Source: Micromonospora sp. NBC_01796 (lineage in GTDB: Bacteria; Actinomycetota; Actinomycetes; Mycobacteriales; Micromonosporaceae). Taken from it: DNA of 64,000 nt. Below are positions 1 to 64,000 of this stretch, one piece after another (positions within the stretch are counted from its first letter, which is position 1; each line of letters begins with the position of its first letter). The notes below the pieces were generated by a model that did no database searches, was not told the DNA's origin, and saw only the letters and a program-made list of their open reading frames with translations. The DNA lies in the NCBI RefSeq assembly GCF_035917455.1, contig NZ_CP109078.1, positions 4,154,001-4,218,000 on the forward strand, written 5' to 3'. The position numbers and the translations under genes are program-made.

Positions 1-41
1 CGGCAAGCTACGTGCAGGGCGCTGTCGCCGAAGAGCACTGA
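1..41 (+). CDS. atpB: ATP synthase F0 subunit a, C-terminal end (partial)
   Basis: Only the last twelve codons are present, reading ASYVQGAVAEEH and ending with TGA at 39-41. The assignment rests on position: the c, b, delta, alpha, gamma and beta subunit genes follow directly on the same strand in the standard atp order, so the gene before atpE should be subunit a. The residues themselves are too few to prove identity. Confidence 0.7.
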   Translation, partial: ASYVQGAVAEEH

Positions 42-68
42 TTCACAACCGCACAACCGTTGTCGTCC

Positions 69-339
<271 letters not shown>

Positions 340-370
340 TTCCGCCCGCCTTCGTCAACGGAGGGTTCAC

Positions 371-910
371 ATGCTTTACATCGCCGCTGCGGAAGGCGCC
401 ACCGAGCACAACCCGATTCTCCCGCTCTGGCAGGAGATCGTCGTTGGATCGGTCGCCTTCGCGCTGCTCTGCTTCGTGCTGATGAAGTTCGTCTTCCCGC
501 GCATGGAGCAGACCTTCCAGGCGCGGGTCGAAGCGATCGAGGGTGGCATCAAGCGGGCCGAGGTCGCACAGGCCGAGGCCAACCAGCTCCTCGATCAGTA
601 CCGGGCCCAGTTGGCGGAGGCACGTACCGACGCCGCCAAGATCCGCGACGACGCGCGGGCCGACGCCGAAGGCATCCGACAGGACGTCCTGGCCAAGGCG
701 CGCGAGGAGTCCGACCGGATCATCGCGCTCGGCAAGGAACAGCTCGCCGCCGAACGGCAGACCATCGTGCGTGAACTGCGCGCGGAGGTCGGCACGCTCG
801 CGGTCGACCTGGCCAGCAAGATCGTCGGTGAGTCGCTCGCCGACGAGGCGCGTCAGAAGGGCACGGTCGAGCGCTTCCTGACCGGGCTCGAGAGCGCGGG
901 GGCCCGCTGA
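371..910 (+). CDS. atpF: ATP synthase F0 subunit b
   Basis: The 179-residue stator stalk subunit. A short periplasmic N-terminus precedes one transmembrane helix (about residues 19-38). A long, charged, Ala-rich helix then continues into the cytoplasm, as expected for the peripheral stalk dimer that binds delta and F1. A GGAGGG site precedes the ATG. The stop codon overlaps the atpH start by one base (TGATG), so the two are probably translationally coupled. Mycobacteria carry an extra b-delta fusion; here b and delta are separate proteins. Confidence 0.96.
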   Translation: MLYIAAAEGATEHNPILPLWQEIVVGSVAFALLCFVLMKFVFPRMEQTFQARVEAIEGGIKRAEVAQAEANQLLDQYRAQLAEARTDAAKIRDDARADAEGIRQDVLAKAREESDRIIALGKEQLAAERQTIVRELRAEVGTLAVDLASKIVGESLADEARQKGTVERFLTGLESAGAR

Positions 911-1731
911 TGCAGGCCGCCAGCCGGGAGTCGTACGCCGCCGTGGCGGAGCGTCTGGACGCGTACGCCCAGACCGCCGAGCCGTCGGCGATCGCCGACA
1001 CCGCCGACGGGATCCTCGCCGTGGCCGATCTGCTGCGCCGTGAGGCGCGGCTGCGGCGGGCCCTGTCCGACCCGGCCCGCTCCGGCGAGGAGCGGGCCGG
1101 CCTGCTGGGCAGCCTGGTCGCCGGCAAGGTCAACTCGGATGCGTCCGAGTTGCTCACCGCGCTGGTCGGTGGTCGCTGGTCGGCTCCGTCCGAACTGCTG
1201 ACCGGCACCGAGCGGCTCGGGGTGGAGGCACTGCTCGCCAGTGCCGACCGGGCCGACGACCTCGGTGAGGTCGAGGACGAGCTGTTCCGCTTCGGCCAGG
1301 TGGTCGGGGGGGACACCGGACTGGGCAACGCCCTGTCCGACCCGATCGCGCCGGTGGCGCAACGGGCCGAGCTGGTTCGGACCCTGCTCTCCGGCAAGGC
1401 GAAGCCGTCGACCATCCGCCTCGCCGAGGTGGCCCTGGCCGGCTTCGGTGGACGGTCCTTCTCCAACGGGCTCACCCGCCTGGTGGAGCTGGCCGCCGAC
1501 CGCCGTGACCGGCAGGTGGCCTACGTGACCGTCGCGGCGCCCCTCGGTGAGGAAGAGGAGCGCCGGCTGAGCACCAAGCTGACCGAGATCTACGGTCGGG
1601 AGGTCACCGTCAAGCAGACGGTCGACCCGCACGTGCTCGGCGGGCTGAGCGTCCAGGTCGGTGCCGATCTCTACGACGGCACCATCCTGCGCCGACTCAC
1701 CGAAACCCGTAACGCGCTCACCAAGCGCTGA
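910..1731 (+). CDS. atpH: ATP synthase F1 subunit delta (OSCP)
   Basis: This 273-residue subunit links the peripheral stalk to the top of F1. It is longer than the roughly 180-residue enterobacterial form, as is usual in actinobacteria. The C-terminal part holds the typical OSCP pattern around LTEIYGREVTVKQTVDPHVLGGLSVQVG and a final region of DGTILRRL type. Its ATG overlaps the atpF stop. A 67-base gap with a purine-rich AGAGGAAGCAGAGG ribosome site follows before atpA. Confidence 0.95.
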   Translation: MQAASRESYAAVAERLDAYAQTAEPSAIADTADGILAVADLLRREARLRRALSDPARSGEERAGLLGSLVAGKVNSDASELLTALVGGRWSAPSELLTGTERLGVEALLASADRADDLGEVEDELFRFGQVVGGDTGLGNALSDPIAPVAQRAELVRTLLSGKAKPSTIRLAEVALAGFGGRSFSNGLTRLVELAADRRDRQVAYVTVAAPLGEEEERRLSTKLTEIYGREVTVKQTVDPHVLGGLSVQVGADLYDGTILRRLTETRNALTKR

Positions 1732-1798
1732 ACGAACTACGCCGTACTTAGCCTGCCGCTCTGAGTTAACTCCGGGCCCTGAATAGAGGAAGCAGAGG

Positions 1799-3451
<1,653 letters not shown>

Positions 3452-3460
3452 GGCTGACCA

Positions 3461-5826
<2,366 letters not shown>

Positions 5827-5844
5827 TTTTTCCGTACTGCGACT

Positions 5845-5882
5845 GGGGACCGTGCCGGCTGACCGCCGACACGGTCCCTTTT
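5845..5882 (+). terminator. Rho-independent-type terminator after atpD
   Basis: GGGACCGTG (5846-5854) pairs perfectly with CACGGTCCC (5870-5878) and is followed by TTTT. It sits 19 bases after the atpD stop. It should end or attenuate the atpEFHAGD transcript before the LCP gene, leaving atpC on a different transcript or dependent on read-through. Confidence 0.75.
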
Positions 5883-6016
5883 CGCGTACGCGGGGTGCAG
5901 CGGCGGCCCAGTTGATCTTCCAGGCGTTTACCCAGAAACCAGCGCTACGCTCTGCAACGTTCGTGCCCTCGTAGGGCCGTCCGTTTCCGTCGGGGCGCGA
6001 TGATGGGAGATGCCTG

Positions 6017-7153
6017 GTGACCGACCTCGGTACGCCGACCACACACGGCAAGCGCAGGAAGAAGTCGGCGGTGCCGCGCTGGGCGCGACTCTGCACGATC
6101 TTCGGTACCGTGCTGATGCTGCTCAGTGGGGTCGTACTGGTCGGGTTCGAGGCACTGCTCTCCCGCTACCAGGGTGCGGTGGCCAGTGCCGACCTCTTCG
6201 GTGACGAGGGACCCGGCACCCCGCCGCCGAAGGTGTCCGACATCAAGGGGCCGGTCAACATCCTGCTGGTCGGCATCGACCCGCGGCAGCCGTCCACGCC
6301 CCCGCTCGCCGACTCGATCATGATCCTGCACGTGCCGGCCGGGATGGACCGGGCGTACCTCTTCTCGCTGCCGCGTGACCTGCGGGTGGACATCCCCGCC
6401 TTCCCGAAGGCGAACTACGCCGGGGGCAACGACCGGCTCAACGCCGCCATGTCCCACGGCAGCCTGGTGCCCGGGAAGAACCCGGACGCGGCCAAGGGCT
6501 TCGAGTTGTTGCAGACCACGATCAGCAACTACACCGGCATCAAGCGGTTCGACGCGGGCGCGATCCTCAACTTCGGCGGTTTCAAGAAGATCGTCGACGC
6601 GATGGGCGGCGTCGACATGTACATCGACGCCGACACCAAGTCCGAGCACCTCCAGCCGGACGGCACCCCGCGCCCGGGCAACCCGAACGGGGAGGGTTAC
6701 ATCGGGCCGCAGCGCGAGTACAAGAAGGGCCAGGCCCACCTGAACGGCTGGCAGGCCCTGGACTACGTACGGCAGCGCAAGACGCTGGTCGACGGCGACT
6801 ACGGGCGGCAGCGGCACCAGCAGCAGTTCATCCGGGCGATGGCGAGCCAGGCGCTCAGCCGGGACGTGGTGACCAACCCGCTCAAGCTGGACGCGGTGCT
6901 GCGCGCCGCCGGCCAGTCCCTGATCTTCAGCGGCCGTGGGCACAGCGTCGCCGACTGGGCCTTCGCCCTGCGTGACCTGCGGTCCGACTCGATGACGCTG
7001 ATCAAACTGCCGCACGCCGCGCTCGGCTCCTCCAGCAACTACCAGGGCGAGCAACTGAAGGACCCGGCCCCGGACTTCTTCGCCTCCGTACAGGCCGACA
7101 CGCTGGACACCTTCGTGGCCGCGCACCCCGAGCTGATCAACACGGACAAGTAG
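6017..7153 (+). CDS. LytR-CpsA-Psr (LCP) family cell-envelope protein
   Basis: A 378-residue membrane-anchored protein: a basic N-terminus, one transmembrane helix (about residues 25-48), then an extracellular LCP domain. Family features are NILLVGIDPR, DSIMILHV, SLPRDLRVDIP with conserved Arg/Asp, and the C-terminal ALDYVRQRK...GDYGRQRHQQQF block. LCP proteins transfer glycopolymers from lipid carriers to peptidoglycan. The GTG start follows a GGGAG site. The gene sits between atpD and atpC, downstream of a terminator, and has no obvious functional link to ATP synthase. The exact glycopolymer is unknown. Confidence 0.9.
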   Translation: MTDLGTPTTHGKRRKKSAVPRWARLCTIFGTVLMLLSGVVLVGFEALLSRYQGAVASADLFGDEGPGTPPPKVSDIKGPVNILLVGIDPRQPSTPPLADSIMILHVPAGMDRAYLFSLPRDLRVDIPAFPKANYAGGNDRLNAAMSHGSLVPGKNPDAAKGFELLQTTISNYTGIKRFDAGAILNFGGFKKIVDAMGGVDMYIDADTKSEHLQPDGTPRPGNPNGEGYIGPQREYKKGQAHLNGWQALDYVRQRKTLVDGDYGRQRHQQQFIRAMASQALSRDVVTNPLKLDAVLRAAGQSLIFSGRGHSVADWAFALRDLRSDSMTLIKLPHAALGSSSNYQGEQLKDPAPDFFASVQADTLDTFVAAHPELINTDK

Positions 7154-7241
7154 CCGGGGGTGCTTCTCGCCACCCGCCGTGGGAACGGGACGGATGCGCG
7201 ACTAGACTCGGTGGAATCCCGTAGCTATACAAGGAGTCAGC

Positions 7242-7526
7242 GTGGCAAATCAGCTACACGTCGAGCTCGTAGCCGTCGAGGAGAAGGTCTGGTCCGGCGA
7301 CGCCGAAATGGTCGTTGCGCGGACGACCGAGGGCGAGCTCGGAGTGCTGCCGGGCCACGCTCCGCTGCTGGGGCAGCTCGCCGAGCCCGGACAGGTCCGG
7401 ATCAAGCTCGCCGGTGGTGAGCAGATCACGTTCGAGGTGGCCGGTGGCTTCCTCTCGGTGACCGGCTCGGGCGTCACCGTCCTCGCCGAGAGCGCCACCC
7501 CGGTTACCGCCGCTTCGACCCGCTGA
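7242..7526 (+). CDS. atpC: ATP synthase F1 subunit epsilon
   Basis: A 94-residue subunit with the N-terminal beta-sandwich typical of epsilon ([56 protein letters not shown]). It is shorter than the roughly 130-residue E. coli form. The C-terminal helical hairpin that inhibits ATPase in other bacteria is mostly missing, ending soon after VTAASTR. The GTG start has an AAGGAG site 6 bases upstream. It is separated from atpD by 1.4 kb containing a terminator and the LCP gene; a TAGACT box at about 7204 could belong to its own promoter (weak). Confidence 0.93.
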
Positions 7527-7538
7527 CCCGGCACGTCG

Positions 7539-7994
7539 GTGCTGGTTCTGGAGTGGATCGGGGTCGGCGCGCTGGTCGTGCTCGCCGGCCTGCTCGTGCT
7601 CTTCGTCCGGCGTGCCCTGGTGACCCGCTCGGGCGGGATCATCCGGCTCAGCGTACGGGTGTCGACGATGCTCGACGGCCGGGGCTGGTCGCCAGGATTC
7701 GGGCGCTTCACCGACGACGAACTGCGCTGGTACCGGATGTTCAGTTTTGCCATCCGGCCCAAGCGGGTGCTCGCCCGTCGGGGGCTCGCCGTCGAACGTC
7801 GCCGGTTGCCCGAGGGCCAGGAACAGTTCTCCATGCCGGCCGACTGGGTGATCCTGCGCTGTACCAGTCACCAGGCGCCGGTGGAGATCGCGATGGCGCA
7901 ATCCACGGTGACCGGGTTTCTTTCGTGGCTCGAGGCCGCTCCTCCGGGGGCGGTCTCGCCGCGTCTGGGGGCTCATGATTGGCCTGCTGCTTGA
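7539..7994 (+). CDS. DUF2550 family membrane protein
   Basis: A 151-residue protein with one N-terminal transmembrane helix (about residues 5-26) and a basic cytoplasmic domain with the pattern W..G..RF..DELRWYR.FS....P. This matches the actinobacterial DUF2550 family, which is usually encoded next to atpC. Function is unknown. It begins 12 bases after atpC with a GTG start and is probably cotranscribed. A large hairpin follows its stop codon. Confidence 0.8.
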   Translation: MLVLEWIGVGALVVLAGLLVLFVRRALVTRSGGIIRLSVRVSTMLDGRGWSPGFGRFTDDELRWYRMFSFAIRPKRVLARRGLAVERRRLPEGQEQFSMPADWVILRCTSHQAPVEIAMAQSTVTGFLSWLEAAPPGAVSPRLGAHDWPAA

Positions 7995-8008
7995 GGGTGT
8001 TCGTTGGG

Positions 8009-8080
8009 GGGTTGGGCCTGCCGTGCCCGGCTCCGAGCGGTCAGGCTTGATCTCTCCGCCGGGCACGGCAGGCCCAACCC
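8009..8080. repeat. Large conserved-core hairpin, copy 1
   Basis: A perfect 23-bp inverted repeat (8009-8031 with 8058-8080) encloses a 26-base loop (8032-8057). The core 8021-8068 is identical to 14893-14940. The outer 12 bp of stem differ from copy 2 at five positions, and every difference is compensated on the other arm. It lies between convergent genes (DUF2550 and a methyltransferase), so a bidirectional terminator is likely, although no T-run follows. Confidence 0.85.
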
Positions 8081-8160
8081 GAAACCTTTGTTCGTCAGCG
8101 CCCGGTCCCGATGGGGACCGGGCGTTTGTGGTCTGGGGGCAGGGGTGATCGGCGGACGGG

Positions 8161-8811
8161 TCAGGTGGTGGTGTTGCCGGTGTTGGTAGCGGCGAGGCCG
8201 GAGTGGGGGCGGGTGGTTCGGATGGGGCGGCGGCAGTGGTAGACGAGGGCGGGGGGCAGGTTCGCCCAGACCGTACGGCCCATGGTGACCTCTTCGAACC
8301 GGGACCGGAGGGCGGTGCGGAGTCGCTGTGCCGGCGGGGTCCAGATCGCGAACAGGTAGGCGAACGTGGTGAACGCGCCGTCGTCGGCGAGCCCGTCGGC
8401 GACCGCGTCGAGCAGGTTCTGCTGCAGGTCGTTGTTGAAGGCGGCCCAGGGCAGGCCGCTCACGATCACGTCCGCCTGCCGGTGGCCCCGTGCGGCCAGC
8501 AGGTCACGGAGTTTGCGGGCGTCGTCCGAGATGACGTCCACCGCCGGGTAGCGCCGACTCAGGGCACCGGCGAAGTCGGGGTTGATCTCGATGGCGAGCT
8601 GGTGGCCGCGCCCGCCGAGCCGGCGCTGGATCTCGCCGGTGAAGGAGCCGGTACCCGGTCCGAGTTCGACCACCACCGGATCGCCCGTACGCGGAACCGG
8701 TGCGGTGATCTTGTCTGCCAGTGCCCGTGAGCTGGGCGCGATCGCACCGACCGCCATCGGCTGGCGGACAAACTGGGTCAGGAACGTTAATTTCTCATTG
8801 GCCACGGCCAC
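8161..8811 (-). CDS. Class I SAM-dependent methyltransferase (phospholipid methyltransferase-like)
   Basis: About 216 residues. The SAM-binding motif VVELGPGTGSFTGEIQRR is followed by an acidic residue in AIEINPDF. The N-terminal FLTQFVRQPMAVGAIAPSSRALA and the ISGLPWAAF-type segment match proteins annotated as phospholipid N-methyltransferase or rRNA-dimethylase-like. The substrate cannot be fixed from sequence. The start is uncertain: GTG at 8811 or at 8805, just upstream of NEKLTF. Its 5' end faces the divergent histidine kinase gene. Confidence 0.7.
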   Translation of the reverse strand: MAVANEKLTFLTQFVRQPMAVGAIAPSSRALADKITAPVPRTGDPVVVELGPGTGSFTGEIQRRLGGRGHQLAIEINPDFAGALSRRYPAVDVISDDARKLRDLLAARGHRQADVIVSGLPWAAFNNDLQQNLLDAVADGLADDGAFTTFAYLFAIWTPPAQRLRTALRSRFEEVTMGRTVWANLPPALVYHCRRPIRTTRPHSGLAATNTGNTTT

Positions 8812-8932
8812 CAAAATAGGCGATGACCGTCCGTACCCGGTCGTCCGGATGGTCGGAACTTCGGCCACCCGGAGGAGGCGGACCGGCCGGTGGCCGGACC
8901 GGCTGCCCACACCCGCTACGTATCGTTGGCGG

Positions 8933-10120
8933 GTGCGAACGGGGCGGTGGCGGTGGGGTCCGGATCTGTTGCTCGGGCTGGTCGGGCTCGCGCTGGTCGC
9001 GGCCAACGGCCTGCTCGGCTGGGCGGAGATCCAGGACAACCCGGTCGTCGCCGGCCTGGCCACCGCGACCGGGCTCGCCCTGTTCGGGGCGCGACGGTGG
9101 CCGTGGCCGACGATGGCGGTCGAGGCGACCCTGCTGGTGGTCGCCGACGCCGTCGCCCCGCCGAACAGCGTCATCACCCAACTGGGGCTGGCGGTCGCGT
9201 TGGCCGTGGTCGGCTACCGCTCGCGCTGGTTGGGCACCACCGCGGCGTTCCTGCTGGCCCTCGTCGCGACCCTGATCGACGTGGTCGACCCGGGCGGGGA
9301 GCCGCTGGGGCTCACCGACAAGGAGGCGACGGTACGGGTGCTCGCCATCGCGGCACTGGTCGGCGCGCCGATCGTGTTCGGCCGGTACCTGCGCCGGCAG
9401 CGGGATGCCACCCTGGTCGCCGAGGAACGTGTCTGGGAGGCGGAGACCCGGCAGGCGGCGGAGAACCGGGCGGCCCGGCTGGCGGAGCGCACCAGTATTG
9501 CCCGGGACCTGCACGACATCGTCGCCCACCATGTCAGCGCCATCGCGTTGCAGGCCGGTGCCGCCCAGTTCGCCGCCCGGCACACCGGCCGGGTGGACGA
9601 CGCCGTGGTGGCCCTCGGCGAGGTGCGCGGTACGGCCGGTCGGGTGCTCGACGAGCTGCGCGAGCTGCTGGAGGTCTTGCGCGACCCGGAGGCGGTCGAG
9701 GCGACCACGGTGCTGGTCGAGCCGGAGCAGATCTTCCGGGACGCGGTCCGCCAGGTCGAGGCCGGTGGGTTGGAGGTTCGGCTGGCGGGTGCCGAACTGG
9801 TGGCCGGGGCGCCGCTGGTGGTGCGTACGACCGCTGCCCGGGTGATCCAGGAGGGGCTGACCAACGCGCTCAAACACGCCGGACCCGGCAGCTCGGTGTC
9901 CGTACGGCTGTGTCGGGAGGACCGTGGCCTGCTGGTCGAGGTGCTCGACAGCGGGTCGGTACGGGCCGACCCGGTCCGTACGGCGCTGCCGCCGTCGGGG
10001 CACGGCCTGGCCGGCATGCGGGAGCGGGTCGGGCTGCTCGGGGGTAGGTTGGCCGCCGGTCCCGCCGCCGACGGCGGTTGGCGGTTGACGGCCCACCTAC
10101 CGGTGAAGGAGACCCCATGA
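8933..10120 (+). CDS. Two-component sensor histidine kinase (HisKA_3/NarL type)
   Basis: About 395 residues. The N-terminal part (residues 8-145) holds four to five hydrophobic helices with no obvious extracytoplasmic sensor domain. A linker helix follows, then the dimerisation/phosphoacceptor region ARDLHDIVAHHVSAIALQAG with the His near residue 194. The ATPase domain has NALKHAG and GHGLAGMRERV. The GTG start is preceded by TATCGT with a 6-base spacer, which fits a leaderless transcript. It ends 22 bases before its response regulator. The signal sensed is unknown. Confidence 0.88.
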   Translation: MRTGRWRWGPDLLLGLVGLALVAANGLLGWAEIQDNPVVAGLATATGLALFGARRWPWPTMAVEATLLVVADAVAPPNSVITQLGLAVALAVVGYRSRWLGTTAAFLLALVATLIDVVDPGGEPLGLTDKEATVRVLAIAALVGAPIVFGRYLRRQRDATLVAEERVWEAETRQAAENRAARLAERTSIARDLHDIVAHHVSAIALQAGAAQFAARHTGRVDDAVVALGEVRGTAGRVLDELRELLEVLRDPEAVEATTVLVEPEQIFRDAVRQVEAGGLEVRLAGAELVAGAPLVVRTTAARVIQEGLTNALKHAGPGSSVSVRLCREDRGLLVEVLDSGSVRADPVRTALPPSGHGLAGMRERVGLLGGRLAAGPAADGGWRLTAHLPVKETP

Positions 10121-10142
10121 TCCGCCCGGTCGAGGAGACCCG

Positions 10143-10862
10143 ATGATCCGCGTACTCGTCGTGGACGACCAGGCGCTGGTCCGCGCCGGCGTCGCCCTGC
10201 TGCTGCGTACGGCCGGGGGTTTCGACATCGTCGGGGAGGCGGCCGACGGATCGGAGGCGGTACGCCTGGCCCAACGGCTGCACCCGGACGTGGTGCTGAT
10301 GGATCTGCGGATGCCGAGGATGGACGGGATCGAGGCGACCCGGCGGATCCTCGACCATCACCCGGCCGCCAGGGTGCTGGTGCTGACCACGTTCGCCGAC
10401 GACGCCAACATCTACGGCGCCCTGGGTGCCGGTGCGATCGGTTACCTGGTCAAGGACGGCGAGCCGGAGGCGCTGATCGAAGCGGTCCGGCGGGCGGCCA
10501 ACGGGGAGTCGCTGCTGGCCCCGCCGGTGCTGGCCCGCATCGTCGGCCGGGCGCTGTCCGCGCACCGCGAGGACGCCCAGCGGGACGCCGAGCAGGTCTC
10601 CGTCGGGCAGCGGCGCCTGCTCACCGACCGGGAGCGGCAGGTGCTGGCCCTGGTCGGGGTCGGGCTGTCGAACGCGGAGATCGCCGGCCGGTTGCACCTG
10701 GGCGTCACCACGGTCAAGACCCACGTCTCGGCCGCGATGGAGAAGCTGCGGCTGCGCAACCGGGTGCAGGCCGCCGTGGTGGCCCACCGGCTCGGGCTGG
10801 TGGACGACGGGTTCAACCTGGTCGAGGCGGCCGACCCCGACCCGGTGGTCGGCGCCCCCTAG
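10143..10862 (+). CDS. NarL/FixJ-family response regulator
   Basis: A 239-residue DNA-binding partner of the upstream kinase. The receiver domain has the acidic pair Asp8-Asp9, the phosphoacceptor Asp54 (VVLMDLRMP) and the conserved Lys of LVKDGE. The C-terminal LuxR-type HTH reads LTDRERQVLALVGVGLSNAEIA...TTVKTHVSAAMEKL. ATGATCCGC occurs twice around the start (10118 and 10143), so an earlier ATG exists out of frame; the 10143 start, preceded by GAGGAGA, is the coding one. Confidence 0.93.
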   Translation: MIRVLVVDDQALVRAGVALLLRTAGGFDIVGEAADGSEAVRLAQRLHPDVVLMDLRMPRMDGIEATRRILDHHPAARVLVLTTFADDANIYGALGAGAIGYLVKDGEPEALIEAVRRAANGESLLAPPVLARIVGRALSAHREDAQRDAEQVSVGQRRLLTDRERQVLALVGVGLSNAEIAGRLHLGVTTVKTHVSAAMEKLRLRNRVQAAVVAHRLGLVDDGFNLVEAADPDPVVGAP

Positions 10863-10867
10863 GGCTG

Positions 10868-10885
10868 CCTCCGGCCACCCGGAGG
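10868..10885 (+). terminator. Short hairpin after the response regulator
   Basis: CCTCCGG and CCGGAGG form a 7-bp stem with loop CCAC five bases after the stop codon. No T-run follows, so it is at best a weak terminator or an RNA stabiliser. Confidence 0.35.
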
Positions 10886-10943
10886 AGGCCCGGCGGCCGG
10901 CTGGACGACGTGGCGGCGTACCGGTGGGCGTCAGGGTAGCCGG

Positions 10944-11708
10944 GTGGAGATCATCAGCACCTTTGTCGACTGGCTCGCCGGGTTGTCGACCGGCTGGTTG
11001 TACCTGACCGCGGCGGTCGTACTGGCCGCGGAGGTGGCGGTGCTGCCGGGGATGGTCCTGCCGGCGGCCACCACGATGCTCACCGTCGGTTTCCTGGCCC
11101 GGGCCGGTGACCTGGACCCGGCCACCGCCCTCGTGGTGACCAGCCTGGCGGCGATGCTCGGCGACCACCTCGGCTTCCTGGAGGGGCGGCTGGTGGGGCC
11201 CCGGCTGCGGCGGGGTCGGTTCGGCCGCCGGATCGACGCCGGGCGGTGGGAGCGGGCGGAGCGCCTGCTGACCGCCGGGGGCGGCCCCGCGATCGTGCTC
11301 GGCCGGTGGACGCCGTACGTCCGGACCCTGGTGCCCCGGATGGCGGCGGTGGCCGGGCTGCCGTACCGGCGGTTCGCGGTGTACGACGCCGCCGCGGTGC
11401 TGGTCTGGGTGCCCGGCATCTTCCTGATCGGCTACCTCGCCGGGGCCTCGTACCTGCGGATGGGCGGACTGATCGGCACGGTCGTGGTGATCGTGGCGGC
11501 CGTGGCCGGGCTGGTCACCGCCGGCGTGTGGGCCCACCGCCGTCGGGGTCGGGGCCCCGCCGGCCGTGACCGGGAGTCCGCCACAGGATGCCGGGGACGG
11601 GTACGGCGTGCCCGGTCGCCACTGCGGCGGTCCGGCCCGGACCAGGGGCGGCGTACCCGCCCGGACACCCGTACGGCTCGGCCGGAGCGGGACCCGTCCC
11701 GGTGGTGA
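10944..11708 (+). CDS. DedA/SNARE-associated family membrane protein
   Basis: A 254-residue membrane protein. The DedA pattern is visible as EVAVLPGMVLPAATTM near the N-terminus, AAMLGDHLGFLEGR, then GGGPAIVLGRWTPYVRTLVPRMAAVAGLPYRRF, where the Gly-Arg-x3-Arg core is typical, and two or three C-terminal hydrophobic helices. The last 60 residues are a basic, probably disordered tail. DedA proteins include lipid scramblases/flippases that affect envelope homeostasis. The GTG start at 10944 precedes MEIISTFVDWL. Confidence 0.82.
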   Translation: MEIISTFVDWLAGLSTGWLYLTAAVVLAAEVAVLPGMVLPAATTMLTVGFLARAGDLDPATALVVTSLAAMLGDHLGFLEGRLVGPRLRRGRFGRRIDAGRWERAERLLTAGGGPAIVLGRWTPYVRTLVPRMAAVAGLPYRRFAVYDAAAVLVWVPGIFLIGYLAGASYLRMGGLIGTVVVIVAAVAGLVTAGVWAHRRRGRGPAGRDRESATGCRGRVRRARSPLRRSGPDQGRRTRPDTRTARPERDPSRW

Positions 11709-11725
11709 TCAGCGTTCGCCCGGCG

Positions 11726-12298
11726 TCACTTCCGGCCGCCGGGGACCCATAGCACATCCCCGTCGGGATTGGCCGTTCTTGCCAGGATGAAGAGCAGATC
11801 GGATAGCCGGTTGAGATACTTTGCCGGAAGGATGCTGGTTCGTTCCTGATCGTGGTTCACCAGTGCCCAGGCCGCTCGTTCGGCGCGCCGGGCCACCGTG
11901 CGTGCGACGTGCAACAGAGCCGCTCCCGCGGTGCCGCCGGGCAGGATGAAGGAGTCGAGCTTGCCCAGTTCCGCGTTGTACTCGTCGCACCAGGTCTCGA
12001 GCCTGGTCACGTACTCCTCGGTCACCCGCAGCGGCGGATACGCCGGATCCGGCTCGACCGGGGTGGCCAGGTCGGCGCCGACGTCGAAGAGGTCGTTCTG
12101 GATCGCGGCCAGCACCGTACGCAGACCGTCGTCGAGTTGGCCGAGCGCGAGGGCCACCCCGATCGCCGCGTTGCACTCGTCCACGTCCGCGTACGCGGCG
12201 ATCCGCGGATCGGTCTTCTCGACCAGTTCGTTGTTGCTCAGCCTGGTCTGGCCGGCGTCGCCGGTCCTGGTGTAGATGCGGGTGAGGTGAACGGCCAT
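11726..12298 (-). CDS. Cob(I)yrinic acid a,c-diamide adenosyltransferase (PduO type)
   Basis: A 190-residue ATP:corrinoid adenosyltransferase that converts cob(I)alamin to adenosylcobalamin. Family signatures are the N-terminal [11 protein letters not shown] (ATP phosphate binding), [14 protein letters not shown], the [15 protein letters not shown] helix with the RRAER motif, and [12 protein letters not shown]. The ATG at 12298 has TACGCT 7 bases upstream on the minus strand, suggesting a leaderless transcript. It diverges from murA. Confidence 0.93.
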
Positions 12299-12443
12299 GA
12301 CGGACAGCGTACGGAGGTCCGACGGCGAGCCGCCCACCCAGACGGTGACCGGTGACGGAACCGACCCGACCGGCGGGCTGCCGGGTGACTGGCCGGCGTC
12401 CGGGGTGACCGCGGAGGTGGCTGCCGACCCTACGATTGCCGAC
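12299..12443. promoter_or_regulatory. Divergent promoter region with two leaderless-type -10 boxes
   Basis: TACGCT (minus strand, 12306-12311) lies 7 bases from the adenosyltransferase ATG, and TACGAT (plus strand, 12431-12436) lies 7 bases from the murA GTG at 12444. Both fit the actinobacterial TANNNT leaderless pattern. An open frame continues from 12297 into murA, but its codons before 12444 encode a low-complexity segment not typical of MurA, so I treat the interval as regulatory. Confidence 0.5.
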
Positions 12444-13898
12444 GTGGACGTGATCAGGGTCAGCGGTGGCGCCCGGCTCGCCGGTGAGGTGCACGTCGTG
12501 GGCGCGAAGAACTCCGCGCTGAAGCTGATGGCGGTGGCCCTGCTGGCGCCCGGCCGCAGTGTGATCACCAACGTCCCCCGGATCACCGACATCGCGATCA
12601 TGGGCGAGGTGCTGCGCCGGCTCGGTTGCGAGGTCTCGTTTGGCGAGGACAACGGCACCTCGACCGGGACCATCGAGGGCATCCCGGTGGTCGGGGTGGC
12701 CGACGGCGTATCGGTGGAGGTGCCGCCGGTCGACGGCGCCGGACCGGTCCGCGACGTCGCCTCGACGGCCAGCGGCGAGGCCCAGGCGGCGGTCGACCTC
12801 GGTGCGCTGCCCGGCCGGGCCCGGACGGTGACCATCGACGTGCCCGCCGAACCGGGCACCGACGCCGACTACGACCTGGTACGCCGGCTGCGTGCGTCGA
12901 TCTGCGTCCTCGGCCCGTTGCTGGCCCGGCGCGGTTACGTCCGGGTGGCCCATCCCGGTGGTGACGCGATCGGCTCCCGGGGCCTGGACATGCACGTGTC
13001 GGGCCTGGCCCGGATGGGTGCGGAGATCTCCGGCTCGCACGGCTTCGTGATCGCCTCGGCCCCGAACGGGCTGCGCGGCGCGACAATCTGGCTGGACTTC
13101 CCCAGCGTCGGCGCGACCGAGAACCTGGTCATGGCGGCGGTGCTGGCCAAGGGGATCACGGAGATCGACAACGCGGCCCGCGAACCGGAGATCGTCGACA
13201 TCTGCACCATGCTCTCGGCGATGGGAGCCAAGATCGAGGGAGCCGGCACCTCGACCATCCGGATCGAGGGCGTCAGCGAGTTACGCCCGGTGCAACACCG
13301 TACGGTCGGCGACCGGATCGTCGCCGGCACCTGGGCCTTCGCGGCGGCCATGACCCAGGGGGACGTGACCGTGACGGGTGCGAGCCCGAGCTTCCTGGAG
13401 ATCGCCTTGGACAAGGTGATCTCCGCCGGCGGCCTGGTCGAGACCCGGACCGACGCCTTCCGGGTACGGATGGACCGACGCCCGACCGCCGTCGACGTGG
13501 TCACCCTGCCGTTCCCAGGCTTCGCCACCGACCTGCTGCCGATGGCGATCGGGATGGCCTCGGTCAGCGAGGGCGCCTCGCTGATCACGGAGAACATCTT
13601 CGACGGCCGGTTCATGTTCGTGAACGAGATGGCCCGGCTCGGCGCCGACATCAAGACCGACGGGCACCACGCCGTGGTCAGGGGCCGGGAGCGCCTCTCC
13701 AGCGCCCCGGTCCGGGCCACCGACATCCGGGCCGGCGCCGGCCTGGTGATCGCCGGCCTCTGCGCGGACGGGGTGACCGAGATATCGCACGTGCACCACG
13801 TCGACCGGGGGTACCCGGACTTCGTCGCGGACCTGCGTGCCCTCGGCGTCGAGGTCGAACGCACCACCGCACCCGCCGAGCAGAACTTCTCCCTCTGA
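12444..13898 (+). CDS. murA: UDP-N-acetylglucosamine 1-carboxyvinyltransferase (Asp-type MurA)
   Basis: First committed enzyme of peptidoglycan synthesis; it transfers enolpyruvate from PEP to UDP-GlcNAc. Family blocks: [36 protein letters not shown], the active-site loop PGGDAIGSR and [10 protein letters not shown]-type C-terminal residues. The catalytic Cys of most MurA enzymes is Asp (about residue 174), the substitution known to give mycobacteria intrinsic fosfomycin resistance. The protein (484 residues) is long. An extra Gly/Val/Pro-rich stretch at about residues 66-125 lies between the substrate-binding start and [13 protein letters not shown] and pushes the active-site loop about 55 residues later than usual. 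An upstream ATG at 12297 is possible but less likely. Confidence 0.9.
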
Positions 13899-14016
13899 CC
13901 CCTGCTCCACCCTCGCTGCCGTCCCCGCCTGCTGCTCGTCCGCGTCGCCTGAGGTGTCGTTCAGGTCGACGGATAGAGTGCGGTGGAGACAGGCGTACCA
14001 GGGGAGGAGCAGGCGG

Positions 14017-14865
14017 ATGGCGGGTCGACTCGCGGTCATCGGGGCCGGACTGATGGGTTCGGGCATCGCACAGGTGGCGGCGCTGGCAGGTTGGCAGGTG
14101 ACGCTCCGCGACCTGGACGACGCGGCGACCCAACGCGGCCTGGACGGCATCCGTACCTCGCTGGACAGGTTCGCCGCCAAGGGCAAGATCGAAGCCGGTG
14201 AGGTGGAGAGCACCCTGGCCCGGATCACCCCGACCACCGACCTGGAGGCGGCGGCCGACGCCGACCTGGTGGTCGAGGCGGTGTTCGAGCGGCTGGAACT
14301 CAAGCAGGAGGTGTTCCGCGAACTGGACCGGATCTGCCGGCCGGACGCGGTCCTCGCGACCAACACCTCGGCGATCCCGGTCACCCAGATCGCGGCGGTG
14401 ACGAAGCGGCCGGAGTCGGTCGTCGGCACCCACTTCTTCTCGCCGGTGCCGATGATGCAGCTCTGCGAGCTGGTACGCGGCTACAAGACCAGCGACGAGA
14501 CGCTCGCCACCGCCCGCGCCTTCGCCGAGGAGATCGGCAAGACCTGCGTGGTGGTGAACCGGGACATCGCCGGCTTCGTCACCACCCGACTGATCACCGC
14601 CCTGGTCATGGAGGCGGTCAAGCTCGTCGAGTCCGGCGTCGTCTCCGCCGAGGACCTCGACGTCGCCTGCAAGCTCGGCTTCGGCCACGCCATGGGCCCG
14701 CTCGCCACCACCGACCTGACGGGCGCGGACGTGCTCCTGCACGCCACCAAGAACATCTACACCGACACCGGCGACGAGAAGTTCTTCCCGCCCGAACTCC
14801 TCCAGCGCATGGTCACCGCCGGAGACCTGGGCCGCAAAACCGGCAAGGGCTTCTACTCGTACTGA
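14017..14865 (+). CDS. 3-hydroxybutyryl-CoA/3-hydroxyacyl-CoA dehydrogenase
   Basis: A 282-residue NAD-dependent dehydrogenase. The Rossmann start is VIGAGLMGSGIAQVAALAG. The catalytic His lies in GTHFFSPVPMMQLCELV, and the C-terminal domain has CKLGFGHAMGPLATTDLTG and GRKTGKGFYSY. The helix after AGF reads VTTRL, where many homologs have Asn. It acts in short-chain fatty acid or polyhydroxybutyrate metabolism, oxidising 3-hydroxyacyl-CoA. A GGGGAGGAG site 8 bases upstream fixes the ATG. The stop is followed by the second conserved-core hairpin. Confidence 0.92.
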   Translation: MAGRLAVIGAGLMGSGIAQVAALAGWQVTLRDLDDAATQRGLDGIRTSLDRFAAKGKIEAGEVESTLARITPTTDLEAAADADLVVEAVFERLELKQEVFRELDRICRPDAVLATNTSAIPVTQIAAVTKRPESVVGTHFFSPVPMMQLCELVRGYKTSDETLATARAFAEEIGKTCVVVNRDIAGFVTTRLITALVMEAVKLVESGVVSAEDLDVACKLGFGHAMGPLATTDLTGADVLLHATKNIYTDTGDEKFFPPELLQRMVTAGDLGRKTGKGFYSY

Positions 14866-14880
14866 CGGGCTCGTCGTGGG

Positions 14881-14952
14881 GGCTGTGGCCCTCCGTGCCC
14901 GGCTCCGAGCGGTCAGGCTTGATCTCTCCGCCGGGCACGGAGGGCCACAGCC
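14881..14952. repeat. Large conserved-core hairpin, copy 2
   Basis: A perfect 23-bp inverted repeat (14881-14903 with 14930-14952) encloses a 26-base loop identical to copy 1. The 48-base core (14893-14940) matches 8021-8068 in the same orientation. The outer stem differs from copy 1 at five positions, all compensated. Again it sits between convergent genes (3-hydroxyacyl-CoA dehydrogenase and an ABC permease). Confidence 0.85.
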
Positions 14953-14998
14953 TTTCGCAGGTCAGGGCGCGTGCGTTGGCGCGGCGTCGTGGACTGCG

Positions 14999-15835
14999 TC
15001 AGCCGTCGCGTCTGGTGGTCCAGCGGAAGGTGCGTAGGCAGAGGACCAGGCCGATGACGCACCAGGCGGCCAGGACGAGGGCGACCCTGCCCAACTCGTA
15101 CGAGCCGGCGGGCTCCTGGGCGCCGAACGAGTCGGGCAGGAAGACCGAGCGCAGGCCCTGGCACATCCACTTCAGCGGGAAGATCGCCGCCACCTGCTGC
15201 ATCCAGGTCGGCAGGTCGGTGAAGACGAAAAAGACGCCGGAGATGAACTGGAGGATCAGGGCGACCGGGGTGACCGTACTGGGTGCGCTCCGGCCGCTGC
15301 GCGCGAGCGACGAGAAGGCGATGCCGCAGAGGGTGCAGGCGGTGATGCCGAGGGCGGAGACCCAGCCGAAGGTGAACCACTTGGTGGCGGTGTCCGGCAG
15401 TTTGAGGTCGAACAGGAGGACGGCTACGGCGAGCAGGAGGACCGTCTCGGCGATGCCGATGACGGCGACCATGATGGTCTTGCCGGCGAAGTAGACCCAT
15501 TTCGGCATCGGGGTGCCGCGCAGGCGCTTGAGTACGCCCCGGTCGCGTTCGATCGGGATCTGGATGGCCAGGCTCTGGAAGCCGACGGTGAGCAGGCCGG
15601 TGGCGATCATGCCGGTGACGAAGTACTGGGTGAACTTGACCCCGCCGCCGATCTCGCCCGAGAAGATCGACGCGAAGATCAGGATCAGGACCACCGGGAA
15701 GAGCATGGTGAAGACCACCGACTCGCGGCTGCGCAGGAACTGGCGCAGTTCCAGCCGTCCCTGGCGCAGGCCGAGTTCGATCGGGCCGGTCCGGCGGGGC
15801 ACCGCTACCGGGGCGGCTTCCGTGGTCGTACTCAT
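14999..15835 (-). CDS. ABC-2 type transporter permease
   Basis: A 278-residue membrane protein with about six hydrophobic helices and the ABC-2 layout: cytoplasmic N-terminus, helices at about residues 42-62, 75-100, 120-150, 160-185, 190-215 and 250-270, with the coupling segment RDRGVLKRLRGTPMP. With the upstream ATPase it forms an exporter; the substrate is unknown (drug or lipid-like compounds are typical). The ATG at 15835 overlaps the ATPase stop by one base; a GTG at 15838 would overlap by four. Confidence 0.88.
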   Translation of the reverse strand: MSTTTEAAPVAVPRRTGPIELGLRQGRLELRQFLRSRESVVFTMLFPVVLILIFASIFSGEIGGGVKFTQYFVTGMIATGLLTVGFQSLAIQIPIERDRGVLKRLRGTPMPKWVYFAGKTIMVAVIGIAETVLLLAVAVLLFDLKLPDTATKWFTFGWVSALGITACTLCGIAFSSLARSGRSAPSTVTPVALILQFISGVFFVFTDLPTWMQQVAAIFPLKWMCQGLRSVFLPDSFGAQEPAGSYELGRVALVLAAWCVIGLVLCLRTFRWTTRRDG

Positions 15836-16680
15836 CACTGTCCGATCATCCGCAGGTAGACGTCTTCCAGGGTCGGGCGGGACACGGTGAGGCCGGGCAC
15901 CTCGCCGCCGTACCGCGCGGCCAACTCGGCGATCAGGGCCGTCGGCGTCGCACTCTCCGCCTGCTGCGGCGTCCCGTCCGGGGTACGCCAGGAGACGACC
16001 GGTAACGCCTGCTGCCGGTTGCCCAGCTCGGCCGGGGTGGAGACCTCGACGAGCTGGCCGGCGGTGATCACGCCCACCCGGTCGGCGAGTGACTCCGCCT
16101 CGTCCAGGTAGTGGGTGGTCAGCACGATGGTGGTGCCGGCGGCGGCGAGGTCGCGGATCAGCTCCCAGAACTCGCGCCGCGCCTCGGGGTCGAACCCGGT
16201 CGTCGGCTCGTCGAGGAAGAGGAGTTCGGGGCGGCCGATGATGCCGAGGGCCACGTCGAGCCGGCGCTTCTGGCCGCCGGAGAGGGTGTGCGTACGGGCG
16301 CGGGTCTTGTCGGTGAGCCCGACCCGGCCGATCACCTGGCGCGGATCATCCGGATTGGGATAGAACGCCGCGAAATGGTCGACCACCTCGCCCACGGTCA
16401 GGTCGTCGAACTCGCCGGTGCCCTGGAGCACGATGCCGACCCGGGAACGCCAGTCCCGCCCGGCGGTGTTCGGGTCGACGCCGAGGACGTTGACCTCGCC
16501 GCCGTCGCGGCGCCGGTAGCCCTCGAGGATCTCGACCGTCGTCGTCTTGCCGGCACCGTTCGGGCCGAGCAGGGCGAACACCTCACCGGCCCGGACCGCC
16601 AGGTCGAGACCGGCGACGGCGACGTGCTCGCCGTACGACTTGCGCAATCCCCGTACGGAGATCGCGAGCTGGTCACTCAT
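15835..16680 (-). CDS. ABC transporter ATP-binding protein (DrrA-like)
   Basis: A 281-residue ATPase. Walker A is GPNGAGKTTT, the signature LSGGQKRR, Walker B ELLFLDEPTTGFDP, and the switch His is in LTTHYLDEAESLADRV. The C-terminal 60 residues contain the VSRPTLEDVYLRMIG end common to daunorubicin-resistance-type (DrrA) ATPases. ATG 16680 is preceded on the minus strand by a TAGTGT box five bases away, so the transcript may be leaderless. It partners with the permease that overlaps its stop. Confidence 0.92.
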   Translation of the reverse strand: MSDQLAISVRGLRKSYGEHVAVAGLDLAVRAGEVFALLGPNGAGKTTTVEILEGYRRRDGGEVNVLGVDPNTAGRDWRSRVGIVLQGTGEFDDLTVGEVVDHFAAFYPNPDDPRQVIGRVGLTDKTRARTHTLSGGQKRRLDVALGIIGRPELLFLDEPTTGFDPEARREFWELIRDLAAAGTTIVLTTHYLDEAESLADRVGVITAGQLVEVSTPAELGNRQQALPVVSWRTPDGTPQQAESATPTALIAELAARYGGEVPGLTVSRPTLEDVYLRMIGQ

Positions 16681-16788
16681 GACGAACACTATGCGCGTCG
16701 GTGACGAACGGTGGGTAGCTGGGGTCCGGCCGGCGGCCGTCCGAGCGGGGTCCGGGGCGGCGGCGGTTCGGCGGCCACCCGGACCGGG

Positions 16789-17733
16789 TCAAGATCCGCT
16801 GAGGACCTCGGAGAGGGTCGCCGGGACCAGATCGCGGTCCCGCAGGCCGGCCAGGATGTGCGGAAGCGCCTCGTCGGTCATCGCGGCGTTCGCCTCGGTG
16901 ACGTGCATGATCACCACCGAGCCCGGACGTACCTTGTCGAGCACCGCCCTGACGATCGGTTGCCAGGCGGTGGCGAACGGGTCCCCGCTGACCACGTCCC
17001 CGTCGACCACGGTCAGGCCGAGCGGGGCGAGCGCGGAGAGGGCCGCCGTGTCGTGGCACAGGCCGGGGAAGCGGAAGTAGCGGGTCTGCCGGCCGCCGTA
17101 CGGCTCGATCACCCGGAAGGTCTTCGCCACGTCCTCGGTCATGTTGTTGGCCGGCACCCGGGGCAGGTCGTAGCAGTCCCCGGTGAACGCCAGGTGCCCG
17201 TACGTGTGGTTGGCCAGCTCGAACCGGGGATTCGCCGCCAGTCGACGGGTCAGGTCGGGGTAGCGCTCGACCCACTTACCGGTCAGGAAGAAGGTGGCCG
17301 GCAGTTCTTCCCGTTCCAGCAGGTCGATGATCTTCAGGTTGGCGTACGACTTCACCTTGCCCGTACGCAGGCTGTAGAGCATCGAGTCGGTCATGTCGGC
17401 GTCGAAGGTGAGCGCGACCCGGTTGCCCGTACGCGGTCCGTTGTTGACCACCGGTGGCCTGGTCCCCGCCCGCGTCGCGCCGGGGACGGTGCCACCCGGC
17501 GCGGCGCTGCTGGGCCTGGTCTTGCCCGGCTTGGTGGCGGCTCCGGTCGGGGTGCCGGCCGGACCGATCGCGTGGGTGTCGGGGCCCGGTGCGCCGCCGG
17601 TGGACGGCGCGCGGTCCGGGGGCGACAGCGTTCCGGTCAGTCCGACAGCGGCGGTGGCGGTGCCGAGTACGGCCACCGCCACCAGTACGCCCAGCAGTAG
17701 CCGGGACCGGGGTCGACTCACCGGGCAGATCAT
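16789..17733 (-). CDS. Secreted/anchored polysaccharide deacetylase (NodB domain)
   Basis: A 314-residue protein with an N-terminal signal or anchor helix (about residues 10-34) and a Pro/Gly/Thr-rich linker to about residue 100, then a NodB fold. Motif 1 reads VALTFDADMTD: Asp111 fits the catalytic base, but the usual second Asp is Ala112 with Asp113 displaced. Motif 2 is NHTYGH (metal His pair) and motif 3 YFRFPG. It likely removes acyl groups from peptidoglycan or another glycan outside the membrane. Whether the altered motif 1 binds metal normally is unclear. Confidence 0.85.
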   Translation of the reverse strand: MICPVSRPRSRLLLGVLVAVAVLGTATAAVGLTGTLSPPDRAPSTGGAPGPDTHAIGPAGTPTGAATKPGKTRPSSAAPGGTVPGATRAGTRPPVVNNGPRTGNRVALTFDADMTDSMLYSLRTGKVKSYANLKIIDLLEREELPATFFLTGKWVERYPDLTRRLAANPRFELANHTYGHLAFTGDCYDLPRVPANNMTEDVAKTFRVIEPYGGRQTRYFRFPGLCHDTAALSALAPLGLTVVDGDVVSGDPFATAWQPIVRAVLDKVRPGSVVIMHVTEANAAMTDEALPHILAGLRDRDLVPATLSEVLSGS

Positions 17734-17790
17734 TCCAGAAGTGAGGAATGTTCATGGCCCTATCCGGAGCCCTTCACCCGTTGGTGCTGC

Positions 17791-18408
17791 TCAGACGCGG
17801 AAACCGGCCGCTCGGGCGGCGTCCCGTTCCCGTTTGCGCTCCCGTCGGCGGCGCAGCAACCAGGGCACCAGGATCGCGAAGCCGACCAGGAAGACCAGTA
17901 CCAGCACCGGCAGGACGATCGCCACGAGCGACACGACCACGCTGGTCGCGTCCTCGGCGGTGCTGGCGACCGGGGCGCCGAAACCGGCGGTGCCGGCGTT
18001 GATCAGCGGCCGGGCCGCCGACTTCACCGCGTGTACGCCGAACGCGATCAGCATGCCGGTCACGATCGGCACCCACTGGTTGGAGGAGAAGAAGCTCCCC
18101 GGGTCGGTGACCGTCACCGTCTCCGAACTGGAGCCGGCGCTGAACGCCAACCCGCCGGCGGTCGGCCGGACCACCGTCTGCACGAGATCGTTGACGTGGT
18201 CGACCACCGGCACCTTGTCGGCGACGAACTCGACCGCGAGCAGCACCGCCAGGATCGCCAGCACCCAGCCGTTGGACAGCCACTGCCAACCGCTGGGCAG
18301 GTCGATCAGACCGGTGAACCGGGACAGCAGTCCCATGATCATCAGGGGGATGTACGCGTTCAGGCCGGACGATGCGGCCAGGCCCGTACCGGTGAGGGCT
18401 TCCAGCAC
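17791..18408 (-). CDS. DUF4126 family membrane protein
   Basis: A 205-residue membrane protein beginning [28 protein letters not shown], the typical N-terminus of DUF4126. It has about five hydrophobic helices and an Arg/Lys-rich C-terminus. No function is known. The GTG start lies 95 bases from the divergent nucS gene. The gene is followed 57 bases on by the NodB gene start on the same strand. Confidence 0.8.
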
Positions 18409-18491
18409 GTCGTCAGCATCTCATCGACGCGCCACTTCCGCTCAACGGGCGGCGCGCGGCGTGCGCGGCGGGCGGCGGCAGGGCTCTCCGC

Positions 18492-18503
18492 TACCCTCGT
18501 CGG
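18492..18503 (+). promoter_or_regulatory. Leaderless-type -10 element of nucS
   Basis: TACCCT at 18492-18497 is followed after 6 bases by the nucS GTG. This is the TANNNT spacing typical of leaderless actinobacterial genes. No convincing -35 box is visible. Confidence 0.5.
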
Positions 18504-19163
18504 GTGCGGTTGGTGATAGCGCGATGCGCGGTGGACTATGTGGGACGACTCTCGGCGCATCTGCCGCTGGCCACCCGCCTGCTGATGGTCAAGGCGGACG
18601 GGTCGGTGTCGATCCACGCCGACGACCGGGCGTACAAGCCGCTCAACTGGATGAGCCCGCCCTGCAAGCTGGAAGAGGCACCCGGTGTGTGGCGGGTGGT
18701 GAACAAGGCCGGCGAGGAACTGCGAATCACCCTGGAGGAGGTCTTCCAGGACACCTCGTACGAGCTCGGGGTGGACCCCGGCCTGCGCAAGGACGGGGTG
18801 GAGGCGCACCTCCAGGAGTTGCTGGCGGCGAACCCGACCACCCTCGGCGACGGGTTCACGCTGATCCGCCGGGAGTACCCGACCGCGATCGGCCCGGTCG
18901 ACCTGCTCTGCCGCGACGGGGCATCGGCCACCGTGGCGGTCGAGGTGAAGCGGCGCGGCGACATCGACGGCGTGGAGCAACTTACCCGCTACCTCGAGCT
19001 GCTCAACCGCGACCCGCTGCTCGCCCCGGTGCACGGCGTCTTCGCCGCCCAGGAGATCAAGCCGCAGGCCCGGGTGCTCGCCACCGACCGTGGCATCCGC
19101 TGTGTCGCCGTCAACTACGACCGCCTGCGCGGCATCGAACGCGACGAGCTGACCCTGTTCTAG
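18504..19163 (+). CDS. nucS: Mismatch-repair endonuclease NucS (EndoMS)
   Basis: A 219-residue endonuclease that replaces MutS/MutL in actinobacteria: it recognises mismatches and cuts both strands. The N-terminal DNA-binding domain ([21 protein letters not shown]) leads to a RecB-like nuclease domain with the catalytic residues in [10 protein letters not shown]...[22 protein letters not shown]. The C-terminal DELTLF resembles the motif that binds the sliding clamp. Length is normal. The stop codon lies in a 15-base unit that is duplicated in tandem. Confidence 0.96.
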
Positions 19164-19190
19164 CCCTTGCTGGTCTAGCCCTTGCTGGTC
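19161..19190 (+). repeat. 15-bp tandem duplication carrying the nucS stop codon
   Basis: TAGCCCTTGCTGGTC occurs twice back to back (19161-19175, 19176-19190). The unit is five codons long, so a second TAG follows in frame; read-through would add only PLLV. Confidence 0.9.
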
Positions 19191-19234
19191 CGGGCGGCCG
19201 GTTCCGCGCGTAGACGAAGTAACGCGGTTGGGAC

Positions 19235-19274
19235 GTACATCAAAGATGATGTGAAAACATCAAATTCGATGTAC
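19235..19274. repeat. A+T-rich nested palindrome
   Basis: GTACATC (19235-19241) pairs with GATGTAC (19268-19274) and TGATGT (19247-19252) with ACATCA (19257-19262). The segment is markedly A+T-rich for this genome. It lies between the convergent nucS and DUF397 genes and could be a bidirectional terminator or an operator; nothing proves either. Confidence 0.45.
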
Positions 19275-19355
19275 GAGTTTCGGCGAATGTTTCGATTCGC
19301 CCGACACCGCCGTCGGCAGATGTCACCCGCCAGCGGTGGATGTTGGCGGCTGAAG

Positions 19356-19562
19356 CTACCCCTGGAAGGCGGTGCGGCGTACCGCGCCGACGAAGGTTGT
19401 CCAGCAGTCGGGGGTGAACACCAGCACCGGGCCGGCGGGATCCTTGGAGTCCCGCAGGCCGACGGCGCCGGACCGGACCGCCACCTCCACGCACTGACCG
19501 CCGTTCGAGTCGCTGCGGCGGCTCTTGCGCCAGGTCGCGCCGGAGAAGTCCGGGGTGTTCAT
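19356..19562 (-). CDS. DUF397 domain protein
   Basis: A 68-residue protein starting MNTPDFSGATWRKSRRSDSNGGQCVEVA and containing GLRDSKDP, the signature of DUF397. In actinomycetes these small proteins are encoded next to HTH/DUF5753 regulators and appear to act with them in development-related control, sometimes described as toxin-antitoxin-like pairs. The ATG follows a GAGAGCAG-type site. The partner gene immediately upstream (15 bases) appears to have lost its DNA-binding half. Confidence 0.85.
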   Translation of the reverse strand: MNTPDFSGATWRKSRRSDSNGGQCVEVAVRSGAVGLRDSKDPAGPVLVFTPDCWTTFVGAVRRTAFQG

Positions 19563-19577
19563 GACTCTGCTCTCCCT

Positions 19578-20138
19578 CTAGCCCTGCCGACCCGGATCCT
19601 CGCTGTCCTGTTGGTCGGCCAGGCGCAGGATCAGTTTCCGTGACTCGACCGGTCCCAGCGCGGCGGCGGACAGCCGGTCCCACAGCGTCGAGTATGACCG
19701 CACCGCGTCGAGCCGGTCCAGGTAGCTTGCGTCGGTGTAGTCCTCCAGATAGACCACATCGGACGCGGCGTCGTGGTCGAACCGGAGGAGGGTGAACCCG
19801 AACGAGGCGATTGCGTAGGTCGGTGCGTCCAGCGGGAGCACCTGTAGCTCGATGTTGCGGCGCTCGGCCACCTCGGCGAGGTAGCGGAGCTGTGCCCGCA
19901 TCACCTCGGGGCCGCCGACGTTGCGGCGCAGGGCGGACTCGCTCAGGATGACGTTGAGCTGCGGCGGATCCGGTTGGTCGAGGATGTTCGCCCGCGCCTT
20001 CCGCAGGGCGATCTGCTGGTTCAGCTCGTCCTCGTCGATCTTCGTCTGCCCGGCGGTGAGCACCGTACGGATACAGCCGCCGGTCTGGAACAGGCCCGGC
20101 ATGATCTCCGCCTGGTACCAGCGGATCTGTGAGGCGCC
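19578..20138 (-). pseudogene. Truncated HTH/DUF5753 regulator (HTH half missing)
   Basis: About 185 residues of a clear DUF5753 domain remain: SQIRWYQAEIMPGLFQT, then RKARANILDQ, LSESALRRNVGG, LRYLAEVAE, IELQVLPLDAP and VVYLEDYTDASYLD. Full-length members carry an N-terminal XRE-type HTH of about 90 residues before this point. Upstream of about 20138 the frame turns into unrelated Arg-rich residues, and the opposite strand reads as the end of another coding sequence. The gene therefore looks broken by a rearrangement. An internal start might still express the DUF5753 part alone. Confidence 0.7.
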
Positions 20139-20139
20139 C

Positions 20140-20209
20140 GGCTCTCGGCAACGAGCCCGACATCGACGACTGGAACGACGCCCCCGACTGGATCCGCATC
20201 CACCGCTAA
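20140..20209 (+). pseudogene. C-terminal remnant of an unidentified plus-strand gene
   Basis: The plus strand reads LGNEPDIDDWNDAPDW followed by IRIHR and TAA (20207-20209), with acidic/aromatic composition and codon use like a real protein end. No start or upstream body exists: the sequence before it is the opposite-strand DUF5753 domain. I read it as a fragment joined to the truncated regulator during a rearrangement. The parent family is not recognised. Confidence 0.4.
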
Positions 20210-20245
20210 CCACCGTCCCGCCCTGCTCCCGTACCCGAAGTCCGG

Positions 20246-20312
20246 CGCGTCGATCATGAAGTTAGCGACAGAGAATCGACCGGGATCTGTCGCTAACTTC
20301 ATGATCAACGCG
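20246..20312. repeat. 27-bp intergenic inverted repeat
   Basis: Arms 20246-20272 and 20286-20312 match at 26 of 27 positions around a 13-base spacer. The arm core ATCATGAAGTTAGCGACA is A+T-richer than the surroundings. It sits just upstream of the broken DUF5753 locus and downstream of a methyltransferase gene on the minus strand. It may be a dispersed repetitive palindrome or a terminator; it has no T-run. Confidence 0.8.
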
Positions 20313-20329
20313 TCGAGGCGGGTGGGTGG

Positions 20330-20989
20330 TTAGGGGGCGCCGAGGATGGCTATTAGGGATTTGGGGAGGGTGGCCAGGCGTTCGATGCGGATGCGGGAGC
20401 GGGGGAAGTAGTGGCGCATCTGTGAGCGGTCTACCAGTTCGGTCCAGAGCACCTGGCGGATCGCGGCCTCGTGGTTCTTCGCCGGGGAGTGGGCCAGCGG
20501 CCACTTGCGGGCCATCAGGGTACGGAGGCGGACCGGCAGGAACTGCATGCCCGGGGCGATCCAGTGTGGCTCGATCGGGAAGTACCGGTACGGGGTCTGC
20601 ACCCAGTGTGCGTTGCTGAGCAGGTGCACCGTCTCGGCGAACCGTACCCGGCGTTCGTGGCCGCCGACGTGTTCCAGCACGGAGTTGGAGAAGACGAGGT
20701 CGTAGCGGCGGTCCAGGATGCCGGGAGGAAGCGCGCAGGCGTCGCCGTGGTCGACCTCGGCCCAGGCCGGGATCTCGGACGGCGGCTTCTCCAGGTTGAC
20801 CACGTGTACGTGCTTGGGGCGGACGGCTGCGCGGGCCCAGGTCTCGACGCGGCCGCCGAGGTCGATGACGGACATCTGGGCGAGGTCGGGAAACGTCTCG
20901 ACCAGCCAGTCCGCTCGTCGGCTACGGCGCCGGGCGGCGAACGAGTCTTCGCTCTCGACCAGGCGCGACCGCAATCCGTGTATGCCCAC
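20330..20989 (-). CDS. Class I SAM-dependent methyltransferase
   Basis: A 219-residue protein. The SAM-binding motif is degenerate but recognisable as SVIDLGGRVETWA, followed by HVVNLEKPP, the acidic DHGDACALP and the post-motif DLVFSNSVLEHVGGHERRVRFA typical of Methyltransf_11-type enzymes. The second half (YRYFPIEPHWIAPGMQFLP) resembles methyltransferases found in glycan and lipid gene sets. The substrate is unknown. The GTG start at 20989 gives MGIHGLRSRLVESED. Confidence 0.72.
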   Translation of the reverse strand: MGIHGLRSRLVESEDSFAARRRSRRADWLVETFPDLAQMSVIDLGGRVETWARAAVRPKHVHVVNLEKPPSEIPAWAEVDHGDACALPPGILDRRYDLVFSNSVLEHVGGHERRVRFAETVHLLSNAHWVQTPYRYFPIEPHWIAPGMQFLPVRLRTLMARKWPLAHSPAKNHEAAIRQVLWTELVDRSQMRHYFPRSRIRIERLATLPKSLIAILGAP

Positions 20990-21070
20990 TCGACGGAATG
21001 TAGGGGTCGGTCGGCTTGGGCCGGTATATCCGAAACGCCTATTCGTCGAGCACGATCGGTTCGGTAAGGG

Positions 21071-22570
21071 TCACCGACCGTACATAAACTTGACGGCTTT
21101 TGCGATTTTTGCGACCTGTGCCGGGGTTCGGTCGAAGGTTGTCGAGGGCAGCAGGGACGGTCCACGTCGTACGGTGATCGCCTTCGCCCGGCCGAACTCG
21201 CGCAGCCCGTCGTCGCCGTGGATTCGCCCGAAACCGGAGTCGCCCACCCCGCCGAAGGGCAGTGTGGACATCCCGACGAAGGTCAACGACGAGTTCACCG
21301 CGACCATCCCGGAGCGCAGTCGCCGGGCGATCTCGACCGCCCGGCGCTTGCCGAACACCGAGCCGCCGAGCCCGTACGGAACCGCGTTTGCCCTGGTCAC
21401 GGCAACATCGGCGTTCTCCACCCGGCTGATGGTGAGGGTCGGTCCGAAGGTCTCCTCGCGGACCGCCAAGGCATCCTCCGGCACGTCCACCAGGATGGTC
21501 GGTCGGACGTACGGCGGCTGCACCGCGTCGGCACCGCCGAGCACCGCGCGACCGCCCCTGGCCAGGGCGTCGTCGATGTGGCGACGGATCACGTCGAGCT
21601 GTCCGGGCATGGTGATCGGGCCGAGATGTGCCTCGGGTTCCGACCCCACGGTGAGCTTTTCCGCCTTCGTCACCACCCTGGCCACGAAGTCGTTATAGAC
21701 GGCCTCCACCGCATAGACCCGTTCTATCCCGATGCAGGTCTGGCCGGCGTTCGTCAGCGCACCCCAGACCGCCGCGTCGGCCGCCGCGTCCAGGTCGGCG
21801 TCGGCGTCCACGATCATCGCGTCCTTGCCGCCCGCCTCCAGCAGGACCGGGGTCAGCGACTCCGCGCACGCGGCCATCACCTTGCGGGCGGTCGCGGTGG
21901 AACCGGTGAACGCCACCTTGTTCACCCCGGCCCGGCAGAGCGTCGCCCCGACGTCGCCGAGCCCGTGCACCGCCTGGAGTACGGGCTGCTCCGGCACCAC
22001 CTCGGCGAAGGCGTCGACCAACCACTGTCCGACCGCCGGGGTGTACTCGCTCGGCTTGAGCACCACGGCATTTCCCGCGGCGAGCGCGTACGCGATCGAA
22101 CCCATCGGGGTGAGCACCGGATAGTTCCACGGGCCGATCACGCCGATCACCCCGTACGGCTGGTATTCGAGTCGGCCGGAGAACTCGGCGACGATCAGCC
22201 GCGAGCGGACCCGCCGCCGGCCGAGCACCCGTTTGGCGTTGCGGGCCGCCCAGTCGACGTGCTCGATGGCCGAGGCGATCTCCACGATCGCGTCCGCGAC
22301 CGGTTTGCCGCCCTCGGCGTGCACCAGAGCGGCGAGTTCGTCGATCCGGCGGGCGAGCAGCGCCCGCCAGTGCAGCAGCCGTACCCTGCGGCCGGCGAAG
22401 CCCAGCCCGGCCCACCAGGTCGCGGCCTCGCGCGCCAGGGACACCCGCTGGATCAGGTCGTCGGCGCCGGCCACGGGGAAGCGGCCCACCTCCACGCCGG
22501 TGGCCGGATGGGTGGAAACCAACTCGCCGTGGTCGATCACCGGAACGCCGGGACCAAACGGAGCCGTCAT
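21071..22570 (-). CDS. Aldehyde dehydrogenase (succinate-semialdehyde dehydrogenase-like)
   Basis: A 499-residue NAD(P)-dependent aldehyde dehydrogenase. Key motifs are GVIGPWNYPVLTPMGSIAYALAAGNAVVLKPSE, FTGSTATARKV, the catalytic Glu of LLEAGGKDAMIV and the catalytic Cys of NAGQTCIGIERVY, then REETFGPTLTISRV and LPFGGVGDSGFGR. The substrate is not fixed by sequence; homologs oxidise succinate semialdehyde or long-chain aldehydes. I chose ATG 22570 (MTAPFGPGVPVIDHGE), with a palindromic operator-like site 23 bases upstream. Confidence 0.9.
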   Translation of the reverse strand: MTAPFGPGVPVIDHGELVSTHPATGVEVGRFPVAGADDLIQRVSLAREAATWWAGLGFAGRRVRLLHWRALLARRIDELAALVHAEGGKPVADAIVEIASAIEHVDWAARNAKRVLGRRRVRSRLIVAEFSGRLEYQPYGVIGVIGPWNYPVLTPMGSIAYALAAGNAVVLKPSEYTPAVGQWLVDAFAEVVPEQPVLQAVHGLGDVGATLCRAGVNKVAFTGSTATARKVMAACAESLTPVLLEAGGKDAMIVDADADLDAAADAAVWGALTNAGQTCIGIERVYAVEAVYNDFVARVVTKAEKLTVGSEPEAHLGPITMPGQLDVIRRHIDDALARGGRAVLGGADAVQPPYVRPTILVDVPEDALAVREETFGPTLTISRVENADVAVTRANAVPYGLGGSVFGKRRAVEIARRLRSGMVAVNSSLTFVGMSTLPFGGVGDSGFGRIHGDDGLREFGRAKAITVRRGPSLLPSTTFDRTPAQVAKIAKAVKFMYGR

Positions 22571-22592
22571 GTCGGAAGTGTAAACCTGAAAA

Positions 22593-22606
22593 TTACTCAC
22601 GGGTAA
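22593..22606. promoter_or_regulatory. TetR-type operator-like palindrome before the aldehyde dehydrogenase
   Basis: TTACTCACGGGTAA is an imperfect palindrome (half-sites TTACTC and GGGTAA) 23 bases from the ATG at 22570, where it would overlap a promoter. TTAC/GTAA half-sites are common for TetR-family repressors of lipid or aldehyde catabolism. No regulator gene of that family is in the window. Confidence 0.4.
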
Positions 22607-22783
22607 GTCTCGGGCCCCCACCGAACCGGTGAGCCGAATTAACCCGCCGGACGAGGAAGTCCATCCTGGGGGCAATGGAGATGGGAGCCGCTCGATGTCA
22701 GGCTGATCCCGTGCGCCAAGGGGGGCGCGGTGGCCGGCACCGTGGGGGATGCCGGCCCGCAGACGTACGGGTGTGGAGAGTCG

Positions 22784-23320
22784 ATGTCGGACGAGTTGAA
22801 TCTTCTTCCACTGCTGACGGTGGCCAACGGCCCGCTGCGCGGGGCGAGCTTCCGGCTGCGGCCGGGTACCCGGCGGATCGGCCGCGACGAGGGGGTGGAC
22901 ATCGTGATCGACGACCGGAAGGTGAGCCGGCGGCACGCCACGGTGGAACTGGTCGACGGTCGCGCCCTGCTGACCGACTGCGGGTCGACCAACGGCACCT
23001 GGCTCAATGACCAGCGGATCTCCCAGGTACGGGAGTTGCGCGATGGCGACCGGGTCCGGGTCGGTCACGTCGAACTGCGGTTCTTCGACCCGGCCGCGGC
23101 ACTGACCGACCCGGTGGGCGCGATCCGGTACACCCCGAACTTCCCGCCCCCGGCGCTCCGGGCGGTTGACGAGGCGTCCGCGTCGTCGACCGCCGCCGCG
23201 CTCGGCGCCCCGACCCAGATGATGTCGACCGGACCCCGGCCAGCCCGGCTGTTCTGGATCTTCGGCGGGGGTGCCGTACTGGCCGGGTGGGCGGCCTGGG
23301 CCCTGCTGATACTCAACTAG
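22784..23320 (+). CDS. FHA-domain membrane protein
   Basis: A 178-residue protein. The forkhead-associated domain (about residues 10-100) binds phosphothreonine peptides: RRIGRDEGVDIVIDD, KVSRRHATVEL and DCGSTNGTWLND contain the conserved Gly-Arg, Ser-x-x-His and Asn residues. A Pro/Ala-rich linker leads to a C-terminal transmembrane helix (about residues 155-176), making it a tail-anchored receptor for Ser/Thr kinase signalling. I chose the ATG after a GGAGAG site; a frame start at 22730 would add 18 residues. Confidence 0.86.
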   Translation: MSDELNLLPLLTVANGPLRGASFRLRPGTRRIGRDEGVDIVIDDRKVSRRHATVELVDGRALLTDCGSTNGTWLNDQRISQVRELRDGDRVRVGHVELRFFDPAAALTDPVGAIRYTPNFPPPALRAVDEASASSTAAALGAPTQMMSTGPRPARLFWIFGGGAVLAGWAAWALLILN

Positions 23321-23367
23321 CGAAATGTCCGGATCGATGGACTGAGGTGGTGCGGCTGGGCCCGCCA

Positions 23368-23399
23368 TGGCGCTCCCACCGCCTTGTGTGGGAACGCCA
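23368..23399 (+). terminator. Hairpin between the FHA gene and a hydrolase gene
   Basis: Arms 23368-23379 and 23388-23399 pair over 12 positions with one C-A mismatch and an 8-base loop. It is 48 bases after the FHA stop and 39 before the next start. No T-run follows. Confidence 0.45.
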
Positions 23400-23437
23400 C
23401 ACTGCAGGGCTCCCGAAGGAGTGGCACCATCGCGGGG

Positions 23438-24490
23438 ATGGAAACCGAACAGGTGAACATCACCGCCCGGGGCATCACCCAGAACGTGCTCGTCGCCGGG
23501 CCGGCGGACGGCAGCCCGGTCCTGCTGATCCACGGCAACTGCTCGTCCGCCGACTTCTGGCAACCGCTGCTGCGCCACCTGCCGCCCACGCTCCGGGTGG
23601 TCGCACCCGACCTGCGCGGTTACGGCGCGACCGACAGCGCCCCGGTGGACGCCACCCGGGGCCTGCGTGACTTCTCCGACGACGTCGCCGCGTTGCTCGA
23701 CGCCCCGGGCCTGTTCGGTGCCCCCGGCGCCCGGCCGGTGGTGGTGGCCCACTCGATGGGGGCCGGTGTCGCCATGCAACTCCTGGTCGACCACCCGGAC
23801 CGGATCCGCGCGCTGCTGCTGGAATCGCCGCTGTCGCCGTACGGGTTCGGGGGCACCCGGGACCTGGACGGCACCCCGACCAGCGCCGACTTCGCGGGCA
23901 CCGGGGCCGGCACGGCCAACCCCGACTTCGTCGCCCGGATCGCCGCCAAGGACCGGGGCGTGGACGCGCCGACCAGCCCCCGCAACGTCATGCGGACCGC
24001 GTACGTGGCCGACCCGGCGACGTTCGGCGACGACGAGGAACTCCTGCTGGACAGCATGCTCAGCACCGCGATCGGCGAGGCGAACTACCCCGGTGACGCG
24101 ACCACCACCGACACCTGGCCGGGCGTCGGTCCTGGCCGTCGGGGGGTGCTCAACACCATGGCCCCGAACCACTTCCGGGTCGCCGACGAGCTGGTCGCCG
24201 TCGCGGTCAAGCCACCGATCACCTGGGTACGCGGCGACGCCGACGCCATCGTCTCGGACACCTCCCTGTTCGACCTGGCGTACCTCGGTTCGCTCGGCCT
24301 GGTCCCCGGCTGGCCCGGCGAGCAGGAGTGCCCGCCGCAGCCGATGGTCGGGCAGACCCGGGCGGTGCTGGAGCGCTACGCGGCGGCCGGTGGGGCGTAC
24401 CGCGAGATCGTCTACCCCGAGTGCGGCCACTCGCCGCACGTCGAGCGCCCGTCCGAGTTCGCCGCCGCACTGCTGGACCTGATCCTGTGA
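23438..24490 (+). CDS. Alpha/beta hydrolase
   Basis: A 350-residue protein of the alpha/beta hydrolase fold. It has the oxyanion strand VLLIHGNCSSADFW, PDLRGYGATDSAP, the nucleophile elbow VAHSMGAG (Ser), a long cap insert (about residues 135-235), an acid candidate in WVRGDADAIVSD and the catalytic His in PECGHSPHVERP. The substrate is unknown. The ATG at 23438 gives METEQVNITARGITQNV. The stop overlaps the next hydrolase gene by four bases, so the two are co-translated. Confidence 0.85.
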   Translation: METEQVNITARGITQNVLVAGPADGSPVLLIHGNCSSADFWQPLLRHLPPTLRVVAPDLRGYGATDSAPVDATRGLRDFSDDVAALLDAPGLFGAPGARPVVVAHSMGAGVAMQLLVDHPDRIRALLLESPLSPYGFGGTRDLDGTPTSADFAGTGAGTANPDFVARIAAKDRGVDAPTSPRNVMRTAYVADPATFGDDEELLLDSMLSTAIGEANYPGDATTTDTWPGVGPGRRGVLNTMAPNHFRVADELVAVAVKPPITWVRGDADAIVSDTSLFDLAYLGSLGLVPGWPGEQECPPQPMVGQTRAVLERYAAAGGAYREIVYPECGHSPHVERPSEFAAALLDLIL

Positions 24491-25398
24491 CCGGACCGGG
24501 GGAGCCGGAGGGAACACCGCCGTACGCCCGGCGGACCGTGCCGGTGGACGGCGGGGAGCTGACCGTCGGTGAGTGGGGGCGGGGCGGCGGCGGGCCGCTG
24601 CTGCTGGCCGTACACGGAATCACCTCGTCCCACCTGGCCTGGTCGGTGGTGGGTGAGCGGCTCGGCGCCGACCACCGGCTGGTCGCGGTCGACCTGCGGG
24701 GACGCGGCGGCAGCCGGGACCTGCCCCGCCCGTACGGGATGGCCCGGCACGCGGCCGACCTGGTCCGGGTGATCGAGGCGTACGGCGGCGGCCCGGTCGT
24801 GCTGCTCGGCCACTCGATGGGCGGATTCGTCGCCGTCGAGCTGGCCCGAACCCACCCGGAACTGGTCCGGCGGCTGGTGCTGGTCGACGGCGGCGCGCCG
24901 CTGCCGGCCCCACCCGGTCTGGACGCGGGCGCGGACGAGCAGGCCGTCACGGCGCTGATCTCGGCGACCGTCGGACCCGCGTTCACCCGGCTGACCAGGA
25001 CCTTCCCGGACCGGGAGACGTACCTGACGATGTGGCGGGAGCACCCGTCCTTCGCCGACTGGACCCCGGCGATGCAGCGGTACGTCGACTACGACCTGGT
25101 CGGCACCGCCCCCGAGCTGCGCCCGGCCTGCCGGCTGGAAGCGGCCGTACGGGACGCCCGCGACCAGTACGCCTACCCCGGTCTCGAGCCGTCCCCGCTG
25201 CCGGTGCCGGCGGTCTTCCTGCGGGCGCCGCGCGGAATGCTCGACGAGCCGGACAAGCCGCTCTACCCGGCCGGGTACGCCGCGCACTGGCTGCCCGGCA
25301 CGGTCGAGGAGACGGTGCCGGGGGTGAACCACTACACCATCGCCCTCGGTGACGGCGGCGCCGCGGCGATCGAGGCGGCGGTCCGGACCGGCGGCTGA
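24487..25398 (+). CDS. Alpha/beta hydrolase (second of a coupled pair)
   Basis: A 303-residue alpha/beta hydrolase. It has LLLAVHGITSSHLAW, VDLRGRGGSRDLP, the nucleophile elbow LLGHSMGGFVA, an acid candidate in LRAPRGMLDE and a His in PGVNHYTIAL. The GTG start sits in a GTGA overlap with the upstream hydrolase stop. The two proteins share only the fold, so they probably act on related substrates or in the same route. The closest functional class is esterase/epoxide-hydrolase-like, but this is not resolvable here. Confidence 0.85.
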   Translation: MTGPGEPEGTPPYARRTVPVDGGELTVGEWGRGGGGPLLLAVHGITSSHLAWSVVGERLGADHRLVAVDLRGRGGSRDLPRPYGMARHAADLVRVIEAYGGGPVVLLGHSMGGFVAVELARTHPELVRRLVLVDGGAPLPAPPGLDAGADEQAVTALISATVGPAFTRLTRTFPDRETYLTMWREHPSFADWTPAMQRYVDYDLVGTAPELRPACRLEAAVRDARDQYAYPGLEPSPLPVPAVFLRAPRGMLDEPDKPLYPAGYAAHWLPGTVEETVPGVNHYTIALGDGGAAAIEAAVRTGG

Positions 25399-25484
25399 CC
25401 CGCAGGGCGACCCGTGGCAGACTCGCCCGCAGAAACTTAGTGGCCGTTCACCCACCGGGCGGCCCGGAAGCGGTGGAGGCGGCT

Positions 25485-27161
25485 GTGGCACGCGAGATCA
25501 CCAACGTCGGCGTCATCGGCCTGGGCACCATGGGCGCCGGGATCGTCGAGGTGTTCGCCCGCAACGGGATCGACGTACTGGCGGTGGAGATCTCCGAGGA
25601 GGCGCTGGAGCGGGGGCAGACCACGCTGACCGGCTCCACCGACCGCGCCGTGGCCCGGGGCAAGCTCGCCGCCGAGCAGCGCGACGCGCTCCTGGGTCGG
25701 GTCACCTTCGCCGTCGGACTCGCCGCGCTGGAGAACGTCGACCTGGTCATCGAGGCGGTACCCGAGCGGCTCGACCTCAAGCGGCGCCTCTTCGCCGAAC
25801 TCGACCGGATCTGCCGGCCGGACACCATCCTCGCCACCAACACCTCCTCGCTCAGCGTCACCGAGATCTCCGTCGCCACCACCCGGCCGGCACGGGTCGT
25901 CGGGATGCACTTCTTCAACCCGGCCCCGGTGATGAAGCTGGTCGAGGTGATCCGGACGGTGGTCACCGCCCCCGAGGTGGTGGCCGACGTCGAGGCGCTC
26001 TGCGCCCGGCTCGGCAAGGTCGACGTGACCATCAACGACCGGGCCGGCTTCATCGCCAACTCGCTGCTCTTCGGCTATCTGAACCAGGCCGTGGCGATGT
26101 TCGAGGCGCGGTACGCGACCCGCGAGGACCTCGACGCGGCGATGCGGCTCGGCTGCGGGCTGCCGATGGGGCCACTGGCCCTGCTGGACCTGATCGGCCT
26201 CGACACCGCGTACGAGATCCTGGACACGATGTACCGGCGCGGGGGTCGGGACCGCCGGCACGCACCCGTACCGCTGATCCGGCAGATGGTCACCGCCGGG
26301 CTGCTCGGCCGCAAGTCCGGCCGGGGGTTCTACACCTATGAGCGGCCGGGCTCGGCTGCGGTCGTACCCGATGACCTGACGCCGGTGGCGGTCGAGCCGG
26401 TGGCCGGCGTCGACGCGCCGGGCACCGTCGGCCTGGTCGGCCCCGGTCCGCTCGCCACCGCCCTGGCCGAGGTCTTCGCCGCGGCCGGCTACCGGGTGGT
26501 GGTCGTGTCCGGCGACGACGATCCGGACCTGGCCCGACTGGCCGAGGTCGACCTGGTGGTCGAGGCGATCGACGGCGACCTCGCCGACCGGCGGGCGCTC
26601 TTCGCCCGGCTCGACAAGGTCTGTCGGCCGGGGGCGGTGCTCGCCACCACCGCCGCCACCGGCCCGGTGATCGACCTCGCGATGGCCACCGGGCGCCCGG
26701 CCGACGTGATCGGGTTGCACTTCCCGCACCCGGCGCCGGACCGGCAACTGGTGGAGATCGTCCGTACCGTCCGCACCTCGGCGGGGACCGTCGCCGCCGG
26801 GCGGGGGGTCGCGGTGGCGCTCGGCCGGACCGGTGTGGTCAGCGACGACCGGGCCGGCTTCGTGGTCGACGCGCTGCTGTTCCCGTACCTGAACGACGCG
26901 GTGAAGATGCTGGAGGCGTCGTACGCGACCGCCGAGGACATCGACCACGCGATGCGGCTCGGATGCGCGTACCCGGTCGGCCCGTTCGAACTGCTCGACC
27001 GGGTGGGGCTGGACGTGGCGCTGGAGATCCAGCGGGGCGTCTACCGGGCGGCACGGGAGCCGGGGCTGGCCCCCGCGCCGCTGCTGGAGCAGCTGGTGAC
27101 CGCCGGTCACCTCGGCCGGGGGACCGGCCGGGGCTTCCGGGAGGGGACTGTCAGCTCTTGA
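25485..27161 (+). CDS. Double-headed 3-hydroxyacyl-CoA dehydrogenase
   Basis: A 558-residue fusion of two 3-hydroxyacyl-CoA dehydrogenase units. Unit 1 (about 1-285) is canonical: VGVIGLGTMGAGIVEVF, the catalytic His in MHFFNPAPVMKLVEV, Asn in FIANSLLFGYLNQA, and GRKSGRGFYTY. Unit 2 (about 305-555) has a weakened nucleotide motif (GPGPLA instead of GxGxxG), keeps His in LHFPHPAPDRQLVEI, but has Asp where unit 1 has Asn (FVVDALLFPYLN). It probably works in fatty acid beta-oxidation. GTG 25485 has a GGTGGAGG site; GTG 25440 would add 15 residues. The 3' end overlaps the convergent VCBS gene by 11 bases. Confidence 0.88.
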   Translation: MAREITNVGVIGLGTMGAGIVEVFARNGIDVLAVEISEEALERGQTTLTGSTDRAVARGKLAAEQRDALLGRVTFAVGLAALENVDLVIEAVPERLDLKRRLFAELDRICRPDTILATNTSSLSVTEISVATTRPARVVGMHFFNPAPVMKLVEVIRTVVTAPEVVADVEALCARLGKVDVTINDRAGFIANSLLFGYLNQAVAMFEARYATREDLDAAMRLGCGLPMGPLALLDLIGLDTAYEILDTMYRRGGRDRRHAPVPLIRQMVTAGLLGRKSGRGFYTYERPGSAAVVPDDLTPVAVEPVAGVDAPGTVGLVGPGPLATALAEVFAAAGYRVVVVSGDDDPDLARLAEVDLVVEAIDGDLADRRALFARLDKVCRPGAVLATTAATGPVIDLAMATGRPADVIGLHFPHPAPDRQLVEIVRTVRTSAGTVAAGRGVAVALGRTGVVSDDRAGFVVDALLFPYLNDAVKMLEASYATAEDIDHAMRLGCAYPVGPFELLDRVGLDVALEIQRGVYRAAREPGLAPAPLLEQLVTAGHLGRGTGRGFREGTVSS

Positions 27162-28245
27162 CCCGGATCGTCACCCCGGCGACGTCGCTCTTGCCGTCGG
27201 CGGTGAGCCGGTAGACGAACCTGTCGGCCTGCGTGTGCTGGCCGTTCGGGGTGTAGAGGACCGTACGACGGCTGGTGATCTGGAGCTTGCCGTACTTCGG
27301 CTGGGTCACGATGGTGATCTTCGCGGCGTTGGTGGCGAGATCGTTCGCCAGCACCGGAATGTCGACCTTCTTGGTGCCCTTGGTCGAGGCCACGTCGTCG
27401 TCGGCGAGCGGTGCCGCGCCGAAGCCGCCCCGACCGTTGCCGATGAAGTGGGTGACCTCGCCGGTGGTGACGTCGGTGGTCCGTACGTCCGGGATGCCGT
27501 CGCCGTTGGCGTCGAGCACCGCGACGCCCCAGTAGGAGTCGCCCACGGGGTCCCCCTCGAGGTCGACCACCGCGCCGTTGTCCAGGACCACGACCACCCC
27601 GGTCTCGTACTCGCAGCCCCCGGCGTAGCTGATCACCACGTCGGTTGCGCCGTTTCGGTTGAAGTCGGCCAGCACGTAGTCGGGGTCCCAGCCGCAGGGC
27701 CACTTCACCGGACCGGGCACGAGTTGGCCGGAGGCGGTGTTGAGGTAGGTCAGGAATCCGTCGCCCTGGTCGGTCCACTCGTAGACGTCCTGGCGGCCGT
27801 CGCCGTTGAAGTCCGCCAGCCCGATGTAGCTGGGCTGGTAGATCGCGTCGAATCCGGCGACCGGCTGGTAGTCGCGCAGCACCAGCAGGTCGCTGTCCAC
27901 CCCCGGTGGTCGGCCGTCGAACCAGGCCAGCACCAGTTCCACCGTGCCGTCTCCGCCGAGGTCGACGACAACCCCCATGTCCGGGCAGTGGTCGTATTCG
28001 TTGTCGGGGTTGTCATAGAGGTGGGTGGTGGCGGTGCCGTACCCGCCCGAACCGTTGCCGAGCGCCACCTGGACACCGCACTGCCCGGGACCGCCACCGG
28101 TCAGGACCGCCCGATCGACGATGCCGTCGCCGTTCAGGTCGCCGTAGAGCGGTTCACCCTGATAACCGGCGATTGCCGCCGGTGCCGCACCCACCAAGGC
28201 CATCGCCACCGCGACCGCCAGTACCGTGATCCGCTTCCTCCACAT
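27151..28245 (-). CDS. Secreted FG-GAP/VCBS repeat protein, paralog 1
   Basis: A 364-residue exported protein: signal peptide (residues 1-27, ending near AAIAG), then calcium-binding loops DLNGDGIVD, DFNGDGRQD and DANGDGIPD spread through FG-GAP-like blades (about 30-270). A C-terminal Ig/cadherin-like domain with the pattern IPVLANDL...ITIVTQPKYGKL...VLYTPN...DRFVYRLTADG follows. It is 1.4 kb from a paralog of the same layout. FG-GAP/VCBS proteins usually serve adhesion or extracellular binding; the ligand is unknown. ATG 28245 has a GGAGG site. Confidence 0.82.
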   Translation of the reverse strand: MWRKRITVLAVAVAMALVGAAPAAIAGYQGEPLYGDLNGDGIVDRAVLTGGGPGQCGVQVALGNGSGGYGTATTHLYDNPDNEYDHCPDMGVVVDLGGDGTVELVLAWFDGRPPGVDSDLLVLRDYQPVAGFDAIYQPSYIGLADFNGDGRQDVYEWTDQGDGFLTYLNTASGQLVPGPVKWPCGWDPDYVLADFNRNGATDVVISYAGGCEYETGVVVVLDNGAVVDLEGDPVGDSYWGVAVLDANGDGIPDVRTTDVTTGEVTHFIGNGRGGFGAAPLADDDVASTKGTKKVDIPVLANDLATNAAKITIVTQPKYGKLQITSRRTVLYTPNGQHTQADRFVYRLTADGKSDVAGVTIRVKS

Positions 28246-28350
28246 GAGGTTGCCTCCGCGCTTCGTGCCGGCCCCGCAGACCGGCTGGTTCCCCGAGATG
28301 CCGGTCCGTGACCGGCTGCTCACAGACGATGCCGGTTCGGGTGCCGATTA

Positions 28351-28383
28351 GGTACGCGTTGACGGTGATCTGTCTTTCAACCT
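28351..28383 (-). promoter_or_regulatory. Conserved upstream element, VCBS paralog 1
   Basis: This segment matches 29736-29767 at about 24 of 33 positions with one single-base gap. The shared parts in plus-strand reading are GGTAC, TGAC, TGATCTG, TTCA and CCT. It lies 106 bases from the start codon, while the coding regions' flanks are otherwise dissimilar. It is likely a common promoter or activator site. Confidence 0.55.
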
Positions 28384-28451
28384 GACCGGCCGGTCAGCCC
28401 GGCATCATCCGGTGCGCCGATCGGGACCGGCCGCGTCCGGGCAGACCGGCA

Positions 28452-28482
28452 ACGGGTACGGGGTCAGGTGCCCCGTACCCGT
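28452..28482 (-). terminator. Hairpin terminator after VCBS paralog 2
   Basis: ACGGGTACGGGG (28452-28463) pairs perfectly with CCCCGTACCCGT (28471-28482) around a 7-base loop. It lies 60 bases beyond the stop codon of the gene at 28542-29657 (minus strand), separating it from paralog 1. There is no clear T-run. Confidence 0.6.
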
Positions 28483-28541
28483 CCCGTACCCGGCCCCGGT
28501 GAGCCGGGCGCCCGGCCGTGCCGGATCGATCCGTGACCGGC

Positions 28542-29657
28542 TCAGTGGGTGATCCTGACTGAGACCGCGGCCTCGGAACTGCGGCCCTGGTCGGTCAGCC
28601 GGTAGACGAACCGATCGGTCTTGCCGGTCTTGCTGTTCGGGGTGAAGACCACGGTCCGGTCGCTGGTGACCCGTACCGTGCCGTACCTCGGCGCGGTGAC
28701 GATCGTGATCTTCGCCTGCCTGCTGGCGGCGTCGTTGGTGAGCACCTGGATGCTGGTCTTCTTCCGGTTGCTCACGCTGACCTTGTCCGCGGCCGCCTTG
28801 GGGGTCTTGACGAAACTGCCGTCGCCGTTGCCGACGAAGTACGTGACCTCACCGGTCGCGGTGTCCCTGGTCACCACGTCGGGGATGCGGTCGCCGTTGG
28901 TGTTCTGCACCCTGACTGTCCACGAGTGGTCCCCGTACGGGTCGCCCTGCAGGTGCCAGGCCACCCCGTCGTCACGGATCGCCACCACCCCGGAGAAGTA
29001 GTCCGCGCAGCCCTCCACGTAGGCGATGACCACGTCCATCGCCCCGTTGCCGTTGAAGTCGGCGAGGGTGTACTGCGGGCGGCCGGAGCACCAGGCGATC
29101 GGGCCCGGGGTCAGCCCGCCGTCGGGGGTGTTCAGGTAGGTGCTGAACCCGTCGCCCTGGTCGGTCCACTGGTAGACGTCCTGGCGGCCGTCGCCGTTGA
29201 AGTCGGCCAGTCCGATGAAGCTGGGCTGGAAGATCGCGTCGAAGCCGGCCGAGGGTTTGAAGTTCTCCAGGATCAGCAGGTCGTGCTCGATCGGATGGGG
29301 ACGGCCCCCGAACCAGGCGAGGACGAGTTCGATGCTGTCGTTCCCGCCGAGGTCCACGGCCACCCCCAGGTCGGGGCAGTTGGCCTCCGCCCCGTCCAGG
29401 GTGAGGTACGGGTACTGCTTCGGCGGCAGGTACCCGCCGCCGGACTTGCCCAGGCGTACCGAGACCGTGCAGTCGAGCAACGGGGCGCGACTGAGTGACG
29501 GAGCGCTCTCCAACATGGCCTGGTCGACCAACCCGTCGTGGTTGAGGTCCCCGATCATGGGTTCACCCTGACCCCCGGCCCACGCGGCGGGTGCCACCCC
29601 ACCCACGGCGGCCATGGCCGCCGCGATGGCCACCACCGCTAAGCGCTTTCCCCACAT
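28542..29657 (-). CDS. Secreted FG-GAP/VCBS repeat protein, paralog 2
   Basis: A 371-residue exported protein built like its neighbour: signal peptide (to about residue 27, APAAWAG), Ca-binding loops DLNHDGLVD, DFNGDGRQD and NTNGDRIPD, and a C-terminal ITIVTAPRYGTVRV...VVFTPNSKTGKTDRFVYRL domain. Long blocks such as FIGLADFNGDGRQDVYQWTD are nearly identical to paralog 1, so the pair arose by tandem duplication. ATG 29657 has a GAGGAGAT site. A hairpin at 28452-28482 separates the two genes, and each has its own copy of the upstream element. Confidence 0.82.
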   Translation of the reverse strand: MWGKRLAVVAIAAAMAAVGGVAPAAWAGGQGEPMIGDLNHDGLVDQAMLESAPSLSRAPLLDCTVSVRLGKSGGGYLPPKQYPYLTLDGAEANCPDLGVAVDLGGNDSIELVLAWFGGRPHPIEHDLLILENFKPSAGFDAIFQPSFIGLADFNGDGRQDVYQWTDQGDGFSTYLNTPDGGLTPGPIAWCSGRPQYTLADFNGNGAMDVVIAYVEGCADYFSGVVAIRDDGVAWHLQGDPYGDHSWTVRVQNTNGDRIPDVVTRDTATGEVTYFVGNGDGSFVKTPKAAADKVSVSNRKKTSIQVLTNDAASRQAKITIVTAPRYGTVRVTSDRTVVFTPNSKTGKTDRFVYRLTDQGRSSEAAVSVRITH

Positions 29658-29735
29658 GAAGATCTCCTCGCCACACCGGTCAACCCCCGCAGAGCCGACC
29701 TCTATCTAGGACGTTAGGCGTCAATGGGTATAAGC

Positions 29736-29767
29736 GGTACTTTCTGACCTTGATCTGACATTCACCT
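29736..29767 (-). promoter_or_regulatory. Conserved upstream element, VCBS paralog 2
   Basis: Counterpart of 28351-28383, located 79 bases before the ATG at 29657. An ATTCAC/GTGAAT hairpin (29759-29778) overlaps its distal end and could be a second protein-binding site. Confidence 0.55.
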
Positions 29768-29837
29768 TGTCTAGTGAATAGGGTGCATAACACCGCATAA
29801 TGCCGGTCCCGCCGGAAGCCCCGTACTCTTGGTCAAC

Positions 29838-30164
29838 GTGAGCCCCCGTCGTAATCGACCCCGCGCCGAGGACCCCGCCCCACTGGACGGCGAGCGAGCC
29901 CGGCGTGGCGTCGAGGCAGTGCAGAGCTGGCGTGACGGCGACTGGCAGGTACGTTCCATCACCGCCGGTGGCGCAGTCAAAACCTACCGTTGCCCCGGCT
30001 GCCAGCAGGAGATAGTGCCCGGCACGGCGCACCTGGTGGCCTGGCCGGCTGACGGTCGCGGCGACCTCACCGACCGCCGGCACTGGCACAGCGGCTGCTG
30101 GCGGGCACGCGAGCGGCGGGCCCCCACCGTCGAACGCTCGCGCAGCGCTCCCAGGTACGGCTGA
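29838..30164 (+). CDS. Small Cys/His-rich conserved actinobacterial protein
   Basis: A 108-residue basic protein. The middle reads YRCPGCQQEIVPGTAHLVAW, then HWHSGCWRARERR, a C-x2-C plus His/Cys arrangement that suggests a structural zinc site resembling a truncated HNH or zinc-ribbon fold. Homologs in actinobacteria are often labelled ATP/GTP-binding without evidence; I assign no function. GTG 29838 is preceded by TACTCT with an 8-base spacer, fitting a leaderless start. It diverges from VCBS paralog 2. Confidence 0.7.
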   Translation: MSPRRNRPRAEDPAPLDGERARRGVEAVQSWRDGDWQVRSITAGGAVKTYRCPGCQQEIVPGTAHLVAWPADGRGDLTDRRHWHSGCWRARERRAPTVERSRSAPRYG

Positions 30165-30245
30165 TCCCGGTACCGATCGGGGATCTTCGTCACGCTCCAC
30201 CCGTCCCGGCTGACGTGATCGTCCCGATCGAGCGAGACTTGACCG

Positions 30246-31067
30246 GTGAGCACAGCGATCCGCGCGTCGTCCATCCTGCCCGCGCGGCGGGAAGAGATCG
30301 AACTGCACACCGCCGACGGGCTGCGCCTGGTCGGCGAGCTGGCCCTGCCGGCCGACCGGCCACCGGTGGCCACCCTGGTCTGTCTGCACCCGCTGCCCAC
30401 CCACGGCGGGATGATGGACAGCCACGTGCTGCGCAAGGCCGCCTGGCGGCTGCCCGCCCTGGCCGACCTGGCCGTGCTCCGGTTCAACACCCGGGGCACC
30501 GGCAGCGTGCAGGGCACCAGCGAGGGCACCTTCGACAACGGCGTCGCGGAACGGTACGACGTCGCCGCCGCGATCGAGTACGCGGAGTTCGCCGAACTGC
30601 CCGACATCTGGCTCCTCGGCTGGTCCTTCGGCACCGACCTGACCCTCAGGTACGGCTGCGACCCGGGGGTGACCGGGGCGATCCTGCTCTCCCCGCCGCT
30701 GCGCTTCTCCTCCCCTGCGGACCTGACCGTCTGGGCCGAGTCCGGCAAGCCGCTCACCGCCCTGGTCCCCGAGTTCGACGACTACCTCCGCCCGGACGAG
30801 GCACGCCGCCGGTTCGGGGTGATTCCGCAGGCCGAGGTGGTCGGGGTCCCCGGAGCCAAGCACCTCTGGGTCGGCGACGCCGAGACCGTACTCGACGAGG
30901 TGGTCCGACGGGTCAACCCGGCCGTACCGGTCCCGCTGCCGTCGAGTTGGGACGGTCCGATGACCTCCGGCGACGCCAGCGCGTACGCCGACCGTACGGT
31001 GGCGGCCTTCGGTGAGCGGCCGGTGGGACCGCGCCCGACCGACCAGACTCCGGGTGCGGCGGGCTGA
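30246..31067 (+). CDS. Alpha/beta hydrolase (dienelactone hydrolase/CocE-like)
   Basis: A 273-residue protein: LVCLHPLPTHGGMMDSHVL replaces the usual HG motif, RFNTRGTGSVQGTSEG follows, and the nucleophile elbow is LLGWSFGTD (Ser). An acid candidate lies in VPEFDDYL and a His in PGAKHLWVG. It resembles short-chain alpha/beta hydrolases often annotated as alpha/beta superfamily hydrolase YheT- or CocE-like. The substrate is unknown. GTG start, 81 bases after the zinc-ribbon-like gene. It converges on the polysaccharide block that begins at 31104. Confidence 0.78.
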   Translation: MSTAIRASSILPARREEIELHTADGLRLVGELALPADRPPVATLVCLHPLPTHGGMMDSHVLRKAAWRLPALADLAVLRFNTRGTGSVQGTSEGTFDNGVAERYDVAAAIEYAEFAELPDIWLLGWSFGTDLTLRYGCDPGVTGAILLSPPLRFSSPADLTVWAESGKPLTALVPEFDDYLRPDEARRRFGVIPQAEVVGVPGAKHLWVGDAETVLDEVVRRVNPAVPVPLPSSWDGPMTSGDASAYADRTVAAFGERPVGPRPTDQTPGAAG

Positions 31068-31103
31068 GCCGAACCGGGGGTATGCCGGTAGCGGTCGTCC
31101 GGG

Positions 31104-32066
31104 TCAGTTTGCGCTGGCCCGAGGCTCGACGACCTCCACCGCGGGCAGTTCCGCCCCGGCCGGCCAGCCGGCCAACCAGGTACGCCGCTCGGCCCAGACC
31201 TCGCGCCAGTAACCCGCCCGTCCGGTGAGCCGGGCACCGGCGGCGCGTACCGCCACCCCGGTGGCCAGCAGCGCCCGTCCGACCGCCGCCCGCCGCCGTG
31301 GCCAGCGCAGCCGCAGGTACGTGGTCTTGCCGCGGAGCAGCATCACCCGCTTGCCGACGCCGGTCGAGGACGCCCCGCCGACGTGCACCACCCGGGCACC
31401 GGGCACCAGGACCGGGGACGCCCCGAGCAGGGTGGCCCGGTGGCACAGGTCGATGTCCTCGCTGTACATGAAGTAGTCCGGGAGGAAGCCGCCCAGTTCG
31501 GCGAAGAGCGAGCGCTGCAACAGCAGCAGGCAGCCGGACGCCGCCGGAACCGGTGCGGGCACCGAGCGGTCCAGTCCGGGCAACTCCTCCGGATTGAACA
31601 GCCGGGACCGGCGGAACACGGTGGAGAGCCCGGTCGCGAAGCAGACGTAGCCCCAGAGCGAGGGCAGGGCGAACGCCGAGCGGCCGTCGTCGGTGTGGTC
31701 TTCGTGCAGCGTACGGCCGGTGTAGACGCGGTGCTCCGGGTGCGCGCGGGCGTACGCGACGAACTCGCCGATGACGTCGCCGACCGGCTCGGTGTCGGGG
31801 TTGAGCAGCAGGATCCAGGTGCCCCGGGCACGGGCCGCGCCGACGTTCACCGCCCGGCCGAAGCCGACGTTGCGGGCCAGTCGGACCACCCGTACCTCGG
31901 GAAACTCCGCCGTCACCGCGTCCGCCGAACCGTCGGTCGACGCGTTGTCGACCACGACCACCTCGTACGACCCGGACGGGCTCGCCGTACGGAGGGTGGC
32001 CAACGCACGCAGGATCAGGTCACGGGTCTGGTACGAGACGATGACAACACTGACCGCCGGGCTCAT
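31104..32066 (-). CDS. GT2 glycosyltransferase (rhamnosyltransferase-like)
   Basis: A 320-residue transferase: GT-A fold start SVVIVSYQTRDLILRALATL, the nucleotide-sugar motif VVDNASTDGSADAV, the DxD equivalent LLLNPDTEP, and the acceptor-side FMYSEDIDLCHRATLLG. This pattern is typical of rhamnosyl/galactosyltransferases in O-antigen and mycobacterial galactan pathways. The C-terminal 70 residues are basic and may contact membrane. It is the last gene of the minus-strand block; its ATG overlaps the upstream stop (ATGA). Confidence 0.88.
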   Translation of the reverse strand: MSPAVSVVIVSYQTRDLILRALATLRTASPSGSYEVVVVDNASTDGSADAVTAEFPEVRVVRLARNVGFGRAVNVGAARARGTWILLLNPDTEPVGDVIGEFVAYARAHPEHRVYTGRTLHEDHTDDGRSAFALPSLWGYVCFATGLSTVFRRSRLFNPEELPGLDRSVPAPVPAASGCLLLLQRSLFAELGGFLPDYFMYSEDIDLCHRATLLGASPVLVPGARVVHVGGASSTGVGKRVMLLRGKTTYLRLRWPRRRAAVGRALLATGVAVRAAGARLTGRAGYWREVWAERRTWLAGWPAGAELPAVEVVEPRASAN

Positions 32067-32905
32067 CGGGAGGTTCCTTCCACCGGGGTGCGACTGGACT
32101 CGTCCCGTCCCCAGCCCTGTTGGGTGGCGTTTCGTCGGCCGGCGATCCCGGCCAGGACGGTCAGCGCCGCGTAACAGACCCCGGCCGGCAGCAGCCACGG
32201 GCGCGGCAGCACCACGTCGACCAGCCAGGAGGCGCGCCTGGCCCGGCGTACCCGGTTGTCGGTGGCCCGCATGGCGGCGTTGCCGGCGCGGACCCGGCCG
32301 AGCCGGCGGAGCAGGTCCCGGGTCTGCCGCGGGGTGGCCACCACCGTGGTCACCGCCCCGATCTCCCGCTTCTCGCCCACCTCGAAGAGCGAGTCCAGGA
32401 AGAGGTCGTCCGCGACCAGGCCGGGGAACCGGTCGAACCGGGCCCGACCGGCGGCGGAGAGGACGATGGCGCCACGACCGAAGAGCGCGTCCCGGAACGC
32501 GGGCAGCCGCGAGTTGATCGCGTAGTAGCCGCGTACCGCCAGCGGGCGGCCGGACACGTCCAACCGCCGGGCCGGGGCGGCGGCCAGCAGGGTATCGGCG
32601 GTGACCGCCGAGGCGAGGGTCCGGGCACCGGCCGCGGAGAGTTCGATGTCCGCGTCGAGGTAGATCCGGGGAAACCGGGTGGCGGCCTCGTCGCCGGCGT
32701 TCAGCGCCGCCGCCTTGGACGCCTCGACCAGTTCCACGACCTGTACGCCGGGCACCGACCGGGCCGCCTCGGCGGTCGCGTCGGTGCAGCCGTTGGCCAC
32801 CACGAGCACCTCGAACTCACCCGGCGCTGCACCGTCGAGCAGCCGGCGCAGGCACCGGGGAAGCACCGCCGCCTCGTTGTGTGCGGCGATCACCACGCTG
32901 GTCAC
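32063..32905 (-). CDS. GT2 glycosyltransferase with C-terminal membrane segment
   Basis: A 280-residue protein with TSVVIAAHNEAAVLPRCLRRLL, EVLVVANGCTDATAEAARS, YLDADIELS (DxD) and FDRFPGLVADDLFLDSLF. This is the GT-A layout seen in cell-wall glycan transferases. A hydrophobic segment (about residues 243-263, LPAGVCYAALTVLAGIAG) may anchor it. GTGA and ATGA overlaps with both neighbours indicate strict co-translation. The donor sugar is unknown. Confidence 0.85.
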   Translation of the reverse strand: MTSVVIAAHNEAAVLPRCLRRLLDGAAPGEFEVLVVANGCTDATAEAARSVPGVQVVELVEASKAAALNAGDEAATRFPRIYLDADIELSAAGARTLASAVTADTLLAAAPARRLDVSGRPLAVRGYYAINSRLPAFRDALFGRGAIVLSAAGRARFDRFPGLVADDLFLDSLFEVGEKREIGAVTTVVATPRQTRDLLRRLGRVRAGNAAMRATDNRVRRARRASWLVDVVLPRPWLLPAGVCYAALTVLAGIAGRRNATQQGWGRDESSRTPVEGTSR

Positions 32906-33744
32906 CAGGGTGCCCGTCCGGTCAGGGCGAGCCGGATCCGGCGGGTGACCGTACGCCGTCGCCGCCGCCACCCCTGGTATTCCCGCAGGTCGAGCGGGGC
33001 GGCCTGGACCACCCGGGCGGAGTGGCGCATCTGCTCGGTCCACTCGGCAACCGTCGTGACCCCGGTCCGCTTCGCCGACAGGGGGCGGCGGGCCATGAAG
33101 TCGGCGTCGGTCAGGTAGATGGTGTGCGGGCTGCGCGGATCGTCCATGTGGTCCTCGGGCAGGAACGGGTGGTACCAGCCGTTGACCCAGCCGAGCCGGG
33201 CGGCGCGCAGGCACCAGGTGGTGAAGGTGTCCTGCTCGGCCAGCGGACCCACCTGGCGGATCACCTCGCGCTTGAGCAGGTAACCGCTGCCCTGCACCCA
33301 GTGGTTGCGCAGCAGCCGGTGCCCGCCCGGGTACTCGGCCAGCTTCGCGGCGACCAGGCTGTCGTCCACGTCCTCGTCCGGGAACCGCCAGGTGCCGATC
33401 ACCCCGAACTGCGGTACGTCGTCGTGCGCCCGGCGCAGGGTCGAGATCCAGGTCGGGTCGGGCAGGCAGTCGTCGTCCACCTTGCTCAGGTAGTCGCCGG
33501 TCGCCTCCCGCCAGAGCCAGTTGGTCGGCTCACGCAGCCCGGCGTTGACCTCGCTGTGGTGGAACCGGTGCACCCTCGGGTGGTGGCGCAGCTCCTCGAC
33601 CGCGTCGAGGGTCGCCCGGTCGGTGCCGTTGTGCCAGAGCCAGACCCGGGCGTCCGGGGGGCAGGTGCCGAGCAGGTGCGGCAGCGAGAGCCGGACGTAC
33701 TCCGGCCGGTCGTACGTGATCATGAGAATGTCGATACCGGTCAC
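32902..33744 (-). CDS. Glycosyltransferase, GT2-like
   Basis: A 280-residue protein: DILMITYDRPEYVRLSLPHLL, VWLWHNGTDRATLDAVEEL, the metal motif YLSKVDDDCLPDPTWI and WCLRAARLGWVNGWYHPFLPEDHMDDP. The fold and DDD motif are GT-A; it diverges from the two downstream GT2 enzymes and resembles glycosyltransferases of capsule clusters. The GTG start at 33744 lies 25 bases from the upstream polymerase stop. Confidence 0.8.
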   Translation of the reverse strand: MTGIDILMITYDRPEYVRLSLPHLLGTCPPDARVWLWHNGTDRATLDAVEELRHHPRVHRFHHSEVNAGLREPTNWLWREATGDYLSKVDDDCLPDPTWISTLRRAHDDVPQFGVIGTWRFPDEDVDDSLVAAKLAEYPGGHRLLRNHWVQGSGYLLKREVIRQVGPLAEQDTFTTWCLRAARLGWVNGWYHPFLPEDHMDDPRSPHTIYLTDADFMARRPLSAKRTGVTTVAEWTEQMRHSARVVQAAPLDLREYQGWRRRRRTVTRRIRLALTGRAPW

Positions 33745-33769
33745 GCGTACACCTCGGTGGTTCGCTCGG

Positions 33770-35122
33770 TCATGACGCCCCGCTGGAGTTGATGCGTTCG
33801 GCCCTGGTCAGCCGCCACAGCGCCCCGGCGAGGCCGAGCAGCAGATGCACCGTGATGAAGTAGGTCGTGAAGTAGAGGGCGTCGAAGGTGAAGGCGGAGA
33901 CCGCCGCCACGCCGATCGTCACCGCCAGGACGGCGGCCAGGTCCCGGTCCCGCTCGCTGGCGGCGAACCGGCGTACCCGGCCGGCGACCACGATGCCGAC
34001 CAGGAAGAACATCGCCAACCCGGCCACCCCGACGATGCCGGTGCTGACCAGGGTGACCAGCCACTGGTTGTCGAGCAACTGGTACAGCTCGGGTAACCAG
34101 GTGCCGACGCCCCGGCCGAACCACGGCCGTTCCTTGATGTACGGCGCGACGAACGCGTAGTCCTCCAGCCGGCCCTGCACGCTCGGGTCGTTCTCACCGG
34201 CGAACAGCAGTGCGCGCAGGGTGGCGAGCAGACCCGGCTTGCCGACCTGGATCAGCGCCGCGAGGAAAAACCCGATCACCAGTACGTTGAACGTGGTGCG
34301 CAGCGGCCAGACCAGGATGAACAGCAGGATCGCGGCGCCGAGGGCGAGCACCCCGGTACGGGACAGCGAGATCGGGATGACCGCCGCCTGGATCATGGCG
34401 AGGGTGCCGTAGATCTGCCGGCCGCGCCGGTTGTCGGAGAAGCGGGCGTAGTGGATCGCGACCACCAGCCCGATCACCATCAGCACGCTGAACTCGATGT
34501 AGTGCCCGGCCGTACCGGCGACCCGGACCAGCCCGCCGCCACCGCGGGCGTCGAAGCCGATCAGGTCCTTCTGGAAGGTCAGCAGCGGTGGCAGCTTGAG
34601 ATAGGTGGTGAAGTCCACCCGGAGGATGAACTGGGCCAGCGCGAAGAGCGCCATCACCGTCGAGCCCCAGGCCAGCGCCCGGAGCACGTGGTCGATCCGC
34701 TCCCGGGTGAGGACCCCGTCGGCCGCCGCGAGCATCACACCCGCCCCGGCCAACGCCATCAGGATGGTCCGGTCCGCGCTGTTCGCCTCCAGCACCGACA
34801 TGCCCCGCGCCTCGCCCGCGATGTACGACACACCCATCGTGGCCAGGTAGAACGCCAGAGCCCAGCGCATCGGCTGCTGGCCCCGGGTGACCAGGGTGGG
34901 GTGCAGCCGGGTCAGGCCCCACCAGACGATCAGGAAGAACCCGATGATGACGCCCGGCCGACCGAGCGTGGTCAGCGGCGGGAAGATCAGCCGGGCGGGC
35001 AGCAGGTAGGCGAGCAGGACGGAGGCGATCAGTACGGCGGTCGCGTCCGGGAAGTGGCGTACGCCCGGAGTGACGCCGTCGTACACCGTGGCGGATCGTC
35101 GCGAGGAAAGGTACGTGGGCAC
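33770..35122 (-). CDS. O-antigen ligase/polymerase-like membrane protein (Wzy-like)
   Basis: A 450-residue protein with about ten to twelve hydrophobic helices and one large outer loop (about residues 295-350). The loop ends in RPWFGRGVGTWLPELYQLLDNQWLVTLVSTGIVG, the pattern shared by the Wzy_C/O-antigen ligase family (G-x-G...D-N-x-W/Y). It probably polymerises lipid-linked repeat units outside the membrane. Its place between Wzz-like and glycosyltransferase genes supports this. GTG start; 35 bases after the Wzz-like stop. Confidence 0.85.
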   Translation of the reverse strand: MPTYLSSRRSATVYDGVTPGVRHFPDATAVLIASVLLAYLLPARLIFPPLTTLGRPGVIIGFFLIVWWGLTRLHPTLVTRGQQPMRWALAFYLATMGVSYIAGEARGMSVLEANSADRTILMALAGAGVMLAAADGVLTRERIDHVLRALAWGSTVMALFALAQFILRVDFTTYLKLPPLLTFQKDLIGFDARGGGGLVRVAGTAGHYIEFSVLMVIGLVVAIHYARFSDNRRGRQIYGTLAMIQAAVIPISLSRTGVLALGAAILLFILVWPLRTTFNVLVIGFFLAALIQVGKPGLLATLRALLFAGENDPSVQGRLEDYAFVAPYIKERPWFGRGVGTWLPELYQLLDNQWLVTLVSTGIVGVAGLAMFFLVGIVVAGRVRRFAASERDRDLAAVLAVTIGVAAVSAFTFDALYFTTYFITVHLLLGLAGALWRLTRAERINSSGAS

Positions 35123-35157
35123 GTCATCCGCTCCGTCGGTACGTCATCGGGGCGTGG

Positions 35158-36060
35158 TTATTTGCCCGTGTCGTCGGCGGGACGGCGGACCGCTGTGAGC
35201 AGGATGGTGTCGTCGGACTGCGGTGCGCGGACGAAGTCCGCCGAGATGTGCGGCGCGCCGCTGGACCGGTCACCGGTGCCGGAGGTCGGCGCCGGGGCGC
35301 CGAGGTTGCCCACCACCTGCGTGGCGTCGCTGGAGTCCATGCTGCCCTTCGGCCCGGGGATCGGCCGTCGGGCGCCGCCGACCGTCGCCTGCCCGGCGTT
35401 CCAGGCCATCGACGGGCGCGTACCGTGCCGGTCGTCGCGCCGGGCGCGCTCCCGGCGGCGGACGATCGCGTCGTAACCGACGGCCGCCGCGGCGGCGAGC
35501 AGGAGGCCGATCGCGATCACCACGATCTGGGCGCGGAGCACGTTGGACCGGGACTGGACGATGTTCAGGCCCGGGTCGAGCACCTGGGTGGTGATCTGCT
35601 CGCCGGCCTTGGGCTTGTACTCGGCCTGCTTGCCGGCGACCTCGTCGCCGACCAGCTTGGTCACCGCGGTGACCGTGGCCAGCGCCTCGCCGTGGCTGGC
35701 GGCGGTCACGTCGATGGTCAGGATGGGACTGCGGTTGACCAGCCCGACCTCGTACTCGCTGTTGCCGCCGGCCGCCTCGACCTTGGCCCGGGCCTCGTGT
35801 GCGGAGATCGAGATCTGGACCGCCTGGGCCATCGCGTTCTCGCCGACCCGCAGCCACGGGTTACCCGGCTGGGGGCTGGCGTTCGGTGCGGGCGCGGCGG
35901 GGCTGGTCGTCGGTGGGACGAGCAGGACCGCGGCCGAGGTTTTGTATTCGGGTTGGATCACGACGCTGAGGGTGAATGCAGCCGCGAGGGTCAGGACCAC
36001 GACCGGTGTCGTGACATACCATCGCCGAAACATGAGTTTCAGCAGGTCGAGAAGGTCCAT
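35158..36060 (-). CDS. Chain-length determinant (Wzz/PCP-like) protein
   Basis: A 300-residue protein with a Wzz-type layout: short cytoplasmic N-terminus (MDLLDLLKLMFRRWYV), transmembrane helix about 15-35, an extracytoplasmic domain (about 36-175), and a second helix (about 178-200). The periplasmic end Q-x-LDPG-x-NIVQSRS precedes helix 2, replacing the Pro-rich segment of classical Wzz. The C-terminal 95 residues are basic then Ser/Thr/Gly-rich, with no Walker motifs, so it lacks a fused tyrosine kinase. It likely sets polymer length with the Wzy-like protein. Confidence 0.82.
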   Translation of the reverse strand: MDLLDLLKLMFRRWYVTTPVVVLTLAAAFTLSVVIQPEYKTSAAVLLVPPTTSPAAPAPNASPQPGNPWLRVGENAMAQAVQISISAHEARAKVEAAGGNSEYEVGLVNRSPILTIDVTAASHGEALATVTAVTKLVGDEVAGKQAEYKPKAGEQITTQVLDPGLNIVQSRSNVLRAQIVVIAIGLLLAAAAAVGYDAIVRRRERARRDDRHGTRPSMAWNAGQATVGGARRPIPGPKGSMDSSDATQVVGNLGAPAPTSGTGDRSSGAPHISADFVRAPQSDDTILLTAVRRPADDTGK

Positions 36061-36121
36061 CGATCGACCCCTTTGGGTGCGCGAACGGATGCGTCAGAGA
36101 AATGGCGAGGTTGGTCCGGAC

Positions 36122-37411
36122 TCACGGGACCGCCTCTTTCGTACCATGTTGGGGCCCGGTCTGGCGTGCGGCATCCGTCCCGATTTTGGGTGAAACCGAG
36201 TTGTAACTCGCCGGGTTGCGCCGAAGCAACCGATCCCAGAGCCGGATGTACGCCTTCGCCTGATGGTCCCAGGCTAGCTGCTCGGTGAACCGACGCCGGG
36301 CAACCACGCTCATCGCGGCGCGGGCCGAGTCGTCGCCGAGTAGCTGGTCAAGGGCCTTGGCGAGCTCGTCGGGGGAGCCCGTGGGCACGTAGGTGGCCGC
36401 GCCCTCGGCGGTGCGCCGCGTCTCCAGCAGGTCCACCGCGACCACCGGAAGGCCGCGGGCGACGTATTCCACGGTTTTCGCCATCGTCGACAATTCAGCC
36501 ATTCGGGTGGGTGGGTCCGGCTGAATGGCGATCGAAGCCGACCGCAGTAGTGCGTCGACCTCGTCGGCCTCCAGCCATCCGGTGAACCGGACCACATCGG
36601 AGATACCGCGTTGGCTGACCAGCTGGCGCAGTTCGGGGAGGCTGTCGCCGTCGCCGGCCACCACCATCCGCCAGTCCTCGGTGCCGCGCAGTCCGACCAG
36701 TCGCTCGGCGGCCAGCACCGCCGCGTCAACGTGATCCTGCGGGTTGATGACGCCGAGGTAGACGATGGTGTGCCGGTCCGGCGCGCCGGTCGCCGGATCC
36801 GTGGCGGCCGGTCCGACCTCGGCCACGGTGGGTCCATTGCGGACCACCACCACCCGCTCCGGATCGCACCCGCCCCGGCTGATCGCGAGTTCCCGGTACG
36901 ACTCGTTGGTCGAGACCACGGCCGAGGCGCAGCGCCAGGAGAGCTTCTCGAACAGTCGCAGGACCCGCAGCACGGCCGGCCGGGGCGAGCCCGGCTTGCA
37001 CTCGTACAACTCGGGGCTCAGGTCGTGGTGGTCGAAGACGAACGGCCGGCCGAGGGCCCGCATCAGGAGGGCGACCGGCCAGAACACGTCCGGCGGGTTG
37101 CACGCCTGCACGGCGTCAACCCGCTCGCGCAGCATGATCCCGAGCAGTCGGGTGGTGACCGCGATCAGGGCCCAGGCGAACTCGGCGGCGAAGGAGAGCA
37201 CCCCGGAACCGGCCAGCGGTTGGGGGAAGGACCGGATCGCGGTGCTCGCGGATCCGGGTAAATGGGTCAACCGCCCTGGGCCGCGTGGGCAGATCACGGT
37301 GACCCGGTAACCGGCGGCTTCCAGCGCCAGGCACTCCCGGATCACTCGGCGGTCCCGTTCCACGGGCAGGTTGACCACCACGATGACGACATGTGGACGT
37401 GGGTTGGCCAT
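36122..37411 (-). CDS. GT4-family glycosyltransferase
   Basis: A 429-residue GT-B transferase. The N-terminal acceptor domain has VVNLPVERDRRVIRECLALEAAGYRVTVICPRG and FDHHDLSPELYECKPG. The C-terminal donor domain has IVYLGVINPQDHVDAAVLA, VVAGDGDSLPELRQL, FTGWLEADEVDALL and IAIQPDPPTRMAELSTMAKTVEYVARGLPVVAVDL, where the E-x7-E-like segment is partly altered. It is the first gene of the minus-strand polysaccharide block and is separated from the Wzz-like gene by 61 bases. Confidence 0.88.
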   Translation of the reverse strand: MANPRPHVVIVVVNLPVERDRRVIRECLALEAAGYRVTVICPRGPGRLTHLPGSASTAIRSFPQPLAGSGVLSFAAEFAWALIAVTTRLLGIMLRERVDAVQACNPPDVFWPVALLMRALGRPFVFDHHDLSPELYECKPGSPRPAVLRVLRLFEKLSWRCASAVVSTNESYRELAISRGGCDPERVVVVRNGPTVAEVGPAATDPATGAPDRHTIVYLGVINPQDHVDAAVLAAERLVGLRGTEDWRMVVAGDGDSLPELRQLVSQRGISDVVRFTGWLEADEVDALLRSASIAIQPDPPTRMAELSTMAKTVEYVARGLPVVAVDLLETRRTAEGAATYVPTGSPDELAKALDQLLGDDSARAAMSVVARRRFTEQLAWDHQAKAYIRLWDRLLRRNPASYNSVSPKIGTDAARQTGPQHGTKEAVP

Positions 37412-37870
37412 CCCCGACTCCGATCCGCGCAGCTCGGACGACGTTTCCGATGGACGGTCGCGGCGTACGGACGCCGCGACCGGGTGGCCCCCGGGTACCG
37501 GGAGACTGTTCTACCGAAAGATTTCCCTACTGGCGCAGGATGGGCAAGCAGCGGCGATTCGCGAGTGATGTCGACTTAATTACAAGGCGGAGGCCGATCG
37601 GCCGATTGCTCTTTCATGCGTTCATCCGGACTTCATCAGTACGTACGGGTTACGTCGGCACTGGCAATCACCTGCCGTTTCCCGGCCGGCCTGCTGAAAC
37701 ATCCATCCGGTCGAAAGGGCCGCTCAGTCGGCTTGAGTCGGGAGTCGGAAGAGGGCATTTGTAAATGTTGATGTGATGGCTACCCTGTGCCTGCGGTCGT
37801 CCGGCTGGCACCGGCGGCCGTACGCGGTACGCGGCCCGCGTACTCCGGTGGGGGTGTGGGGAGGGGTGCG
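37412..37870. promoter_or_regulatory. Divergent intergenic region of the polysaccharide locus (459 bp)
   Basis: No gene is supported here. The centre (about 37500-37780) is clearly richer in A+T than the flanks. On the plus strand, TTGTAA (37759-37764) and TACCCT (37781-37786) with a 16-base spacer form a possible promoter, giving an 80-base leader before the ATG at 37871. On the minus strand the GT4 gene must start from the same interval, but I see no clear boxes. No riboswitch pattern is recognised. Confidence 0.4.
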
Positions 37871-40800
37871 ATGACGCGTCTGCGTCGAGTCATGCGACTG
37901 GCCCTGGTGGGGGCTCTGCTGGGCAGCGTGCTGGCACCGTTGCGGGCAACCGTGGCGGAGGCGGTCACGCTGCCCAGCGGATTCCAGGAACAGATCGTCT
38001 TCAGTGGGCTCAATCAGCCGACGAACATCGAGTTCGCCCCGGACGGGCGGATCTTCGTGGCGGAGAAGGGTGGGCGGATCAAGGTCTTCGACGACCTGGC
38101 CGACCCGACCGCGACCGTGTTCGCCGACCTCTCCACGAACGTGCACAACCAGTGGGACCGGGGCCTGCTCGGGCTGGCACTGCCGCCGGACTTCCCGACG
38201 ACCCCGTGGGTGTACGTGCTCTACACGTACGACGCGCCGCCCGGGCAGACCGCCCCGGTCTGGAACGACACCTGCGGTGACGCCAACAACGGCCGCTGCA
38301 TCGTCACCGGCCGGCTGTCCCGTCTCCAGGCCAGCGGCAACGTGATGACCGGCACCGAGCAGGTGCTGATCCACGACTGGTGCCAGCAGTACCCCAGCCA
38401 CTCGGTCGGCGACCTGCGCTTCGGTGCCGACGGCATGCTCTACGCCAGCGCGGGTGACGGCGCCAGCTTCAGCGCCACCGACTACGGGCAGCTCGGCAGC
38501 CCGGCCAACCCGTGCGGTGATCCGCCGGGTGGGGCGATGACCCCGCCGACCGCACAGGGCGGCGCGCTGCGCGCCCAGGACGTACGGACCACCGGCGACC
38601 CGACCGGCCTGGACGGCGCGGTGCTGCGGCTGAACCCGGCCACCGGCGCCGCCGCGGCAGGCAACCCGCTGATCGCCTCGCCCGACCTCAACGCCCGCCG
38701 GATCGTCGGGCAGGGGATGCGGAACCCGTTCCGGTTCACCATGCGTCCCGGCACCAACGAGGTGTGGCTCGGCGACGTCGGCTGGAACGTCTGGGAGGAG
38801 ATCGACCGGCTGGTCAGCCCGACCGGTGGGGTGACCAACTTCGGCTGGCCCTGTTACGAGGGCGCCGCGCGGATGTCGAGCTACGACAACGCCAACCTCA
38901 ACCTCTGCGAGACGCTCTACAGCGGCGCCGGCCAGACCGCGCCCTTCTACACGTACAACCACAGCGCGGCGGTGGTGCCGGGGGAGAACTGCGCCGCCGG
39001 TGGCGACGCGATCTCCGGCCTGGCGTTCTACCCGACCAGCGGCGGCAACTACCCGGCGTCGTACGCCGGTGCGCTGTTCTTCGCCGACTACTCGCGCAAC
39101 TGCATCTACGCGATGCGCCCGACCACCCCGGGTGGGCTGCCCAGCCCGACCAACATCGAGGCGTTCGGTCAGGCCGCGGCGAACCCGACCGACCTGGCCA
39201 TCGGTCCGGGCGACGAGCTCTACTACGTCGACCTGGGCGGCGGTACGGTCCGGCGGATCCGCTACTTCCCCGGCAACCAGCCCCCGACCGCCGTGATCTC
39301 CGCCCAGCCCACCTCGGGCACCGCCCCGCTGACGGTCACCTTCGACGGCACCGGCTCCGGCGACCCGGACCCGGCGGACGAGGGCCGGCTGACGTACAGG
39401 TGGGACTTCACCGACGACGGCACGGTCGACGCCACCACCCCGACCGCCAGCTTCACCTACACCGGCACCGGGACCCACACCGCGCGGCTGACCGTCACCG
39501 ACACGCTGGGCGTCTCGGCCAGCACGACCGTGACCATCCAGCCGGGCAACAGCGCACCGACCGCGGTGCTGGACTCCCCGACCGCGGGGACGACCTGGAA
39601 GGTTGGCGACACGCTCGGCTTCGCCGGCCACGCCACCGACCCGCAGCAGGGCTCGGTGCCGGCGGCGGGGCTGCGGTGGCGGCTGCAGATGGAGCACTGC
39701 GAGTCGGTGGGCAACTGCCACACCCACCAGCTCCAGGAGTGGACCGGGGTGACGTCCGGCTCGTTCGTGGCACCGGATCACGAGTACCCCTCGTACCTGG
39801 AGTTGGAACTCACCGCCACGGACGCCGACGGGCTGTCCAGCACGGTGGTCCGCCGGCTCGACCCGCAGACCGTGGACCTGACCTTCGCCAGCAACCCGGC
39901 CGGGCTCCAGCTCAGCGTCGGGCCGACGGCCGGGACCACCCCGTTCACCCGTACGGTGATCGTCGGCTCGACGAACACGGTCAGCGCGCCCAGCCCGCAG
40001 AGCGCCAACTCGCAGACGCACACGTTCGCGAGCTGGTCCGACGGCGGGGCGGCGACGCACGTGATCACCGCGCCGGCCGGTGCGGCCACCTACACGGCGG
40101 CGTACACCAGCATCGAGGGATGCGCCGACAGCTTCGGCTACACCTGCGCCACGACCACCACCCGACCGTTCGAGCCGGCCGACGACACGGTGCTCCCGCT
40201 CACCGGCGACGAGGGCGTCGCCCAGGTCAACCTGCCGTTCGGCTTCCCGCTCTACGGGGAGACGCACGGCACCGCCTGGGTGTCGATCAACGGTTTCCTC
40301 TCCTTCGCCGATCCGGCGTCGGGGGCCCCGGTGAACGGTCCGGTGCCGAGCGCCGATCCGCCGAACGCGGCGATCTACCCGTTCTGGGACGACCTCGTGC
40401 AACGGGCCGACTCCACCGTCCGTACCGCGGTCCTCGGTACGGCGCCGAACCGGCGGTTCGTGGTCGAGTGGCGCAACAGTGGCCTGTACGGCTCCTCCTC
40501 GGCCCGGATCACCTTCGAGGCGGTGCTCACCGAGCAGGGTGAGATCACCTTCAGCTACGCGGACCTGGCCGGGAACGGGCGGGAGCAGGGCGACTCGGCG
40601 ACCGTGGCGATCGAGGACGGCGCCGGTGCGGTGGCGCTGAGCCACTCCACCAACCAGCCGGTGCTGCGCAACGGCACCTCGGTGGTCTTCACCCCGCCGG
40701 GTGTCACCCCGCCACCGACCACCGGCACCCTGTCCGGGGTGGTGACGGCGCTCGGCACCGGTCTGCCGGTGGCCGGGGCGACGGTCACCCTCACGCCCGG

Positions 40801-41554
40801 CGGGCGGACGGCGACGACCGGGGTGAACGGCTCCTACAGCCTGGCCGGGCTGGCACCGGGTGCCTACACCGTCTCCGGTTCGGCTCTCGGCGGGCTGCTC
40901 TCCGGCTCGACCCAGGTCACCGTCACGGCCGGCGGTACGCACACCGCCAACCTCGCGCTGACCCTGCTGGTGGGGGAGGAGGGCGGCTACGCCAAATCGA
41001 CCGAGACCCGGGCGTTCGTCCCGGCGGAGGGTTCGCTGGTGCCGTTGACCGGTGACGACTCGGTGGCCCAGGTGGCGTTGCCGTTCCCGTTCACCTTCTA
41101 CGGTCAGCCGTACAGCTCGGCGTGGGTGTCCAGCAACGGGTTCCTCTCGTTCACCGACCCGAGCGGCCCCCAGCCGGTCAACACGGGGGTGCCGGCGGCG
41201 GCGGTGCCGAACGCGGCGCTGTACCCGTTCTGGGACGACCTGGTGATCCGCGCGGACACCACGGTCCGTACCGCGGACATCGGTACGGGTGCGGACCGGA
41301 AGTTCGTGCTGGAGTGGCGCAACGTCGGGATGTACGGGTCGGCGTCGGCCCGGATCACGGTGGAGGCGGTTCTCTCCGTCGATGGTGAGATCGCGTTCAA
41401 CTACGCGGACCTCGCCGGCACGAAACCGGCCGAGTTGGGTGGTGGCGCGACGGTGGGAATCGAGAACCCGGCCGGTACGGCAGCGGTCCAGCACTCGTTC
41501 GACCAGCCGGCGCTGGCCAACGGTACCGCCGTCGTGTTCCGTCCGGTCGACTGA
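37871..41554 (+). CDS. Secreted PQQ-type sugar dehydrogenase with PKD and nidogen-like domains, paralog 1
   Basis: A 1227-residue exported protein. A signal peptide (about 1-31) leads to a six-blade glucose/sorbosone dehydrogenase propeller (about 35-465). The propeller has GLNQPTNIEFAPDGRIFVAEK, a candidate catalytic/PQQ His in SHSVGDLRFGADGMLYAS, and MRNPFRFTMRPGTNEVWLGDVG. Then follow a PKD domain (about 468-560), an Ig-like segment (to about 745), a nidogen-like domain (750-943, WVSINGFLSF, YPFWDDL), a carboxypeptidase-regulatory-like domain (945-1035) and a second nidogen-like domain (1037-1227). It probably oxidises or binds glycans outside the cell. ATG after a GGGGAGGGG site. Confidence 0.85.
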   Translation: MTRLRRVMRLALVGALLGSVLAPLRATVAEAVTLPSGFQEQIVFSGLNQPTNIEFAPDGRIFVAEKGGRIKVFDDLADPTATVFADLSTNVHNQWDRGLLGLALPPDFPTTPWVYVLYTYDAPPGQTAPVWNDTCGDANNGRCIVTGRLSRLQASGNVMTGTEQVLIHDWCQQYPSHSVGDLRFGADGMLYASAGDGASFSATDYGQLGSPANPCGDPPGGAMTPPTAQGGALRAQDVRTTGDPTGLDGAVLRLNPATGAAAAGNPLIASPDLNARRIVGQGMRNPFRFTMRPGTNEVWLGDVGWNVWEEIDRLVSPTGGVTNFGWPCYEGAARMSSYDNANLNLCETLYSGAGQTAPFYTYNHSAAVVPGENCAAGGDAISGLAFYPTSGGNYPASYAGALFFADYSRNCIYAMRPTTPGGLPSPTNIEAFGQAAANPTDLAIGPGDELYYVDLGGGTVRRIRYFPGNQPPTAVISAQPTSGTAPLTVTFDGTGSGDPDPADEGRLTYRWDFTDDGTVDATTPTASFTYTGTGTHTARLTVTDTLGVSASTTVTIQPGNSAPTAVLDSPTAGTTWKVGDTLGFAGHATDPQQGSVPAAGLRWRLQMEHCESVGNCHTHQLQEWTGVTSGSFVAPDHEYPSYLELELTATDADGLSSTVVRRLDPQTVDLTFASNPAGLQLSVGPTAGTTPFTRTVIVGSTNTVSAPSPQSANSQTHTFASWSDGGAATHVITAPAGAATYTAAYTSIEGCADSFGYTCATTTTRPFEPADDTVLPLTGDEGVAQVNLPFGFPLYGETHGTAWVSINGFLSFADPASGAPVNGPVPSADPPNAAIYPFWDDLVQRADSTVRTAVLGTAPNRRFVVEWRNSGLYGSSSARITFEAVLTEQGEITFSYADLAGNGREQGDSATVAIEDGAGAVALSHSTNQPVLRNGTSVVFTPPGVTPPPTTGTLSGVVTALGTGLPVAGATVTLTPGGRTATTGVNGSYSLAGLAPGAYTVSGSALGGLLSGSTQVTVTAGGTHTANLALTLLVGEEGGYAKSTETRAFVPAEGSLVPLTGDDSVAQVALPFPFTFYGQPYSSAWVSSNGFLSFTDPSGPQPVNTGVPAAAVPNAALYPFWDDLVIRADTTVRTADIGTGADRKFVLEWRNVGMYGSASARITVEAVLSVDGEIAFNYADLAGTKPAELGGGATVGIENPAGTAAVQHSFDQPALANGTAVVFRPVD

Positions 41555-41563
41555 TTCGATACT

Positions 41564-41624
41564 CGGCCGACCAGGGCAGCTGACCGTTCGTTAAGTCGAT
41601 CCGGTTGGCTGCCCCGGTCGGTCG
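41564..41624 (+). terminator. Long hairpin after dehydrogenase paralog 1
   Basis: CCGACCAGGGCAGC (41567-41580) pairs with GCTGCCCCGGTCGG (41608-41621) with a single A-C mismatch; pairing extends 3 bp further at the base. The loop is 27 bases. It begins 9 bases after the stop codon and separates the two giant paralogs into different transcripts. Confidence 0.6.
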
Positions 41625-42082
41625 GCGAACCGACAGTCCGTCGTGATTGATTCCGGTACTTCTTAGGCGGCATCATTTCGGCGGTCACCAGGTGGGCAAG
41701 GGTGTACGCCGGGCCAGGTCGGAGAAGTTACGAAGTTTCGGAAACCTCCGGACTGGATAACCCGGAAGTCACGGAAATGTGCCAACGGCAACACGGTAAG
41801 TGACGCAGGTGGTGGGGGGTGGTCCCGCACCTACCGTCCTCATTGGACGATGCCGATCGCCGATGTCGATATAGTGACGCCGGTCCGAAGTGGAGCCGCG
41901 TTTTCAGCGGGTCGACCGGACAACGTGGTTCGACTGACCGGGCGCCAATTCAGGCCGCTAAGGGGGGCGAACAGTGGATCGCCGACTGACAGTCTGACGG
42001 CGGCCCCCCAAGCGGAGGTTCGGTATCCGCCGGATGTTTCCGCGGACATTGCCGTGCCGCGCCGTGAGATAGGAGAGCAGCG
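41625..42082 (+). promoter_or_regulatory. Leader/promoter region of dehydrogenase paralog 2 (about 460 bp)
   Basis: No coding sequence is supported. A TATAGT hexamer (41870-41875) is the best -10 candidate, with TTGGAC 21 bases before it, a spacer longer than normal. If real it leaves a roughly 200-base leader. GTCAC and GTGAC (about 41770 and 41800) flank a small stem region. I checked for c-di-GMP and c-di-AMP riboswitch consensus and did not find it. A GGAGAG ribosome site precedes the ATG at 42083. Confidence 0.35.
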
Positions 42083-45000
42083 ATGCCGAAGCTATTCCGG
42101 CGCGCACTGTCAATGGTGTTAGCGCTGGTCATGAGTTTACCTGTGGTGACCGGGTTACTACTCGACACCGAAAAGCCCGCAGCCGCCATCCCGCCCGGTT
42201 TCACCGAGCAGGTGGTCTTCACCGGGCTGACCCGACCGACCAAAGTGGTCTTCTCGCCGGACGGGCGGATTTTCATCGCCCAGAAGAACGGCCAGATCAA
42301 GGTCTACGACAGTACCTCCGACACCACCGCCACGATCTTCGCCGACCTCCGGACGAACGTGTACGACTACGAGGACTTCGGTCTGATCGGGCTGGCCCTG
42401 CCACCGAACTTCCCGGCGGACCCGTACGTCTACGTCAGCTACAGCTACGACGGCGTGATCGGGGGCACCGCACCGAGGTACAACGACACCTGTTCGGTCA
42501 CCGGCAACTGCATGTCCAGCGCCCGGGTCTCCCGGCTGCAGGCCAACGGCAACGTGATGACCGGCACCGAGCAGGTCCTCCTGCACGACTGGTGCCAGCA
42601 GATCGAGTCGCACTCGATCGGCGAGCTGAACTTCGGCCCGGACGGCGCGCTCTACGTCACCGGCGGCGAGGGCGCGTCGGCCACCTTCACCGACTACGGC
42701 CAGGCCGGCAACCCCACCAACCCGTGCGGCGACCCGCCCGCGCCGGCCGGTGGCCCGCAGACCCCGCCGACCAGCGAGGGCGGCGCCCTGCGTTCGCAGG
42801 ACATCCGCACCTCCGGTGACCCGACCGGGCTCTCCGGCACCCTGATCCGGATCAACCCGGCGACCGGCGCGGCGATGCCGGACAACCCGCTGGCCAACAG
42901 CACCGACCCGAACAACCGGCGGATCCTGGCGCACGGCCTGCGCAACCCCACCCGGTGGACCTTCCGGCCCGGCACCAGCGACGTCTGGATCGGCGACGTC
43001 GGCTGGCGTACCTGGGAGGAGATCAACAAGATCCCCAACCCGGCCGCCGGACCGCTGCGCAACTACGGGTGGCCCTGCTACGAGGGGAACGCGACGCAGG
43101 GCGGCTACAACTCGGCCAACCTCACCCTCTGCGAGAGCCTCTACAGCGCCCCCGCCGGCACCGTCACCCCGCCGTACTACACGTACGCGCACAGCCAGGT
43201 GGTGGCCGCCGGAGACGGGTGCCCGACCGGTGGCTCGGCACCGTCCGGCGTCGCCTTCTACCCGGCGACCGGCGGCAACTACCCGGCGTCGTACGCCGGG
43301 GCGCTGTTCTTCGCCGACTACTCCCGCGAGTGCATCTGGGCCATGCGCGCCGGCGCCAACGGCGAGCCCGACCCGGCCAGCATCATCCCGTTCTCCAGCA
43401 CCGTCTCCGGCCCCGTCGACCTGGAGGTCGGGCCGGACCAGGACCTCTACTACGTCGACCTGACCGGTGGCACGGTCCGCCGCTTCCACTACAGCTCGGG
43501 CAACCAACCCCCGGCCGCGGCGATCAACGCGACCCCGGTCTCCGGCAACGCGCCGCTGCGGGTGAACTTCGACGCGTCCGGCTCGACCGACTCCGACCCC
43601 GGTGACATCCTCAGCTACCAGTGGGACTTCACCAACGACGGGACCGTCGACTCGACCGCCACCAGGACCAGCTTCACGTACACCAGCACGGGTACGTACA
43701 CCGCGCGGTTGCGGGTGTCCGACATCGGTGGCGCAAGCGACACCAAGACGATCCAGATCAGGGTCGGTACCAACGCCCCCGAGCCGGTGATCGACACGCC
43801 TCTGTCCTCGTTCAACTGGCAGGTTGGGCAGACCGTCAACTTCTCCGGGCACGCCAGCGACCCGCAGGAGGGCAACCTCGGACCGGGCGCGCTGCACTGG
43901 GAACTGATCAACCGGCACTGCTACGCGGCCGACAACTGCCATACCCACCCGGTGCAGAACCTGACCGGGGTGGCGTCCGGCTCCTTCGTGGCGCCGGATC
44001 ACGAGTTCCCGTCGTACCTGGAACTGACCCTGACCGCGACCGACAGCGGCGGGCTGAGCGGAAGCACGACGGTCCGCCTCGACCCGCGTACGGTCAATCT
44101 CAACCTGGCCAGCAGCCCCAGCGGGCTGACCCTGAACGTCAACGGCGCGGACGTGACCACCCCGGCGACCCGGCAGGTCATCGTCGGCTCGACGAACACG
44201 GTGAGCGCACCGACGCCGCAGGCGGTCGGCGCCTCGACGTTCGACTTCGACCGCTGGTCGGACGGCGGGGCCCGGACGCACGTGGTGACCGCTCCGGCGA
44301 CCGATACCACCTACACCGCGACCTACACGGCCGACTACGGCGACGGGGACTGCGGTGACACCTTCGGTTACACCTGCACCACCGCCACCGGCCGGGCGTT
44401 CGTCCCGGTCGACGGCGCGGTGCTGCCACTGACCGGGGACGAGGCGGTCACCCAGGTCACGTTCCCGTTCCCGATCCCGTTCTACGGGCAGAGCTACACC
44501 AGTGCCTGGGTCGACGTGAACGGCAAGATCTCGTTCACCGACCCCGGACCGTCCCCTCGGGGCATCAACTCCCCGATCCCGGAACCGGGCGTACCCAACG
44601 CCGCGATCTACCCGTTCTGGGACGACCTGTTCGCACGGGCCGACTCCACGGTGCGGACCGGTGTGGTCGGCACGGCACCGAACCGCCAGTTCGTGGTGGA
44701 GTGGCGCAACAGCGGCATGTACGGCTCCTCGTCGGCCCGGGTGACCTTCGAGGCGCTCATCTCCGAGACCGGGCAGATCACCTTCAACTACGCCGACCTG
44801 GCCGCCAGCAAACCGGCGGAACTCGGCGGTGGCGCCACGGTCGGCATCGAGAACGCCGCCGGCACCGTCGCCGTCCAGTACGGCATCAACCAGCCGTTGC
44901 TGGCCAACGGCAAGGCCGTCATCTTCACCCCGCCGAACGGCGGCCCTCCGCCGGAGCCGGAACCGCCGACCACCGGCACCGTGACCGGCACCGTCACCAG

Positions 45001-45814
45001 GGCCGCCGGTGGTACGGCGGTGTCGGGTGCGACAGTGACCCTGTCGCCGGGCGGCCGGTCGACGACCACCGCGGCGAACGGGTCGTACACCCTGACCGGG
45101 GTGGCGCCGGGAACGTACTCGGTTGCCGGCACGGCCACCGGTGACCTGACCGGGTCGGGTTCGGTGACCGTGGTCGCCGGCAGCACCCACACGGTCAACC
45201 TGTCGCTGGCCGCCCCGCCGGAGGAGCCACCGCCGACCGGTGACGGCGACTACACCAAGTCGACCGAGACCCGGCCGTTCGTGCCGGCGGAGGGCGCCCT
45301 GCTGCCGTTGACCGGCGACGACGCCGTGGGCGAGGTGACGTTGCCGTTCGCCTTCCCGTTCTACGGGCAGACGTACAACTCGGCCTGGGTGTCCAGCAAC
45401 GGGTTCCTCTCGTTCGTCAACCCGAGCGGCGCCCAACCGGTCAACACGGCGGTACCCGACGCGGCGCCGCCGAACGGGGCGGTGTACCCGTTCTGGGACG
45501 ACCTGGTGATCCGCGCGGACAGCACGATCCGTACCGCCGCGATCGGTACGGGCGCGGACCGCAGGTTCGTGGTCGAGTGGCGCAACATCGGCATGTACGG
45601 GTCGTCGTCGGCCCGGATCACGGCCGAGGCGATCCTCTCGGTCAACGGCGAGATCGCGTTCCACTACGCCGACCTGGCCACCACCAAGCCGACCGAGTTG
45701 GGCGGCGGGGCGACGGTCGGGATCGAGAACCCGGCCGGTACGGCGGCCGTGCAGCACTCGTACAACCAGCCGATCCTGGTCAACGGCACAGCGATCGTCT
45801 TCCGCCCCGAGTAG
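42083..45814 (+). CDS. Secreted PQQ-type sugar dehydrogenase with PKD and nidogen-like domains, paralog 2
   Basis: A 1243-residue exported protein with the same domain order as paralog 1: signal peptide (about 1-36), sugar dehydrogenase propeller (38-470; SHSIGELNFGPDGALYVTGG, LRNPTRWTFRPGTSDVWIGDVG), PKD (473-565), Ig-like segment, nidogen-like (754-950), carboxypeptidase-regulatory-like (965-1050) and nidogen-like (1055-1243). Similarity is high along the whole length, highest in the propeller and last nidogen domain, so this is a tandem gene duplication. The propeller should use PQQ and calcium; no PQQ biosynthesis gene is in the window. The two stop-proximal codon blocks are duplicated. 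Confidence 0.85.
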   Translation: MPKLFRRALSMVLALVMSLPVVTGLLLDTEKPAAAIPPGFTEQVVFTGLTRPTKVVFSPDGRIFIAQKNGQIKVYDSTSDTTATIFADLRTNVYDYEDFGLIGLALPPNFPADPYVYVSYSYDGVIGGTAPRYNDTCSVTGNCMSSARVSRLQANGNVMTGTEQVLLHDWCQQIESHSIGELNFGPDGALYVTGGEGASATFTDYGQAGNPTNPCGDPPAPAGGPQTPPTSEGGALRSQDIRTSGDPTGLSGTLIRINPATGAAMPDNPLANSTDPNNRRILAHGLRNPTRWTFRPGTSDVWIGDVGWRTWEEINKIPNPAAGPLRNYGWPCYEGNATQGGYNSANLTLCESLYSAPAGTVTPPYYTYAHSQVVAAGDGCPTGGSAPSGVAFYPATGGNYPASYAGALFFADYSRECIWAMRAGANGEPDPASIIPFSSTVSGPVDLEVGPDQDLYYVDLTGGTVRRFHYSSGNQPPAAAINATPVSGNAPLRVNFDASGSTDSDPGDILSYQWDFTNDGTVDSTATRTSFTYTSTGTYTARLRVSDIGGASDTKTIQIRVGTNAPEPVIDTPLSSFNWQVGQTVNFSGHASDPQEGNLGPGALHWELINRHCYAADNCHTHPVQNLTGVASGSFVAPDHEFPSYLELTLTATDSGGLSGSTTVRLDPRTVNLNLASSPSGLTLNVNGADVTTPATRQVIVGSTNTVSAPTPQAVGASTFDFDRWSDGGARTHVVTAPATDTTYTATYTADYGDGDCGDTFGYTCTTATGRAFVPVDGAVLPLTGDEAVTQVTFPFPIPFYGQSYTSAWVDVNGKISFTDPGPSPRGINSPIPEPGVPNAAIYPFWDDLFARADSTVRTGVVGTAPNRQFVVEWRNSGMYGSSSARVTFEALISETGQITFNYADLAASKPAELGGGATVGIENAAGTVAVQYGINQPLLANGKAVIFTPPNGGPPPEPEPPTTGTVTGTVTRAAGGTAVSGATVTLSPGGRSTTTAANGSYTLTGVAPGTYSVAGTATGDLTGSGSVTVVAGSTHTVNLSLAAPPEEPPPTGDGDYTKSTETRPFVPAEGALLPLTGDDAVGEVTLPFAFPFYGQTYNSAWVSSNGFLSFVNPSGAQPVNTAVPDAAPPNGAVYPFWDDLVIRADSTIRTAAIGTGADRRFVVEWRNIGMYGSSSARITAEAILSVNGEIAFHYADLATTKPTELGGGATVGIENPAGTAAVQHSYNQPILVNGTAIVFRPE

Positions 45815-45834
45815 ATCGTCTTCCGCCCTGAGTA
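45793..45834 (+). repeat. 21-bp tandem duplication across the stop of dehydrogenase paralog 2
   Basis: Units 45793-45813 and 45814-45834 differ at one base. The duplicated unit keeps frame and carries the stop context, so a second in-frame TAG follows six sense codons (IVFRPE) after the first. Confidence 0.9.
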
Positions 45835-45836
45835 GC

Positions 45837-45881
45837 AGAGAGGGCCCTTCCCACCGTTTCCGGGCGGGGAGGGCCCTCTCT
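45837..45881. terminator. Strong bidirectional hairpin terminator
   Basis: Arms 45837-45852 and 45866-45881 pair over 16 bp with one G-T wobble (AGAGAGGGCCCTTCCC with GGGGAGGGCCCTCTCT). It lies between the convergent dehydrogenase paralog 2 and HIT genes, touching the HIT stop codon. Confidence 0.8.
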
Positions 45882-46357
45882 TAGCGGCCGGCCTGACCCG
45901 CCTGACCCGACAGGTGTCCGGCCAGCGCCTCGGCCAGTTCGTCCATCCGCTCGGCGCCTACCCGTGCACCCTCGTCGGCGCCCAGTAGCCGGAACACCCC
46001 TGGCCCACGCTGGTCCGCCGGCAGGTCGGCCATCCGGGGCACCACATGGAAGTGCACGTGGCCGAACCCCTCCGCCTCGGCGAACTGGACCACGTACGTC
46101 TTCCGGCAGCCGGTCACGGCGTGCAGGGCACGGGAGAGCCGTACCTGCCACGTACCGAGGCCGGCCGCCTCGGCGTCGGTGAGATCGGCGATCGTGGTCA
46201 CGTGCCGGCGGGGAAGCAGCACGAGCCAGCCCGGCAGCGCCGTGGCGAACGCGTGTGCCACCCGCCAGTGCTCGTCCGCACCGATCCGTTCCCGTACCGG
46301 CAGCGCATCGAGCCGCCGCTCGTTCCCACACGAATAGCACCCATCCCCGCCACCCAT
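45881..46357 (-). CDS. HIT family nucleotide hydrolase/transferase
   Basis: A 158-residue protein. The histidine triad is GHVHFHVVPR; upstream HAFATALPGWLVLLPRRHV matches the HIT strand-helix. The N-terminus CYSCGNERR replaces the usual zinc-bearing segment. HIT proteins hydrolyse or transfer nucleotide monophosphates (for example, AMP-lysine or Ap4A). ATG 46357 is chosen because it precedes the Cys pair. The gene stands alone between the giant dehydrogenase and the Wzx block, and its link to polysaccharide synthesis is unclear. Confidence 0.88.
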   Translation of the reverse strand: MGGGDGCYSCGNERRLDALPVRERIGADEHWRVAHAFATALPGWLVLLPRRHVTTIADLTDAEAAGLGTWQVRLSRALHAVTGCRKTYVVQFAEAEGFGHVHFHVVPRMADLPADQRGPGVFRLLGADEGARVGAERMDELAEALAGHLSGQAGQAGR

Positions 46358-46396
46358 TCCCCGCCGCCTCCCACCCGCACCGCCAGAGATTCCGGG

Positions 46397-46458
46397 ACCA
46401 CTCTTGTAGAGAATGAGTGGTTTCGCAGCCCCGGATTGCCCCTCTTTCTCTACAAGAG
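46397..46458 (-). repeat. Overlapping alternative hairpins upstream of the HIT gene
   Basis: CTCTTGTAGAGAA (46401-46413) pairs perfectly with 46446-46458 (13 bp, 32-base loop). ACCACTC (46397-46403) can instead pair with GAGTGGT (46415-46421), which excludes part of the long stem. The element lies between the wzx-like stop and the HIT start, both on the minus strand. It could be a terminator, an attenuator or a dispersed repeat. Confidence 0.55.
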
Positions 46459-46506
46459 GCGCCGCGGCGCGTGGCGCGTGGCGGCGGCGCGTGGCGCGGG
46501 TGGGGG

Positions 46507-48018
46507 TCAGCGGGTGGGGCGGCGGAGGCGGGTGAAGATCAGTTGGCGGGCGCGGCGGTCGGTGCTCAACAGCAGGGTGGCGGCGACCAGACCGGCGGCG
46601 GCGCCGAGGACGAACACGCCGAGCAGCGGATGGAGGTCGTTGACCCCGATCCGGTCGGTGGCCAGCGGGGTCAACGCGGCGCCGGCCGCGGCCAGCAGCG
46701 CCGGCAGGGTGGGCACGAGGAACCGGATCACCGAGGCACCGATGGCCCGGCGGACGGTGACCCAGACGGAGACGGCGTTGACCACCAGTTGCATGGCGAT
46801 TCCGGCGATGGCGACCGCGCTGGCCTCGGTGACGTCGTTGCGCCCGTCGAGCAGGGTGCCGACCGCGGCCAGGGTCGCCACCCCGAGGATGCCCCGGGTC
46901 CAGAGGATCGCGGCGAGCTTCGCCGGCTGCCCGATCGCCTGCAGCGCCGGGCCGAGCAGGACGCCGTACACGTTGATCGCGCCGAAGAGGCAGAGCAGCC
47001 GGAGCGGGATCTCGGTGCCGGCCCACTCCGGGCCGAGGAAACCCACCAGCGGGTTCGCGGTGGCGGCGAGGATCCCGAGGACCGGCAGGCCGGCGATCGC
47101 GCCGAGGTGTTGCAGCTTGGTCAGGTGGACCGCGAACGCCTCCCGGTCCTCCTGCAGGCGCGACAGCGACGGGAGCGCGACCTGTTGCAGCGACCGGACC
47201 GTGACGTCGACCAGCATGTCCGGCAGTCGCGCGGCCAGCCGGTAGATGCCGGTGGCGACCGGACCGAAGAAGATGCCGGTGAAGATGATGTCGGCCTTGG
47301 AGCTGAGCATGAGGCCGAGTCCGGCGTTCGCGGAGTGGGCGGAGAAGGCCCACAGGTCGCGGATGGCCCCGAGCCGGGGCCGCCGGCTCGGTCGCCACGG
47401 GCAGACCGTCCAGAGCACGATCAGGCTGACCACGGAGGTGGCCAGTTGCTGCGCCACCAGGGCCCAGATGCCCGCGCCGGCCAGGGCGAGCGAGATACCG
47501 ACGACGCCGCTGATGGCGGCGGCCAGCAGGGTACGGATGGCAACCGACCGGAACTGGAGGTCGCGGCGGAGCACCGCCTCCGGCACGATGGCCAGTCCCT
47601 GGAGCAGGACGAGCGGGGAGAGTGCGAGGCAGACCTCGGTCAACCCGTCCGGGCTGCCGTTGATGAGCGACCAGACCGGGCTGAGCGCGGCGGTGAGCGC
47701 GCCGACGCCGAGGCCGGCGAGCAGGGTCACGCCGAAGGCGGCGTCGAGGTGCTCGGGGGTGAGCTTGTCCCGCTGCACGATCGCCGAGACCAGCCCTTGC
47801 TGGATGATCGTCTGGGCGATGGTGATGAAGACCGTGGCCATCGCGACCAGCCCGAACTCGTTCGGCCCGAGCAGCTTCGCGAGCAGGAACGTGACCACGA
47901 TCGAGGAACCGACCCGGCCGGCGGTGAGCAGGTATGACCAACCGATCGCCGACCGTACCCGGCCACGCGACGGGGCTGGCGGGGACTCGACGGGTGCGTC
48001 GGGCGTTGTGCTGACCAC
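46507..48018 (-). CDS. Polysaccharide flippase (Wzx/MOP family)
   Basis: A 503-residue membrane protein with about 12 to 14 hydrophobic helices. The N-terminal AIGWSYLLTAGRVGSSIVVTFLLAKLLGPNEFGLVAMATVF is the classic start of the polysaccharide_synt family, and EAVLRRDLQFRSVAIRTLLA and SSKADIIFTGIFFGPVATGIYRLAARLPDML follow it. It moves lipid-linked repeat units across the membrane. GTG 48018 overlaps the upstream GT2 stop (TAGTG). The 3' flank (46461-46505) is a GGCGCGTGGC-rich low-complexity stretch. Confidence 0.9.
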   Translation of the reverse strand: MVSTTPDAPVESPPAPSRGRVRSAIGWSYLLTAGRVGSSIVVTFLLAKLLGPNEFGLVAMATVFITIAQTIIQQGLVSAIVQRDKLTPEHLDAAFGVTLLAGLGVGALTAALSPVWSLINGSPDGLTEVCLALSPLVLLQGLAIVPEAVLRRDLQFRSVAIRTLLAAAISGVVGISLALAGAGIWALVAQQLATSVVSLIVLWTVCPWRPSRRPRLGAIRDLWAFSAHSANAGLGLMLSSKADIIFTGIFFGPVATGIYRLAARLPDMLVDVTVRSLQQVALPSLSRLQEDREAFAVHLTKLQHLGAIAGLPVLGILAATANPLVGFLGPEWAGTEIPLRLLCLFGAINVYGVLLGPALQAIGQPAKLAAILWTRGILGVATLAAVGTLLDGRNDVTEASAVAIAGIAMQLVVNAVSVWVTVRRAIGASVIRFLVPTLPALLAAAGAALTPLATDRIGVNDLHPLLGVFVLGAAAGLVAATLLLSTDRRARQLIFTRLRRPTR

Positions 48019-48932
48019 TAGGCGTTTCCCTTGGCCGTGCTGGCCCTCGATCGGCGGCTGAGCCGGCGGCGCCAGCGGCCGAGAAGCACCCGGACCCGTC
48101 GGGCCCACCAGGCGCCGAGGAAGGCGAAGGCGGAGCTGATCCGGGTACCCAGGGGGTCGTCGCCGGTCAGCAGCGTACGCAGTGTTTCCAGCAGCATCCG
48201 CTGCCGGGGTGCCCGGACCTTGCCGCTGTCCTGGGCGTACCAGGAGAGGGCGGAGGCGGGGGTGGAGTCCTTGGCCTGCCGGCTGGAGGCGCCGTGCATC
48301 CGGCGCAGGAACAGCGGCTGGTCCACCTCGTGGATCTCGCCGAGCCGGGCGACCTCGGCGACCAGGGTGTAGTCGGAGGAGAGGAACGGCCGGATCATGC
48401 CGGTACGGCGCAGGGCGGCGAGCCGGAAGACGCCGAAGTGGGCGTGGCAGAGGTTGATGTTGCTGGCCACCCCGGCGACCCGTCGCCAGGGGCGGTGATC
48501 GCGCAGGTCCAGCCGGTCGGCGTACGGACCGATCACCGAACCCTCCTCGTCGATCAGCACCGTACGAGGATAGGCGAGCACGGCCTGTGAGCCTGCGACG
48601 TCCAGCGCCGCCACGCAGGTGCTCAGGAACGTCGGCAGACAGACGTCGTCGTACGCCACCCACTTGAACAGTTCGCCCCGGGCGAGTTGGGCGACCCGGG
48701 CGTAGTTGACGTGGCCGCCGAAGTTGCGCGGGTTCTGGAAGAGCCGGAACCGTTGGTCGGCCGCGGCGTAGCGCTGGCAGATCTCCCAGGTCCGGTCGGT
48801 GGAGGCATTGTCACTCACGATGATCTCGAAGTCCTGGTAGTCCTGCGCGAGCAGCGCGTCCAGGCATCCTTCGAGGTACCGCTCGGCGTTGTAGAGGGGA
48901 ACGCCGAGACTCACCCGGGGCGCTCCGTCCAT
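48018..48932 (-). CDS. GT2 glycosyltransferase
   Basis: A 304-residue GT-A transferase: RVSLGVPLYNAERYLEGCLDALLAQDYQDFEIIVSDNASTDRTWEIC, then FKWVAYDDVCLPTFL (the DD metal site) and HFGVFRLAALRRTGMIRPFLSSDYTLVAEVARLGEIHEV. The C-terminal basic tail is short. ATG 48932 has a GAGGAGAG site; a GTG one codon upstream is possible. It is translationally coupled to the flippase. The 59-base gap to the methyltransferase upstream suggests one operon. Confidence 0.9.
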   Translation of the reverse strand: MDGAPRVSLGVPLYNAERYLEGCLDALLAQDYQDFEIIVSDNASTDRTWEICQRYAAADQRFRLFQNPRNFGGHVNYARVAQLARGELFKWVAYDDVCLPTFLSTCVAALDVAGSQAVLAYPRTVLIDEEGSVIGPYADRLDLRDHRPWRRVAGVASNINLCHAHFGVFRLAALRRTGMIRPFLSSDYTLVAEVARLGEIHEVDQPLFLRRMHGASSRQAKDSTPASALSWYAQDSGKVRAPRQRMLLETLRTLLTGDDPLGTRISSAFAFLGAWWARRVRVLLGRWRRRLSRRSRASTAKGNA

Positions 48933-48991
48933 CACTCTCCTCAGCTTCGAGTGATCGTGGATGAATGTCGGTGTGATCCGGTGCCCGTTGA

Positions 48992-50161
48992 TCAGGCCAC
49001 CATCAGTTCGGCCTCGACGCCGAGTTCGCGGAGCGCGGCGCCGATCTCGTTCCGGTAGGCGGGGTTGGTGATGATCACCGCACGGGTGCCCAGCTCGGTC
49101 AGGCTCGCAGGGGAGCCTACCTCGTGTCCGGTCACCGGCAGGTATCTGCCCCATTTGCGTGGGTTGACATCGACCACCGCGGCGAGCCGGCCGTCCGGGT
49201 CGGCGAGGTGCAGGAACTGCACGCCGCGCGAACCGGCGCCCCAGAGCACCGGTCGGTCACCGGCGGCGAGCAGCCGGTCGATGGTGGACCGCCAGTGCTC
49301 CCGTTCGGCGGCGTGCCGGGCGGCGAAACCGGCGATCGACTCCAGTTGCCGGTCCCGGTCCGCCGGACCGGGCAGCTCCCGCGAATCCGTGGTCGCCGGT
49401 ACGTTCACCGCGATCTCCACGAACCGGAACATGCCGGAGAAGAGGGGACCGGTGTCGGTCACCTGCCACCCGGCCCGTTCGACCACCCGGCGCAGGGAGT
49501 AGGCGTCGAAGTAGGACACGTGCGGATAGATCACCTCCCACCCGGCGGTGGCGAGGTCGTAGCAGGCGTCGGGGACCTCCAGGTAGCCGCGTACCGGCCG
49601 GTCGCCGGCCAGCTCCCGGAGGCGGACCAGGAAGCCGTACGGGTCGTCCAGGTGCTCGAACCAGTGCCGGGAGGTGACGAAGTCGAAGACCGGGGTGCTG
49701 TCGTCCAGTGGTGCGTGCCCGGCGTGGAAGGTCGCGCCGGACGGGTCCGGTCCGACCGGGCCGGCGTACATCGCGTCGTAACCGTGGCCCCGGCATCCCG
49801 CCACGTGGCACAGCTCGCGGAGGAACTCACCCTGGCCGCAACCGATGTCCAGCACCGTCGCGCCGGCCAGCGGGTAGCGCTGGGCCAGGTGCTTGACCAA
49901 CTCGGCGGAGAAGGTCTGGAACGCCGGGGAGTGGTGCAGGTTGGTGTCCATGGTGGTGTCGTAGACCAGCGCGGCCGGGTCGAAGGCGAGGTTGCGCACG
50001 TACGCGCACTCGGGACAGTAGGCCAGTTCCATCCCGCCCAGCGGCGAGGCGAGCGCCTCCTCCCGGCTGGCCCAGTGCACCCCGCAGAACACCGGGATCG
50101 CACCGAGGTCGGCGAACGGGACGAGGGCGGCGCCGCCGCACGCGTCGCAGGTCCGGCTCAC
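48992..50161 (-). CDS. Sugar C-methyltransferase-like protein (variant active site)
   Basis: A 389-residue, three-domain protein of the NDP-hexose C-methyltransferase type. An N-terminal zinc domain (CDACGG at the start, CPECAY near residue 50) precedes a SAM domain with VLDIGCGQGEFLREL, and a C-terminal Rossmann-like domain has VLWGAGSRGVQFL and VDVNPRKWGRYLP. At the site where related 3-C-methyltransferases have a Tyr/His-Glu-His segment, this protein reads VIYPHVSYFDAYSLRRV, so the reaction may differ. GTG overlaps the epimerase stop (GTGA). It is a distant paralog of the 51377 gene. Confidence 0.8.
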   Translation of the reverse strand: MSRTCDACGGAALVPFADLGAIPVFCGVHWASREEALASPLGGMELAYCPECAYVRNLAFDPAALVYDTTMDTNLHHSPAFQTFSAELVKHLAQRYPLAGATVLDIGCGQGEFLRELCHVAGCRGHGYDAMYAGPVGPDPSGATFHAGHAPLDDSTPVFDFVTSRHWFEHLDDPYGFLVRLRELAGDRPVRGYLEVPDACYDLATAGWEVIYPHVSYFDAYSLRRVVERAGWQVTDTGPLFSGMFRFVEIAVNVPATTDSRELPGPADRDRQLESIAGFAARHAAEREHWRSTIDRLLAAGDRPVLWGAGSRGVQFLHLADPDGRLAAVVDVNPRKWGRYLPVTGHEVGSPASLTELGTRAVIITNPAYRNEIGAALRELGVEAELMVA

Positions 50162-51198
50162 GCGGGCACGCCGGCGGCCCAGCGCAGTTGCGCGTCCAGC
50201 CGGCCCGCGCCCTGGAGGGCCTGGATCCGGCGCAACCGCTGGTGTCGCTCGCCCCGGAACACCTCGATCGTCAGCCCGTGCCGCTGGTACGCCTCGACCA
50301 GTTCCTCGATGCCCTTGCGTACGGTCCAGCGGGGCTGGAAGCCGGGCACCTCGGCGGCGATCAGGTCGCAGCTCACCCGGTAGTTGCGGGAGTCCGTCGA
50401 CGCGCCACCGGCGAACGTGACGGTGGATCCGTCGACCACCTCGGCGACCAGTTCGGCGACGTCCCGGATCAGGTAGTTCTCGGTGCTGACGCCGACGTTG
50501 TACGCCTTGCCGTGCACCTGCTCGCGAGGTGCCTCCAGCAGGGCCAGGAACGCGGCGCAGATGTCCTCGGCGTGCACCAGCGGGCGCCAGGCGGTGCCGT
50601 CGGAGAGGAGCCGGACCTCGCCGGTGAGCAGTGCGCTCGCGGTCAGGTCGTTCACCACCAGGTCGCCGCGGAGCCGGGGGGAGAAGCCGTACGCGGTGGC
50701 GTTGCGCAGGAAGACGGGGGAGAAGCTGTCGTCGGCCAGCGCGGTCAGGCCCTGCTCGGAGAGGATCTTCGACTCGCCGTACGGGGTGACCGGTGCGAAG
50801 CCGGCGTTCTCGTCCAGCGGCCGGTCGTCCAGTCCGGCGCCGTAGAGGCTGCACGACGAGGAGAAGAGGAACCGGGTCACCCCGGCGGCCTTGGCCGCCT
50901 CGGCCAGTCGGACCGTGGCCCGATGGTTGACGTCGTACGTCAGTTCGGGGTTGAGGTTGCCGATCGGGTCGTTGCAGAGGGCCGCCAGGTGGCAGACCGC
51001 GTCGAAGCCGGCCAGGTGCTCCGGCCGTACGTCGCGCAGGTCCAGCCGGAGGGACGGCACCTCGGCGGGCGCCGGGCCGAGCAGGCAGTCGGCGAACAGG
51101 TCGGTGTCGAGACCGGTGACCTGGTGGCCCGCGGCCTGGAGCAGCGGAGTCAGCACACTGCCGAGGTAGCCGTGATGACCGGTGACGAGAACGCGCAC
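50158..51198 (-). CDS. NAD-dependent nucleotide-sugar epimerase/dehydratase
   Basis: A 346-residue extended short-chain dehydrogenase. The coenzyme motif is VLVTGHHGYLGSVLTPLL (GxxGxxG), followed by LRLDLRD, VCHLAALCNDPIGN, a catalytic Ser in SSSCSLYG, YGESK (Tyr and Lys) and LRNATAYGFSPRLR. It acts on a nucleotide sugar, most likely as a 4- or 3,5-epimerase-type or reductase step; the exact reaction is not evident. GTG 51198 is preceded by GGGAG. It is the first gene of the leftward operon and diverges from the second methyltransferase. Confidence 0.88.
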   Translation of the reverse strand: MRVLVTGHHGYLGSVLTPLLQAAGHQVTGLDTDLFADCLLGPAPAEVPSLRLDLRDVRPEHLAGFDAVCHLAALCNDPIGNLNPELTYDVNHRATVRLAEAAKAAGVTRFLFSSSCSLYGAGLDDRPLDENAGFAPVTPYGESKILSEQGLTALADDSFSPVFLRNATAYGFSPRLRGDLVVNDLTASALLTGEVRLLSDGTAWRPLVHAEDICAAFLALLEAPREQVHGKAYNVGVSTENYLIRDVAELVAEVVDGSTVTFAGGASTDSRNYRVSCDLIAAEVPGFQPRWTVRKGIEELVEAYQRHGLTIEVFRGERHQRLRRIQALQGAGRLDAQLRWAAGVPA

Positions 51199-51376
51199 GG
51201 CAAAGCTCCCGAGGGTCCGCGGGGGTGAGAAGGCAGAGTTTATGAGGGCCGAGTGATCACCACTGAGTAGTGTCGGACTTTTTACTGAAAGCCCCGGTCG
51301 GAAAGCGCCGGAACTAGCGTGGCCGAAGCGTGCTGGCGGGCGCCGCGCGAGGTGGCGAACAATCGGGGTGGATCGC
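51199..51376. promoter_or_regulatory. Divergent promoter region between the two sugar-modification operons
   Basis: The 178-bp gap is A+T-richer than its flanks (about 51235-51290). TAAACT on the minus strand (51237-51242) and TAGCGT on the plus strand (about 51315) are -10 candidates, neither with a convincing -35 box. One shared control region would make both operons respond together. Confidence 0.35.
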
Positions 51377-52684
51377 ATGACCATTGCGGAATGTCGGCTC
51401 TGTGGCACGGCATTGACCGAGACGTTCGTGGACCTGGGGATGTCGCCGCTCTGCGAGAGCTACCTGACCGAGGAGCGGCTGGACAGCGCCGAGACGTTCT
51501 ACCCCTTGCATGTACGGATCTGTTCCAGTTGCCTGCTCGTGCAACTGCCGGCATACGTGCCGGGAGAGGACATTTTCTCCGACTACGCCTATTTCTCCTC
51601 CTATTCCGATTCGTGGGTGGCGCACGCCAAGCGGTACGCCGACGCGATGATCGATACGCTCGGCCTCGGTCCGGAGAGTCTGGTCACCGAGGTGGCGAGC
51701 AACGACGGCTACCTGCTCCAGCACTTCGTCGCCCGGGGCGTCCCGGTGCTCGGGGTGGAGCCGGCGGCGAACATCGCCGAGGTGGCCCGCGCCAAGGGGA
51801 TCCGTACCGAGGTGCACTTCCTGGGTGCCGGGACCGGTGCCGACCTGGCCGCCCGGTACGGCCGGGCCGACCTGGTCGCCGGCAACAACGTCTACGCGCA
51901 CGTGCCGGACCTGATCGGGTTCACCGCCGGGCTGGCCGCGCTGGTGAAGCCGAGCGGGCTGGTGACGCTGGAGTTCCCGCACCTGCTCCGGCTGATCGAA
52001 CGCCGGCAGTACGACACCATCTACCACGAGCACTACCAGTACCTCTCGCTGCTCACCGCGCAGCGTGCGCTGGCCACCGCCGGGCTGGCCGTCGCCGACG
52101 TCGAGGAACTCTCCTCGCACGGTGGCTCGCTGCGGGTGCACGCCCGGCCGGCGACCCTGTCCGCGGCCACGGCGGTCGCCGCCGAACCGGGCCGTTCCGG
52201 GGCGGTGGAGGGTTCCGCCTGGGTGCCGTCGAGCCTGGGGTGGGAACCGTCGAGCAACGTCAAGTCGGTGCTGGAGGCGGAGGCAGAGGCCGGGCTGCAC
52301 ACGCTCGACGGGCACCGTGGCTTCGCCGAGGCGGTCTTCACCATCAAGCGCAACCTGCTCGACTTCCTGCTCACCGCGCGGGCCGAGGGCAAGCGGGTGG
52401 TCGGGTACGGGGCGCCGGGCAAGGGCAACACCTTGCTCAACCACTGCGGTATCCGGTCGGACCTGCTGGCGTACACGGTCGACCGGAGTCCGTACAAGCA
52501 GGGCAGATTCCTTCCGGGGACGCACATCCCGATCCACGCGCCGGAACGGCTGGCGCAGGATCGTCCCGACTACGTCCTGGTCCTGCCCTGGAACCTGCGT
52601 ACCGAGATCTCCACCCAGCTGGCGTACGTCCGCGAGTGGGGCGGCCGGCTCGTCTACCCCATCCCGGAGCTTGAGGTGGTCTGA
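51377..52684 (+). CDS. Nucleotide-sugar 3-C-methyltransferase-like protein
   Basis: A 435-residue protein with the three-domain layout of TylCIII/TcaB9-type enzymes. The N-terminal zinc domain has CRLCG and CSSC. The SAM domain has VTEVASNDGYLLQHFVARG and VAGNNVYAHVPD. The catalytic region DTIYHEHYQYLSLL keeps the Tyr and His-Glu-His residues, and the C-terminal domain has VGYGAPGKGNTLLNHCGI. Enzymes of this type add a methyl branch at C-3 of a 4-keto-6-deoxy sugar. ATG 51377 follows GGGGTGG; GTG 51368 would add three residues. The TGATG overlap couples it to the next gene. Confidence 0.85.
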   Translation: MTIAECRLCGTALTETFVDLGMSPLCESYLTEERLDSAETFYPLHVRICSSCLLVQLPAYVPGEDIFSDYAYFSSYSDSWVAHAKRYADAMIDTLGLGPESLVTEVASNDGYLLQHFVARGVPVLGVEPAANIAEVARAKGIRTEVHFLGAGTGADLAARYGRADLVAGNNVYAHVPDLIGFTAGLAALVKPSGLVTLEFPHLLRLIERRQYDTIYHEHYQYLSLLTAQRALATAGLAVADVEELSSHGGSLRVHARPATLSAATAVAAEPGRSGAVEGSAWVPSSLGWEPSSNVKSVLEAEAEAGLHTLDGHRGFAEAVFTIKRNLLDFLLTARAEGKRVVGYGAPGKGNTLLNHCGIRSDLLAYTVDRSPYKQGRFLPGTHIPIHAPERLAQDRPDYVLVLPWNLRTEISTQLAYVREWGGRLVYPIPELEVV

Positions 52685-53556
52685 TGAAGGTCGTCCTGTT
52701 CTGCGGCGGACTGGGAATGCGCATGCGGGAGGGTGCCGCGTCGGCGCCCAAACCGATGGCGATGATCGGTGACCGGCCGCTGCTCTGGCACGTCATGCGA
52801 TATTATGCCCACTTCGGACATACCGACTTCATTCTCTGTCTGGGGTACGGTGCCGCGGCGGTCAAGGACTACTTCCTGCACTACGACGAGACGCTCTCCA
52901 ACGACTTCACCCTCACCATGGGCGGTCGGGACGTACGTCTGTTCGCCACCGACATCACCGACTGGAACATCACCTTCATCGACACCGGACTCGGCGCGAC
53001 CATCGGCGAGCGGCTGATGCGGGTACGCAGGCACGTCCAGGACGAGGAGATGTTCCTGGCCAACTACGCCGACACGCTCACCGACGCGCCCCTGCCCGCG
53101 ATGATCGACCGGTTCCGGGCCTCGACCGCCACGGCCAGCCTGCTCGCCGTACCGGTGCAGTCGACCCACCACGTGATCGACATCGACGAGTCCGACCAGG
53201 TACGCCGGGTCCGGCCGATCCGCGAGCTGATGCAGTGGGAGAACGGCGGCTACTTCATCCTCCGGCCGGGGATCTTCGACGAGCTGCGCGAGGGTGAGGA
53301 CATGGTCCCGCACGCCTTCGACCGGCTGCTGCCGAGGCGGGGGTTGATGGCCCAGCGCCACAACGGGTTCTGGCGGGCCGCCGACACCTTCAAGGACCGG
53401 GCCGAGCTGGAGGAGCTCTACCACTCCGCCCGCTGCCCGTGGATGCTCTGGGACGCACACCGGCACGGCGGTCCGGTGAGCCCGGCCCCGTTCGACGGCC
53501 ACATCGACACCCCGGCCGAGCATGCCGGTCCCGGCACCCCCGCGTTGATCCACTGA
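52684..53556 (+). CDS. Glucose-1-phosphate cytidylyltransferase-like nucleotidyltransferase
   Basis: A 290-residue nucleotidyltransferase. The start MKVVLFCGGLGMRMREG is a variant of the GGxGTR signature. PKPMAMIGDRPLLWHVMRYYAHFGHTDFILCLGYG and KDYFLHY then match the RfbF family that makes CDP-glucose. MANYADTL-type residues and WENGGYFIL follow the family pattern. Product could be CDP-glucose or a related nucleotide sugar; the CDP-glucose 4,6-dehydratase that normally follows is not in the window. It overlaps both neighbours by one base. Confidence 0.85.
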   Translation: MKVVLFCGGLGMRMREGAASAPKPMAMIGDRPLLWHVMRYYAHFGHTDFILCLGYGAAAVKDYFLHYDETLSNDFTLTMGGRDVRLFATDITDWNITFIDTGLGATIGERLMRVRRHVQDEEMFLANYADTLTDAPLPAMIDRFRASTATASLLAVPVQSTHHVIDIDESDQVRRVRPIRELMQWENGGYFILRPGIFDELREGEDMVPHAFDRLLPRRGLMAQRHNGFWRAADTFKDRAELEELYHSARCPWMLWDAHRHGGPVSPAPFDGHIDTPAEHAGPGTPALIH

Positions 53557-54194
53557 TGGGGTCGCTGCGGCTGGGCGAGGTCCGATCGCTGGTCCTGGTC
53601 GGGGCGCACCCCGACGACATCGAGATCGGCGCCGGCGGGCTGCTGCTCGCGCTCGGCGCGGCCAACCCCGGCCTGCGGGTCCACTACCTGCTACTCACCG
53701 GTACGCCGGACCGGCAGGCCGAGGCGCGCTCGGCCGCCGGGGCCTTCCTGCCCACCGCCCGGATCGACTTCGACCTGCACCAACTCCCCGACGGCCGGGT
53801 GCCCGCGCACTGGGAGCAGGCAAAAGAGATCGTCAATGCGGCAGCCGCCGCGACCAGCCCCGACCTGGTGGTGGCGCCGGCCCCGGACGACGCCCACCAG
53901 GATCATCGGACCCTGGCCGAACTGGTACCCACCTCATTTCGCCGCGCGTCGGTGTTGCACTATGAAATCCCCAAGTGGGACGGTGACCTGGGCCGGCGGA
54001 ACATTTACCTGCCGCTCACGGACGAGCAGGCCCGACGCAAGGTGGAGCTGCTACACACCAGTTACCCGTCCCAGAAGGACCGGGACTGGTGGGACGACGA
54101 GGTCTTCCTCGGGCTGGCCCGGCTGCGGGGCATGGAATGCCGATCCCGGTACGCCGAGGCGTTCCGGTGTGAGAAAGCGGTAATCGAGTTATGA
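53556..54194 (+). CDS. PIG-L family deacetylase
   Basis: A 212-residue LmbE/PIG-L protein. The zinc motif is VGAHPDDIEIGAGG (His-Pro-Asp-Asp), the catalytic and binding residues continue in APAPDDAHQDHRTLAEL, and ALARLRGMECRSRYAEAFR closes the domain. The family removes N-acetyl groups from GlcNAc-containing substrates. In this operon it probably deacetylates a sugar of the polymer or its precursor. ATG 53556 overlaps the previous stop (TGATG). Confidence 0.9.
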   Translation: MGSLRLGEVRSLVLVGAHPDDIEIGAGGLLLALGAANPGLRVHYLLLTGTPDRQAEARSAAGAFLPTARIDFDLHQLPDGRVPAHWEQAKEIVNAAAAATSPDLVVAPAPDDAHQDHRTLAELVPTSFRRASVLHYEIPKWDGDLGRRNIYLPLTDEQARRKVELLHTSYPSQKDRDWWDDEVFLGLARLRGMECRSRYAEAFRCEKAVIEL

Positions 54195-54216
54195 CCCAGC
54201 ACAGCGAGCCGGCCCG

Positions 54217-55518
54217 ATGAGCGGCGAGGTGCTTTCCGCCTGCCTGTTCGGCGTACCCGGATCCCACCTCAACCTCGGCGTGGGCGCGCTGCGCGCGGCC
54301 ACCCTCGGCGGGTTGCTGGCCCGGGAGCCGCAGGCCGACGTCACCGTCTTCGACGACGGCTGGGGCCAGCGGTCCGGGCACGCCTTCGTCGGCGGCCGAC
54401 CGGTGTCGATCTCGCTTGCCGGCGCCCGGCACTCGCGCCGGTACCACCGCCCCGAGTCGTACCTGAACATGCGGGTCAGCGCCGCCCTCGGCGGGTTCGG
54501 CAACTCCGGGGTGGCGAAGATCGACCGGGCCGACGTGGTGCTCGACGTCAGCGGCGGGGACAGCTTCAGCGACATCTACGGCGAGCACCGGTTCCGTACG
54601 GTGGCCTGGCCGAAGCGGCTCACCCTGCTGCGCCGCCGCCCACTGGTGCTGCTGCCGCAGACCTACGGGCCGTTCCGCTCGGACCGGATCCGGGCCGAGG
54701 CCGCTGCGCTCATCCGGGGGGCCGCGATGGCCTGGGCCCGCGACCCGGAGAGCTACGTCGCCCTGAGCGACCTGCTCGGAGCCGACCTGGACCCGACCCG
54801 GCACCGCGAGGGGGTCGACGTCGCCTTCGCGCTGGAGCCGCGCCAGCCGGACCAGCCCGCCCTGGACACCCTGAACCGGTGGTTCGACGCGGCCCCCGGC
54901 CCGGTGATCGGGATCAACATCAGCGGCCTGATGGCCCGCGCCGAGGGCCGGACCCAGTTCGGCCTGGCAGCGGACAGCGCCGAGGTCGCCCGCCGGCTCT
55001 GCGAACGCCTGCTCGACGAACCGGACACCCGCGTGATCATCGTGCCGCACGTGCGCAGCCCGCACGGTGCCGACGACGACACCACGGCGAGCGAGCGGCT
55101 GCATGCCGCGCTGGTCGGCAGGTACGGCGACCGGATCACGGTCAGCCCGGCCGGTCTCGACCCGCACCAGAGCAAGTGGGTGATCGCCCGGACCACCTGG
55201 TTCTGCGGGATGCGGATGCACGCCACCATCGCCGCCCTCTCCTCCTGCGTACCGGTGGCGAACATCGCGTACAGCCTGAAGGCGCGCGGGGTCTTCGCCA
55301 GCGTGGGCCAGGAGCGGCACGTGGCCGACGCCCGCAAGCTCGCCGACGACGACCTGCTCGACGCCCTCTGGAGGTCCTGGACCTCCCGCGCCGAGACCGC
55401 GGTCGAACTCACCGAATGGATCCCGGCGGCGATCGGTCGGGCCGGCGAGCAGATGGACGAGATCGTCGCCGTCGCCCGCGCCGAGCGGGCCCGGCGTACC
55501 ACGGGAGCGCGACGGTGA
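54217..55518 (+). CDS. Polysaccharide pyruvyl transferase family protein
   Basis: A 433-residue protein of the WcaK/CsaB type that adds ketal-linked pyruvate to glycans. The N-terminal GSHLNLGVGALRAATL (N-x-G) and VLLPQTYGPFRSDRIRAEA precede the C-terminal ITVSPAGLDPHQSKWVIARTTWFCGMRMHATIAALSSCVPVANIAYSLKARG, the family hallmark. It begins 22 bases after the PIG-L gene and ends in a GTGA overlap with the iron-sulfur gene. Such pyruvyl transferase/F420-hydrogenase-beta pairs recur in polysaccharide clusters. Confidence 0.88.
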   Translation: MSGEVLSACLFGVPGSHLNLGVGALRAATLGGLLAREPQADVTVFDDGWGQRSGHAFVGGRPVSISLAGARHSRRYHRPESYLNMRVSAALGGFGNSGVAKIDRADVVLDVSGGDSFSDIYGEHRFRTVAWPKRLTLLRRRPLVLLPQTYGPFRSDRIRAEAAALIRGAAMAWARDPESYVALSDLLGADLDPTRHREGVDVAFALEPRQPDQPALDTLNRWFDAAPGPVIGINISGLMARAEGRTQFGLAADSAEVARRLCERLLDEPDTRVIIVPHVRSPHGADDDTTASERLHAALVGRYGDRITVSPAGLDPHQSKWVIARTTWFCGMRMHATIAALSSCVPVANIAYSLKARGVFASVGQERHVADARKLADDDLLDALWRSWTSRAETAVELTEWIPAAIGRAGEQMDEIVAVARAERARRTTGARR

Positions 55519-56804
55519 GCCGGCCGCAGACCGTACACGACGTCGCCGCGCACAAGCTCTGCACCGGGTGCGGGGTCTGCGCGTACCTCGCCCCGGACGA
55601 GATCCGGATGGTCGACGTACTCGACCAGGGGCGCCGACCGATCCCGATCACGCCGGTCGGCGGCCCGAGCACCGGCGCCGCCGCCGCGCTGGCCTGCTGC
55701 CCCGGCGTCAAGCTGGAACACGAGGCGAGCGCGCCCGCACCGGGTGAGATCCCCGAGCTGCGGGCCGCCTGGGGCCCGGTCCGCAAGATCTGGGAGGGGT
55801 ACGCCGGAGACCCGCAGATCCGGTTCGCCGGGTCCAGCGGCGGGGTGGCCACCGCGCTGGCCGCGTACTGCCTGGAGTACGAGGGGATGGCCGGGACGCT
55901 GCACATCGGCGCCCGAGCGGACGTGCCGTACCTGAACGAGACCCGGTTGTCGCGCAGCCGCGACGAACTGCTCGCCAACGCCGGCTCCCGGTACGCCCCG
56001 GCCAGCCCGGCCGACCGGCTGGAGCTGATCGAGTCGGGCGAGACCCCGTCGGTGTTCATCGGCAAGCCCTGCGACGTGGCGGCGGTACGGATGGCCCGCC
56101 GGGTCCGGCCCGCGCTGGACGCCCGGGTCGGGCTGACCATCGCCGTCTTCTGCGCCGGCACCCCGAGCACCGAGGGCACCCTGGAGATGATGCGCAAGCT
56201 CGGGGTGACCGACCCGGACCGGGCGGAGTCGGTGCACTACCGGGGCAACGGGTGGCCGGGGCTGGCCCGTACCCGGATGGTGGACGACCCGCCGGGGCAG
56301 GAGCGGACGCTCACCTACGAGCAGTCCTGGGGCGAGATCCTCCAGAAGCACCGGCAGTGGCGCTGTTACCTCTGCGCGGACCACACCGGCGAGTTCGCCG
56401 ACGTGGCCGTCGGTGACCCGTGGTACAGGCCGACCGGCGACGATCCGGGGCGCTCCCTGGTGCTCGCCCGCACCGAGCGGGGCGTACGCCTGGTCGAGGC
56501 GGCCATCGCGGCCGGTGCGCTGGTGCTGGAGCCGGTGGCGGCCGAGATCCTGCCGGCTTCGCAGCCGAACCTGCTCCGGGCACGTGGTGCCGTCTGGGGA
56601 CGGATGAGTACGCTGCGCGCCGCCGGCCTGATGACCCCCCGGCTGCGCCGGCTGCCGATGGCCCGGATGTGGTTCCGGCACCTCTCCACCAGGGAGAAGC
56701 TCCAGTCGACCGTCGGTACGGTGCGCCGGATCAAACGCAAGCGGCTCCGCGAACCGGCCGACCTGACCCCGTACCGGGACCAGCACCGCTCGTTGCACGA
56801 CTGA
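55515..56804 (+). CDS. Coenzyme F420 hydrogenase/dehydrogenase beta subunit-like Fe-S protein
   Basis: A 429-residue protein. The N-terminal cluster motif LCTGCGVCAYLAPDEI with a later ACCPGV gives a 4Fe-4S site. The FrhB/FdhB fold follows (SSGGVATALAAYCLE, FIGKPCDVAAVRMA, CYLCADHTGEFADVAVGDPW with a second Cys pair). Proteins of this family sit next to polysaccharide pyruvyl transferases and are thought to act in glycan redox chemistry or flavin/F420-linked reduction; the real role is unproven. The C-terminal 60 residues are strongly basic. GTG overlaps the previous stop by four bases. Confidence 0.85.
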   Translation: MSRPQTVHDVAAHKLCTGCGVCAYLAPDEIRMVDVLDQGRRPIPITPVGGPSTGAAAALACCPGVKLEHEASAPAPGEIPELRAAWGPVRKIWEGYAGDPQIRFAGSSGGVATALAAYCLEYEGMAGTLHIGARADVPYLNETRLSRSRDELLANAGSRYAPASPADRLELIESGETPSVFIGKPCDVAAVRMARRVRPALDARVGLTIAVFCAGTPSTEGTLEMMRKLGVTDPDRAESVHYRGNGWPGLARTRMVDDPPGQERTLTYEQSWGEILQKHRQWRCYLCADHTGEFADVAVGDPWYRPTGDDPGRSLVLARTERGVRLVEAAIAAGALVLEPVAAEILPASQPNLLRARGAVWGRMSTLRAAGLMTPRLRRLPMARMWFRHLSTREKLQSTVGTVRRIKRKRLREPADLTPYRDQHRSLHD

Positions 56805-56813
56805 CCGGAAGGG

Positions 56814-58142
56814 TCAGCGGACCACCGGCTGTCCGCTGTCGAACCAGACGTTGCTGCCCCGGTCCCAGGTGATGCCGGCCTGTTCGGACCGGGCGATGAC
56901 GCCGAAGCGGAAGTCGCGCCCGAACCGGTTGCCACGGATCACGATGTTCGACCCGACCAGGTCGTCCCTGACCCCGATCGAGTAGTTGCCGCCGTTGCAG
57001 TAGTTCTCCTCGACCAGCAGGTTGTTCACCGAGTCGCTGGTGGTCGAACCGATCATGATGCAGGCGTTCGACGGGTCCTTGGTGTTCGGGTCGTGCGGTT
57101 CCAACCGGTTGTGCCGGACCACGATGTTGCTGCCGCCGGTGGTCTGGAGGGTGTCGTTGTGCGAGTCCGGCACCCGCGACAGGTCGTGGATCCAGGAGTC
57201 GATGATGGCGGTGTTCGCACTGAGCCGGGGACCGTCGATGACGTGGTGGATGTTCACCCGGCGCAGGGTGTAGTTGGCGCAGCAGACCGCGGCCGAGTTC
57301 TTCCCCATGCCGTTGATCTCCACGTTCTCCACCACCAGGTCGCTGGCCGTGTCGTAGGTCCGGATGGAGAAGGTGGCGCTGTCACAGGTGATCCGCGAGT
57401 TCCGGATGGTCACGTTCTTCGCCCGTACGGTCACGCACCCGGTGATGTCGAGGTTGCTGATCACCACGCCCGGCTCGCGCAGGTCCAGTGAACTGGACGG
57501 CCGCAGCACCGTCCCGGCAGGTACGCCGGTGGTGTCCGGTCCCGGCCAGTAGCTCATCGGGGTGGGCGCGCCGGTGACACTCTCACCGGCGGCCGGTGGG
57601 TCGGTGCCGAAGTCCATCGGGCTGGGTGCGACGGTGGCCGGCTTGCGCTCCTCCCGGGCGAAGGGTCGACCGTTCGCGGTCGAGTCGAGGATCGTCGCGG
57701 GGGCGTCGGCGCGCTGTTCGAACGCCTGACGGCACCCGTCGACCCGGACCCGGACGGCCGAGTAGCCGCCGGGCACGATGCCGTCGGTCCGGTTGTCGGC
57801 GCAGTCGATCCGGGTGTCCTCGATGACGGTGTTGCGTACCCCGTCGCGGATCCGGACGGCGGCGGCACCGCCGGCACGGATGGTGATCCGCCGGAGGGTG
57901 ACGTGGTCCGCCGCGATCTCGACCGGACGGTTGATCGTCTGTCCCCAGAGGACGGTGTTCGGCTGGTCCAGCACGAGTGGTCCGTCCCGTCCCGGCCCGG
58001 CGAGCGTGACGATCAGGTAACCGGTGCCGATGACCACGGCGAGGCAGATCCCGATGACCACCACGAGCAGGGGACCACGCCGGGGTGATCGCGGCGGCGG
58101 TTCCTCCGAGGGTGCCGGTGGTAGCGATTCGACACCGGTCAT
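56814..58142 (-). CDS. Membrane-anchored right-handed beta-helix protein
   Basis: A 442-residue protein with a cytoplasmic Pro/Arg-rich N-terminus, one transmembrane helix (about residues 26-49) and an outer domain of repeated beta-helix turns (DHVTLRRITIRAGG, NVTIRNSRITCD, DLVVENVEINGMG, NIVVRHNRLEPH, NLLVEENYCNGG, NIVIRGNRFGRD). Two helix regions are separated by a linker (about residues 160-225). The fold suits a polysaccharide lyase or epimerase, but I see no clear catalytic set. Placed at the edge of the exopolysaccharide region and convergent with the Fe-S gene, it may process the polymer. ATG 58142 after GAGGGGGG. Confidence 0.78.
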   Translation of the reverse strand: MTGVESLPPAPSEEPPPRSPRRGPLLVVVIGICLAVVIGTGYLIVTLAGPGRDGPLVLDQPNTVLWGQTINRPVEIAADHVTLRRITIRAGGAAAVRIRDGVRNTVIEDTRIDCADNRTDGIVPGGYSAVRVRVDGCRQAFEQRADAPATILDSTANGRPFAREERKPATVAPSPMDFGTDPPAAGESVTGAPTPMSYWPGPDTTGVPAGTVLRPSSSLDLREPGVVISNLDITGCVTVRAKNVTIRNSRITCDSATFSIRTYDTASDLVVENVEINGMGKNSAAVCCANYTLRRVNIHHVIDGPRLSANTAIIDSWIHDLSRVPDSHNDTLQTTGGSNIVVRHNRLEPHDPNTKDPSNACIMIGSTTSDSVNNLLVEENYCNGGNYSIGVRDDLVGSNIVIRGNRFGRDFRFGVIARSEQAGITWDRGSNVWFDSGQPVVR

Positions 58143-58259
58143 CAACGCCCCCCTCAGAGATCAAGAATGATCCTACAAGCGGGTGCGGAAGTGAAGGAAT
58201 TGTTGATTCTGACAAATTGTGGACAACAATCGCGTTCGCTCACCCCGCCCGTTGCCGGG

Positions 58260-59405
58260 TCACCTCCGCTGCTGCCGCGGCAGCACCACCTCCCGCAGGA
58301 TCAGCTGAATCGCCGCCACCGCCGGGATCGCCACCAAAGCGCCGATCACCCCGAAGAGAGCCACCCCCACCAGCGCGGCGACGATGGCCGCCACGTCGTT
58401 CACCTTGACCGAGCGCTCCATCACCTTCGGGTAGATCAGGTAATTTTCGAGTTGCTGGTAGATGACGAAGAAAACGAGACACGCGATTCCCGCCGGCAGG
58501 TCGGTGGCGAATCCGACCAGGCTGACGATGACCGCGCCGAGGGTCGCACCGATCTGCGGAACCAGGTCGCAGACGGCCACCACGACGGCCAGGGCGAACG
58601 GGTACGCCAAACCGACGATCATGGCGAAGACGAAGGTGCAGAGCCCGGCGAGTACGGCGATCGCCAGCGCACCGACCATGTACGCGCCGACCTTGGCCAG
58701 GATCTCGTCGGTGATCAGGGTGACCCGGTTCCTGCGGCTGGCCGGCACCAGGGCGTACCCGAGCGTCTTGAGCCGGTCGAAGGCGGACATGAAGTAGATG
58801 GTCAGGACCAGCACGGTCAGCACGTTGAAGATGGCGCCGAAGATGAACTGGGCGCCGCCGAACACCCCGCCGACCGCCTGGCTGATCGTTTCCGGGTTCG
58901 CCGCGGCCTGGATCCGGTCCATCAGGTCGTACCGCTCGACCAGGTCGTTGACCGTGGCGTTGCGCCGCAACTCCTCCACGTACGTCGGGACCTGTTCGAG
59001 GAACTCACCGGTCTGGGTCACCACCGGCGGGACCAGCGCGAAGATCCCACCGGCGAGCACCAGGAGCACGGTCAACGCGACCACGGTCACGGCGAGCCCG
59101 TGCGCCAGCCCCCAACGGCGCAGTCGGGCAACTGCCGGGTTGAGCCCGATGGCGAGGAAGAGCGCGATGAAGATCAGGATCAACATCGAGGCCGCACCGC
59201 GTACGGCGAGGAAGGTCGTGTACGCCACGACCAGGCCCAGGCCGCCGGTGAACCCGATCAGGAAGCTGTTGCGGCGCAGCGGTCGACCGGGCTGCCCGTA
59301 CCGGCCGCCGGGGGTGTGTTCGGGTTCCCCGGGTTCGTCCGCCCGGCGCTGCTCCGGGGGCGGTGCCGCCCGTTCGACCTCCGCCGTCGGCTCTTCGACC
59401 GCCAC
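58260..59405 (-). CDS. AI-2E family transporter (PerM-like)
   Basis: A 381-residue membrane protein. After a Pro/Glu-rich N-terminus come paired helices and the family pattern: LFLAIGLNPAVARLRRWG near the N-terminus, PPVVTQTGEFLEQVPTYVEEL in the outer domain, IYFMSAFDRLKTLGYALVP, and PQIGATLGAVIVSLVG...YQQLENYLIYPKVMERSVKVN toward the C-terminus. Some members export autoinducer-2; others act in Na+(K+)/H+ exchange or unknown transport. GTG 59405 follows GGGAGGGG. An ATG-like start at 59498 would overlap ltrA. Confidence 0.83.
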   Translation of the reverse strand: MAVEEPTAEVERAAPPPEQRRADEPGEPEHTPGGRYGQPGRPLRRNSFLIGFTGGLGLVVAYTTFLAVRGAASMLILIFIALFLAIGLNPAVARLRRWGLAHGLAVTVVALTVLLVLAGGIFALVPPVVTQTGEFLEQVPTYVEELRRNATVNDLVERYDLMDRIQAAANPETISQAVGGVFGGAQFIFGAIFNVLTVLVLTIYFMSAFDRLKTLGYALVPASRRNRVTLITDEILAKVGAYMVGALAIAVLAGLCTFVFAMIVGLAYPFALAVVVAVCDLVPQIGATLGAVIVSLVGFATDLPAGIACLVFFVIYQQLENYLIYPKVMERSVKVNDVAAIVAALVGVALFGVIGALVAIPAVAAIQLILREVVLPRQQRR

Positions 59406-59458
59406 CGGCCCCTCCCGTACTCGACCTGTCTGCCCTGGGAGGTTATCGGCCGGTTCGA

Positions 59459-60643
59459 TCACACCGGCGGCGAGGGCTGCTCCGGCACCCGACCCCAACT
59501 GCGGGCGGTGTCCGCCGCCGCCATCCCGGCCAGCACGAGCATCGCGCCAGTGGCGATGGCCACCGGCGGCAGGAAGATCATCGCCGGGGTCATCAGGCCG
59601 AGGATCAGCAGCGCCACGATCCGGGACAGGGAGACCCGCCCGAACACCTCGTACTCGAACCGGGACCGCCCGACCAGGAACAGGACGGGCCCTCCGAGCA
59701 GCACCAGGACCATGCCCCAGCCGGTGTTCCCGACCGGGTCGTGCAGGACGATCTCGAAGCCCGCGGCGGTGACCACGATGCCGCCCACCATGGCCAGGTG
59801 GGTGTACGGCGCGACCTGGAAGAACCGTCGGGTCTCGACCACCGACCCGATGGCCAGCGGCAGCACCTCACCGGCCCGGTGGGAGTAGATCCGCCAGAGC
59901 AGCAGGGTGCTGGCGAACGAGACCACGAATCCCAGTGACCGGCCGAGGTCGAACTCGGTCCGGCTGAACGTCAGCCCGATGACCAGGATCGCGTCGCCGA
60001 GGGCGATGATGATGAACTGCTGGTACCGCTCGGCGAGGTGTTCCGCGGTGACGTTGTACTGGGTCTTCGGCAGCCGGCCGAGCAACGGCGTGGGATAACC
60101 CAGGCTGAACGCGCCGTAGTCGAGGGCCAGCGCCAGGGCCCAGAGCCCGGCCCGGCTGGTCGGGTCGTCCGCCAGCCCGCCGAGGATCCACGGTACGGCG
60201 GAGAGGGCGAACCAGAAGAAGATCCGGATCGCCCGCCCCTGCGCCTTCTGCCCGTGCAGCAGCGGCACCAGGAAGAGTCCACGACTGAAGTGGATCCCCA
60301 CGTAGGCGCAGGCGAAGATCAGGCCGTACTCGGTGAAGGCGCGGGGCAGCGTGGAGGCCATCAGCAGGCTGCCCAGCATGACCGTGACCGTGATGAGCTT
60401 GATCGAGATCTGTTGCGGGTCGTACAGGTCGGTGAGGAACGCGGTGATCGACCAGACCCACCACATCGCCATCAGCAGCAGCAGCGACTGCAACGCCCCG
60501 GTCCAGGTGTGGTGCGCCGCGAGGTGACGCGAGATCAGGGCCAGCGCCACCACGTACACCAGGTCGAAGAAGAGCTCCAGCAGGCCGACCCGGCGGGATC
60601 CCTCCGGGTCGCGCTCCAGTGCCGCCTTGGTGCTGACCCTCAT
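59459..60643 (-). CDS. Low temperature requirement protein A (LtrA) family
   Basis: A 394-residue membrane protein with about ten to eleven helices. LtrA features are VGLLELFFDLVYVVALALISRHL at the N-terminus, MWWVWSITAFLTDLYDP, and AEHLAERYQQFIIIALGDAILVIGL, the most conserved family block. The biochemical role is unknown; the name comes from a cold-sensitive Listeria mutant. ATG 60643 lies 12 bases after the coiled-coil gene, so they are probably cotranscribed. Confidence 0.88.
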   Translation of the reverse strand: MRVSTKAALERDPEGSRRVGLLELFFDLVYVVALALISRHLAAHHTWTGALQSLLLLMAMWWVWSITAFLTDLYDPQQISIKLITVTVMLGSLLMASTLPRAFTEYGLIFACAYVGIHFSRGLFLVPLLHGQKAQGRAIRIFFWFALSAVPWILGGLADDPTSRAGLWALALALDYGAFSLGYPTPLLGRLPKTQYNVTAEHLAERYQQFIIIALGDAILVIGLTFSRTEFDLGRSLGFVVSFASTLLLWRIYSHRAGEVLPLAIGSVVETRRFFQVAPYTHLAMVGGIVVTAAGFEIVLHDPVGNTGWGMVLVLLGGPVLFLVGRSRFEYEVFGRVSLSRIVALLILGLMTPAMIFLPPVAIATGAMLVLAGMAAADTARSWGRVPEQPSPPV

Positions 60644-60655
60644 CTCGGTGCTGCG

Positions 60656-62896
60656 TTACTCGGACTCGACCGAGACCTTCTGCTCGGCGTCCACCGAAAC
60701 CTTCTTCGGCTTCGCACTCCGCTCGTCCGTGGTCGGCTTGGCGGCATGGTCGTCCGTGGTCGGCTTCGCGCTGAGCTTGCCGCTGTCACCGGTGCTCGTG
60801 ATCTTCGTGGCGGTCGCCTCCCGGCCACCCTCACCGGGCACCGCCGCCACCGTCGGCTCGCCGTTCACGTCGCTGGTGATCGCGTCCGCGTTGACCGGAG
60901 CCTCCGCCGGAGCGGTGGGACTGGTCCGGGGAGCCGGCCGGTCGACCGCGCTGTCCGCCGCCCGCGCCACGTCGGCGCCGGCCTCCACCACGAGCTGCTC
61001 GGCCTCCTCGGCCGACCGCTGGGTACCGGTCAACCGCTGCTGCTCGCCGGCGAGCTGCTGGTTCGCCTCGGCCAGCCGGCGCTGGATGTTGTCCGACTCC
61101 TGCCGGGACGCCACGGTCTCCTGCCGCAGGTCGGCAAGCTGCTGCTGCGCCTTCGCGATCTCCTGCATCACCTCGGCGAGCTGCTGCCGTCCGGCGGCGG
61201 CCTCCTGCTGGGTGGTGGCCAGGTGCTGCTGGGTGGTGGCGAGGTGCTGCTGCGCGGTGGCGGTGTACTCCTCGAACTGCCGCCGGGACGCCGCGGCGTG
61301 CTCCTCGGCCTCCTGCCGGGCGGTGGCGAGGTGCTCCTCGGCCTGCCGCTGCACCTGCGTGGCGTGCTCGTCGGCGGCGCGGCGGATCTCCTCGGCCTCC
61401 CGCTCCAGCTCCGCGCGCTGGGTGGCGTGCTGCTGCTCGATGTTGGTCCGCCACTGGGCGAACTCCTGCTCCGAGGCGGTACGCCGGGCGGCCAGCTCCT
61501 GCTCCGCGGCGCTCCACCGGCCGGCGATCTCCTCGTCGATGGTGGCCCGGCGCTGTTCGATCTCGTGGTCGACGCTGGCCCGCCACCCGTCCAGCTCACG
61601 CTGGGTCTGGGTACGAACCTGCTCCACGTACGCGTCGGCGTCCACCCGGGACCGCCGGACGATCTCCGTGGTCTGCTCGGTGACCCGCTGGGCCTCCGCC
61701 TGGGCCTTGGCGTGGGCGGCCTCGCCAACCTCCCGCAGCCGGGCACCCTCCTCCCGGCCCTTCGCCACCGCCGTCTCGCCGGCCTCGCGAAGCTGGGCGG
61801 CCTGGCGCTGCGCCTCGGCGAGCGCCGCCTCGCCGTCCTGCCGGGCCCGGGTGAGCAGTGTCTCGCTCTCCTGCCGGGCCTTGGCCAACTGGGCTTCACT
61901 GTCCTGCTTGGCCTTGTTCAACGCGGCTTCGCTGTCCTGCTTGGCCTTGGCCAGGGTGGCCTGGGCGGCCTCGCGGAGCCGGGTGGCCTCCTGCCGGGCC
62001 TGGGTGAGCGTGGTCTCCCCGTCCTGGCGGGCCTTGGCCAGGTGGGCCTCGCTGTCCTGCTTGGCCTTGGCCAGGGTGGCCTGGGCGACCTCCCGCAGCC
62101 GGGCCGCCTCCTGCTGAGCCTTGGCGAGCGTCGACTCGCTCGACTGGCGGGCCTTGGTCAGGGTCGCTTCGCTCTCCTGCCGGGCCTTCGCGAGCGCCGC
62201 CTCACCGTCCTGCTTGCCCTTGAGTCGGGTCGCTTCGCTCTCCTTGCGCGCCTTGGCCAGGGTCGCTTCGGCTTCCTGCCGGGCCTTCGCCAGTGCGGCC
62301 TCGCCGGCCTGGCGCAGTTGCGCGCCCTCCCGGTGCCCCTGCTCGTGCGCGGACTTCCCGGCCTCCTGGAGCCGGGCGGCCTGCTCGGTCGCGGCGGCCA
62401 CCGCGGCGTCCACCTTCGCCTTCCGGGCCGCGGCGGACTGTTCCTCCTCGCGTCGGCGGGAGGAGAGGGCGAGTTCGAAGTCGCGCAGTGCGGTGGCGGC
62501 GTGGTCGCGTGCCTCGGTGAGGATCCGGTTGGCCTCGCTCCGGTGCGTCTCGGCCTCGCTCGTCGCATTCGCGAGAGTGAACTCGGCCTGCTCGTGGGCG
62601 AGGGACAGGATCTGCCCGACCACCGGGCCGACGTGCAGCAGGGACGCCTGGTCCACCGTGCCGGCCTGGCGGCGTACCTCGACGAGGTCGCGTTGCAACT
62701 GCTCGACCTGACCGGCGAGCTTGTGGATCTGGGTGAACGCCTGTTCGCGTTCGGCGGCGAGAGTGGTTATCTCGTTCTCCGCGCGGATGACGTACCGGTC
62801 CACCTGTCGTCTGTCATAGCCTCGCAGGGCCGACTCGAAGCTGGGCTCCGTAGCCACTTCCCCACCAAGGGCGAACAGTTCCTCGCCGTGCGACAT
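60656..62896 (-). CDS. DivIVA-like long coiled-coil protein (Scy/FilP type)
   Basis: A 746-residue cytoskeletal-type protein. The N-terminus FESALRGYDRRQVDRYV is the GYDxxxVD motif of the DivIVA/GpsB/FilP family; a short coiled coil follows (to about residue 80). Residues about 195-370 consist of 11-residue (hendecad) repeats of the type LAKARQESEAT, interrupted twice by 18-residue units. A Gln/Ala-rich coiled coil follows (about 430-640) and the tail is Lys/Thr-rich and disordered. Proteins of this kind organise polar growth in Streptomyces (Scy, FilP). ATG 62896 has a GAGGATGGGG site. Confidence 0.85.
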   Translation of the reverse strand: MSHGEELFALGGEVATEPSFESALRGYDRRQVDRYVIRAENEITTLAAEREQAFTQIHKLAGQVEQLQRDLVEVRRQAGTVDQASLLHVGPVVGQILSLAHEQAEFTLANATSEAETHRSEANRILTEARDHAATALRDFELALSSRRREEEQSAAARKAKVDAAVAAATEQAARLQEAGKSAHEQGHREGAQLRQAGEAALAKARQEAEATLAKARKESEATRLKGKQDGEAALAKARQESEATLTKARQSSESTLAKAQQEAARLREVAQATLAKAKQDSEAHLAKARQDGETTLTQARQEATRLREAAQATLAKAKQDSEAALNKAKQDSEAQLAKARQESETLLTRARQDGEAALAEAQRQAAQLREAGETAVAKGREEGARLREVGEAAHAKAQAEAQRVTEQTTEIVRRSRVDADAYVEQVRTQTQRELDGWRASVDHEIEQRRATIDEEIAGRWSAAEQELAARRTASEQEFAQWRTNIEQQHATQRAELEREAEEIRRAADEHATQVQRQAEEHLATARQEAEEHAAASRRQFEEYTATAQQHLATTQQHLATTQQEAAAGRQQLAEVMQEIAKAQQQLADLRQETVASRQESDNIQRRLAEANQQLAGEQQRLTGTQRSAEEAEQLVVEAGADVARAADSAVDRPAPRTSPTAPAEAPVNADAITSDVNGEPTVAAVPGEGGREATATKITSTGDSGKLSAKPTTDDHAAKPTTDERSAKPKKVSVDAEQKVSVESE
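61790..62315 (-). repeat. 33-bp repeat array encoding hendecads
   Basis: About twelve 33-base units plus two 54-base units encode LAKAxQxSEAx-type hendecads of the coiled-coil gene. The units differ in codon choice, showing an old, diverged array with 11-residue register kept in frame. Confidence 0.8.
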
Positions 62897-62974
62897 GTCC
62901 CCATCCTCACATGCGGCGTGGCGCGGCGCGGCGAATACCGTCCGGCCCGATGGGATGGAAGCAGGTACTTCCTT

Positions 62975-62980
62975 ATTGTA
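62975..62980 (-). promoter_or_regulatory. -10 box candidate of the coiled-coil gene
   Basis: TACAAT on the minus strand lies 78 bases upstream of the ATG at 62896. It is a near-consensus -10 in an A+T-rich patch. No good -35 is visible. A promoter here agrees with the terminators just upstream at 63052-63134. Confidence 0.4.
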
Positions 62981-63051
62981 TGGGGTGTCCGTTTCGTTGG
63001 AGTAGGCCGGGGTTGATCCGCTGACCTGTACCGGAGTCCGGACAGGCCGCA

Positions 63052-63134
63052 GGGCCGTACCGGCACGATCCGGTACGGCCCCGCGCACTCTCCTGCCCCG
63101 CTCGGCGGGTCCCACCCGAAAACGGGTCGGACCC
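63052..63134 (-). terminator. Two successive hairpins after the Scy/FilP-like gene at the window end
   Basis: First met on the minus strand: 63107-63118 with 63123-63134 (11 bp, one C-C mismatch, AAAA loop). Then 63052-63063 with 63070-63081 (perfect 12 bp, 6-base loop). Both lie in the 282-bp gap between the two coiled-coil genes and should end the upstream transcript. Confidence 0.65.
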
Positions 63135-63178
63135 GGACCGACAATCTGCCCGACGAACCCGCGTCTGACGGAACCCGG

Positions 63179-64000
63179 TCAGCTCGCGGCGTCGGCGGTC
63201 TTCCGCTCCTCCGCGTCGTCCGTCTTCGCGGCGGCGGCAGCGGCAGCCGGTGCCACCGGCACGATGCCGGCCAGACCGGAAAGCATCTGCCCGAGCTGCG
63301 AGGTGACCGCGTCCTTCTGCCGGGTCAGGTCCTCGACCTCGCGGCGAGCCGCCTGCGTGGTCAGGTCCGCCTCGGTACGCGCCTCGTTCAGCAGCCGGTT
63401 CGACTCCGCCCGAGCCTCGTTCAGGGTCTTGTCGGCGAGCGCCTTGGCCTTCTCCACCGTCTCGTGCGCGCTGCGCTCGGACTCGATCCTGCGCGCCTCG
63501 GCCCGCTGCTCGATCTCCTTGGCCCGCTCCTGGGCGGCCCGCGCCCGCTGCTCGGCCTCGCCGACCAGCTTCTGGGTCTGCGCCACCTGGGCGGCGTGCC
63601 GCTCGGACTCCTCGCGCTCGGACTTCTCCCGGCGCTCGGCCAACTGGAGCTCCAGCGCCTGGAGGTCCTTGTCCCGCTTGTCCCGGGCGTCGGTGAGCAG
63701 CTTGGTCGCCTCGGCGCGCTTCTCCTCGGCCTCGCGGGCCGCCTTCGCACGCTGCTGGGTGATCTCCCGCTCGGCGGTGGCGCGCAGGGTGGCGACCTCC
63801 CGCTCGACGGTGGACTTCAACTCGGCCACCTCGTGCGCGGTGACCGTACGGAGCTGCTTGGTCTCCCGGTCGGCGTCGGCGCGCAGCGTGTCCGCCTCAC
63901 GGCGGGCCTGCACCCGGACCTCGGCGGCCTCACGCTCGGCGGTGGTACGGACCGTGCCCGCCTCCCGCTCCGCGTTGGCCTTCATCGCGGCGGCCTCGGC
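63179..64000 (-). CDS. Scy/FilP-like coiled-coil protein, C-terminal part (partial)
   Basis: 273 residues are visible; the frame is open to the window edge, so the N-terminus is missing. Nearly all of it is a charged coiled coil rich in Glu, Arg and Ala (AEREAGTVRTTAEREAAEVR-like turns), ending in LTRQKDAVTSQLGQMLSGLAGIVP and an Ala-rich tail. The ending resembles that of FilP, and Scy/FilP pairs are adjacent in Streptomyces. Since a related gene follows it, the upstream one may be the Scy-like member. Its full length and N-terminal motif cannot be judged. Confidence 0.75.
   Translation of the reverse strand, partial: AEAAAMKANAEREAGTVRTTAEREAAEVRVQARREADTLRADADRETKQLRTVTAHEVAELKSTVEREVATLRATAEREITQQRAKAAREAEEKRAEATKLLTDARDKRDKDLQALELQLAERREKSEREESERHAAQVAQTQKLVGEAEQRARAAQERAKEIEQRAEARRIESERSAHETVEKAKALADKTLNEARAESNRLLNEARTEADLTTQAARREVEDLTRQKDAVTSQLGQMLSGLAGIVPVAPAAAAAAAKTDDAEERKTADAAS

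Follow-up and report, generated by a model that had tools for sequence, protein, structure and literature searches.

The two long hairpins in the window (the whole 64,000-nucleotide stretch of the Micromonospora sp. NBC_01796 genome that was analysed) are members of a dispersed hairpin family of Micromonosporaceae, which is also met in Actinomycetaceae. Members usually sit behind genes and read with the gene that they follow, carry a conserved apex on covarying stems, are present or absent at orthologous sites of related genomes, and also occur between rpoB and rpoC. The reading that we prefer, to which we give a probability of about one half, is that they are 3'-UTR and intercistronic RNA hairpins whose apex is recognised by a protein. 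In these actinobacteria the family appears to represent a class of element that has not been described.

The window hairpins and their family

The earlier note had described two perfect 23-bp stems around an identical 48-base core, lying in the same orientation between convergent genes. Sequence and folding confirm both hairpins (Table 1), and the gene positions confirm their setting. The core, the same in both copies, comprises the 26-nt loop and the 11 bp next to it; the outer 12 bp show five differences, each matched on the opposite arm. The folding energies are -66.3 kcal/mol for copy 1 and -66.6 kcal/mol for copy 2 (z-scores -10.5 and -10.7), with 0 of 200 shuffles folding equally well or better. 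The loop sequence is identical, as had been read, but the loop is not open, a detail missed earlier: its 26 nt hold an apical helix, GUCA paired with UGAU, that is capped by a GGCU loop and has an asymmetric bulge beneath it. The motif strand of copy 1 is that of the DUF2550 gene, and its stem starts 15 nt past the last base of this gene; the stem of copy 2 starts 16 nt past the end of the 3HCDH gene. On the downstream side, minus-strand genes named from their translations, a putative methyltransferase-like gene for copy 1 and a putative ABC permease-like gene for copy 2, end at 8161 and 14999, respectively. A strict consensus scan reported nothing for the separate terminator-like hairpin beyond copy 1.

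Table 1. Hairpins, conserved apices and upstream genes in the window (window coordinates)
Feature	Position	Strand	Remarks
Family hairpin, copy 1	8009..8080	+	23-bp stem, 26-nt apical part
Family hairpin, copy 2	14881..14952	+	23-bp stem, 26-nt apical part
Conserved apex GTCAGGCTTGATC, copy 1	8040..8052	+	
Conserved apex GTCAGGCTTGATC, copy 2	14912..14924	+	
DUF2550 gene, upstream of copy 1	7539..7994	+	PF10739, E 2.8e-44
3-hydroxyacyl-CoA dehydrogenase (3HCDH) gene, upstream of copy 2	14017..14865	+	PF02737 + PF00725
Separate 11-bp hairpin then TTTGT, terminator-like, beyond copy 1	8099..8124	+	read by eye

Further copies had been expected in the genome and in its relatives, and they are present in both. 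With up to three mismatches, the 28-nt core occurs at four places in the 8.56-Mb genome and at none in a reversed control, so these matches are not due to chance. The sequence GTCASGCTTGATC has 18 occurrences in the genome (control, 0), 17 of which are hairpin tips; the remaining one lies in a weaker fold and was taken for coding sequence. The covariance-model search proposed in the earlier note, run with a model built from 18 copies, finds 21 distinct places in this genome (41 matches when both strands of the palindromes are counted), 18 of them by construction and three from the model alone. Carriers make up 14 of 61 genomes: NBC_01796, two congeners, ten Micromonosporaceae of other genera, and one member of a different family within the order. 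Copies elsewhere in the genome and in the relatives also keep the conserved loop. Under stricter filters, the wider model R2 matched 2 of 396 genomes of the phylum, both from Micromonosporaceae.

A search with the 19-mer GGCGGTCAGGCTTGATCCC returned at least 120 stretches from at least ten named genera, and 80 were taken as loci; fetched by one exact 19-mer, these 80 loci cannot show apex variation. Among the matches listed, most are from Micromonospora, and the other genera include Actinoplanes, Amorphoplanes, Verrucosispora, Plantactinospora, Catenuloplanes, Hamadaea, Pseudosporangium, and Nucisporomicrobium; those outside Micromonosporaceae, again among the matches listed, are two loci in Trueperella bonasi and one Actinomycetaceae MAG. 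Hairpin places are also present in the genome of Catenuloplanes japonicus. The 80 listed loci hold 85 motif places, 80 of which fold below -50 kcal/mol; the remaining five include the three hairpins of Trueperella and the MAG, which are lower in GC. Seven places were found in each of these two Actinomycetaceae genomes by R2, a model whose building set already contained one copy from each.

Conserved apex and variable stem

Members of the family measure about 72–87 nt and consist of a near-perfect stem of almost free sequence topped by an apex with a structure of its own, in which three pairs (commonly GGG/CCC) are followed by a 2-nt bulge and then by GU[C/G]A-NGCU-U[G/C]AU. The majority sequence of the tip in 32 copies from many genera is GGGCGGTCAGGCTTGATCCC. 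Within this diverse aligned set, 90.4% of cells are paired, two-sided change is found in 25 of 30 pairs, and covariation reaches 0.559 versus 0.156 in shuffled and at most 0.235 in slid alignments, controls that are limited by the relatedness of the sequences. The base of the apical helix is a G.U pair in 31 of the 32 copies. The set was chosen with an apex filter, so that the constancy of the apex within it is not independent evidence. More generally, the models and patterns used to find copies favour those with the apex, so that sites with a decayed one are under-counted, and the statistics are restricted to copies folding below -45 kcal/mol (with, for the set of 102 copies used below, at least 20 pairs a side as well).

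A comparison of orthologous sites separates the behaviour of the two parts. In the congener G001, all 11 model places are orthologous to places in NBC_01796. Across these 11 sites, a comparison that leaves out sites with a decayed apex, the apices agree at all but 5 of 143 positions, and each of the five differences falls on the first base of the loop. Among the 328 stem pairs, 284 are unchanged, 8 have changed on both sides and still pair, 6 have changed on one side and still pair, 27 are broken by a one-sided change, and 3 are affected by indels. In Actinomycetaceae, the apical C-G pair is seen as G-C at 4 of 14 places, with pairing kept. In a set of 184 hairpins, the internal stem pairs include 3,440 Watson-Crick pairs and 63 G.U pairs, alongside 53 single A.C mismatches; since G.U is not clearly preferred over A.C, stem pairing carries no strand signal. 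Given this similarity and the 27 broken pairs, much of the pairing could have arisen by correction of one arm from the other in DNA. The apex is thus tightly held, and such correction may be part of what keeps the arms paired. The earlier claim that matched changes place the structure under selection was therefore overstated: the stem argues weakly for it (8 compensated versus 27 broken pairs, 63 G.U versus 53 A.C), and the folded apex with its own covariation argues more strongly.

A reading that stays entirely at the DNA level would have a cruciform or single-strand hairpin behind transcribed genes bound by a topoisomerase, a nuclease or a chromosome protein, and template switching would keep the two arms alike. 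The near-perfect Watson-Crick arms, the near symmetry of stem deviations between the strands, and the partial left-arm duplications seen by eye beside some copies, as hairpin slippage could leave, would all suit it. We nevertheless consider it very improbable, given the strong orientation of the hairpins with the gene and the fact that the lowest pair of the apical helix is G.U, not a Watson-Crick pair. This G.U is easier to explain by recognition of RNA than by a DNA cruciform.

Position behind genes and history in related genomes

Among 188 copies taken, 142 could be classified between called genes, as expected for a dispersed and mainly intergenic element: 76 lie between convergent genes, 50 are sense and 11 antisense between codirectional genes, and 5 are in divergent regions. 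The 46 copies dropped comprise 23 that lack a neighbouring gene on one side, 14 that fall within a called ORF, and 9 that are too far from a gene. Sense copies prevail in codirectional pairs (50 versus 11, p 4.6e-7), and of the 76 copies in convergent pairs, 66 lie closer to the stop codon of the gene with which they read than to that of the other gene (p 3e-11), orthologous copies not being independent in these sign tests. The 11 antisense and 5 divergent copies run contrary to the usual orientation. The median distance from stop codon to the 36-nt left arm is 13 nt (126 copies). Gene strands come from our own codon-usage caller trained on the window or, for Actinomycetaceae, from the longest ORFs only. 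Of the 21 genes upstream of NBC_01796 copies, 20 were compared with Pfam, and one of these 20 gave no match. Upstream genes encode, among others, adenylate kinase, GcpE, a class-I aminoacyl-tRNA synthetase, ThiC, biotin carboxylase, a SpoU methylase, and a sugar transferase, and in another genome (G037) the hairpin follows a ClpB-like gene.

Individual copies are dispensable, as sites are missing, empty or decayed in relatives. Copy 1 is absent from G001 and from a second congener, G002, both of which keep a terminator-like hairpin resembling the one beyond copy 1. At eight Micromonospora or Verrucosispora loci with a DUF2550 orthologue, a family hairpin lies at most 266 nt behind this gene, with the exact 13-mer in seven and a variant in one, a count that is no frequency, as the loci were fetched for holding the motif. 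The copy-2 gene was read in six loci, five of them among these eight, and is followed there by other sequence. Copy 2 is absent from G001, where 1 nt separates the two flanking genes. In G002 the hairpin is present, and its apex is split by an insertion of about 1.3 kb of the IS110 family, with the domains DEDD_Tnp_IS110 and Transposase_20 on two ORFs. Outside the window, the L010 copy is absent from G002, where the following terminator-like hairpin is kept, and its region gave no match in G001; in the latter genome, the L007 copy is absent and L035, one of the under-counted sites with a decayed apex, is a remnant. The absences are imprecise, with no precise empty site or target-site duplication seen at three sites and the two window sites. 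Many hairpin positions are common to congeners, and some to genera.

The junction between rpoB and rpoC holds a family hairpin in three genomes, G003, G005, and G010; the flanks are 90–92% identical, the stems are unlike, and the apex is kept, with one substitution each in G003 and G010. Of 121 family genomes, 116 gave a match to the junction, and its sequence was read in 30 cases. The long form, defined by a spacer length over 100, is found at 12 of the 30 and the motif at 11, the difference being G522, which has a shortened apex; the other 18 have a short hairpin without the apex. On the flank tree, the long form is distributed unevenly (g32, 6/6; g4, 2/7; g34, 1/7; g7, 0/4), and as regards single genomes it is present in g2, g9, and g292 and not in g1, g20, and g31. 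In G519, another palindrome lies inside the apex of the junction hairpin. A narrow pattern for the foot GGGTTSGGG without an apex, which covers that foot only, has a single place in the NBC_01796 genome, at rpoB-rpoC, where the apex may have been lost.

Intrinsic transcription terminators with a common loop would be a simple explanation for GC-rich, strongly folding hairpins a few nucleotides after stop codons, 76 of 142 of them between convergent genes, and a short TTT does follow the stem in 5 of the 21 NBC_01796 copies, including copy 2. Unlike such terminators, however, the family has no general U-tract: the 8 nt behind the stem hold a mean of 1.89 T versus 1.67 further on, and at least 4 T in only 10 of 102 copies. 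These counts start at the end of the Watson-Crick stem, and the fold can absorb T's directly behind it, as in copy 2; with a fold-defined stem end the mean is 1.6 T, and the conclusion is unchanged. In addition, ordinary terminator-like hairpins, recognised by eye, lie downstream of the family hairpin at some sites, the hairpin occurs between rpoB and rpoC, and terminator function requires no fixed, structured apex. The missing U-tract, the second hairpin, and the rpoB-rpoC copies indicate that these are not simple terminators, and we regard this explanation as improbable. The earlier description of the two hairpins as unlike an ordinary terminator is borne out by the same U-tract and rpoB-rpoC data together with the conserved apex.

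Relation to known elements and possible role

The closest parallels are found in REP and BIME sequences of the GTAG and CGTC superfamilies, which are likewise dispersed, mainly intergenic palindromes often located behind genes. Other REP-like traits are genome-specific subtypes in some genomes, inverted pairs in two (G032 and G029; 14 loci examined), and the IS110-family insertion into a palindrome in G002, targeting of REPs by IS110 members being described in PMC1525189. The differences concern the architecture. The fixed part is the tip here, whereas in REPs it is the GTAG or CGTC tag at the foot; the stem sequence is almost free; and 23–33 pairs lie left of the apex in 102 copies prefiltered for at least 20, compared with REP stems of 5–13 bp according to PMC3733652. 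At the foot of the 102 copies, counted at the 5' and 3' sides and compared with one shuffle, GTAG occurs 3 and 0 times (shuffle 4 and 1), CGTC 6 and 7 (4 and 10), and their reverse complements CTAC 1 and 0 (0 and 4) and GACG 3 and 9 (3 and 2). We conclude that the element is a REP-type 3'-UTR or intercistronic hairpin in habit, outside the described REP superfamilies.

These habits raise the question of a miniature mobile palindrome of the REP, REPIN or MITE kind, in which the apex would be the recognition part of a putative transposition system, each genome would amplify its own versions, and the position at gene ends would reflect tolerance or target preference. Left arms are indeed more alike within a genome (mean 0.79) than between genomes (0.68), most strongly in G032 (0.83) and G029 (0.82), although in NBC_01796 and two congeners the two values are equal (0.75). 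Nine inverted pairs of G032 were aligned, and seven have a partly common linker; NBC_01796 has one inverted pair, 686 bp apart, and such pairs are not the rule there. Sites also differ in presence between relatives. Yet many positions are common to congeners and some to genera, the compared sites show neither a precise empty site nor a target duplication, no REP tag stands at the foot, and the sense bias is unexpected for insertion of a symmetric DNA. The Y1 transposase domain PF01797 occurs in 9 of 61 genomes; among the 14 hairpin carriers, 13 lack it, the exception being G010 with two partial matches, and a RAYT/Y1 transposase is not supported as the mobiliser. A 507-bp gene between the inverted pair L036/L037 was also considered as a transposase and gave no Pfam match at 1e-8. 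Overall, mobility of this kind appears unlikely.

Integron attC sites are imperfect hairpins of variable sequence and fixed orientation directly behind stop codons, with GTTRRRY/RYYYAAC boxes. The family resembles them in fold, variable sequence, orientation and position and differs in that its conserved part is the tip; identification as attC was rejected, the boxes being present in 8 of 102 copies. A covarying hairpin with a conserved apical motif also recalls the structured RNA classes of Rfam. Rfam gave no match in the window at the gathering score, and a permissive search of four loci gave 20 matches, all below that score and mostly to microRNA hairpin families. Searches of the open-licence PMC literature yielded nothing on this hairpin family, a text search there for the apex letters matched no paper, and the parts available of PMC12306157, PMC3733652, PMC1525189, and PMC4666352 hold nothing on it.

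The earlier note had left open a mobile or protein-bound repeat or a conserved RNA class, and of these an RNA class, REP-like in its habits, is the best supported. In the RNA reading preferred here, the hairpin would be transcribed with the upstream gene and would act at the RNA level. REP sequences behind enterobacterial genes act as barriers to 3'-to-5' decay or as processing signals, and by analogy the long stem could play either role. The apex, in turn, would be read by a putative RNA-binding protein, and its presence points to a specific RNA-level partner. A more ambitious version, which we hold only tentatively, is that of an undescribed actinobacterial cis-acting RNA with a portable tip, served by a dedicated RNA-binding protein or nuclease, in which freely evolving stems behind genes and between rpoB and rpoC would form a genome-wide 3'-end regulon and the tip would accept insertion elements.

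For long palindromes in general, a caution follows, namely that matched changes in the arms need not imply selection on each pair. The rpoB-rpoC site provides a natural experiment, as relatives differ there in the presence of the apex. Whereas REPs keep a fixed tag at the foot, the stem here turns over almost freely, and it is a small folded apex that hardly changes, both across genera and in another family. With a near-fixed small apex on a free stem, a protein partner or a function at the RNA level would be testable with a short oligonucleotide.

Hairpins in the rpoB-rpoC spacer

At all the family rpoB-rpoC junctions that were read (30/30; loci L295-L324), the spacer carries a hairpin, either with or without the conserved folded apex. 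An extra small palindrome is nested within the hairpin apex at one of these junctions, that of genome G519 (L324).

Changes in and beside the hairpins

Orthologous hairpins can differ in their arms: the inner stem is entirely different between loci L042 and L104, and L044 and L105 differ by a one-base insertion that is matched across both arms. In the congener G002, the orthologue of copy 2, the hairpin behind the 3-hydroxyacyl-CoA dehydrogenase gene, is interrupted at its apex by an IS110-family element. Inspection by eye also revealed that the 5' arm of the element is partly repeated in tandem, adjoining the hairpin, at four loci (L007, L038, L049, and L063), as if by slippage.

Other palindromes and the inserted element

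Coordinates of the inserted element and of two further palindromes
Feature	Location	Description
Long palindrome, separate from the hairpin copies	window 20246-20312	GATCATGAAGTTAGCGAC...GTCGCTAACTTCATGATC
Palindrome of a third type	window 46401-46458	CTCTTGTAGAGAATGAGTGGTT...CTCTTTCTCTACAAGAG
IS110-family element	L268 (G002), ~338-1647	transposase domains split over two ORFs

Close to L119 or L075, the source genome also carries a palindrome similar to that of the third type. The long palindrome recurs in the source genome at L007 and L049, is also present in the congener G001, and has a related version at a Verrucosispora locus; it perhaps represents a second family of dispersed palindromes.
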